From an uncultured Clostridia bacterium (lineage in GTDB: Bacteria > Bacillota > Clostridia > Oscillospirales > Oscillospiraceae): a DNA stretch of 40,229 bases. Shown here in pieces: positions 1 through 40,229 of the stretch. How positions within the stretch are numbered: position 1 is the stretch's first letter; every line of letters starts with the position of its first letter. The position numbers were made by a program, and so were the translations under genes. The notes under the pieces were generated by a model. The model was given only the letters and a program-made list of their open reading frames with translations. It searched no databases and was not told the DNA's origin. The DNA lies in the NCBI GenBank assembly GCA_946625125.1, contig CAMOSU010000009.1:1-40229 (forward strand). Direction: 5' to 3'.

Positions 1-2
1 CG

Positions 3-3000
3 CAGACCGCTCCCACTACCTACACCGTCACCGCTGACCCGGGGGATCACGGCAGCGTTAGCTCCGCCAACCCCGTCACGGTAAATGCCAACGGCACAGC
101 CACCTTCACCATCCAGCCGGATGACGGCTACGAGATCGAGAGCGTCAGACTGAACAACAGCAACGGCGCCGCCTCCTTCTCCGACAACACGGTAACGGTC
201 TCCAACGTCACCGGAAACTGCACCGTCACCGTGACCTACAAGGTCGCCGGCTCCTACTACGTCTGGAAGCCTGTGGACGACATCCAGGAGGAAACGCCCT
301 ACCTGATCGGCTTCATCGTTAACGGCACCGTGTACCTGGCGGTGAACTACAACGAGTCTGCCAATTCGTATTATTACAGCAGAAACAGCAACTATTACGG
401 GTACACGGCCATTGCGGAAATGGACGAGACGCATCCGGACTATGTGAAGAGCGTTAGAGGAAACGCCACAGACTTCCTCTACTGTGTTTGGGAATTCAGC
501 GGTTCCCAGAACGGGACCTGGGCCATCACCAGCGGCAGCGATTCAGACTACTACCTGCGTACCGACAGCTCCACAAGCTACGCTGACCTCTACCCCGGTA
601 AGAGCAGTACCTATGGCTCCGGCTGGACCTGGAACAGTGGTGAAAACACCCTTTCCAGAGTTGTGGGAACCACGACCCGTTACGCCCAGTATTACAGCTA
701 TAACAGCGGCAATTACATGAGCGTCATCAGCAATAAGCCCACCAACGGCAGTGTTCAGCTCTATTCCCGTGTCCTGATCACTCCGGCCACGACCTACACC
801 GTGACCTTTGCCGACAGCCTGGATGAGAACAACACCGTCGAGGTCGAGGTGGAGGAGGGGCAGGGCGTTCCCACTGACCAGGTGCCAAATCCCGATGACC
901 CCGCCAGCCCCTTTAACCATGAGGATCAGCACTACTACTTCATCGGCTGGAACCGTGAGTACGACAACGTCACCGGCGACATCACCGTGACCGCCCTCTA
1001 CGAATACCGCCAGGACGGCTACTACACCGTCACCTTCCGCGACTGGAACGGCGCGATTCTCCAGGTCAACGGCCAGAATACCCAGATCGTTGCCGAGGGC
1101 CGGAACGCCGTTGCCCCCGCCATCCCCACCCGGACCGGCTACTACTTCAAGTCCTGGGACAAGGACCTGCGGAACGTCACCCAGAACATGACCGTCTACG
1201 CCACCTACGCCTCCATCGTGACCAAGCTCTACACGGTGAACCTGAAGGCCGTCTACGGACCTGTCGTGCCGCTGGAAAAGACCCACGTCAACTGGTATGC
1301 CAATAACGATACCAACGGCAGCATGGAGTCTGAGAAAGTCACCATCAACGAGAACATCAACATCCAGAGCCTGACAAGCTATCGTGACAGCGCTGACGGC
1401 AGCGTGCTGAAAAATGACGGCTACACCTTCCTGGGCTGGGCCAGAATGCCTGAGTACGTCAAAATGGAGCATGAGGGCAGGGATTATGTCCATGATGGAA
1501 GCGAAGATCCCATCCTCGGCGCCCGCATCCTCCAGTACAACGATCTGACGGATCAGGACCTTTGGCTGGTCTACAACGAGGCCGATAAGGAACACCCGGA
1601 CCCGTACTTCACCGTCCGTGAGGAAGGCGCCCTGCTGAACGGCGGCGCGGCCTTCCAGCACATCGCGGCCAACGAGAACGATCCCTATCACGGTCTCTAC
1701 GCCGTATGGAAGCGGGACGTGTTCTACGTCATGCACTCCTCCAACGGCGACCTGGAAGCTGTGGGTATGCCCGTTGACAACAGCGAAACCGGCCTCGCCG
1801 TGGATGGTCTGAGCTACAAGGTTGGCACCTTCGACCTGACCTCTCTGGTCCGTGACGGAAACCTCTACGGCGGATACTACAGCGTCTACGGCGGCGCTGA
1901 CGACGCCGCGGTCACCAGAGCGGCGCAGTCCTTCACCTTTGCCGGGCAAAGAGGCTGGGTTGCCTCCAGCTTGAGCCAGGTGGAAGCCGTCCACAGTGTG
2001 AATACCTGGACCGGCAGCAACAGCTTCCTCTTCACGGCCTACAACGGTGATTACAGCTTCGTTTCTGCCAATGGCACCGTCACCAACAAGCCTGTTTACG
2101 AAAAAGATGAAACCGGCAGACCGGTGCTGATTTCCTCCAGATTCTGGACAGCCGCCAATGCCTACAGCACGGCCATCGGAACGGCTATGAGACCCACGGC
2201 CGGCGAGGTCTATTATCTGAAGGAGGTCCCCGACGCCTACCTGCGCTCCAGGATCGCCTACGTGAAGAATACGGGCGATACCGAGGTTGTCAACAACTAT
2301 CTGCTCTCCTACGTGGATGACAATCTCTACCGGAACATCGGCTTCAAGTATGCCCCGGGCGATTCCATCAAGTACACCCGCAGTCAGCAACTGAGTCGGT
2401 ACGATCATCTGACCAGCACCTTCACTCTTGAAACGAATGGTGCCGGCAATTCCTCCGTCGTCATCAACAACGACACCTTCGGACTCGAGCACGGTCTTGT
2501 CTCCGTGAAGGACGTGAGTGCTCTGCTGGAGAACGAAGAGATGACTATGATCCCCATGTGGCAGACCTATGACGGCGTTCTGGTTGAGAACGATCCGATG
2601 TACCTCTACGTGGAAGGCAACAGCATTTCCTGCCTCAGAAACTTCCCGGATGTCCTCTACGTGGACATGAACGGCGCCCTCGGTTGGGACGGCAATTCTA
2701 TGGATTGGCTGGAGGCCGGTGCGGTTCCCTACGTTTACTTCTGCAACGACGAAGAGGAAATGCAGGTGTTCGTTGAGCTGGTGCAGGTGGGAGACAGCAG
2801 CATTTACATGGCTGACATCCCCAGAAACGTCCAGATCAAAACCATCAACATCATCCGTATGAATCCCGCTTACGATGAGCCTGTGTGGACGAACCCCGAC
2901 TGTATCTGGACACAGACGAATGATATCGCCTTCAACTGGACCGCGGCGAATGACTGCCTGACCTCCTTTAAGGCATCTAGGTCTGACGCAAGCTGGGGCG

Positions 3001-3014
3001 CCTACACACCCTGA
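3..3014 (+). CDS. InlB B-repeat / Listeria-Bacteroides (Flg_new) repeat extracellular protein, 5' truncated by window edge
   Basis: Reading frame of ORF 231..3014 is open back to position 3 with no stop (QTAPTTYTVTADPGDHGSVSSANP...). Contains Flg_new-like units YTVTFADSLDENNTVEVEVEEGQ...YYFIGWNREYDNVTGDITVTALYEY and YYTVTFRDWNGAILQ...GYYFKSWDKDLRNVTQNMTVYATY. Confidence 0.85.
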   Translation, partial: QTAPTTYTVTADPGDHGSVSSANPVTVNANGTATFTIQPDDGYEIESVRLNNSNGAASFSDNTVTVSNVTGNCTVTVTYKVAGSYYVWKPVDDIQEETPYLIGFIVNGTVYLAVNYNESANSYYYSRNSNYYGYTAIAEMDETHPDYVKSVRGNATDFLYCVWEFSGSQNGTWAITSGSDSDYYLRTDSSTSYADLYPGKSSTYGSGWTWNSGENTLSRVVGTTTRYAQYYSYNSGNYMSVISNKPTNGSVQLYSRVLITPATTYTVTFADSLDENNTVEVEVEEGQGVPTDQVPNPDDPASPFNHEDQHYYFIGWNREYDNVTGDITVTALYEYRQDGYYTVTFRDWNGAILQVNGQNTQIVAEGRNAVAPAIPTRTGYYFKSWDKDLRNVTQNMTVYATYASIVTKLYTVNLKAVYGPVVPLEKTHVNWYANNDTNGSMESEKVTINENINIQSLTSYRDSADGSVLKNDGYTFLGWARMPEYVKMEHEGRDYVHDGSEDPILGARILQYNDLTDQDLWLVYNEADKEHPDPYFTVREEGALLNGGAAFQHIAANENDPYHGLYAVWKRDVFYVMHSSNGDLEAVGMPVDNSETGLAVDGLSYKVGTFDLTSLVRDGNLYGGYYSVYGGADDAAVTRAAQSFTFAGQRGWVASSLSQVEAVHSVNTWTGSNSFLFTAYNGDYSFVSANGTVTNKPVYEKDETGRPVLISSRFWTAANAYSTAIGTAMRPTAGEVYYLKEVPDAYLRSRIAYVKNTGDTEVVNNYLLSYVDDNLYRNIGFKYAPGDSIKYTRSQQLSRYDHLTSTFTLETNGAGNSSVVINNDTFGLEHGLVSVKDVSALLENEEMTMIPMWQTYDGVLVENDPMYLYVEGNSISCLRNFPDVLYVDMNGALGWDGNSMDWLEAGAVPYVYFCNDEEEMQVFVELVQVGDSSIYMADIPRNVQIKTINIIRMNPAYDEPVWTNPDCIWTQTNDIAFNWTAANDCLTSFKASRSDASWGAYTP

Positions 3015-3037
3015 GAACCAACCGCAGCCTGAACAAT

Positions 3038-3062
3038 GCCGGGGGAGCGTCCCTCCCCCGGC
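3038..3062 (+). terminator. GC-rich hairpin downstream of the surface protein gene
   Basis: GCCGGGGGA-gcgtccc-TCCCCCGGC perfect 9-bp stem 24 nt after the stop; no clear T-tract. Confidence 0.45.
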
Positions 3063-3081
3063 TCCAAAAGAACAGCCCGCC

Positions 3082-3120
3082 CCGTCATTCTGAGCGAAGC
3101 GCGGGGGAGACGAAGAATCC
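3082..3120. repeat. Dispersed repeat of the GTCATTCTGAGCGAAGCGAAGAATCC family, interrupted copy
   Basis: gtcattctgagcgaagcg-cgggggaga-cgaagaatcccc; same core as copies at 4213-4446 and 27860-27885. Confidence 0.75.
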
Positions 3121-3183
3121 CCTCCTTCGCCCTTGCCGAGGCCGGAAGCTGTCTTACAAACCCACCGAAACGGAGGCATGTTC

Positions 3184-3417
3184 ATGCGTCATGTCAGTCT
3201 GCTCCTTGTTCTGCTTCTGCTGACCGCTCTGCTGCTGGTCGGCTGCACAGACAACGATACGGAGCAAAGTACAGATCCTGTACAAGCAAGCAACTCGATC
3301 CCTGTGAATTCTGGCGGCGAGCCCGCACCCAATACGACCGCTCCCATCCCTACTGAGCTCGAAACCCAGGAGGAAGTAGTGATCGACGTGACCGGACAAC
3401 CCGTCGTCGGCGGATAA
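3184..3417 (+). CDS. Small putative lipoprotein
   Basis: MRHVSLLLVLLLLTALLLVGC lipobox; GGAGG 7 nt upstream of ATG 3184; short acidic Ser/Thr/Pro tail ending ...VTGQPVVGG. Confidence 0.6.
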   Translation: MRHVSLLLVLLLLTALLLVGCTDNDTEQSTDPVQASNSIPVNSGGEPAPNTTAPIPTELETQEEVVIDVTGQPVVGG

Positions 3418-3446
3418 TTCGATATTTTGAATGGAGGAATAGTCTT

Positions 3447-3725
3447 ATGGGTGTGATGATTCGTCTTTTTGACCCCACAAACCCGCCTACTCCCGGCGAC
3501 GGGATATTTTACTACTACCTGTCAAGCGATGAGTTTGACGAACTCACGACTGTCTGGCCGGAAATCGCGGGGGTTTTTAACCTGAGAAGAAACAACGATA
3601 CCCGCTTCTGGGCCCTCGGTTCTGATGTAGATGCTGATCCCTATGTCTGGCAGTTTCTCTATGACAACGATTGCCTGAACGGCTTGTATCTGCTCTCAAA
3701 TCAACCTGTGGCGTACGGCGGTTGA
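3447..3725 (+). CDS. Hypothetical 92-aa acidic protein
   Basis: ATG preceded by ggagga region; coherent protein MGVMIRLFDPTNPPTPGDGIFYYYLSSDEFDEL...LSNQPVAYGG; no family recognised. Confidence 0.55.
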   Translation: MGVMIRLFDPTNPPTPGDGIFYYYLSSDEFDELTTVWPEIAGVFNLRRNNDTRFWALGSDVDADPYVWQFLYDNDCLNGLYLLSNQPVAYGG

Positions 3726-3750
3726 GCCAGTTTTGAAAAACTCATAACAA

Positions 3751-3790
3751 AAAACCGGCGCCAGCGACATAGTCACTGGCGCAGGTTCTT
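3751..3790. terminator. Hairpin with flanking A and T runs between the 92-aa ORF and the HPr-kinase-like gene
   Basis: aaAACCggCGCCAGcGAC-ata-GTCaCTGGCGcaGGTTctt. Confidence 0.5.
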
Positions 3791-3813
3791 ATCATGTGAC
3801 GGGAGGATTTCCC

Positions 3814-4740
3814 ATGAGTCAAGTCTGGTCTGTCACCTTGGCCGGGGTCGAGCTGCCCTGCGTGTTTCGCTTCCCGGATACCCGGCGATACTTTTCCGCG
3901 CTCCCCTCCCGGAAGGAAGCGGCGCTGCCGGACCCGGTCTGTATTCGGGAAGGGGAGTGGAGGGACGCGGTGAAAGCCATGCCCGCAAACGCCCATACGG
4001 AGTACAGCGTCCTCACGGCCTCCTTCGGGGACGCGCTGCTGGACTTTGATCGGATGATCCTGCACGGTGTTGCTCTGCGCAGGGGAGACCGCGCATGGCT
4101 GATCTGCGGAAACAGCGGCGTCGGCAAATCCACCCAGGCGCGTAAGCTGCAGGAGCTGCGCCCCGGTGAATTCAGCGTGATCTGCGGTGACCGCCCGATC
4201 CTGCAATTCTGTCATTCTGAGCGCAGCGAAGAATCCGTCCCCATCCCCCGTCCTTCTGAGCGCAGCGAAGAATCCGTCCCCGCCCCCCGTCCTTCTGAGC
4301 GCGGCGAAGAATCCGTCCCCGCCCTCCGTCATTCTGAGCGGAGCGAAGAATCCGTCCCCGCCCCCCGTCCTTCTGAGCGCGGCGAAGAATCCGTCCCCGC
4401 CCTCCGTCATTCTGAGCGGAGCGAAGAATCCGTCCCCATCCTTGTCCACCCCTCCCCCTGGAACGGCAAGGAAAACTGGCACGGCGCCCCAGCCGCGCCC
4501 CTGGCCGGCGTCATCATCCTGAAGCGCGGTGAGGAAAACACCGTCACCCCGCTCCCTCCGGCGGCAGCCTCCCTTGCGATGTTCCAATTCGTCATACAGA
4601 CCTATTGGGAGAAGGAGAGAATACTTGCCGCCGCCCGACGCACGGAGGAGCTGCTCCAATCGGTCCCCGTCTGGAGAATGACAAGCCATGAACTCCCCGA
4701 CTCCACAAGCCTCCTTCTGGAGACTGTGTTTTCCGGGTAA
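3814..4740 (+). CDS. HPr kinase/phosphorylase C-terminal-like (HPrK-related) kinase with internal repeat insertion
   Basis: Walker A GNSGVGKST, then ICGDRPILQF ... HPSPWNGKENW typical of HPrK-related kinases found with PqqD proteins; SD gggagga 6 nt before ATG 3814. Confidence 0.75.
   Translation: MSQVWSVTLAGVELPCVFRFPDTRRYFSALPSRKEAALPDPVCIREGEWRDAVKAMPANAHTEYSVLTASFGDALLDFDRMILHGVALRRGDRAWLICGNSGVGKSTQARKLQELRPGEFSVICGDRPILQFCHSERSEESVPIPRPSERSEESVPAPRPSERGEESVPALRHSERSEESVPAPRPSERGEESVPALRHSERSEESVPILVHPSPWNGKENWHGAPAAPLAGVIILKRGEENTVTPLPPAAASLAMFQFVIQTYWEKERILAAARRTEELLQSVPVWRMTSHELPDSTSLLLETVFSG
4213..4446. repeat. In-frame tandem array, 6 x 39 bp, of the CATTCTGAGCG(N)AGCGAAGAATCC dispersed repeat
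   Basis: Translated units HSERSEESVPIPR / PSERSEESVPAPR / PSERGEESVPALR / HSERSEESVPAPR / PSERGEESVPALR / HSERSEESVPILV. Confidence 0.95.
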
Positions 4741-4810
4741 GCAGGTCGTTTCACCGCCGCGCGCTGCTTTTTGTGAGAATCGCGGATTTCAATGAAAAAG
4801 AAGGTGCGAT

Positions 4811-5107
4811 ATGAAATACAAACCACGTCCCGGAATTGTTTATACGAAAATCTGCGGCGTAGGTATTCTGATCCCCACCCGGGCTGTTTTCCACATCTGT
4901 GACCGGGCTGAGGCCCTGAACGGTCTTCAGGACGCTGCCTGGCGTTCGCTCTGCAACGGGAACTCCGTGGAAAATCTGATCAGAGGGTATCAGATTTTAA
5001 AAAAATGCTCCGAAGCGGAGGCGGCAGAGTATTTTGCGTCCTTCTGCGGCAGACTCTGCGAACGGGGCTTTTTGCTCCCCGACAGCGAATCCTCGGAACC
5101 ATCCTGA
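4811..5107 (+). CDS. PqqD-like protein (PqqD family peptide-modification chaperone type)
   Basis: 98 aa; KYKPRPGIVYTKICGVGILIPTRAVF...LNGLQDAAWRSLCNGNSVENLIRGYQ...EAEAAEYFASFCGRLCERGFLLP resembles PqqD-fold proteins; position next to the HPrK-like gene. Confidence 0.6.
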   Translation: MKYKPRPGIVYTKICGVGILIPTRAVFHICDRAEALNGLQDAAWRSLCNGNSVENLIRGYQILKKCSEAEAAEYFASFCGRLCERGFLLPDSESSEPS

Positions 5108-5249
5108 GAGAAAGGCTCCCAACTTGCTTTTCGCGTCTGGCTTTCCGCGCTGATTTGTAATCTTAAGCATAAAAAATGGTCAAAATGCTTTCCGATCAGA
5201 CAATTAAAATCAATAATTCGCACAATCTTTACAAAATTCTATTTACGTC

Positions 5250-5278
5250 TTGCAAGATTATATATTGGATGATATAAT
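5250..5278 (+). promoter_or_regulatory. SigmaA-type promoter upstream of nucleotidyltransferase gene
   Basis: TTGCAA-17 nt-TATAAT. Confidence 0.65.
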
Positions 5279-5335
5279 ATGCACAGATGGATAGATATCA
5301 ATAGCAATGCGTAGTCAGCCGGAAGGAGGATGAAG

Positions 5336-6595
5336 ATGAAGCAGATCGAACAGTTGCTGTTGCTGCTGCTGAGAGCGGCCATTCACAACTTCGAACCCTC
5401 AGATCCCGCGTTGAACCCTGCGGACTGGGAAGCACTGCTGAAGCTCTGCGAATCCCATAAGCTGCTCCCGCTGATCCTGGATACCGCCAGTAAGCTGCCC
5501 TCTTGCCGGGACGCACTGAAAACGATACCCGGCGCCGTAGTGTCGCCTGAGCCTGAAGCCCCCGGCAAGCCCTGGATGGAGCTGGCCCTGGAGCAGGTCG
5601 GACGCCAGGCGATTCAGGAAAATGAATTCTTGAATCTGATCCTCTTTCTTCAAAGCAGAGGCCTCGATCCGGTGGTGCTGAAGGGGCCAGTCTGCCGCTT
5701 GCTCTATCCCAAGCCCCTGCTGCGGCCCTCTGTGGACGACGATCTGTGGATTCCCAGGGAGCAGGCGGAGGCGTACCATGCCGCGATGCTGGACTACGGC
5801 ATGCGTCCCGACGAACCGGAGCAGGACCCGGTGACAAGCTGGGACAACGAATACCACAAGCCGGGCTCGCCCCTCTTCGTGGAAACCAATCAGTTTCTGT
5901 TTGACCCGGAGTCCCCGGTGTTCAACAGCTTCAACGACGCCTTTTCCGGCGCCCGGGACCGGGCGATTTCCTGTGAGGTGCAGGATGTGAGCGTGAAAAC
6001 CCTGGCACCCCAGGACCACCTGCTGTACCTGATTCTCCATGCCTTCAAGCATTTCCTCTACAGCGGCTTCGGCATACGGATCGTTGCGGACATCTGCCTC
6101 TTCACCTGGGCGCATGGAGCCTCCGTGAATTTCCCGAAGCTTCTGGGAAAGTGCAGAGCCTACCGCTGCGAACGCTTTACCGCCGCCGTCTACCGCATCG
6201 GGGAGAAATACCTGGATCTTCCCATCCCGGAGCCCTTTGCCGTGATCCCTGTGGAGGAGGAGGCCCTGCTGACAGACATCCTGCGTTCCGGTCTCCATGG
6301 GGAAGAAATTGACCGGATGCACAGCGCCAACCTCACCATACAGGCGGTGGCGGATCAGAGCCGGGGCAGCTCAGGCGGCCTGCGCGGGAGCCTCTTCCCC
6401 TCCGCCCAAAGCTTGAAGGGCAGGTATCCCTATCTGGAAGCCCGGCCCTGGCTGCTGCCTGTGGCTTGGATCTCCCGGGCGGGAGATTATTGGAAGAACC
6501 GGAAGCGTTACGGCAGCCGGAGTCCCGCCGCGGCCCTGCGCATCGGAAGGGAACGGCTCAGCCTGCTCCGGAGCTACGGCGTGCTGGACGAATGA
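5336..6595 (+). CDS. Nucleotidyltransferase family protein (PF14907-type)
   Basis: Motifs VVLKGPVCRLLYPKPLLRPSVDDDLWIP and later HLLYLILHAFKHFLYSGFGIRIVADICLF typical of this family; AGGAGG 6 nt upstream of ATG 5336. Confidence 0.75.
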   Translation: MKQIEQLLLLLLRAAIHNFEPSDPALNPADWEALLKLCESHKLLPLILDTASKLPSCRDALKTIPGAVVSPEPEAPGKPWMELALEQVGRQAIQENEFLNLILFLQSRGLDPVVLKGPVCRLLYPKPLLRPSVDDDLWIPREQAEAYHAAMLDYGMRPDEPEQDPVTSWDNEYHKPGSPLFVETNQFLFDPESPVFNSFNDAFSGARDRAISCEVQDVSVKTLAPQDHLLYLILHAFKHFLYSGFGIRIVADICLFTWAHGASVNFPKLLGKCRAYRCERFTAAVYRIGEKYLDLPIPEPFAVIPVEEEALLTDILRSGLHGEEIDRMHSANLTIQAVADQSRGSSGGLRGSLFPSAQSLKGRYPYLEARPWLLPVAWISRAGDYWKNRKRYGSRSPAAALRIGRERLSLLRSYGVLDE

Positions 6596-6618
6596 CATCG
6601 GAATTATGCACCAATCAG

Positions 6619-6651
6619 CCCACAAGGGAGCGGCATTCCTTGTGGGTTTTT
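6619..6651 (+). terminator. Rho-independent terminator
   Basis: CCCACAAGG-gagcggcatt-CCTTGTGGG-TTTTT. Confidence 0.85.
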
Positions 6652-6656
6652 GCGTC

Positions 6657-6685
6657 TTGACGCGGGTTCAAAGATATGATAAAAG
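6657..6685 (+). promoter_or_regulatory. Putative SigmaA promoter for the BMP-like gene
   Basis: TTGACG-17 nt-TAAAAG. Confidence 0.4.
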
Positions 6686-6729
6686 ATATGCTCAGATGAA
6701 AAAGCTACAAGCAGCGAGGAGTAAATACC

Positions 6730-8676
6730 ATGAGCTATGAAGCGGCCGAACAATACGCAAAGGCCCTGAAAAGCGGCCAGAAATATGTCAAAAACGCCCA
6801 GACACAGAACACCAACCCCTATCCGCTGGTCCTGGACGAGATTCAGGAGGAGTACCAGATTGTCGGGCAGACCGAGCTGGGCTTGCTGAACATTCCCACG
6901 GAGCTCATCGTCGGCACCCGCTCCGCGGGACGCACCGCCGCCCTGGCAGGGAATTTCATGCCCATTCTGGAGGCCGGAACCGAATTCGGAACCAAGTGGA
7001 TTCGCCTCTGTGAAGCCCACGCCGAGGAGGGGATTCGGGAGCCCGTCAAGGCCTACGAGTTTTTGGGGCGCTTTTATATCCAGGAGGGAAATAAACGGGT
7101 CAGCGTGCTGAAAAGCTATGACGCCCCCACTGTGGCGGCCATGGTGACCCGGATTCTGCCCGCCCGCACCGAGGACCCGGAGATTCAGCGTTACTATGAG
7201 TTTCTGCGGTTTTATGACTGCGCCGGAATCTACGGCCTGAGCTTCGACAAGCCCGGCGGCTATGCCAGACTCCAGGCCGCCCTGGGGGTGGGAGAGGACC
7301 ATATCTGGACCGACGAGGAGCGCCGCAGCTTCCGTTCCGGCTATGCCCGTTTCCAGGAGGCTTATTCCAGAATGAAGCAGCAGCCCGCCAGTCCCGCGGA
7401 GGCCCTGCTGGTCTGGCTCCAGGTTTTCCGCTTTTCCGACATCAAGGAGTTGGGCATGGGGGAGCTGGTGGATCACATTGCCAGCCTCTGGCCGGATATG
7501 AAGCTGCAAAGCGAGGCGGATACCCCCTCCATTGAGCTGAAGCCGGAGCTGCCGGAAAAGGACAAGAGCCTGGTATCCAAGCTGATCACCGCCGTGAGCC
7601 AGCCGGATCGGATTCGCGTGGCCTTCATCTACGGCTTCGACCCCAAAACCAGCGCCTGGACCCGCGCCCACGATCAGGGCCGTCTGGCCATGGAGCAGGC
7701 CCTGGGGGACAGAGTTTCCGTTCAGGTTTATATCGCCAAAGAGCGGGACTACTTCGCCGCCATGCAGGGGGCCGTGGAGGACGGCGCGGAGCTGATTTTT
7801 GCCACCACCGCCCCCATGATCGACGCCTGCCGCAAGCTGGCCGCCCTGTACAAGCAGGTGAAGGTTTTCAACTGCGCCCTCTCCCAGCCCTACACCGGGG
7901 TCACCATGTACTACGGCCGGATCTATGAGTGCAAGTTCATCACCGGCGCCGTTGCCGGGGCCATGACCCGGAACGACAGGGTGGGCTATGTCTCCGGCTA
8001 CCCCATCTTTGGAGAGCCCGCCGCCATCAACGCCTTCGCCCTGGGCGCCCGAATGGTGAATCCCCGGGCCAGGGTGGAGCTGCTCTGGTCCTGCACCCGC
8101 CGGGACTGCACCCAGGAGCTGCGGCGTCGGGGCATTTCCGTCATCTCCAACCGGGATGGGACCAGCCCCGAGAGCGGCAGCCGCTACTATGAGTGGGGGA
8201 CCTATCATGGGGACCGGGAGGGTGAGCTTGTCACCCTGGCCCTGCCCTGCTGGAACTGGGGCGCCCTGTATGAGAAGCTGGTCCGCTCCGCCCTGAAGGG
8301 CAGTCTGGAAACCGGTCCCGCGGACAAGGCGCTGAATCTCTGGCTGGGGATGGACAGCGGCGTCATCGACGTGGAGCTTTCTCCCACCCTGCCGGACGGC
8401 CTGCGGAGCCTGGCCCAAATGCTGAAGCGGGAGCTGAAGGAGGGGAGAATCGACCCCTTCCGCAGCCGGATCTTCGACGGAAACGGCGTCCTGCGCTGTG
8501 ACGGGGAGACAGGCCTGAGCCCGGATGCCCTGATGCGGATGGACTGGCTCTGCGACAATGTGGACGGGGAGATTCCCGGCTTTGAGGAGCTGCTGCCCGG
8601 CGCGCGGGAGCTGGTGAGGACCCTGGGCCTTTATCGGGACGATTTGACCAAGGTAAAGGAGGAGAAACAGCTTTGA
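6730..8676 (+). CDS. BMP/PnrA-like (basic membrane protein superfamily) protein without signal peptide, possible ParB-like N-terminal module
   Basis: RIRVAFIYGFDPKTSAWTRAHDQGRLAMEQAL...GVTMYYGRIYECKFITGAVAGAMTRNDRVGYVSGYPIFGEPAAINAFALGARMVNP is BMP-like; N-term YEFLGRFYIQEGNKRVSVLKSYDAPTVAA resembles ParB/Srx-like folds; N-terminus MSYEAAEQYAKALKSGQ is hydrophilic. Confidence 0.7.
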   Translation: MSYEAAEQYAKALKSGQKYVKNAQTQNTNPYPLVLDEIQEEYQIVGQTELGLLNIPTELIVGTRSAGRTAALAGNFMPILEAGTEFGTKWIRLCEAHAEEGIREPVKAYEFLGRFYIQEGNKRVSVLKSYDAPTVAAMVTRILPARTEDPEIQRYYEFLRFYDCAGIYGLSFDKPGGYARLQAALGVGEDHIWTDEERRSFRSGYARFQEAYSRMKQQPASPAEALLVWLQVFRFSDIKELGMGELVDHIASLWPDMKLQSEADTPSIELKPELPEKDKSLVSKLITAVSQPDRIRVAFIYGFDPKTSAWTRAHDQGRLAMEQALGDRVSVQVYIAKERDYFAAMQGAVEDGAELIFATTAPMIDACRKLAALYKQVKVFNCALSQPYTGVTMYYGRIYECKFITGAVAGAMTRNDRVGYVSGYPIFGEPAAINAFALGARMVNPRARVELLWSCTRRDCTQELRRRGISVISNRDGTSPESGSRYYEWGTYHGDREGELVTLALPCWNWGALYEKLVRSALKGSLETGPADKALNLWLGMDSGVIDVELSPTLPDGLRSLAQMLKRELKEGRIDPFRSRIFDGNGVLRCDGETGLSPDALMRMDWLCDNVDGEIPGFEELLPGARELVRTLGLYRDDLTKVKEEKQL

Positions 8677-9263
8677 AGCTGCTGCTGATTTCTGACCAGG
8701 AAGATCCCTATCTCTGGGACTATTACCGGCCGGGGGTCCTGTCGGGCTATGATCTGATCCTCTCGGCGGGGGATCTGAAGCCCGCTTATCTCCGCTTCCT
8801 TGTCACCATGGCAAACCGGCCCCTGCTCTATGTCCACGGCAACCACGACGTCTGCTATGACAGCGACCCGCCGGAGGGCTGCGACTGCGTGGACGGAAAG
8901 CTGACGGTCTGTAAGGGCCTGCGGATTCTGGCCTTCGGCGGCTGCGTCCTGTACAACGGAAGACCCTATCAGTATACCGAAAAACAGATGGAGCGGCAGA
9001 TCCGAAAAACCCGACGAGCGGTGAAAAAGGCCGGGGGAGTGGACGTCATTCTCACCCATGCCCCGGCCCGGGGCTTTGGCGACGGGGACGACCCCGCCCA
9101 CCGGGGCTTTGAATGCTTCACCCGGCTCATCGAGGAATACCGCCCCAGATACTTCATCCACGGCCACCAGCATCTGAATTACGCCACCTTCTCCCAGCGG
9201 GTGATCCAACACGGGGAAACCACCATCATCAACGCCTGCGGGCGCTATGAGCTGGAGCTATGA
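8673..9263 (+). CDS. Metallophosphoesterase
   Basis: MKLLLISDQED...ILSAGDLKPAYL...LLYVHGNHDV...VILTHAPARGFGDG...RYFIHGHQHLNY; TTG start overlapping upstream stop (TTGA). Confidence 0.85.
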   Translation: MKLLLISDQEDPYLWDYYRPGVLSGYDLILSAGDLKPAYLRFLVTMANRPLLYVHGNHDVCYDSDPPEGCDCVDGKLTVCKGLRILAFGGCVLYNGRPYQYTEKQMERQIRKTRRAVKKAGGVDVILTHAPARGFGDGDDPAHRGFECFTRLIEEYRPRYFIHGHQHLNYATFSQRVIQHGETTIINACGRYELEL

Positions 9264-9275
9264 ACGGCATAAAAA

Positions 9276-9304
9276 AGCCCATAAGCAAAGCTTATGGGCT
9301 TTTT
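9276..9304 (+). terminator. Rho-independent terminator
   Basis: AGCCCATAAGC-AAA-GCTTATGGGCT-TTTT. Confidence 0.9.
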
Positions 9305-9317
9305 GCATTGTTTCTTG

Positions 9318-9346
9318 TTGACAAAAAAAGGCTTTCCGCATATAAT
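9318..9346 (+). promoter_or_regulatory. Consensus SigmaA promoter for arcA
   Basis: TTGACA-17 nt-TATAAT, 43 nt upstream of the arcA start. Confidence 0.85.
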
Positions 9347-9388
9347 AGATTCATCCAAAATTGCCAAGCTTTGCAAAGGAGCGTCTGT

Positions 9389-10606
9389 ATGGCTATCTAT
9401 GTCAAAAGCGAAATCGCGCCCCTCAAGCGCGTCATGCTGCACCGACCCGGCCAGGAGCTGGAGCATCTGACCCCCAATACCCTGGACCGGCTTCTGTTTG
9501 ACGACATTCCCTTCCTGAGCGGCGCCCAGGAGGAGCACGACCGCTTCGCCCAGGTCCTGCGGGAGAACGGGGCGGAGGTGGTCTATCTGGAGGACCTGGC
9601 CGCCGAGACACTGAAGGCCAACCCCGGTCTGCGGGAGGAGTTTTTGAAGGAATTTGTCACCTTCTCTCCCAACGTGGACTACCGCCAGGAGCTCTATGAA
9701 TACCTGCTTTCCATTCCCGGGGACAAGGACCTGATTCTCAAAACCATGGCCGGCGTCTCCTTCCAGGAGCTGGGAGCCTCCCCCAAGTTTTCTCTGCCCA
9801 CCATGCTGAACCGGCAGAACAATTTTGTGCTGGAGCCCATGCCCAATCTCTACTTCACCCGGGACCCCTTCGAGTCCATCGGAGAGGGCGTGGCCATCAA
9901 CCGCATGTATTCCGTCACCCGCTGCCAGGAGACCATCTTTGCCCGGTACATCTTCAAGTATCACCCCGAGTTCGGCGGGAAGATCCATCTCTATGCCAAC
10001 GGCAGCGAGCACTATTCTCTGGAGGGCGGCGACGTGCTGAACCTGTCCCCGGAGGTTGTGGCCATCGGCATTTCCCAGCGTACCACCCCCGAGGCCATTG
10101 AGAACATCGCAAAGAAGCTCTTTGCCGACGAGGAAGCCACCGTCCGCACGGTGCTGGCTCTGGAGATTCCCTGCATGCGGGCCACCATGCACCTGGACAC
10201 GGTTCTGACCCAGGTGGACCGCGACAAGTTTGTGGTTTTCCCCGATATGCTGGACTCCCTGCGGATCTTCGAGATCACCCCCGCCGCCAAGGGTGGCCTG
10301 AATATCCGGGACATGGGCGGCAATCTTCGGGAGGCTCTGGAGTACCACCTGCACCAGGACCGCATTCAGTTGATCTTCTGCGGCGGCGGCGACAACGTGG
10401 CGGCCCAGCGGGAGCAGTGGAACGACGGCTCCAACACCCTCTGCGTGGCCCCCGGCAAGGTGGTGGCCTACAACCGCAACGTCGTGACCAACCGGATCTT
10501 CGAGGAGCATGGTATCACCGTGCTCAAGATCCCCTCCGGAGAGCTCAGCCGCGGCCGCGGCGGTCCCCGCTGCATGTCCATGCCCCTCAACAGAGAAAAA
10601 CTGTAA
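9389..10606 (+). CDS. arcA: Arginine deiminase
   Basis: MAIYVKSEIAPLKRVMLHRPGQELEHLTP...NLYFTRDPF...SLEGGDVL...CMSMPLNREKL; 405 aa. Confidence 0.93.
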   Translation: MAIYVKSEIAPLKRVMLHRPGQELEHLTPNTLDRLLFDDIPFLSGAQEEHDRFAQVLRENGAEVVYLEDLAAETLKANPGLREEFLKEFVTFSPNVDYRQELYEYLLSIPGDKDLILKTMAGVSFQELGASPKFSLPTMLNRQNNFVLEPMPNLYFTRDPFESIGEGVAINRMYSVTRCQETIFARYIFKYHPEFGGKIHLYANGSEHYSLEGGDVLNLSPEVVAIGISQRTTPEAIENIAKKLFADEEATVRTVLALEIPCMRATMHLDTVLTQVDRDKFVVFPDMLDSLRIFEITPAAKGGLNIRDMGGNLREALEYHLHQDRIQLIFCGGGDNVAAQREQWNDGSNTLCVAPGKVVAYNRNVVTNRIFEEHGITVLKIPSGELSRGRGGPRCMSMPLNREKL

Positions 10607-10615
10607 GCCCCGCAT

Positions 10616-10663
10616 GGACGGCGCCCCGCCGTCCGCCCCCGTAGGGACGGCACTCCGCCGTCC
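10616..10663. repeat. Two solo GGACGGC-N5-GCCGTCC palindromes of the same family as the right-edge array
   Basis: GGACGGC-gcccc-GCCGTCC (10616-10634) and gtagGGACGGC-actcc-GCCGTCC (10641-10663). Confidence 0.85.
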
Positions 10664-10730
10664 GCGTCACCCCCTGTAAGCAACGGCCTTCCGACCGTTC
10701 ATATAACCAACTGATAAAGGAGACATCACC

Positions 10731-11723
10731 ATGCCTGTCAATCTCAGAGGACGCAATTTCCTGAAGCTGCTGGACTACACCCCCGAGGAGATCCGCTATC
10801 TGCTGGACCTCAGCCGCGAATTTAAGCGCAAGAAGATGGCCGGTGAGCCCCATCGCTACCTGGCCGGCAAGAACATCGTTCTGCTGTTCGAGAAGACCTC
10901 TACCCGTACCCGCTGCTCCTTTGAGGTGGCCGGCATGGATCTCGGCTGCGGCGTGACCTACCTGGACCCCGGCAGCTCCCAGATGGGCAAGAAGGAATCC
11001 ATCGCCGATACCGCCCGGGTTCTGGGCCGCATCTACGACGGCATTGAGTACCGGGGCTTTGACCAGTCCATCGTGGACGATCTGGCCAAGTACGCCGGCG
11101 TTCCCGTATGGAACGGCCTGACCAATCAGTTCCATCCCACCCAGATGCTGGCCGACGTTCTCACCATCGAAGAGAACTTCGGAAGCTGCAAGGGCAAGAA
11201 CTTCACCTTCATGGGGGACGCCCGGAACAACGTGGCCAACTCCCTGATGGTGGTTTCCGCCAAGCTGGGCATGAACTTCACCGCCTGCGGCCCCAAGGAG
11301 CTGTGGCCCGAGGAGGGCCTGGTGGCGGAGTGCAAGAAGATCGCCGCGGAGCACGGCTGCACCATCCGTCTGACTGAGGACGTGAAGGAAGGCAGCGCCG
11401 ACGCCGACGTCATCTACACCGATATCTGGGTCTCCATGGGCGAGCCCGACGAGATCTGGGCCAAGCGCATCGCCCTGCTGAAGGACTACCAGGTCAACAA
11501 GGAGCTGATGGCCAACGCCAAGCCCACCGCCATCTTCATGCACTGCCTGCCCTCCTTCCACGACACCAAGACCACCATCGGCGCCGACATCGCCAAGAAG
11601 TTCGGCATCACCGAGATGGAAGTCACCGACGAGGTCTTTGAGTCCAAGCAGTCCAAGGTCTTCGACGAGGCCGAGAACCGGATGCACACCATCAAGGCTG
11701 TCATCTACGCCACCCTCTGCTGA
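10731..11723 (+). CDS. arcB: Ornithine carbamoyltransferase
   Basis: [35 protein letters not shown] motifs; adjacent to arcA. Confidence 0.93.
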
Positions 11724-11738
11724 TCCCGCCAAGTTCAT

Positions 11739-11773
11739 CGCGGCCCGACCTCCCCGGCCGGGCCGCGTCTTTT
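11739..11773 (+). terminator. Rho-independent terminator
   Basis: CGCGGCCCG...CGGGCCGCG followed by TCTTTT. Confidence 0.75.
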
Positions 11774-11809
11774 CAGTTCGCAAATCCCAATATTCGGAGG
11801 GCACACCCC

Positions 11810-12553
11810 ATGAAACAATACCGCGTCTGCCTGTTTGATCTTTACGGCACCCTGGTGAGCATCCATACGGATGAGACGAAGGCCTCCTTCTGGAAGCAAA
11901 TCGCCGCCTGCTTTGCAGAGCATGGAGCTGCGTATGACGCGGCAGCTCTGCGCTCCGCTTATCTGCGCCTTTGCGCGGCGGAGACGGACTGCCTGCAAAG
12001 GGCAAATCCGGAGGCTCTGGTGGAGATTGATCTGCTTCGGGTGTTCCGATCCCTCTACGCGGAAAAGGGCGTAGGGGCAGGGGAGGCGCTCTTGGCTGAC
12101 ACCGCCTGGCGCTTCCGCCTGGCCTCCACCACCCATCTGCGGGCCTACGCCGGAGCGGGAGAGCTGTTGGACGCCCTGCGGGCCGCGGGCCGGACGGTGC
12201 TTCTGCTGTCCAACGCCCAGAGCTGCTTCACCCGCCCCGAGCTGGAGTTGCTGGACCTGACCCGGCGCTTTGACAGAATCTATCTCTCCTCTGAGTGGGG
12301 CTTCCGCAAGCCGGACCCCCGATTCTTTCAGGCGCCCCTGAAGGAGCTGGGGCTTAAGCCGGAAGACTGCCTCGTGATAGGAAACGACCCCGTCTGCGAT
12401 GTGCGGGGAGCGCTGGCGGCGGGAATGGATGGAGCCTACCTCCGATCCGCCCTGTCTCCCCGGGGAGCCCCCGGCGCCCTGCCGGAAGCCTGCTTCAGCC
12501 TGCCCCGCATGGATTTGCGGGCGCTGGGCAGACGGCTGCTTGAGAATGGATAA
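11810..12553 (+). CDS. HAD family hydrolase
   Basis: CLFDLYGTLVSI, LLLSNAQ, SSEWGFRKPDPRFF, VIGNDPVCDVRGALAAGM motifs. Confidence 0.88.
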   Translation: MKQYRVCLFDLYGTLVSIHTDETKASFWKQIAACFAEHGAAYDAAALRSAYLRLCAAETDCLQRANPEALVEIDLLRVFRSLYAEKGVGAGEALLADTAWRFRLASTTHLRAYAGAGELLDALRAAGRTVLLLSNAQSCFTRPELELLDLTRRFDRIYLSSEWGFRKPDPRFFQAPLKELGLKPEDCLVIGNDPVCDVRGALAAGMDGAYLRSALSPRGAPGALPEACFSLPRMDLRALGRRLLENG

Positions 12554-12600
12554 AAAACGACTGATTTTTCAAAAAATATGAAAAACCAGTCGTTTTATTT
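12554..12600 (+). terminator. Rho-independent terminator, long stem
   Basis: AAAACGACTGATTTTTC / GAAAAACCAGTCGTTTT (one mismatch over 17 bp) followed by ATTTTA. Confidence 0.85.
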
Positions 12601-12610
12601 TACGAAAGGC

Positions 12611-12639
12611 TTGCTTTTTATGAAGCTTTTGTGTATATT
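12611..12639 (+). promoter_or_regulatory. SigmaA-type promoter for mechanosensitive channel gene
   Basis: TTGCTT-17 nt-TATATT. Confidence 0.55.
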
Positions 12640-12671
12640 GAAGATATGAAAGCATGAAAGGAAGCGATTCT

Positions 12672-13544
12672 ATGAACCGTACCAAGCATATCGTCAAGCT
12701 CCTGATTTTTGCCGCGGCAGCGGGGATTCTGCTCCTGTTGGGGGCTGGGAAGGAGCTGGAGCTGGGGAAGGGCCTGTCCCTGAGCTGGGCCGGAGTAGGG
12801 CGGATCTTCCTGGTAATCTTCGCCGTGCTGGCGGCGGAGCATCTGATCCTGCTGATCCTGGGCCTGGTGAAAACGGAAAACCATCGGTTCCGCACCTTCC
12901 TGACCCTCAGCTCCAATCTGATCCGCTACATCGCGGTAATCGTCATTCTCATCGGGGTGCTGTCTCTGCTGAACGTGGATATGCCCACCATTCTGGCCGG
13001 ACTGGGAATCATCGCCCTGATCATCGGCTTTGGCGCGGAAAGCCTCATCACCGACGTGGTGACAGGCTTCTTTATCCTCATGGACAACCAGTACAACGTG
13101 GGGGATATCATTGAAGTGGGGGGCTTCCGGGGTACCGTTTCCGAAATCGGCATCCGCACCACCAGCCTCACGGACACCGGCGGCAACGTGAAGATCATCA
13201 ACAACTCCGACATGAAGAACATCCTCAACCGTTCCGACAACAGCTCCAAGGCCCTGGCGGACTTTTCCATTCCCTATGAGACGGATCTGGAGAAGCTGGA
13301 GCAGAAGATCCCTGGTCTGCTGGAGGAAATCTACGGAAAGCACCCGGAGCTGTTCAAGTCAGTACCCAAGTACCTTGGGGTCCAGACCCTCAACAGCAGC
13401 TCCGTGGACCTGCGCTTTGTGGCGGAGGTGGGAGAGGCGGACATCTACTCCGGCGCCCGGGTTTTGAACCATGACCTCTTTGTGGGCTTCCGGGGCCTGG
13501 GAATCGAGTGCCCCTTCCCCCAGGTGGATGTCCACAGTAAATAG
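12672..13544 (+). CDS. MscS-family mechanosensitive ion channel
   Basis: TILAGLGIIALIIGFGAESLITDVVTGFFILMDNQYNVGDIIEVGGFRGTVSEIGIRTTSLTD...NNSDMKNILNRS; ATG 12672 with ggaagc SD. Confidence 0.9.
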   Translation: MNRTKHIVKLLIFAAAAGILLLLGAGKELELGKGLSLSWAGVGRIFLVIFAVLAAEHLILLILGLVKTENHRFRTFLTLSSNLIRYIAVIVILIGVLSLLNVDMPTILAGLGIIALIIGFGAESLITDVVTGFFILMDNQYNVGDIIEVGGFRGTVSEIGIRTTSLTDTGGNVKIINNSDMKNILNRSDNSSKALADFSIPYETDLEKLEQKIPGLLEEIYGKHPELFKSVPKYLGVQTLNSSSVDLRFVAEVGEADIYSGARVLNHDLFVGFRGLGIECPFPQVDVHSK

Positions 13545-13564
13545 CAGACAGCGGAGGCACGACT

Positions 13565-15274
13565 ATGGAATACCGTCAAGTTCCTCCTGAACAGGCAGCC
13601 CCGCCCCCTGAGCTGCGGCTCGGACCGGAGCTGGAATACCCCCCGCCGCCCCCGGAGTTCGGGCAGGGCAGCGGCGGGGCAGAGGAGCGCCCGCCCAGAA
13701 AGCGCCGTCTGCAAAGATTTTTCGCCCTGCCCGCGATTCTGCTGACGGCCTTTCTCTGCCTCCGGGGAGTCAAGCCTCTCCCGGAGCCGGCGCGGCCCGT
13801 TGCTCCTACGGAAGCCGCTCCCACCCAGACCCTTCCCGCGGAACCGGACACGGAGCCGTCCACTCCGCCGGAGGGCAGCGTGGTGATTGACCTGCTCTAC
13901 GCGGTACGCTCTGAGGATGAGGTGCTCTACAGCTATTCCGTCTACAGCCCCACCCCCAGTCTGGACGCCGACCCGGCACAGCAGAGCGCTTATCATGGAA
14001 CCCCCTGGCCCGTTTCCGTCTATGCCCAGGTCTCCGACGGGGCAGGCGGTACGGCCCAACCGGAAAGCGATCCAGACGTCTGGGAATCCTCCCGCAGCCT
14101 GTTTGAGTACAGTCTTCAGGCCGAGGGTTTGGAGAGTCCTTTGACCCTGACCCTCACCGCCGTCTACACCGAGGCAGGGGAGGAGCGGAGCAGTGTTTGG
14201 ACCGGCCCTGTGGCGGAGCTTCCGTCGCCGCCCCAGATGCGGGCCGTGCTGGAGCGTCTGCCGGAGGGCAACATCGACTTTACGGCGGAGTTCCTGCCGG
14301 ACCCCCAGGACGGATATGAATATGATCTTCAGGTCCTGAATATGAGTCAGCAGATCTATGAGGGGGAGGAGCCCAGAAGACTCCCCCTGGGGGAGGCCCC
14401 CGACCAGCTTCCCCTGGAAGCGGGGACAGAGGGCTATACCCTGCGCTATACCGGCGGCTCCGCCCTGCCGGATCTGCCGGAAGGCCAGGAGCTCTCCGTC
14501 AGCCTGGAGCTGAAGGACCGGAATACGGGCTACATCTACCGCATGGAATCCAACCGAATCCCCACCGGCCCGGACCCCATCCCCAGCTATCCCCTGGGGC
14601 AGGGGCAGATTGTCCTGACCGTCTACAACGATACCTTTGACTTTGAGGTTCCCACTGCGGTGCCGAACGACGCTTATGCCACCATCCTGGTCCAGCGGGT
14701 GATTGACGAAGCGGAGTTCAGGGATCAGACCCTGCCGGAGCCTGTGACCCCCTCGGGCTACCGCTTCACCGGCTGGGTGGTGGACTACGGCAATCCCTTT
14801 GACAACGGCTACGAGCGGGACGATCTCTATGCCGACGGGGAACCGGACTGGCGGGAGCTCTATCCCCCGGAGAACTTCTGCTTCAACGTGGAGAATGTTC
14901 TGACCCGGGAGGACGTGGAGCGGATTCCGCCCTCTGAGGACGGCAATCGCTATGTAAACGTCCATGCCACCTGGGCGGCCCGGGAGCCGGAGGAAGACGA
15001 ACTGCGGCTGCTGCTGGACGACGGTCGGGGCAATGTCACCCCCGTGAGCATCCGGCATCCCATGATGTCTGAGGGGACCCTGTATCTTTGCCGCCTCCCG
15101 GAACCGGAGTGGGAGGGACGGAGCTTCCTCGGCTGGTATGATGAGGAGGGAGAGCCTGTCCGCATGCTCAACGCCTGGTACAGCTTTACCCACAGCGTCA
15201 CCAACGCCGACGGCAGCTTCGGAGGCTATACCGGAGAACCCATGTCCTATACCCTCTACGCCCATTGGCGCTAA
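13565..15274 (+). CDS. Pro-rich N-terminus, single-TM protein with large extracytoplasmic region, partly InlB/Flg_new-like
   Basis: PPRKRRLQRFFALPAILLTAFLCLRG TM; GYRFTGWVVDYGNPF, GRSFLGWYDEEGEPV...YTLYAHWR. Confidence 0.65.
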   Translation: MEYRQVPPEQAAPPPELRLGPELEYPPPPPEFGQGSGGAEERPPRKRRLQRFFALPAILLTAFLCLRGVKPLPEPARPVAPTEAAPTQTLPAEPDTEPSTPPEGSVVIDLLYAVRSEDEVLYSYSVYSPTPSLDADPAQQSAYHGTPWPVSVYAQVSDGAGGTAQPESDPDVWESSRSLFEYSLQAEGLESPLTLTLTAVYTEAGEERSSVWTGPVAELPSPPQMRAVLERLPEGNIDFTAEFLPDPQDGYEYDLQVLNMSQQIYEGEEPRRLPLGEAPDQLPLEAGTEGYTLRYTGGSALPDLPEGQELSVSLELKDRNTGYIYRMESNRIPTGPDPIPSYPLGQGQIVLTVYNDTFDFEVPTAVPNDAYATILVQRVIDEAEFRDQTLPEPVTPSGYRFTGWVVDYGNPFDNGYERDDLYADGEPDWRELYPPENFCFNVENVLTREDVERIPPSEDGNRYVNVHATWAAREPEEDELRLLLDDGRGNVTPVSIRHPMMSEGTLYLCRLPEPEWEGRSFLGWYDEEGEPVRMLNAWYSFTHSVTNADGSFGGYTGEPMSYTLYAHWR

Positions 15275-15279
15275 GAGTC

Positions 15280-15322
15280 AAACAGAAAAGCAGGAGGGCG
15301 CGTCCCTCCTGCTTTTCTGTTT
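15280..15322. terminator. Bidirectional terminator between convergent genes
   Basis: AAACAGAAAAGCAGGAGGG-cgcgt-CCCTCCTGCTTTTCTGTTT perfect 19-bp stem. Confidence 0.9.
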
Positions 15323-15881
15323 ATATTGATAGGCCATAGGCGGCGGCCCCCAGAACGGCGGCCAATACAATCAAAAGAATGGGGGAGGGCTTTCGCTTTA
15401 ACAGACGGCTGCCTCCGAACCAGAGCAGGGCCAGCAGGGCGCTGAGGGCGACGGCGGTCCAATCCGCTCCGTCTCCTCCGAGGATGTTTCCCGCCAGCAT
15501 TTCCAATCCTGCGGCCAGGATGATCCCTGCCGCGCAGGCCTTCAGCCCCGTCATCAGGGCCTTGACCCAGGGATTCTCGGTGAAGCGCTTCAGGACCGCC
15601 ATGAGCCCCAGTATGATGCAGAAGGCAGGCAGTACCACCGCAAGGGTGGCCAGCAGCGCCCCGGGGACCCCCGCCTGAGTGCTGCCCACATAGGTGGCCA
15701 GGTTTACCATAATCGGCCCGGGTGTGCTCTCGCTCACCGCAATGATGTAGGTCAGCAGCTCCTCCGTCAGCCAGCCCCGGCTGAGCACCAGCTCCCGGAT
15801 CAGGGCAATGGCGGCGTAGCCTCCGCCGAAGGAGAAGCAGCCCACCTGGAGAAAGCCCCAAAACAGCTCCCAAAGGATCAT
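15321..15881 (-). CDS. Chromate transporter half (CHR family)
   Basis: MILWELFWGFLQVGCFSFGGGYAAIALIRELVLSRGWLTEELLTYIIAVSESTPGPIMVNLATYVG. Confidence 0.88.
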   Translation of the reverse strand: MILWELFWGFLQVGCFSFGGGYAAIALIRELVLSRGWLTEELLTYIIAVSESTPGPIMVNLATYVGSTQAGVPGALLATLAVVLPAFCIILGLMAVLKRFTENPWVKALMTGLKACAAGIILAAGLEMLAGNILGGDGADWTAVALSALLALLWFGGSRLLKRKPSPILLIVLAAVLGAAAYGLSI

Positions 15882-16474
15882 CCTTTTCCCCCTCCCTTCC
15901 GGCCAAGGCCAAAGCAAAGCAGGCTCAGAGCCCCAGCCCCCAGCATCAGCACCACAGAGGACAGACGCAGGTCCAAAATGCTTGCCAGCAGCACAGCCGC
16001 CAGCGTACCCAGCGAAAGAAACAGAGGCAGGGGCTTTTTGGGCGTCCGCTTCAGCATCCGCCAGCCCGCGTCCAGAATGAGAATCCCCACAGCCAGCTTC
16101 ACGCCCCGAAAGGCATTGGCAATCAGCGAAATCTCCAAAAAGCGGTCCAGAAAGCGGGAAATGGCAAAGATCACCAGGAAAGAGGGAAGCACCATACCCA
16201 GGGTGGCGCAGACTGCCCCCCTCAGGCCGCCCTGCCGCGCGCCCACATAGGTGGCGCAGTTGATGGCAATGGGGCCGGGGGTGGATTCCGCCACCACAAT
16301 CAGCTCCTCCATTTCCTCCCGGCTGATCCAGCCCCGCTTGTCCACGCAGGCGTCCTCCACAATGGAGATCATGGCGTAGCCTCCGCCGAAGGTGAAAAGA
16401 CCGATGCGGAAAAAGACCCAAAACAGCGTCCAAAGCAGCCGGGCTCCCGGCCCGTGCTTACCAGGCGCCCACAT
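15878..16474 (-). CDS. Chromate transporter half (CHR family)
   Basis: LFWVFFRIGLFTFGGGYAMISIVEDACVDKRGWISREEMEELIVVAESTPGPIAINCATYVG; 4-bp ATGA overlap with the downstream half; start inferred inside the upstream kinase 3' end. Confidence 0.85.
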   Translation of the reverse strand: MWAPGKHGPGARLLWTLFWVFFRIGLFTFGGGYAMISIVEDACVDKRGWISREEMEELIVVAESTPGPIAINCATYVGARQGGLRGAVCATLGMVLPSFLVIFAISRFLDRFLEISLIANAFRGVKLAVGILILDAGWRMLKRTPKKPLPLFLSLGTLAAVLLASILDLRLSSVVLMLGAGALSLLCFGLGRKGGGKG

Positions 16475-17249
16475 AGCCGATGGTAACGGCGGAGCATTCG
16501 GACCCGGCCCGCATCCGCTGGGGCATGGGCAGACCCAGCAGAGTGGCCTGGAGGAAGCCGGCAATGTAGCTGTCTCCGGCCCCCAGGGTGTCCACAACGG
16601 GACAGGCAATCGCTCCCTGGGAGTAGAAGGTATCTCCGTCCCAGGCCATGCTGCCCCGGGCGCCCCGCATGGCGACTACAGTGCCTGGACCCAGGGCGGC
16701 AATGTCCCGCATCAGGGCCATCAGCTCCGCGTCCTCCGCCTGATCGTTGGAGAAAAAGGCGATGTCCACATGGGGCAGCGCCCGCTGGGCGGCGGGGTCA
16801 AAGGGCAGGTCGGCGCAGTCAAAGGCCACGGGAATACCAAGGGCCTGAATCTCTCCCAGCCGATCCTCGCAGCGGCCCCAGAGGGCGCTCACCGCCAGAT
16901 CATGCCGGGCGATGAAGTCCAGATCCTCCCGACGGAGGGAGTAGTCCTCCATGACGCCGGTGTTGTATTCCGTGAAGACGCGGTTTCCGTGCTCCATGCG
17001 GACGCTGGTGCTGGGGGTGGGACCGGGGAGCACCTGGACGTGGCTCACATCCACGCCCTTTTTTGCCAGAGCCTCCAGCACCATGGCGCCGTCCTCATCG
17101 GAGCCCACCGCCCCCACAAAGGAGGACTGAGCCCCCAGACGGCGGAGGTAGACGGCAAAGTTGACAGGGTTTCCGCCGGGGAAGCTTTGGCCCAGGGCCT
17201 CATAGTGGTCCACGCAGCTATCCCCGATGCAGGCGATAATGGGATTCAT
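16458..17249 (-). CDS. frlD: PfkB-family sugar kinase, fructoselysine 6-kinase-like
   Basis: MNPIIACIGDSCVDHYEALGQSFPGGNPVNFAVYLRRLG... DTLGAGDSYIAGFL; FrlD-like N-terminus. Confidence 0.72.
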   Translation of the reverse strand: MNPIIACIGDSCVDHYEALGQSFPGGNPVNFAVYLRRLGAQSSFVGAVGSDEDGAMVLEALAKKGVDVSHVQVLPGPTPSTSVRMEHGNRVFTEYNTGVMEDYSLRREDLDFIARHDLAVSALWGRCEDRLGEIQALGIPVAFDCADLPFDPAAQRALPHVDIAFFSNDQAEDAELMALMRDIAALGPGTVVAMRGARGSMAWDGDTFYSQGAIACPVVDTLGAGDSYIAGFLQATLLGLPMPQRMRAGSECSAVTIGYVGAW

Positions 17250-17309
17250 AGGGATCAACCTTTCTGTCTGTCATACAGACCGTAGGATGGATTGACGGTT
17301 TCCGGGGTC

Positions 17310-19148
17310 TTATTCCCGGTTTTGATATCGGTCGATCAGGGGATAGAGGGCCAGATAGGGGTCCGGGACCACCCGGATCTCTGTTCCCAGCTCCAGCACC
17401 TGATCCTCTGCCTCCGCGGCGGCGGGCCAGTGAGGCAGAGACGGGCCGTTGGGGTCTCCGGTTTTTATGAAGTTCACATAATACCGCATCATGGAATCAG
17501 ACAGGGCGTAATCGCTCCCGTCGTAGTTGTCGGGGTGCTTGTCCAGATTCCCGTAGAAATAGGGGAGCTCTCCGGCGTGGTTGGAGCCCAGGCCGCCGTT
17601 GTCCTTGGTGAAGTAGTAGGTATAGACCGGAACGCCCTGGGCCTTCAAAAGCCGAGCCCAGTTGTAGTGGCTGTAGGTGAACCAGGCGGCGGAAACGCAG
17701 AGGTCATAGGAGCCCTTGGCCGTGCCGCCGGAATCAATGAGGTAGCGGTAATAGGGGACCTGCTCCTGGGGCGGAAAGGCCTCCGCCGCCGCCTCCGCCC
17801 AGTCTCCGTAGAGGGGACGCAGCTTTTCCGCGTAGTCCTCCGCGTCCACCCGGAGCCCCATGCAGAAGAAGTCCGCCTCATGGACGTTGAAGCCTTGAAG
17901 CAGGGCGGTCTCATGGTTCAGGCCCTGCTCATAGCTCAGATAGGGCTGCTGGGGAATGGCCCAGCCGTCCACCGTCATGGAGTCGTTGGGATAGGAGCTC
18001 TGCAACAGCTTTTCCGCAGGCAGCGCCCGCAGCGCTTCGGAGCTGTCCGCACCGAACTCCCGGCGAATGGCGGCCCCGGTTTCCAGAGCCTGCTCCAGAC
18101 TGCGGAGGGTATGATAGGGGGTCTTGGCGGTGATGCCGCTGGACTCCGCAATGGCCCGGACAAAGAGCCCCCGGCTCAGGGGAGATACGCAGAGGGCGTT
18201 GACGCTGGAGGCACCGGCGGATTCTCCGGCAACGGTGACTTGGCTCGGGTCGCCCCCAAAGGCGGCGATGTTGTCCCGCACCCATTCCAGGGCGCGAATC
18301 TGGTCCAGCAGGCCGTAATTTCCGGTGGTGCCGTTGGGAGATTCCGCAGCCAGGGCCTCATCGGCGTAATAGCCGAAGACGCCCAGCCGGTAGGCGAAAT
18401 TTACCACCACGATCCCTTCCCGGGCCAGAGCCTCGCCGTTGTATTCGCTGTAGGAGGGCTGGCCGGTGGTAAGGGAGCCGCCGTGGATGTACACCAGAAC
18501 CGGCAGGCCGCGCTGGTCCCCGGCGGGCTTCCAGATGTTGAGATAGAGGGAATCCTCGCTCATGGGCTCCAGCCAGTTGTCCTCCAGGCTGATCTGAAAG
18601 CGGTGATAGCCAAACAGGTCCATAAGAGAGCTGATTACAGGATGATTCCGGGGCTGCATGGACATGGGGGCAAAGTGGTCGCAGACCCGAACACCCTCCC
18701 AGGGCTCCGGGGGCTGGGGCTCCCGCCAGCGCAGCTCCCCCACCGGGGGCTGGGCATAGGGAATGCCCGCGTAGACCTCCACGGCCCCGTCCTGGGTCCG
18801 CAGGCCGGTGAGACGGCCCTGGGCCACTTGGATTTCCTCGGTGCTTTGGAGATTGCTGCCCGCCGCGGCGGGGACGGCCCGTTCCGGCGGCCCGGAGATT
18901 ACAAACAGCAGGGCCAGCAGCAGCCAGGCGGCAAAAAAGGCCAGAAGCCGGAGGAAAAAGCCCCGGCGAGGCAGCCTGCGGACCCGGAAAACAGCCCAGC
19001 CCAGGAGCAGGACCAGCAGCAGAGCCCATCCCCAGAGGGTGTTTTTGCCCAGCTCAAACAGGATAATCCAGAGCAGGGCGCTCAGGGAGAAAAAGATCCA
19101 AAACAGGATTCCCCGGGATGCCTTGCGTTCCTTCGCGTGTTCGTTCAT
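17310..19148 (-). CDS. Type-B carboxylesterase with N-terminal membrane helices
   Basis: GIPYAQPPVGELRW, SEDSLYLNIWKP, VYIHGGSLTTG, VTVAGESAGASSV motifs; three N-terminal hydrophobic segments. Confidence 0.88.
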   Translation of the reverse strand: MNEHAKERKASRGILFWIFFSLSALLWIILFELGKNTLWGWALLLVLLLGWAVFRVRRLPRRGFFLRLLAFFAAWLLLALLFVISGPPERAVPAAAGSNLQSTEEIQVAQGRLTGLRTQDGAVEVYAGIPYAQPPVGELRWREPQPPEPWEGVRVCDHFAPMSMQPRNHPVISSLMDLFGYHRFQISLEDNWLEPMSEDSLYLNIWKPAGDQRGLPVLVYIHGGSLTTGQPSYSEYNGEALAREGIVVVNFAYRLGVFGYYADEALAAESPNGTTGNYGLLDQIRALEWVRDNIAAFGGDPSQVTVAGESAGASSVNALCVSPLSRGLFVRAIAESSGITAKTPYHTLRSLEQALETGAAIRREFGADSSEALRALPAEKLLQSSYPNDSMTVDGWAIPQQPYLSYEQGLNHETALLQGFNVHEADFFCMGLRVDAEDYAEKLRPLYGDWAEAAAEAFPPQEQVPYYRYLIDSGGTAKGSYDLCVSAAWFTYSHYNWARLLKAQGVPVYTYYFTKDNGGLGSNHAGELPYFYGNLDKHPDNYDGSDYALSDSMMRYYVNFIKTGDPNGPSLPHWPAAAEAEDQVLELGTEIRVVPDPYLALYPLIDRYQNRE

Positions 19149-19163
19149 GGGTTCCTTCCTTTC

Positions 19164-19931
19164 TTAAGCAAGTAATTCCACAATCACCCGGATCAGCAGC
19201 AGGCAGATTACAGTGAGAATCACCGGGCGAACAATTTTTGAACCGTTTTTGATGGCGAGACCGGCGCCCAGGTAATGCCCCGCGATGGAGAAGCAGGCCG
19301 CCATGAGCCCCACCCCCAGCAGGACCTTCCCGGCCATGAGGGAGGTGAACAGGGCACCCATGTTGGAGGAGAAGTTCACCAGCTTTACATTTCCGGAGGC
19401 GGTTCGCACGTCCAGCTTTCCCAGGGTGCAGAAGGCCAGCAGGAGAAAGGTTCCGGTGCCGGGGCCGTAGAAGCCGTCATAGACGCCGATCACCAGAGAG
19501 GCTCCCCAAACCGCCAGAGCCCGCCGGGGGAAGGGAAGAGCGCCCCGCTCCTCGGGGAGACTCTTCTTTCGCAGCAGTACCCCGGCAGCCAGAGGAAGCA
19601 CCAGAAGCAGCAGATACTTCAGAATCCGCTCGTCCGCCATAAGCTGCAGGGTGGTGCCAAGGTAGGCCCCTGCCACAGCCAAAAGCACGGAGGGAAGGGC
19701 CAGGCTCCAGTCCACATAGCCCTTGCGGAGATACCGAAGGGTGGAGGCGGCGGTGCCGATGCCGGAGGAGAGCTTGTTGGTCCCCAAAGCCAGATGGGTG
19801 GGGAGTCCCGCCAGCAGGTAGACAGGCACGGAAATAATGCCTCCGCCTCCGCCGATGGCGTCCACAAAGGAGGCTGCAAAGACCCCCAGGCAGATCAGCA
19901 GCACCACCCAGATGGGATGGCCGTCAATCAT
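19164..19931 (-). CDS. TSUP (TauE/SafE) family permease
   Basis: FVDAIGGGGGIISVPVYLLAGLPTHLALGTNKLSSGIGTAASTLRYLRKG...GVYDGFYGPGTGTF. Confidence 0.9.
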   Translation of the reverse strand: MIDGHPIWVVLLICLGVFAASFVDAIGGGGGIISVPVYLLAGLPTHLALGTNKLSSGIGTAASTLRYLRKGYVDWSLALPSVLLAVAGAYLGTTLQLMADERILKYLLLLVLPLAAGVLLRKKSLPEERGALPFPRRALAVWGASLVIGVYDGFYGPGTGTFLLLAFCTLGKLDVRTASGNVKLVNFSSNMGALFTSLMAGKVLLGVGLMAACFSIAGHYLGAGLAIKNGSKIVRPVILTVICLLLIRVIVELLA

Positions 19932-20371
19932 CTGACCAGCTCCTCTCTTCGGGCGGGGTACTCCTCCTCGGTGTACACGGCGATTCCCTCCCGCTTCAGC
20001 AGAGCGGCGAAGACCCCGTCTCCCGGGACAAGGGTTTTGGAAAAGCTACCGTCATAGATCTGTCCCTTCCCGCAGGAGGGGCTGCGGGCCTTCAGCACAG
20101 CGCAGCCGCAGCCCATGGCCCTGCAGAGGGACAGAGCCCGCTCCGCCCCCAGGCGGAAGGCCGCACTGACGTCCTCCCCCGCGGCGTTCACAACCCGCCC
20201 GTCGGGGAGACGCTCGCTGGGAATCCGGGGGATGGGAAGCTCCCCCAAAACCTCCGGGCAGACCAGAAGGGCTTCTCCCCGGGCGGCCAGCTCCGCCAGC
20301 GCGGGAACCGGCTTGGAGGCTCCGTCCATACGGCAGGGTACCCCTGCCAGACAGGCGCTTACAAGAATCAC
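19928..20371 (-). CDS. DUF523 domain protein
   Basis: MILVSACLAGVPCRMDG...VCPEVLGELPIPR...AVLKARSPSCGKGQIYDGSF; 4-bp overlap with TSUP gene. Confidence 0.88.
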   Translation of the reverse strand: MILVSACLAGVPCRMDGASKPVPALAELAARGEALLVCPEVLGELPIPRIPSERLPDGRVVNAAGEDVSAAFRLGAERALSLCRAMGCGCAVLKARSPSCGKGQIYDGSFSKTLVPGDGVFAALLKREGIAVYTEEEYPARREELVR

Positions 20372-20408
20372 AAAGGCTCCTCCCTTCCCAAAGCTTCACA
20401 GTACCTCC

Positions 20409-20437
20409 ATTATACCGGTTCCTTTCGGAAAATACAA
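20409..20437 (-). promoter_or_regulatory. Minus-strand promoter for the DUF523-led block
   Basis: Reverse complement reads TTGTAT-17 nt-TATAAT. Confidence 0.65.
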
Positions 20438-20445
20438 GGACAGGA

Positions 20446-20473
20446 TTGCCTTTTTTCTCTTCTGTGGTATAAT
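20446..20473 (+). promoter_or_regulatory. Divergent promoter for alpha/beta hydrolase
   Basis: TTGCCT-16 nt-TATAAT, extended -10 TGG. Confidence 0.6.
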
Positions 20474-20508
20474 ATTGTCAAATGGTATGAAAGACAGGAG
20501 GATGGAAG

Positions 20509-21246
20509 ATGATTCTGACGCATGAGGGAATCCGGCTCCACGCCAAGCTGGAGCTGCCGGAGTCGGAGGCGGAGCGGCACCCGCTGGTGATCGTGGTGCA
20601 TGGCTTTACAGGCCACATGGAGGAGCCCCATATCCTTGCGGTATCCCGGATGATGAACCGGATCGGCTTTGCCACCCTGCGGCTGGAGCTCTACGGCCAC
20701 GGTCAGAGCGGGGGGAGCTTCCGGGACCACGATTTGAACAAGTGGACCCAGGAGATCGTCTCCGTCATTGACCGGATGAAGCAGTTGGATTTTGTCTCCA
20801 AACTCTATCTCTGCGGCCATTCCCAGGGCGGCCTGGCCATACTCCTGGCCGCCGCCCAGCGGCCCCGGGATCTGGCGGGGCTGATCCCCCTGTCTCCCGC
20901 CTGGAAGATCCCCAACTGGGCCAGGGAGGGGGAGGTGCTGCGCATGCGCTTTGATCCCTCCTCCATCCCCCAGGAGATTTCTCTGGGGGAGGGCCTTTGT
21001 CTGGGAGGCAATTATCTGCGGGTGGCCCAGTCCATTGACGCGGAGGCGGCGCTGAAAAGCTATGACGGCCCGGTGCTCATCGTCCATGGGACAGCGGACG
21101 CCACCGTGCCTTACGCCTGCTCCCAGGAGGCGGCGGCCCTGATGAAGAACTGCAGCCTGATCCCCGTGGAGGGGGACACCCATTGCTTTGACCTGCACCC
21201 GGAGCAGATGGTCCGGGCGGTGGAGGAGTGGCTGCTGCGCCGCTGA
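20509..21246 (+). CDS. Alpha/beta hydrolase
   Basis: HPLVIVVHGFTGHMEEPHI, LCGHSQGGLAILLAAA, VLIVHGTADATVPY, GDTHCF. Confidence 0.9.
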   Translation: MILTHEGIRLHAKLELPESEAERHPLVIVVHGFTGHMEEPHILAVSRMMNRIGFATLRLELYGHGQSGGSFRDHDLNKWTQEIVSVIDRMKQLDFVSKLYLCGHSQGGLAILLAAAQRPRDLAGLIPLSPAWKIPNWAREGEVLRMRFDPSSIPQEISLGEGLCLGGNYLRVAQSIDAEAALKSYDGPVLIVHGTADATVPYACSQEAAALMKNCSLIPVEGDTHCFDLHPEQMVRAVEEWLLRR

Positions 21247-21260
21247 GACCGAAACAATTC

Positions 21261-21421
21261 ATACGATGATCCGATAAAACGCTTTCAAAAGATTTGCCAG
21301 GCAGATTTGTGCCAGACGAGGCGGAGGACGCGGGCGGGCTTGACGCCCGGCAAGGACGACAACGAAGTATGGCGCAAATCCGGCCTTAAAGATTATAAAT
21401 GGTTTTATTGAATAATCGTAT
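21261..21421. mobile_element. MITE-like / nested inverted-repeat element
   Basis: Ends ATACGATGATCCGATAAAAC and GTTTTATTGAATAATCGTAT are inverted repeats (16/20); inner pair AGATTTGTGCCA / TGGCGCAAATCC; central GGGCG...CGCCC; no ORF. Confidence 0.5.
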
Positions 21422-21461
21422 AAAGAGGCGGGAAGCCCCCCGGGGCTTCCCGCCTCTTTAT
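21420..21461. terminator. Bidirectional terminator between convergent genes
   Basis: ATAAAGAGGCGGGAAGCCCC-CC-GGGGCTTCCCGCCTCTTTAT, perfect 20-bp stem. Confidence 0.9.
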
Positions 21462-21475
21462 CTTGCGCGAAACGC

Positions 21476-22243
21476 CTACTTGCCCTGATCCTGGGCAATC
21501 AGCCGCTTCAGACCCTCCACGGCCACCCGCACGGAGGCGGAGGTGTCCTCGCTCATGGTCTGATCCAGACCGGCGGCCTCCCGCTCCTGGTTCCAGATCA
21601 CATGGAAGCAGGACCCGCAGCGGCAGCCCAGGGCGTCCGCCACCACGAAGAGGGCGGCGGACTCCATCTCCGAGGCCAGAACCCCCAGCCGTTTCCAGGC
21701 CTCCCACTTGTTCAGCAGCTCGTAGGATACGGGCATTCTTTGGGGGGCGTGCTGGCCGTAGAAGGCGTCCTTGCACTGCACCACGCCGACGTGGGTGGTT
21801 TTCCCCATGGCCAGGGCGGCGTCCCGCAGGGCCAGGGTGATGTCCAGATTGGCCACGGCGGGGTACTCAATGGGGGCGTACTCCACGGAGGTGTGCTCAA
21901 AGCGGATGGCGCCGGTGGCCACCACAATGTCCCCGGACTTGACCTTGGTGTTGATGCCGCCGCAGGTGCCGGTGCGGATGAAGGTGTCCGCGCCGATGTT
22001 GTGCAGCTCCTCCATGGCAATGGAGGCGGAGGGACCGCCGATGCCGGTGGAGCAGACGGAGACCTTTTCCCCCAGCAGATAGCCGGTGTAGATGTTGTAC
22101 TCCCGGTTTTGCCCCACATGGCGGGCGTCGTCAAAAAGGGCGGCAATGGCGGCGCAGCGGCCGGGGTCCCCGGGCAGAATCACATAGCGGCCCACGTCCC
22201 CTTCGACGCAGTGGATATGGAATTGCTTTTCAAGCTTTTGCAT
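21476..22243 (-). CDS. udp: Uridine phosphorylase / nucleoside phosphorylase
   Basis: [56 protein letters not shown]. Confidence 0.85.
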
Positions 22244-22265
22244 GATCAAGACTCCTTTCAGAATG

Positions 22266-25200
22266 TTACATCTCAAACATGGACACCTGACTGGTGGCAG
22301 GCAGGTCTCCGAAGGCGCCGGCGGCCCGGAGGGTTTCGATGTGGGTCTGAGAGACCTTGGGGCAGGCGGCGGAGAACTCCTCGATGGAGATGAAGGTTTT
22401 GCCCCGGCGGCCCTCCGCAATGTCCTTGGCGGCGTTTTCTCCCAGGCCGGATATGGCCACAAAGGGGGGCAGAAGCTTTCCATCCCGGAGCAGGAACTTC
22501 AGGGCGTCGGATTCATAGACAGACACAGGCAGAAACTCAAAGCCCCGGAGATAAAACTCGTAGACCACCTCCAGGGTGGTGAGGAGCTGATCGTCCTTGT
22601 CCGTGCGGTTTTCCATTTTCTGAATGCCCTCCAGGGCAGCCAGACATTCCTCCTTGCCCCGGCACATCATGGCGGCGTCAAAGCCCCCCTTCTGACTGCG
22701 GCGGTAGAAATAGGCCGCGTAGAAGGCCAGGGGCTCATGGACCTTGAACCAGGCGATGCGGAAGGCCATCATGACGTAGGCCACCGCGTGGGCCTTGGGA
22801 AAGAGGTATTTGATTTTCTTGCAGGAGCCGATGTACCAGGCGGGAACCCCGGCGGCGATCATCTCCTCCTCCGCCCCCTCCGGCAGTCCCCGGCCCTTCC
22901 GCACCGCCTCCATGATCTTGAAGGAGCGCTTGTCCGGCATGCCGCACTGAATGAGATAGTTCATAATGTCGTCCCGGCAGCCAATGGCCTGGGAGACGGA
23001 GGCGGTTTTGGAGAGGATCAGATCCCGGGCGTTGCCCAGCCACACGTCGGTGCCGTGGGAGAAGCCGGAGAGCCGGATCAGCACGTCAAACTGGGTGGGC
23101 TGGGTTTCCTTCAGCATGCCCCGGGTAAAGCCAGTGCCGAACTCGGGAATGCCCACGGCTCCGGTCTCCCCAAGGATGGGGTCGTTCTTGTAGCCCAGCA
23201 CCTCGGAGGAGGTAAAGATGGACATGGTGGCCTTGTCGTCCAGGGGAATCTTCTGGGGATCCACCCCGGTCATATCCTGGAGCATCCGGATCATGGTGGG
23301 ATCATCGTGGCCCAGCATATCCAGCTTCAGCAGGTTTTCCTCCATGGGGTGATAGTCGTAGTGGGTGGTGATCCACTCGGATTCGTGGTCGTCCGCCGGG
23401 TGCTGTACCGGGCAGAAGTCCCAGATCTGATTTTCCTGAGGAATGACCACCAGACCGCCGGGGTGCTGACCGGAGGTGCGCTTGACTCCCACGCAGCCGG
23501 AGGCCAGACGGGTTTCTTCGGCGCGGCTGGCCTTGCGATCCCGCTCGGAGAGATACTTTTTCACATAGCCAAAGGCGGTCTTTTCCGCCACGTCCCCGAT
23601 GGTGCCGGCCCGGAAAACGTGGGACTTGCCGAACATTTCCACGCAGAAGGCATGGGCCTTGGCCTGGTATTCCCCGGAGAAGTTCAGGTCGATGTCCGGT
23701 ACCTTGTCGCCGCCGAAGCCCAAAAAGGTTTCAAAGGGAATGCCGAAGCCGTCCTTTTCAAAGCGGCTTCCGCATTTTGGGCAGACCGCGTCCGGCAGGT
23801 CCGCCCCGCAGCCGCAGCCCTGAGGTACCTCAAAGCTGGTATATTTACAGTCGGGATTGGGACAGCGGTAGTGGGGGGGCAGGGAGTTGACCTCCGTAAT
23901 GCCGGACATATAGGCCACCAGAGAGGAGCCCACAGAGCCCCTGGAGCCCACCAGATAGCCGTGCTCCAGGGAATTCTGCACCAGCTTTTGAGCGGAAATA
24001 TAAATCACATCGTAGTGGCAGTTGATGATGTCTCCCAGCTCTGTCTCCACCCGCTTCGAGATGAGCTCCGGCGGGTTTTCCCCGTAGAGCCGGTGAAGCT
24101 TGCCGTACACCAGAGATTTCAAATCCTCCACGGAGTTTTCGATTTTGGGGGCGTAGAGATTGTGGGGCAGAGGCCGGACCCAGTCGCACATGTCGGCAAT
24201 CAGGTTGGTGTTTTTCACCACCACCTCATAGGCCTTCTCCTTCCCCAGATAGGAAAACTCCTCCAGCATTTCCTCGGTGGTGCGGAAGTAGAGAGGATTC
24301 GGGCGGTCGCAGTCGTCAAAGCCCTTGGAGGCCAGGAGAATCCGCCGAAAGACCTCGTCCTCGGGGTTCAGGAAGTGGACGTCTCCCGTGGCGCACACGG
24401 GCTTGTCCAGATCCTCGCCCAGCCGCACCACGCTGCGGTTGAAATCCTTCAGCTCCTCCTCGGACTCCGCCAGACCCTGTGAAAGCATAAAGCGGTTGTT
24501 TGCAAGGGGCTGAATCTCCAGGAAGTCGTAGAATCCGGCGATTTTTTGCAGGCTTTCCCAGCTCTGCCTGGCGACAATGGCGCTGAACAGCTCTCCGGCC
24601 TCGCAGGCGGAGCCGATGATCAGCCCCTCCCGCCAGCGCAGCAGCTCGGATTTCGGAATCACGGGCGCCCCGTTTCCGCCTCGCCGGGTGTGGAAGTAGT
24701 AGAGATTGGAGTAGGAAATCAGCCGGTAGAGATTCCGCAGACCCAGGGAATTTTTGGCAAAGAGAATGATATGGTGGATGCGCTGGTCCTTGGGGGTGGG
24801 GTGAGAGCCAAAGCTCATGGTCCCCGCCGCGTGGTTTACCGCCTGAAGCCGGTCAATGCCCCGCTCCAGCAGCATCCGGGCGAAGCGGTCATAGAGCAGA
24901 CCGCAGGTAATGGCGTCGTCGGTGGCCCGGTGGTGGGCGAAGTCCGGCAGCTCAAAGTATTCCGCCAGCACGTCCAGCTTTCGCTTGGTGAACTGGGGCA
25001 GCAGATCATAGGCCAGTCCCAGAGTGTCCACACAGGTGGGCTGGAAGGGAAGATTGAGTCGGCGGCAGGCCGCCTTGATCATGCTTAAATCATAATTGGC
25101 GTTGTGGGCCACCAGGGGCAGCTCTCCGCAAAAGTCCAGAAAGGCGGTGACGGCCTCCCGCTCTGAGGGAGCTCCCACCAGCATTTCGTCGGTGATGCCG

Positions 25201-26648
25201 GTGAGCTCGATGATGGTGTCCGACAGCAGGCGCTGGGGGTCCACGAAGGTATTGAACTTCTCTAAAACCTGATCTCCCCGCATTCGGGCGGCGCCAATCT
25301 CAATCAGGCGGTCCCGCTCGGCGGAGAGGCCTGTGGCCTCCACGTCAAAGGCCACAAATTCCCCGTTCAGAGGGGCGTCCCGGTCCCCGTAAACGCAGGT
25401 CCGATAGGTTTTGACGGACTCCGGGGTGCCGTCTGTGTCGATGTCGTTGATGAAATAGCCCTCGCAGCCGTAGAGGATCTTGATGGGCTCCTCTGTCCCG
25501 GCGATTTTGGTTTTGGAATTTGCCAGAGCGTCGGTGAAGGAATGGGTGACGCCGTGGTCTGTGATGGCAACGGCCCTGTGGCCCCACTTGGCAGCCTGGG
25601 CAATGAGCTCTCCGGTGTCGGTAAGGGCGTCCATGGCGGACATTTTGGTGTGCAGATGCAGCTCCACCCGCTTTTCCGGGGCCTTGTCCTGCCGGGTGGG
25701 GCGGGGAAGCTCCTTGATGGAATAGGGCTGAATCACCAGCTCATTGTCATAGCGGCTGACTGTGACCTTGCCGAAGACCCGGATATAGCTGCCGGGCTTG
25801 TGCTTTTTGGGATTGGGGGCGTGAATGGCGTCCAGAATGGGCCGGGCTTTGTTTTCCTCCATGTATTGATTGACGCACACGGAACCGCTGTGATCCGTCA
25901 TATAGAAGCTGACGACCCAGGCCTTGGCCTTGCTCAGCTCCTTGTGGTTCACGGCAAAAACCTCTCCCTCCACGCAGACCTTGAACATGTCCACATTCAG
26001 CTCCGACATGGGAACCGGCTCCTGGAAGAAGGGCTTGCCGAAGATCATATCCGGATTCTGGGTTTGCTCCTTGGGCGCCCGCTCCGGGGCGGCTTTCAGG
26101 ACGGGGACCGGATCGCGCTCCTGGGCCTCCTCCCGAAGCCGTTCCGTTTCCGCAAACAGCTCCTCGGCGCTGAGCTCCTTGCCTCCGTGAAGCTCCAGAT
26201 GAACCGGGGTTTCAAAGCATTCGGAGAGCCATTCCTCCGCCCGGTGCAGATGGGGCTTGAGCTCCGCCAGGCCGTTCCCCAGGAGATGGCCGTGGAGGGT
26301 GCAGCCCTCCGCCTCCCAGCGGCAGCCCGCCAGAGTGGCGAGGGCCGGAGGATAAAAGCCCGCCAGCAGCCCCGCCAGGTCGGAAAAATCCATCTGGCCC
26401 AGGAGGGAAGGGTCGTACCGGGGCTCCAGGTCGATCCGGCGCAGCTCGTAGCTCTCCCGGATGAGCTGCTCAGCCCGGGTCAGGACGCGCAGGGGGATAT
26501 AGACCTGACTGCGGAGGCAAAGGCGAATCTCCCGTTCCCGGACCTTGAGATCGACGTTTTCCACGGTATTCTGTTCTAACAGCGCCTTGGCTTCCTCCCC
26601 CAGCTCCAGGCCGGAGAAGAGGGCAAGCAGGTTCATCGTATCTTTCAT
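22266..26648 (-). CDS. polC: DNA polymerase III subunit alpha, PolC type
   Basis: 1460 aa; OB and PHP domains ([13 protein letters not shown]), DEDD exonuclease ([26 protein letters not shown]), PolC catalytic [12 protein letters not shown]. Confidence 0.97.
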
Positions 26649-26660
26649 GCTTCTATGTCA

Positions 26661-26679
26661 GGACGGCCCGCAGCCGTCC
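26661..26679. repeat. Solo GGACGGC-N5-GCCGTCC palindrome between ispG and polC
   Basis: GGACGGC-ccgca-GCCGTCC. Confidence 0.75.
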
Positions 26680-26684
26680 GCGGT

Positions 26685-27722
26685 TTACAGTTCGTCAATG
26701 TATCGCAGCAGGGCGGGCAAAAGCTCCTCGTAGGGCAGCTTTTCCTTGAGCTGGCCCTTTACGAACAACACGCCGCAGCCGTCGCCTCCGGCCACTCCCA
26801 CGTCGGCCTCCCGGGCCTCCCCTGGGCCGTTGACCACGCAGCCCATCACCGCCACGGTCAGGGGCTTTTTGCAGTCCTTGAGGGCTTCCTCCACCCGGTT
26901 GGCCAGACCGATGAGGTCAATCTGGGTTCTTCCGCAGGTGGGACAGGAGACGATGTTGACCCCCTCCCGCCGCAGACCGGCGGCCTTCAAAATGGCCTTG
27001 GCGGCCGTAACCTCCTTCACCGGATCGGCGGTGAGGGAAACCCGCATGGTGTCTCCGATGCCCATGCACAGCAGACCGCCGATGCCCATGGCGGATTTGA
27101 TGGTTCCCATGTACTCGGTGCCGGTCTCGGTGACTCCTACGTGGAGGGGATAATCCGAGCGCTGGGAAAAGAGCCGGTAGGACTCCATCATCAAGGGGAC
27201 GGAGGAGGATTTCATGGACACGCAGCTATCGTAGAAGCCGTATTTCTCCAGCAGGCGGAGATGACCGAAGGCGGAGTCCACCAGAGCCTCCGGGGTGGGA
27301 TGGCCGTACTTTTCCAGCAGCTCCTTTTCCAGACTGCCGCCGTTGACCCCCACCCGGATGGGAATGTGGTGCGCCTTGCAGCAGTCCACCACGGCCTTCA
27401 CCCGATCCTCGCCCCCGATGTTGCCGGGATTGATGCGGATTTTGGCCGCGCCGTTTTCCGCGGCGGCAATGGCGCAGCGATAGTCAAAGTGGATGTCCGC
27501 CACCAGAGGCAGGGGACTTCGGGCGGCAATCTCCCCGAAGCTCCGGGCGGCCTCCAGGGTCGGTACCGTGAGCCGGACGATTTCACAGCCCGCGGTGTAG
27601 AGGGCCTTGATCTGGGACAGACTGCCCTCCACGTCGGTGGTTTTGGTGTTGCACATGGATTGAATGGAAACCGGCGCGCCGCCGCCGATCAGGACGCTGC
27701 CGACTTTTATCTGTTTTGTCAT
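26685..27722 (-). CDS. ispG: 4-hydroxy-3-methylbut-2-en-1-yl diphosphate synthase (flavodoxin)
   Basis: GGGAPVSIQSMCNTKTTDV, INPGNIG, SCPTCGRTQIDL, GCVVNGPGEA; SD agagg 7 nt before ATG 27722. Confidence 0.95.
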   Translation of the reverse strand: MTKQIKVGSVLIGGGAPVSIQSMCNTKTTDVEGSLSQIKALYTAGCEIVRLTVPTLEAARSFGEIAARSPLPLVADIHFDYRCAIAAAENGAAKIRINPGNIGGEDRVKAVVDCCKAHHIPIRVGVNGGSLEKELLEKYGHPTPEALVDSAFGHLRLLEKYGFYDSCVSMKSSSVPLMMESYRLFSQRSDYPLHVGVTETGTEYMGTIKSAMGIGGLLCMGIGDTMRVSLTADPVKEVTAAKAILKAAGLRREGVNIVSCPTCGRTQIDLIGLANRVEEALKDCKKPLTVAVMGCVVNGPGEAREADVGVAGGDGCGVLFVKGQLKEKLPYEELLPALLRYIDEL

Positions 27723-27785
27723 AATCATACCTCTGCTGTAAACGCAAAACGGTTTTGTGATTGATTTAGTTCGCTGCATAGAAGG

Positions 27786-27996
27786 GGGCGCGCGGGCCCA
27801 CACCGCGCGCCCTTACGGGCGTGGTACGGCGGGACGGGGAAACCGTCCCCTACGGGCGGGTCATTCTGAGCGAAGCGAAGAATCCGCGTCCCCCGTCCCC
27901 TGATGCCTGGTGACTCGTCGGTGCGGGGTGCGGCGGGCCGATGCGGGCATACTTCGTGACGCTCCGAGTTCGGCCCCTGCGGGCGTGGCGCGTCAC
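27786..27996. repeat. Mosaic of palindromic repeats plus one GTCATTCTGAGCGAAGCGAAGAATCC copy between rseP and ispG
   Basis: GGGCGCGCGG-gcccaca-CCGCGCGCCC (27786-27812); GGGACGG-ggaaa-CCGTCCC (27831-27849); GTCATTCTGAGCGAAGCGAAGAATCC (27860-27885); GTGACG...CGTCAC and GGGCCGA...TCGGCCC pairings to 27996. Confidence 0.75.
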
Positions 27997-29072
27997 CGGT
28001 TGATAATCATATACACGTCCTTGACGATCAGCACCGCCATGAGACCTAAGAGCAGGATCATAGCGCCCGCGTGGATATAGCCCTCGTATTTGGGGTTGAT
28101 CTTTTTCCCGGTGAGACCGGTATAGACGGTGTTGATCAGCAGAAACAGCACCCGGCCTCCGTCCAGGGCGGGGATGGGGAGCATGTTCATCACAGCCAGA
28201 TTCACAGCGATGAAGGCCGCCAGATACAGCACGTTCAGCACTCCGGCGGAGACGCTGCGGGATTGCTCGCCGGTCTGCACCATCACGTCCACCACGCCCA
28301 CGACGCCTCCCATGTCCTTCAAGCCGGCCCGCCCGCTGAAAAGATCCGACAGGCCATACCAGACCATCCGGGCGAAATCCACGCACTGATAGGCGGCAAA
28401 GCGATTGGCATTGGCAAAGCTGGGCTCCGCGAAGTTCCCCAGGGAGATGCCGAAGCGGAGTCTGGTGCCGCCGTTGGCACTGGGAAATTCCCGCTTCTCC
28501 ATGCGGAAATGGGAAAAGCGCAGCTTTTCTCCGTTGCGGATCACCACCAGCTCCACGTCCGTGGGGTCAAAGCGGTCGGCCAGCAGATCAAAGTCCTCCC
28601 GCATGAAGGTGCGTCTGCCGTTGATGGAATAAAACTGGTCTCCCACCTGGAGTCCCTGCTCCGACAGAGCGCTGCCGGGGTCAAAGCCGGTGATCTCCGT
28701 GGTCTGCATATAGAAGGAGGAACCGGCCAGACCAAAGAGCAGAGCCATAACCACAAAGCCGGTGAGAAGATTCATAAAGGACCCGGCGCAGAGAATGATG
28801 AGCCGCTTCCACCATTTGGCGGCGGTGAAGGCTCTGGGGTCTCCCGTGGCCTCGTCCTCTCCCTCCATGGCGCAGTAGCCTCCAATGGGAATCAGCCGGA
28901 AGGAATACTGGGTTTCTCCCCGCTTCCAGCCAAAGAGCCGGGGACCCATATTAATCGCGAACTCATTGACCCGCACACCGCAGAGCTTGGCGGTGAGAAA
29001 GTGACCAAACTCATGGATGAAGATCAGAAAGCCGAAAATGAGGATGGCCAATAGAATATAGAATGCTGTCAT
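27993..29072 (-). CDS. rseP: RIP metalloprotease (site-2 protease)
   Basis: FIHEFGHFLTAKLCGVRVNEFAINMGP; NMLPIPALDGGRVLF; PDZ region. Confidence 0.93.
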   Translation of the reverse strand: MTAFYILLAILIFGFLIFIHEFGHFLTAKLCGVRVNEFAINMGPRLFGWKRGETQYSFRLIPIGGYCAMEGEDEATGDPRAFTAAKWWKRLIILCAGSFMNLLTGFVVMALLFGLAGSSFYMQTTEITGFDPGSALSEQGLQVGDQFYSINGRRTFMREDFDLLADRFDPTDVELVVIRNGEKLRFSHFRMEKREFPSANGGTRLRFGISLGNFAEPSFANANRFAAYQCVDFARMVWYGLSDLFSGRAGLKDMGGVVGVVDVMVQTGEQSRSVSAGVLNVLYLAAFIAVNLAVMNMLPIPALDGGRVLFLLINTVYTGLTGKKINPKYEGYIHAGAMILLLGLMAVLIVKDVYMIINR

Positions 29073-29102
29073 TTTTCAAAAAACCTTTCATGATTCCAAA
29101 TA

Positions 29103-30245
29103 TCAGAGTTCTATAACCGCGCGGCGGGCCAGCCGGTCCGCCTCCAGAATCTGTTCCAGGCTGGGATTCGGCGTAAACGGCACCCGGTCCAGAGCCTTCT
29201 GTACCAGGGCAGGGATGTCATAGAAGCCAATCTCCCGCCCCAGGAAACGGGCCACGGCGACTTCGTTGGCTCCGTTCATCACAGCGCAGGCTGTGCCGCC
29301 CTGCTTTGCTACGGCCCGGGCAATGGCGAAGCAGGGGAAGGCCTCAGAGTCCGGGGCGGCGAAGCTCAGAGGCGGGCAGGACAGCAGATCCAGCCCGGGG
29401 GCGGGATTCTCCACCCGATTGGGATAGGTCAGCGCAAGCTGAATGGGAATCCGCATGTCCGGCACGCCCAATTGGGCCAGCATGGCCCCGTCCCGGTATT
29501 CCACCAGGGAGTGTACGATGGACTGCCGATGAATTACCACGTCCACCTGCTCCGGGGGCAGCTCGTACAGCCGCATGGCCTCAATGACCTCCAGCCCCTT
29601 GTTCATCAGGGTGGCGCAGTCCACGGTGATCTTTTCGCCCATTTTCCAGTTGGGATGCCGCAGGGCGTCGTCCCGGGTGACGTGGGTCAGCTCCTCCCGG
29701 TTTTTGCCGAAGAAGGGGCCGCCGGAGCAGGTGAGAATCACCCGCTGGATCTCCCCCCGGTCCCGGTTCCCCATGAGGCACTGGAAAATCGCGGAGTGCT
29801 CCGAGTCCACGGGAATGATCTCCGCGCCCCGGGCTTTGGCGGTCCGCATAACCAGTTCCCCGGCGCAGACCATGGTTTCCTTGTTGGCAAGTCCGATGCG
29901 CTTGCCCCGCTCCAGGGCGGCCAGGGTGGGCCGCAGACCCACCATGCCCACCACGGCGGTGATGACGGTATCCGCCTCCTCCGCCGAAGCGGCGGCCATG
30001 AGCCCCGCCTCGCCCCAGAGAATCTCCGGGGCAGGGGAGGGCAGCAGGGCCTTCAAGGCCTCCGCGGCCTCCTTTGTAGCCATGGAAACCAGGCGGGGCC
30101 GGAATTCCCGCACCTGCTCCGCCATGCGCTGGGCGTTGGTTCCGGCGGTGAGGGCGGCGACCCGGACAGGCAGATGCCGCACCACGTCCAGAGTCTGTCT
30201 TCCGATGGAGCCGGTGGAGCCCAGAATGGATAGTGTTTTTGTCAT
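29103..30245 (-). CDS. dxr: 1-deoxy-D-xylulose-5-phosphate reductoisomerase
   Basis: LGSTGSIGRQTLDVVR, LANKETMVCAGE, IPVDSEHSAIFQCL, ATLMNKGLEVIEA. Confidence 0.96.
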   Translation of the reverse strand: MTKTLSILGSTGSIGRQTLDVVRHLPVRVAALTAGTNAQRMAEQVREFRPRLVSMATKEAAEALKALLPSPAPEILWGEAGLMAAASAEEADTVITAVVGMVGLRPTLAALERGKRIGLANKETMVCAGELVMRTAKARGAEIIPVDSEHSAIFQCLMGNRDRGEIQRVILTCSGGPFFGKNREELTHVTRDDALRHPNWKMGEKITVDCATLMNKGLEVIEAMRLYELPPEQVDVVIHRQSIVHSLVEYRDGAMLAQLGVPDMRIPIQLALTYPNRVENPAPGLDLLSCPPLSFAAPDSEAFPCFAIARAVAKQGGTACAVMNGANEVAVARFLGREIGFYDIPALVQKALDRVPFTPNPSLEQILEADRLARRAVIEL

Positions 30246-30288
30246 ATCATATCACCTGAATTGTTTCATCAGATTTGGTTTTGTCAAT

Positions 30289-30369
30289 CCGTAGGGGCCG
30301 GCGTCCTCGACGGCTCGGACGGATCAGAGAACGGCACGTACGGGGCGTCGAGGACGCCGCCCCCTACGG
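30289..30369. repeat. Long inverted repeat between dxr and cdsA
   Basis: CCGTAGGGGCCGGCGTCCTCGACG / CGTCGAGGACGCCGCCCCCTACGG, 23/24 complementary, 33-nt loop. Confidence 0.85.
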
Positions 30370-30398
30370 AGGCAGCTCCACAAATCCCAATTACCGCG

Positions 30399-31223
30399 TT
30401 ACTTTACCGCAAAGGGAAGGATCATCAGCAGGAGCTCCACCAGGGGGGCGACGACGGTGGTGGAGTCAAAGCGGTCCAGAATCCCCCCGTGACCCGGGAG
30501 CAGATTCCCGTAATCCTTGATCCTGGCCTGGCGCTTGATGACAGAAAAGCCCAAATCTCCCAGCATGGAGGCGCCCGCGCCCAGAATGCCGTAGACCGCG
30601 CAGAGCAGGTAGTTCACCTTGAAATCGAAGCCAAGCTGTAAAATCAGCCCGTAGAGCAGCATGCCGATCACCCCGGCGGCGGCGCCGCCCAGGGCTCCCT
30701 CCACGGTTTTGTGGGGACTGATGACGGGGCAAAGCTTGTGCTTGCCCAAAGCGCGACCCACAAAATACGCGCCGGAGTCCGGAAGCATGGTGAGGACAAA
30801 GGCGGCGATGATGAAGAACTTGCCGTTCTCCATGACCCGCAGCCGGATCAGAGCCCCCAGCAGGTAGGGAACCGCCAGCCCGGCGAAGACGGCGGTGCAG
30901 ACAGCCTGAAAGCTCAGCTTTGTGTGGGCTGCCAGCATCTCCCCGAACAGGGCGCAGAAGTAGAGCAGCAGAGCGGCGGCCCCCAGAATCCGGGACTGCT
31001 CCAGCCAGCTCCAGAGACAAATCGCCAGAGCCATGCAGGAGGACCAGGCAAACAGGCGGATATGCCTGCAAAACCCTGTCCCGATGAGCAGCTCATGTAC
31101 CGCCAGAATGCACATGGCGGAGACCAGAATGGTGGTTGCCACCGGAGGCAGAAGCAGAACGATCACCAGCAGCAGGGGAAGCCCCACTGCCGCCACCAAA
31201 ATCCGGGTTTTCAATGCGATCAA
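30399..31223 (-). CDS. cdsA: Phosphatidate cytidylyltransferase
   Basis: LPDSGAYFVGRALGKHKLCPVISPHKTVEGALGG; LGDLGFSVIKRQARIKDYGNLLPGHGGILDRFDS. Confidence 0.95.
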   Translation of the reverse strand: MIALKTRILVAAVGLPLLLVIVLLLPPVATTILVSAMCILAVHELLIGTGFCRHIRLFAWSSCMALAICLWSWLEQSRILGAAALLLYFCALFGEMLAAHTKLSFQAVCTAVFAGLAVPYLLGALIRLRVMENGKFFIIAAFVLTMLPDSGAYFVGRALGKHKLCPVISPHKTVEGALGGAAAGVIGMLLYGLILQLGFDFKVNYLLCAVYGILGAGASMLGDLGFSVIKRQARIKDYGNLLPGHGGILDRFDSTTVVAPLVELLLMILPFAVK

Positions 31224-31270
31224 CTCCTTTGGGGCAAAAATAGTATACGAACCCTTATAAGAATGTATTC

Positions 31271-31299
31271 AGTTTACCACAAAGCAGCTCTTTTGTCAA
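31271..31299 (-). promoter_or_regulatory. Promoter of cdsA-dxr-rseP-ispG-polC operon
   Basis: Reverse complement TTGACA-17 nt-TAAACT. Confidence 0.6.
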
Positions 31300-31354
31300 T
31301 GCGTGAAGCCCTCCGGTTCCGGAACAGAGGGGCAGGGAAAACTTCTTCTCTCAG

Positions 31355-31383
31355 TTGCATTCCCGGGAGATTTGTGATATGAT
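31355..31383 (+). promoter_or_regulatory. Promoter of TraX-like gene
   Basis: TTGCAT-17 nt-TATGAT. Confidence 0.5.
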
Positions 31384-31423
31384 ACCAAAAACAGAATCCG
31401 TTCGAAGGAGGGAAAAGCACCCC

Positions 31424-32185
31424 ATGAGCGCCTTTTTTCTGAAGCTCTTCGCCGTGGTGTTTATGCTGGTGGATCACCTGGGCATGCTGCTTTACAACCA
31501 CGGGAGAATCGGGTATGAGCTCTACATTCTTATGCGCACCCTGGGGCGCTTCGCATTTCCGACCTATGCCTTCCTGCTGGCGGAGGGCTGGCGTCATCTG
31601 CGCCGGGATCCGAAACGGCTCAGGAGCCACGCCCTGCTGCTGGGCCTGCTGGCGGTGTGCAGCGAGCCCTTCTATGACTGGTTCGGTCACGGAACCCCGG
31701 GTTACACCGCAGCCCAGAGCGTGATGTACACCCTGCTCATTGGTTTTTGCGGGCTGTGGCTGGCAGGGACGGAAAAGGACCGTCCTCTCCGGGCCGGAAT
31801 CTGTCTGGGGAGCATGGCCCTGGCCTTTGGCGTGACCTCAGACTACCGGGCGGCGGGGGTCCTTCTGATTTTTGCCAGCGCCTGGTATCTGGAGCGCTTC
31901 GAGTCCTGGGGCCGCGGCCGGCGGCTGCTGGCCATGCTGGGGGTGATGAGCCTCTATTACCTGTTTTACAACTGGACGAGCTCGGGCTTCGGCGGTCCCG
32001 GAGCCCTTTGGGGCAGTCTGAAGGCCATGAGCTGGTATGGAATTCCGCACCTGCTGTTGGTTCCCATCCTGGCGATGTACAGCGGGGACCGGGGATTCCG
32101 AAGCCGAAGTCTGCACCGCTGCTACCAGTGGTTCTACCCGGCCCATCTGGCCCTGCTCTGCCTGGCGGGACTGCTGTTGGGCTGA
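31424..32185 (+). CDS. TraX family membrane protein
   Basis: MSAFFLKLFAVVFMLVDHLGMLLYN...LGRFAFPTYAFLLAEGWRHLRR; multiple TM; SD aaggaggg. Confidence 0.82.
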   Translation: MSAFFLKLFAVVFMLVDHLGMLLYNHGRIGYELYILMRTLGRFAFPTYAFLLAEGWRHLRRDPKRLRSHALLLGLLAVCSEPFYDWFGHGTPGYTAAQSVMYTLLIGFCGLWLAGTEKDRPLRAGICLGSMALAFGVTSDYRAAGVLLIFASAWYLERFESWGRGRRLLAMLGVMSLYYLFYNWTSSGFGGPGALWGSLKAMSWYGIPHLLLVPILAMYSGDRGFRSRSLHRCYQWFYPAHLALLCLAGLLLG

Positions 32186-32209
32186 GACCGACTGAAAAGA
32201 GGCGTATCA

Positions 32210-33382
32210 ATGGAAACGCTGATAGAGCTCTATGATGAGCGCCCCCTGGAAAATGTTTTGGCGGCGGAGGTGTTTCGACCCGCCCATGTGGTCTATGTTT
32301 GTCCTGCCCGCGTTGCCAAAAGCCATAATCTCCACCGTCAGCTCCGGGACTATTTTGCCCACCGGGGCCAGGAGATCAGCCTGGAGTTTGTCAAGGCGGA
32401 CGTGTATCGGGTGGAGGCCATTCTGAAGACCCTGCGCCGGATTACTGCCCGGTATCCGGACTGCGCCGTGGACATCACCGGAGGCACCGACGCGGTGCTC
32501 TACGCCGCAGGGCTGCTGGGGGCGGAGACCCCCGTCCCGGCCTTTACCTACAGCCGCAGGAAAAACCGCTTTTATGAGATTCAAAACGCGCCCTTTGCCG
32601 ACGACCTGCCCTGCAAGGTGGTTTACTCCGTGGAGGACTGCTTTCGGATGGCCGGGGGCGCCATGCGTCCCGGACGGATGGACAACCGCCTGCTGGCGGA
32701 TTACGCCCCGGACATTCCCCCTTTTTTCCGCCTGTACCTGAAGCATCGGAAAGGCTGGACCGGCCTCATAACCTATTTGCAGCGGGTTTCCCAGACGCCC
32801 CCGGAAGCTCCGGTCTCCCTGGAGGTCCGGGGAAGTTATACCGTGAAAGGGGAGCGGGGCAGCCGGATCGACGCCCCGGAGGAGGCCCTCAAGGCCCTGG
32901 AGCGCATCGGCTTTCTCCGGGAGCTGCGGGTGGACCGGCAGAATGGGGTGAGCTTCCGCTTCCGGGACCTGCAAATCCGCCAGTGGCTGCGGGACGTGGG
33001 CAGCGTGCTGGAGCTCTACACCTACCTGGCCTGCCTGGACAGCGGTTTGTTCGACGACGTTCGCCTCAGCGCCGTGGTAGACTGGGAGGGAAGAGGACGG
33101 CAGGACGCCGTCACCAATGAGCTGGACGTGATGTGTACCAGGGGCGTGACCCCGGTGTTTATCAGCTGCAAGACCGGCGAGGTGAAGACCGAGGCCCTGA
33201 ACGAGCTGGCCATTCTGCGGGACCGCTTTGGGGGGAAAATCGCCCGGGCCGCGGTGGTTACGGCCGAGCGGGGCGGAGCCGCCATGCGCAGCCGGGCCGC
33301 GGAGCTGCATATTCAGGTGATGGATCTGAACGATCTGACCGCCGGACGCCTGGTGAAATGTATCCGAAAGATGATGAAATAA
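32210..33382 (+). CDS. Card1-like CARF plus PD-(D/E)XK endonuclease (DUF1887 family)
   Basis: N-term METLIELYDERPLENVLAAEVFRPAHVVYVCP and DITGGTDAVLYAAGLLG (CARF-type); C-term NELDVMCTRGVTPVFISCKTGEVKTEALNELAILRDRFGGKIARAAVVTA (PD-(D/E)XK-like). Confidence 0.8.
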   Translation: METLIELYDERPLENVLAAEVFRPAHVVYVCPARVAKSHNLHRQLRDYFAHRGQEISLEFVKADVYRVEAILKTLRRITARYPDCAVDITGGTDAVLYAAGLLGAETPVPAFTYSRRKNRFYEIQNAPFADDLPCKVVYSVEDCFRMAGGAMRPGRMDNRLLADYAPDIPPFFRLYLKHRKGWTGLITYLQRVSQTPPEAPVSLEVRGSYTVKGERGSRIDAPEEALKALERIGFLRELRVDRQNGVSFRFRDLQIRQWLRDVGSVLELYTYLACLDSGLFDDVRLSAVVDWEGRGRQDAVTNELDVMCTRGVTPVFISCKTGEVKTEALNELAILRDRFGGKIARAAVVTAERGGAAMRSRAAELHIQVMDLNDLTAGRLVKCIRKMMK

Positions 33383-33407
33383 AAACCCGATGATGGAGGA
33401 AACAAGA

Positions 33408-34286
33408 ATGAAAAAACTGAACATGATGCTTTGCTTGCTGCTGGCCCTGGCCCTGCTGCTTACCGCCTGCTCCAAGCCGGAGACCCCGGAGAGCACCGCT
33501 TCCAGCACCCAGGCCCCCACCCAGACCGCTGAGCCGGACGGACCCGGCCCCGCCGACTGGTCCTCCCTGGCCGGAAAGGGCAAGGTAGGCACCGTGCTGC
33601 CTGACTTCAGCGTTGCCACCTCCGACGGCGGCAGCTTCACCCTCTCCGAAGCTCTGGCGGAGCATGAACTGGTGCTGATCAATCTCTGGGCCACCTGGTG
33701 TCCTCCCTGCGCCATGGAATTCCCCTTCCTGGAGGAGGCCTATCAGAGCTATCAGGATCGGGTTGCCGTGCTGGCTCTCACCGTGGAGGCGGAGGATACC
33801 CCGGAGATCCTGCGGGAATATGCCCGGAGCAAGGGGCTGAGCTTCCCCATGGCCCAGGATGAAAACTACGCCCTGACCGCGACCTTCAACGTCAGCGGCA
33901 TTCCCACCAGCCTGCTGGTGAACCGGGAGCGCACCGTGATCTGGATGGAAACCGGGGCCAAGTCCTCCGCCCAGGAATTCACGGAGCTCTTCGACACCTA
34001 TCTGGAGGGAGGCTCCACCCTGGGAAAGTCCAGCTATACCGTCACCGTGGTGGACCAGGAGGGCAATCCCGTTCAGGGCTGCGTCGTCAATTTCTGCACG
34101 GAGGAGGCCTGCGTGCCGGTCATCTCCGATGAGAGCGGCAAGGCGCTGTTTTCAGGGGAGCCCTATGCCTACCACATTCAGGTGCTCTCCGTCCCCGAGG
34201 GCTTTGACTACACCGGCTCCGACGATCTGTTTGTCAAGGCGGAGGGAGACAGCCTCACTGTCACCCTCACCAGACTGGCGGGATGA
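33408..34286 (+). CDS. TlpA-like thioredoxin-fold lipoprotein
   Basis: MKKLNMMLCLLLALALLLTACSKPE lipobox; VLINLWATWCPPCAMEFPFLEEAY; C-terminal Ig/SpaA-like VTVVDQEGNPVQGCVVNFCTE. Confidence 0.88.
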   Translation: MKKLNMMLCLLLALALLLTACSKPETPESTASSTQAPTQTAEPDGPGPADWSSLAGKGKVGTVLPDFSVATSDGGSFTLSEALAEHELVLINLWATWCPPCAMEFPFLEEAYQSYQDRVAVLALTVEAEDTPEILREYARSKGLSFPMAQDENYALTATFNVSGIPTSLLVNRERTVIWMETGAKSSAQEFTELFDTYLEGGSTLGKSSYTVTVVDQEGNPVQGCVVNFCTEEACVPVISDESGKALFSGEPYAYHIQVLSVPEGFDYTGSDDLFVKAEGDSLTVTLTRLAG

Positions 34287-34714
34287 AGGGCCGCCGGGTC
34301 AGTCAGATTTCCAGGCTGCTGTTCTCCGTCCTCACCCTCTGCCTGTCCGGGGCCGTGGGCTGGTCCGTCCTGAGAATCTGGCGGGAGGGAGCCGCCCGCC
34401 GGGGGGAGGACCCCCTGGCTGTGATCTACAGCCCGGAATCGGCGGCGGCCTATGGAAGACGCCTGCTTCCCCTTTTGCTTCTGTGGCTGGTCAGTCTCGG
34501 GGCCGCCCTGTTCCTTGGGCGGGGAAGCCGGGAGCGCCTGCCCCGCGGAGCAGTCGTCATGCGGCCGGTCCGGGAGGCGGCCAAGCCCCGTCTGCGGGGG
34601 CTGCTTCTGGCCCTTGCCCTGCTGCTGATCCTTCTGGGTATCCTGGACGGGGGCGCCCGGCAGGTGCTGGTGAAGGCAGTCAATATCTGTACGGAGTGTA
34701 TCGGCCTTGGATAA
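34283..34714 (+). CDS. Membrane protein with C-terminal CD1871A-like CXXC motif
   Basis: Ends LLALALLLILLGILDGGARQVLVKAVNICTECIGLG; ATGA overlap with upstream gene. Confidence 0.65.
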   Translation: MKGRRVSQISRLLFSVLTLCLSGAVGWSVLRIWREGAARRGEDPLAVIYSPESAAAYGRRLLPLLLLWLVSLGAALFLGRGSRERLPRGAVVMRPVREAAKPRLRGLLLALALLLILLGILDGGARQVLVKAVNICTECIGLG

Positions 34715-34715
34715 G

Positions 34716-36215
34716 ATGAAAGTCTGGTGGCGCGCCCACCGTCCCAGCACCCGGCGGCTGGTGCAGCTCTACGCCGCCCTGCTGTACAACGCTCACCTCA
34801 AGGGCTTTGTTCAAGGAGAGATCTTCCAGGGGAAAAGCAAGGCTCTCTGCGTTCCGGGGCTCAACTGTTATTCCTGCCCGGCGGCTGTGGGGGCCTGTCC
34901 TCTGGGGGCGCTGCAAAACGCCCTGGGGGAATCCGCCCGCCGTCCGGCCTTCTATGCGGTGGGGGTGCTGCTGCTCTTCGGCCTGACCCTGGGCCGGACC
35001 GTCTGCGGCTGGCTGTGTCCCTTCGGACTGATTCAGGAGCTGCTGCATAAGCTCCCCGCGGGGAAGCTGAAAAAGAGCAGACTCACCCGGGGGCTGAGCT
35101 GGGTCAAATACGGGCTGCTGGGGCTGCTGGTGCTGGGGGTCCCGCTTTGGAACGCCTTCCGGGAGCTGCCTCTTCCGGCCTTCTGCAAGTATGTCTGCCC
35201 CGCCGGAACCCTGGAGGGGGCCGTGGCCCTGCTGCTTCACCCCGCCAACCGGGAGAAGCTGGGCCTGCTGGGGCCCCTGTTTACCTGGAAGCTGCTGGTG
35301 CTGTTGGGGCTCGTCACAGCCTGTATCTTTGTCTATCGGGCCTTCTGCCGCTTTTTCTGCCCCCTGGGAGCCATCTACAGTCTTATGACCCGGCTGGCTC
35401 TGCTGGGGATTCGGGTGGACCCCCGGCGCTGTACCGGCTGCGGCGTCTGTCTTCGGGTTTGCCCCGTGGACATTCGCCGGGTAGGGGACCGGGAATGTGT
35501 GAGCTGCGGCAAATGTATATCCCGCTGCCCCGAGGGGGCCATCAGCCTTCAGGCGGGGAATCAAGCCATTCTCTCCCCGGACGCGATACGCTGCGTGAAC
35601 GGGACGCCCCAAAGCTCCGGCGAAAAGAGGGGAGCCCGACCGTTCCGGGCAGTCTCCGGGAGCGGGAAAAAAAGAAGCGCCGCGGTCTGGACCCTGGCCC
35701 TGTTGATTCTGGCGGGAGCCTTGGCGGGCTTCAACCTGCCCGGGGCCTCCTCAGAAGGACCGTTCACCCCTGAAAACGCCGCCCCGGAGGCTTCTCCGGG
35801 CAGCGCTCTGGGACAAACGCTGCCGGACTTCACGCTGCGAACCCTGGAGGGGGAGAGCTTCACCCTCTCCCATCAGCGGGGCAGGGTGGTGGTGTTGAAC
35901 CTCTGGGCAACCTGGTGCGGTCCCTGCGTCAAGGAACTCCCTCTGTTTGAGTCCTTCTCCCAGGCCCACCCCGATGCCGCTGTGCTGGCGGTTCACGGGG
36001 AGCTGCTGACAGAGGACGTCCCGGACTGGCTGTCCAGACATCCCCTGGAGCTGCCTGTGGCCCTGGACGAGGACGGGAGCGTCGCGGCCCTGCTGGGGGC
36101 CTCCTCCATGCTGCCCCATACCGTGATCCTGGACCGCCAGGGCCGGGTGCTCTACAACGCCCCCGGCTCCGTCACAGCGGAGCTGCTGGAGCAGCTCTAC
36201 CAAAGCGCGGACTGA
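34716..36215 (+). CDS. NapH/YccM-like polyferredoxin membrane protein fused to C-terminal TlpA thioredoxin domain
   Basis: GRTVCGWLCPFGLIQE, FCKYVCPAGTLEG, CRFFCPLGAIYS, CTGCGVCLRVCP, CVSCGKCISRCP, then TM and VVVLNLWATWCGPCVKELPLFESF; start ATG 34716 or TTG 34707. Confidence 0.88.
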   Translation: MKVWWRAHRPSTRRLVQLYAALLYNAHLKGFVQGEIFQGKSKALCVPGLNCYSCPAAVGACPLGALQNALGESARRPAFYAVGVLLLFGLTLGRTVCGWLCPFGLIQELLHKLPAGKLKKSRLTRGLSWVKYGLLGLLVLGVPLWNAFRELPLPAFCKYVCPAGTLEGAVALLLHPANREKLGLLGPLFTWKLLVLLGLVTACIFVYRAFCRFFCPLGAIYSLMTRLALLGIRVDPRRCTGCGVCLRVCPVDIRRVGDRECVSCGKCISRCPEGAISLQAGNQAILSPDAIRCVNGTPQSSGEKRGARPFRAVSGSGKKRSAAVWTLALLILAGALAGFNLPGASSEGPFTPENAAPEASPGSALGQTLPDFTLRTLEGESFTLSHQRGRVVVLNLWATWCGPCVKELPLFESFSQAHPDAAVLAVHGELLTEDVPDWLSRHPLELPVALDEDGSVAALLGASSMLPHTVILDRQGRVLYNAPGSVTAELLEQLYQSAD

Positions 36216-36216
36216 A

Positions 36217-36254
36217 CAAAACGGCAGACTCCGAATCCGGAGCCTGCCGTTTTG
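36217..36254 (+). terminator. Rho-independent terminator
   Basis: CAAAACGGCAGACTCCG / CGGAGCCTGCCGTTTTG, one mismatch. Confidence 0.85.
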
Positions 36255-36310
36255 GTTCATTTAGATTTTTCGATGAAAGACCGGGTATCGAGGTTCAGAC
36301 CCGGAAAAAG

Positions 36311-36339
36311 TTGCAAGTACAAAAAGAATATGGTATAAT
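36311..36339 (+). promoter_or_regulatory. SigmaA promoter for dihydropyrimidinase gene
   Basis: TTGCAA-17 nt-TATAAT with extended -10 TGG. Confidence 0.75.
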
Positions 36340-36410
36340 TACTTCGGCGCGGCACAGGAAGGGCTCAGCCCCGGAAGCTGCCGCGGCGCAGAACGAAAGG
36401 AGCGAAGCCC

Positions 36411-37781
36411 ATGAAGACCCTGTTTCGAAACGCGGAAATTGTCAACGCTGACGGCTCCCAATGCGCCGACGTACTGGTGTGCGGCGAGAAAATCGAGAGA
36501 ATCGCCCCCCGCATTGAGAGCCCGGAGGCCCGGGTGGTGGACTGCGACGGGCTTCTCATGTTCCCCGGGGCCATCGACGCCCACACCCATTTTGATCTGG
36601 ACGTGGCGAACACCACCACCGCCGACGACTTCCGCAGCGGCGGCAGAGCCGCCCTGGCGGGAGGCACCACCACGGTGATTGACTTTGCCTGCCCCAACAA
36701 GGGGGAGAGCCTGCAATCCGGGCTGGAGCTCTGGAAGCGGAAGGCTGCGGGCTGCGCCTGCGACTACGGCTTCCACATGACCATCGACGACTGGAACGAG
36801 TCAATCCGTTCCGAGCTGCCCGCCATGCTGGCCCAGGGCGTCAGCTCCTTCAAGATGTATCTCACCTATCCCGCCATGATGATCGGGGATCAGGCAGTAT
36901 TCGAAGCGCTGCGCGCGCTGAAGGAGCTGGGGGCCATCGCGGGGGTGCACTGTGAAAACGCCGGGATCATTGACGCGCTGATTGCGGAGCACAAGGCCGC
37001 CGGAGCCCTGTCTCCCGCCTCCCATCCCCAATGCCGCCCGGATCTCACCGAGGCGGAGGCGGTGGGACGTCTGCTGAAAATGGCAGCCCTGGCGGATGCC
37101 CCGGTGGTGACGGTTCATACCACCTGCGCCGCGGCCATGTCAGAGATTCAGGCGGCCCGGGCGCGGGGGCAGAAGGTCTATGTGGAGACCTGTCCCCAGT
37201 ACCTGCTGCTGGAGGACCGTTATTACAGCCTTCCCGGCTTTGAGGGCGCCCGCTACGTCTGCGCTCCGCCTCTGCGAAAGCCCCGGGACCAGGCCAGACT
37301 CTGGCATGCTATGGCTGACGGAGAGATTCAGACCGTCAATACCGACCACTGCAGCTTCACCCTGGCTCAGAAGGAGCTGGGCAGGGAGGACTTCACCAGG
37401 ATCCCGGGCGGCCTGCCCGGAGTGGAGACCCGTCTGGAGCTGCTCTATACCTACGGCGTGGCGGCAGGGCGGATCACGAAGGAAAAAATGGTGGAGCTGC
37501 TGTCCGCCAACAACGCCAGGCTCTACGGCCTCTGGGGCCGGAAGGGCGCCATCCGGGAGGGCTTTGACGCGGATCTGGTGCTCTACGATCCCAAGGGGGA
37601 GCATCCGATCCGGGGGGCGGCGCAGAAGGCCAATGTGGACTATAATCCCTATGAGGACTTTCCCATCAGCGGCTCCATCCGTCAGGTCTGGCTCCGGGGA
37701 CGGCTCAGCGCGGAGGATGGAAAAATTCTCCGGGAGGAGGGCGGCCAATACCTCTCCAGGGGCCTTCCCATCCTGGATTGA
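36411..37781 (+). CDS. hydA: Dihydropyrimidinase / D-hydantoinase family amidohydrolase
   Basis: GAIDAHTHFDLDVANTTTADDF, GVSSFKMYLTYP (carboxylated Lys), VHCENAG, VETCPQYLLL, VNTDHCSF. Confidence 0.88.
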   Translation: MKTLFRNAEIVNADGSQCADVLVCGEKIERIAPRIESPEARVVDCDGLLMFPGAIDAHTHFDLDVANTTTADDFRSGGRAALAGGTTTVIDFACPNKGESLQSGLELWKRKAAGCACDYGFHMTIDDWNESIRSELPAMLAQGVSSFKMYLTYPAMMIGDQAVFEALRALKELGAIAGVHCENAGIIDALIAEHKAAGALSPASHPQCRPDLTEAEAVGRLLKMAALADAPVVTVHTTCAAAMSEIQAARARGQKVYVETCPQYLLLEDRYYSLPGFEGARYVCAPPLRKPRDQARLWHAMADGEIQTVNTDHCSFTLAQKELGREDFTRIPGGLPGVETRLELLYTYGVAAGRITKEKMVELLSANNARLYGLWGRKGAIREGFDADLVLYDPKGEHPIRGAAQKANVDYNPYEDFPISGSIRQVWLRGRLSAEDGKILREEGGQYLSRGLPILD

Positions 37782-37854
37782 GGGGAAAGTGGAGGAAAAA
37801 GCCAAAAATATACGGGTTTTTTGGAAGAAAAACCTGCATATTTTCCGAAAAAGC

Positions 37855-37883
37855 TTGCAGTTTTCGAGATCCTATGGTATAAT
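37855..37883 (+). promoter_or_regulatory. SigmaA promoter for dCMP deaminase gene
   Basis: TTGCAG-17 nt-TATAAT with extended -10 TGG. Confidence 0.7.
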
Positions 37884-37916
37884 GAGGCAAATTTGTGAGT
37901 TGAGGAGCGTCAAGCT

Positions 37917-38405
37917 ATGGGAAGGATCGACAAGGAAAACTATTATCTGGACATCGCCGAGACGGTGCTGGAGCGCTCCACCTGCGGCCGCTCCCACTAC
38001 GGCGCCATCGTGGTCCGCAATGACGAAATTGTCTCCACCGGCTACAACGGCGCCCCCCGGGGCCGGGACAACTGCATAGATATGGGCTACTGTCTCCGGG
38101 ATAAGCTGAACATTCCCCACGGACAGCGCTATGAGCTGTGCCGCAGCGTCCACGCGGAAATGAACGCCATCATCTCCGCCTCCCGGAGCGAATGCCTGGG
38201 CGGGACGCTTTTCCTGGCGGGACGGAACGCCAAAACGGGGGAATACCTGGAGAGCGTGGAGCCCTGCTCCATGTGCCGCCGGGTCATCATCAACGCCGGC
38301 ATCAAGCGGGTGGTGATGCGCACCGGCAAGGACACCTACAACGCCGTCAACGTGCAGGAGTGGGTCATTCACGACGATTCCATTCTCAACGAATACGAGC
38401 TGTAA
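37917..38405 (+). CDS. Deoxycytidylate deaminase-like cytidine deaminase
   Basis: VHAEMNAIISA and EPCSMCRRVIINAGIKRVV zinc-binding motifs. Confidence 0.88.
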   Translation: MGRIDKENYYLDIAETVLERSTCGRSHYGAIVVRNDEIVSTGYNGAPRGRDNCIDMGYCLRDKLNIPHGQRYELCRSVHAEMNAIISASRSECLGGTLFLAGRNAKTGEYLESVEPCSMCRRVIINAGIKRVVMRTGKDTYNAVNVQEWVIHDDSILNEYEL

Positions 38406-38412
38406 ATCCAAA

Positions 38413-38459
38413 AAGCGCCCCTTCGGAAAGGCAAAAACCTTTCCGAAGGGGCTTTTTTT
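38413..38459 (+). terminator. Rho-independent terminator
   Basis: CCCCTTCGGAAAGG-caaaaa-CCTTTCCGAAGGGG then cTTTTTTT. Confidence 0.92.
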
Positions 38460-38471
38460 GCGCCTTAAGGG

Positions 38472-38840
38472 CTAAAAGATATTTCGCCAGGCCACCCGCT
38501 CCAGCTCCGCCAGCTCCCGGAGCATCCGAAGCAGACGGCGACAGCTCTGAAGAAACTCCCTTCCCCGAAGCTCCGCAAGCTCCTCCAGAGCCAGGGTAAT
38601 CTTCCCGCTGCGCTCATGGCTCAGCAGAGAGGCCAGAACTCCCTCCCGGCTTTGCCATTCCAATGCCGCCTTCCTTGCCAGCTCCCGGCTTCCGGCCTCA
38701 TCCCCGGCCTCAAAGGCGGAAGCGGCCAGCTCCAGGGGCAGGGAAGCGGCCTGGGTCCCACGACGGACCTGCTGCCAGGAAAACCAACAGCCCGTCAGCA
38801 GCAGGGCCAGAAGCAAAACTCCCACATAAAAGTATTTCAT
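38472..38840 (-). CDS. DUF4363-like protein
   Basis: Single N-terminal TM, MKYFYVGVLLLALLLTGCWFSWQQV; paired with DUF421 via ATGA overlap, a common DUF421-DUF4363 pairing. Confidence 0.7.
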   Translation of the reverse strand: MKYFYVGVLLLALLLTGCWFSWQQVRRGTQAASLPLELAASAFEAGDEAGSRELARKAALEWQSREGVLASLLSHERSGKITLALEELAELRGREFLQSCRRLLRMLRELAELERVAWRNIF

Positions 38841-39511
38841 AGCTTCTCCTTCTTAATAAACCGCACCTGCCCGCCGCTGTCCGCCGCCAGGAGAAACACC
38901 TCCCGGAGGGACACACCCCGGGCCTTCAGCTCCCGGTTTACCCAGGCCCGGTCATAGCCGGAGGCCTTGAGATTGTCCGGGAGCAGCACCCCGTCGGCAA
39001 TGAGATTGTAAAACAGCCCGGCAGGGGAGCGGGACAGGCCCAGATCCTCCCGGGTGGGACTCTGATGCTGGGGATAGGGCATCACCGTCAGCTCCCCGTC
39101 GGTTTCCAGAATGGCGTAGGCTACCGTGGTATAATCGAATACGTCCTTTTCCCGGAGCTTTTGCTCCAGCTCGTCCAGGCTGACCCGGGCGGCGGAGAGG
39201 GCCGCCTGGTCGATCCTACCCTCCCGGATCAGCGGCACCGGGACCCCGTTCAGCATCCGCCGCACAGGGAGCAGCTTCATGGACAGCACCGCCAGAATCA
39301 GCTCCAGGGCCAGCACCGTAAACATGGGAGCCACCCCGGAGAGCAGGGGCAGGGCGTTGTCCTGCATGGGGACGGAGGCCAGGTTTGCCAGGAGCATCGT
39401 CACCACAAACTCCGCCGGCTCCATCTCAGCCACCTGCCGTTTTCCCATCAGCCGCACGCAAAGAATCAGCAGTCCGTAGAGCACCGCCGTGCGAATCACA
39501 GAAATCGTCAC
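38837..39511 (-). CDS. DUF421 (YetF-like) membrane protein
   Basis: VRLMGKRQVAEMEPAEFVVTMLLANLASVPMQ, PVPLIREGRID...LREKDVFDYTTVAYAILETDGELTVMP; likely GTG start at 39511 after ggggtgatt, ORF open to 39577. Confidence 0.85.
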   Translation of the reverse strand: MTISVIRTAVLYGLLILCVRLMGKRQVAEMEPAEFVVTMLLANLASVPMQDNALPLLSGVAPMFTVLALELILAVLSMKLLPVRRMLNGVPVPLIREGRIDQAALSAARVSLDELEQKLREKDVFDYTTVAYAILETDGELTVMPYPQHQSPTREDLGLSRSPAGLFYNLIADGVLLPDNLKASGYDRAWVNRELKARGVSLREVFLLAADSGGQVRFIKKEKL

Positions 39512-39659
39512 CCAATCACCCCGGCCATAGTATGCCCCGGAGAAAGGGAAATAACCCACAAAGAAATGAGTCAGCAATTCCGCAATATGAAAAACAAACA
39601 GCGCAGCAGGGGCATACAGCGCGCGCCCGCCCCTACAGGCGGGAAACGAAACGAATACG

Positions 39660-39704
39660 CCGTAGTGACGAGCCGTGCTCGTCCGGTTTGCGCGGCAAAC
39701 AATC
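39660..39704. repeat. Two short palindromes of dispersed-repeat type
   Basis: GACGAGC-cgt-GCTCGTC followed by GTTTGC-gcg-GCAAAC. Confidence 0.65.
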
Positions 39705-39750
39705 GGATGCGTCAGCAGCCGATCCGGCAGCCGTCCGCCGTCCCTCGCCT

Positions 39751-40229
39751 GTAGGGACGGCTCTCAGCCGTCCGCCGTCCCCCGCCTGTAGGGACGGCAC
39801 TCTGCCGTCCGCCGTCCCCCACCTGTAGGGACGGCACTCTGCCGTCCGCCGTCCCCTGCCTGTAGGGACGGCTCCCAGCCGTCCGCCGTCCCCCGCCTGT
39901 AGGGACGGCTCCCAGCCGTCCGCCGTCCCCCGCCTGTAGGGACGGCACTCTGCCGTCCGCGTCCCCCGCCTGTAGGGACGGCACTCTGCCGTCCGCCGTC
40001 CCCCGCCCGTAGGGACGGCACTCTGCCGTCCGCCGTCCCCCGCCTGTAGGGACGGCTCTCAGCCGTCCGCCGTCCCCCGCCTGTAGGGACGGCTCTCAGC
40101 CGTCCGCCGTCCCCTGCCTGTAGGGACGGCTCTCAGCCGTCCGCCGTCCCCCGCCTGTAGGGACGGCTCCCAGTCGTCCGCCGTCCCCTGCCTGTAGGGA
40201 CGGCTCTCAGCCGTCCGCCGTCCCCCGCC
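39751..40229. repeat. Tandem array of 37-bp palindromic unit, 13 copies, running off the window
   Basis: Unit gtagGGACGGC(TCTCA/ACTCT/TCCCA)GCCGTCCgccgtcccccgcct; unit starts at 39751, 39788, 39825, 39862, 39899, 39936, 39972, 40009, 40046, 40083, 40120, 40157, 40194. Confidence 0.97.

Follow-up and report, generated by a model that had tools for sequence, protein, structure and literature searches.

The tandem array that closes the window (the whole stretch of DNA analyzed, 40,229 nucleotides, G000:C9:1-40229) is very probably a GTAG-type REP expanded in tandem, part of a REP-RAYT system (REPtron) of an uncultured Oscillospiraceae-like genus. REPs are tiny hairpins, present in hundreds of copies per bacterial genome, whose movement is attributed to a dedicated transposase of single-stranded DNA. 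The array represents a known kind of element, of which there are many families in the genus, with a marked head-to-tail bias that is unusual for REPs.

Tabulation of the array revealed 13 head-to-tail GTAG-GGACGGC-N5-GCCGTCC-linker units, starting at positions 39751, 39788, 39825, 39862, 39899, 39936, 39972, 40009, 40046, 40083, 40120, 40157, and 40194 (Table 1); because the array reaches the last base of the window and contig, 13 is a lower bound. The original prediction of a 13-copy, 37-bp array held for the copy number but not for every step, since eleven of the 12 steps measure 37 bp and one, that of the unit at 39936, measures 36 bp. Its counts of the N5 variants (TCTCA, 5; ACTCT, 5; TCCCA, 3) were reproduced, as was the single GTCGTCC right arm, which lies in unit 12 and is G-T compatible. 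Each of the 13 units opens with an unpaired GTAG, a feature absent from that prediction. The general layout of the REP is a 23-nt element with a 5' unpaired GTAG, an 8-bp perfect stem, and a 3-nt loop, i.e., CTC, CCC, or CTT, and an array unit folded as DNA has an energy of −9.5 kcal/mol (z −2.9). The linker contains a second GCCGTCC able to pair with the following GGGACGGC, and the dinucleotide on which it ends is a cleavage dinucleotide of characterized TnpA-REPs (PMC8266576).

Table 1. Coordinates of the array, other hairpins, and the neighboring gene in the window.
Feature	Position	Strand	Basis or remark
Truncated first unit, REP 3' half and linker	39728..39750	+	TRF array start 39728 and sequence
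13-unit REP array, open at window/contig end	39751..40229	+	Sequence, TRF, unit tabulation
One REP, 23 nt: GTAG tag 39751-39754, 8-bp stem, 3-nt loop	39751..39773	+	Recurs at each unit start
Linker GCCGTCCCCCGCCT	39774..39787	+	Terminal CT immediately 5' of next GTAG
Single GTAG-tagged REP of the array's family, loop ACTCC	10641..10663	+	Pattern scan
Untagged hairpin adjoining the preceding REP	10616-10634		Pattern scan
Array palindrome lacking GTAG; either a decayed copy or coincidental	26661..26679	+	Pattern scan
GTAG-tagged hairpin with a different stem (second family), GACGAGC-CGT-GCTCGTC	39662..39683	+	Similar to REPs flanking G018 RAYT in L151
GTAG hairpin of another family, GGGACGGTTTCCCCGTCCC	27831..27853	-	Resembles hairpins upstream of RAYTs in L148, L160
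DUF421/YetF membrane protein gene	38837..39577	-	Pfam DUF421 E=5.6e-33

At up to two mismatches, the pattern occurs 18 times in the window versus 0.53 expected. The palindrome was said to occur singly elsewhere in the window, and this is partly true: the GTAG-tagged copy has an untagged neighbor, and an untagged palindrome lies at 26661-26679 (Table 1). The array sits upstream of the start of the yetF (DUF421) gene; across the genus, none of the yetF orthologues amenable to scoring has a GGACGGC REP upstream, and REPs of other families lie upstream of two. Searching the window for Rfam families and for tRNAs returned no matches. A second tandem array, with 5.8 copies of a 39-bp unit containing GTCATTCTGAGCGnAGCGAAGAATCC, occupies window positions 4211-4437; its core, found 52 times in about 571 kb of sampled sequence and often adjoining GGACGGC REPs, is a separate interspersed palindromic repeat.

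Exact GGACGGC-N5-GCCGTCC copies number 274 in the window's genome, a metagenome-assembled genome (MAG) of 170 contigs that is 79% complete, compared with 0 for the reversed-pattern control. The context of the copies was studied in sampled stretches of this genome (approximately 571 kb), where 92 of 100 copies were flanked by an unpaired GTAG on one side only. When all 256 tetranucleotides preceding hairpins were scanned, TAGG and GTAG ranked at the top, 12- to 20-fold above average, and unrelated stems, e.g., GGGCGCACAGTGTGCGCCC, GGACAAGCCTTGCTTGTCC, and GGGGCGAGCATCGCTCGTCCC, were also found behind the GTAG tag. REP clusters lay outside naive open reading frames (ORFs) in 22 of 36 cases, with such ORFs covering 89% of the sequence. 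Judged by the sequence-testable features of REPs and REPtrons, the array elements are GTAG-type REPs, combining a one-sided unpaired GTAG (GTRG), many dispersed and mostly extragenic copies, and complementary stem changes. A pattern scan located the hairpin mostly in ruminant-gut MAGs named Oscillospiraceae, Clostridia, or Ruminococcus. In the window's genome, contigs C7, C9, and C10 begin or finish in REP arrays; REPs are therefore likely to interrupt the assembly, and the copies counted are likely to be fewer than those present.

The bases closing the loop co-vary across the loci analyzed. Positions 1 and 5 of N5 form a Watson-Crick pair in 284 of 294 context-distinct copies, compared to a mean of 104 and a maximum of 131 after shuffling, and 29 of the 36 distinct N5 types pair at these positions versus 9.4 expected. 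All four pairs (A-T, T-A, G-C, and C-G) are used, and mispaired intermediates like ACTCA hardly occur, the A-A mismatch being seen once in 294 copies. With N5 ends in copies beyond the array clearly not random, the original reading of a maintained nucleic-acid hairpin is borne out. As a rule, GTAG REP families include variants with complementary stem changes (PMC3733652), and an intact stem is required for cleavage by a related enzyme (PMC8266576); the covariation is real, but it is a known trait of GTAG REPs and not a new phenomenon.

Pfam PF01797 (Y1_Tnp) matched no protein of the window's genome and gave weak matches in the genus, many of them between inward GTAG hairpins. Because this model alone missed the RAYTs of the window's own genome, a dedicated profile was built from 14 proteins lying between inward GTAG hairpins. 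The best solved structure for this profile is TnpA-REP 4er8 (E=1.6e-14), and the best-scoring family is NCBIfam NF047646 REP_Tyr_transpos (E=4.9e-14), with scores of 52 and 67 bits under a curated 80-bit cut-off, which governs naming and does not reflect a biological property; the Pfam Y1_Tnp score of 23.5 bits against a cut-off of 23 marks a divergent RAYT. At the level of sequence alignment with 4er8, the HUH motif and catalytic Tyr are aligned, as are the W, Q, acidic, H, and R positions of the GTAG-reading region, including the W94/Q95/R104 contacts. The profile matched in 19 of 23 genus genomes, with three matches, one of them a fragment, in the window's genome; class-wide, 147 of 391 sampled genomes had matches at E<=0.001, many of the weaker ones probably being other Y1 proteins.

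Among distinct RAYTs 130 aa or longer, 32 of 48 lie between inward GTAG hairpins, an arrangement seen at 0.05% of random positions. The upstream and downstream arms around RAYTs have a similarity of 0.91, compared to 0.49 when shuffled, and the distance between stems rises with that between their RAYTs (Mantel r 0.41, p<=2e-4). Some RAYTs (L151, L124, L127, L128, L155, and L159) are flanked by two different stems, for example GGACAAGC with GGACGAGC and GCGGGCAATC with GCGGGCTATC, which suggests that each of these RAYTs has dimorphic REPs, a pattern described from enterobacteria. Ten RAYT-like genes (among them L145, L147, L149, L153, L154, L156, L158, L162, and L163) have no nearby GTAG hairpins and may be tied to other repeats (TIR type) or solitary. 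Fragments and frame-broken copies (L105, L136, L166, and L167) are decaying REPtrons; L166 lies in the window's genome between GCCGGC-type REPs.

The original prediction had suggested a link to REP/TnpA-REP, with a transposase carrying the same ends, and such a locus was found elsewhere in the window's genome. By its flanks, the RAYT L165 (G000:C43:8698-9159), with GGACGGC REPs on both sides, is the cognate of the array's REP. Its sister in another species, L152 in G005, is also flanked by GGACGGC REPs (62% identity, clade support 0.92), so each RAYT is flanked by the same REP, as in a REPtron. Counting against the REP-RAYT explanation are the 52-bit NCBIfam score of the RAYT, which falls under the cut-off, and the 79% completeness of the MAG; in addition, no inward-oriented REP is found within 350 bp downstream of L165; the downstream REPs are first in + orientation, with − orientation appearing from approximately 480 bp. 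The genomes of L165 and L152 have the two highest copy numbers among the 23 of the genus, 274 and 190, respectively; if copy number were unrelated, the chance of two given genomes ranking as the top two would be 1/253. At the RAYTs of Ruminococcus flavefaciens, Sporobacter termitidis, and an Opitutae MAG, no convincing GGACGGC REP flanks were observed, and the GGACGGC hairpins of these three (loops CATTG and GATTC) may therefore be separate families.

Over the genus loci, neighboring REPs are head-to-tail in 136 cases versus inverted in 18, with head-to-tail prevailing in nearly every family; 15 of 18 two-unit clusters are head-to-tail and 3 inverted, and all 11 larger clusters keep one orientation. 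The main arrangement is thus the direct repeat and not the inverted REP pair of REPINs, and this bias, unlike the usual inverted pairing of REPs, leaves the mobile unit uncertain. CT immediately precedes GTAG in 22 of 43 cluster leaders. Linkers and periods differ between arrays (37, 42, 47-51 bp, and longer), and since each array has its own, local growth is indicated, with founders duplicated together with their flank. Such growth would also be expected of an ordinary minisatellite, in which replication slippage copies a GC-rich palindrome without any mobile element being involved, and which the near-identical 37-bp steps, the array-specific linkers, and mild clustering of variants would all fit. 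That this is the whole account is barely credible, as copies are dispersed genome-wide, nearly all are GTAG-tagged, and a cognate RAYT is flanked by the same hairpin; slippage may explain the growth of the array but not the element, and as a full account the minisatellite is refuted. A CRISPR was rejected, the head-to-tail units being without unique spacers. It is also highly improbable that the hairpins act mainly in, and are kept for, a host RNA or chromosome role, as terminator, mRNA-end protection, or gyrase or nucleoid site, although they lie mostly outside naive ORFs and REPs elsewhere have been credited with such functions (PMC3733652). A host role is compatible with a REP-RAYT origin and not exclusive of it, but the one-strand unpaired GTAG, the match of stem to RAYT, and the lack of this REP at orthologous sites agree with a mobile element acting at the DNA level, and no Rfam family was matched in the window.

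Within the REP-RAYT explanation, a sub-case is templated amplification by the RAYT, through repeated CT cleavage and strand transfer or rolling-circle-like copying, with hairpin-templated stem repair. The head-to-tail excess among neighbors and two-unit clusters, CT at most unit junctions, and the near absence of intermediates such as ACTCA favor this route, but the same arrays are expected from slippage and unequal exchange, and arrays also occur at loci with no RAYT nearby; we consider it unlikely. The case for conversion or templated amplification made originally from the array itself proved weak, because each of the three N5 variants also turns up outside the array in this genome, their order shows only mild clustering (7 runs versus 9.4 expected, P=0.11), and linkers are array specific. 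The linker variant CCTG is seen with all three N5 types, for which exchange or recurrent change is needed. It is likewise doubtful that the RAYTs of this Clostridia lineage multiply single REPs, not inverted pairs, head-to-tail by their own cleavage and strand transfer, the arrays then not being products of slippage.

We infer that each 23-nt REP would be the single-strand hairpin substrate of a divergent RAYT, an HUH-Y1 nuclease. The RAYT on contig C43 would bind the folded strand, read GTAG, cut at a nearby CT, and disperse copies. A REP would have arrived upstream of yetF and then been duplicated in place, together with its linker, possibly via slippage, unequal exchange, or RAYT-driven re-ligation. 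Covariation of the closing pair would reflect the enzyme's need for an unbroken stem, with hairpin-templated repair possibly contributing.

Dozens of RAYT-REP pairs, spanning more than a dozen stem types, occur in this one genus and provide natural material for matching RAYT residues to the stems and loops that they read. The head-to-tail bias bears on the mobilized unit. The genus belongs to a gut bacterial group for which the accessible surveys hold no description of GTAG REPtrons. The main text of the GTAG REP survey (PMC3733652) makes no mention of Firmicutes or Clostridia, the accessible part of PMC6006769 names Clostridia only for IS200 subclass 1.1, and nothing specific on REPs or RAYTs in Clostridia was found in the literature covered, a limited coverage in which absence is not proof of novelty.

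Among known systems, the Stenotrophomonas SMAG/REPSm elements likewise have an unpaired 5' GTAG (PMC3733652, PMC8266576), and S. maltophilia REPSm is likewise 23 nt long with an 8-bp perfect palindrome and a 3-nt loop (PMC8266576). The GTAG REP super-family/SMAG likewise shows subfamilies with complementary stem changes, several families with family-specific REPtrons per genome, and clusters that include flanking DNA (PMC3733652, PMC8266576); unlike SMAG/REPSm, the elements described here have a Clostridia host and different stems and loops. The RAYTs resemble RAYT/TnpA-REP (E. coli 4er8; PMC2817692, PMC6006769) in being small, single-domain, and flanked by their own REP, but unlike E. coli TnpA-REP they are divergent, with extra N-terminal residues that resemble the group-3 type (PMC8266576). 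By analogy with REPINs (PMC3116915), the REP populations may be dispersed by a RAYT. The two differ in arrangement. REPINs are inverted REP pairs, whereas direct repeats prevail in this genus.
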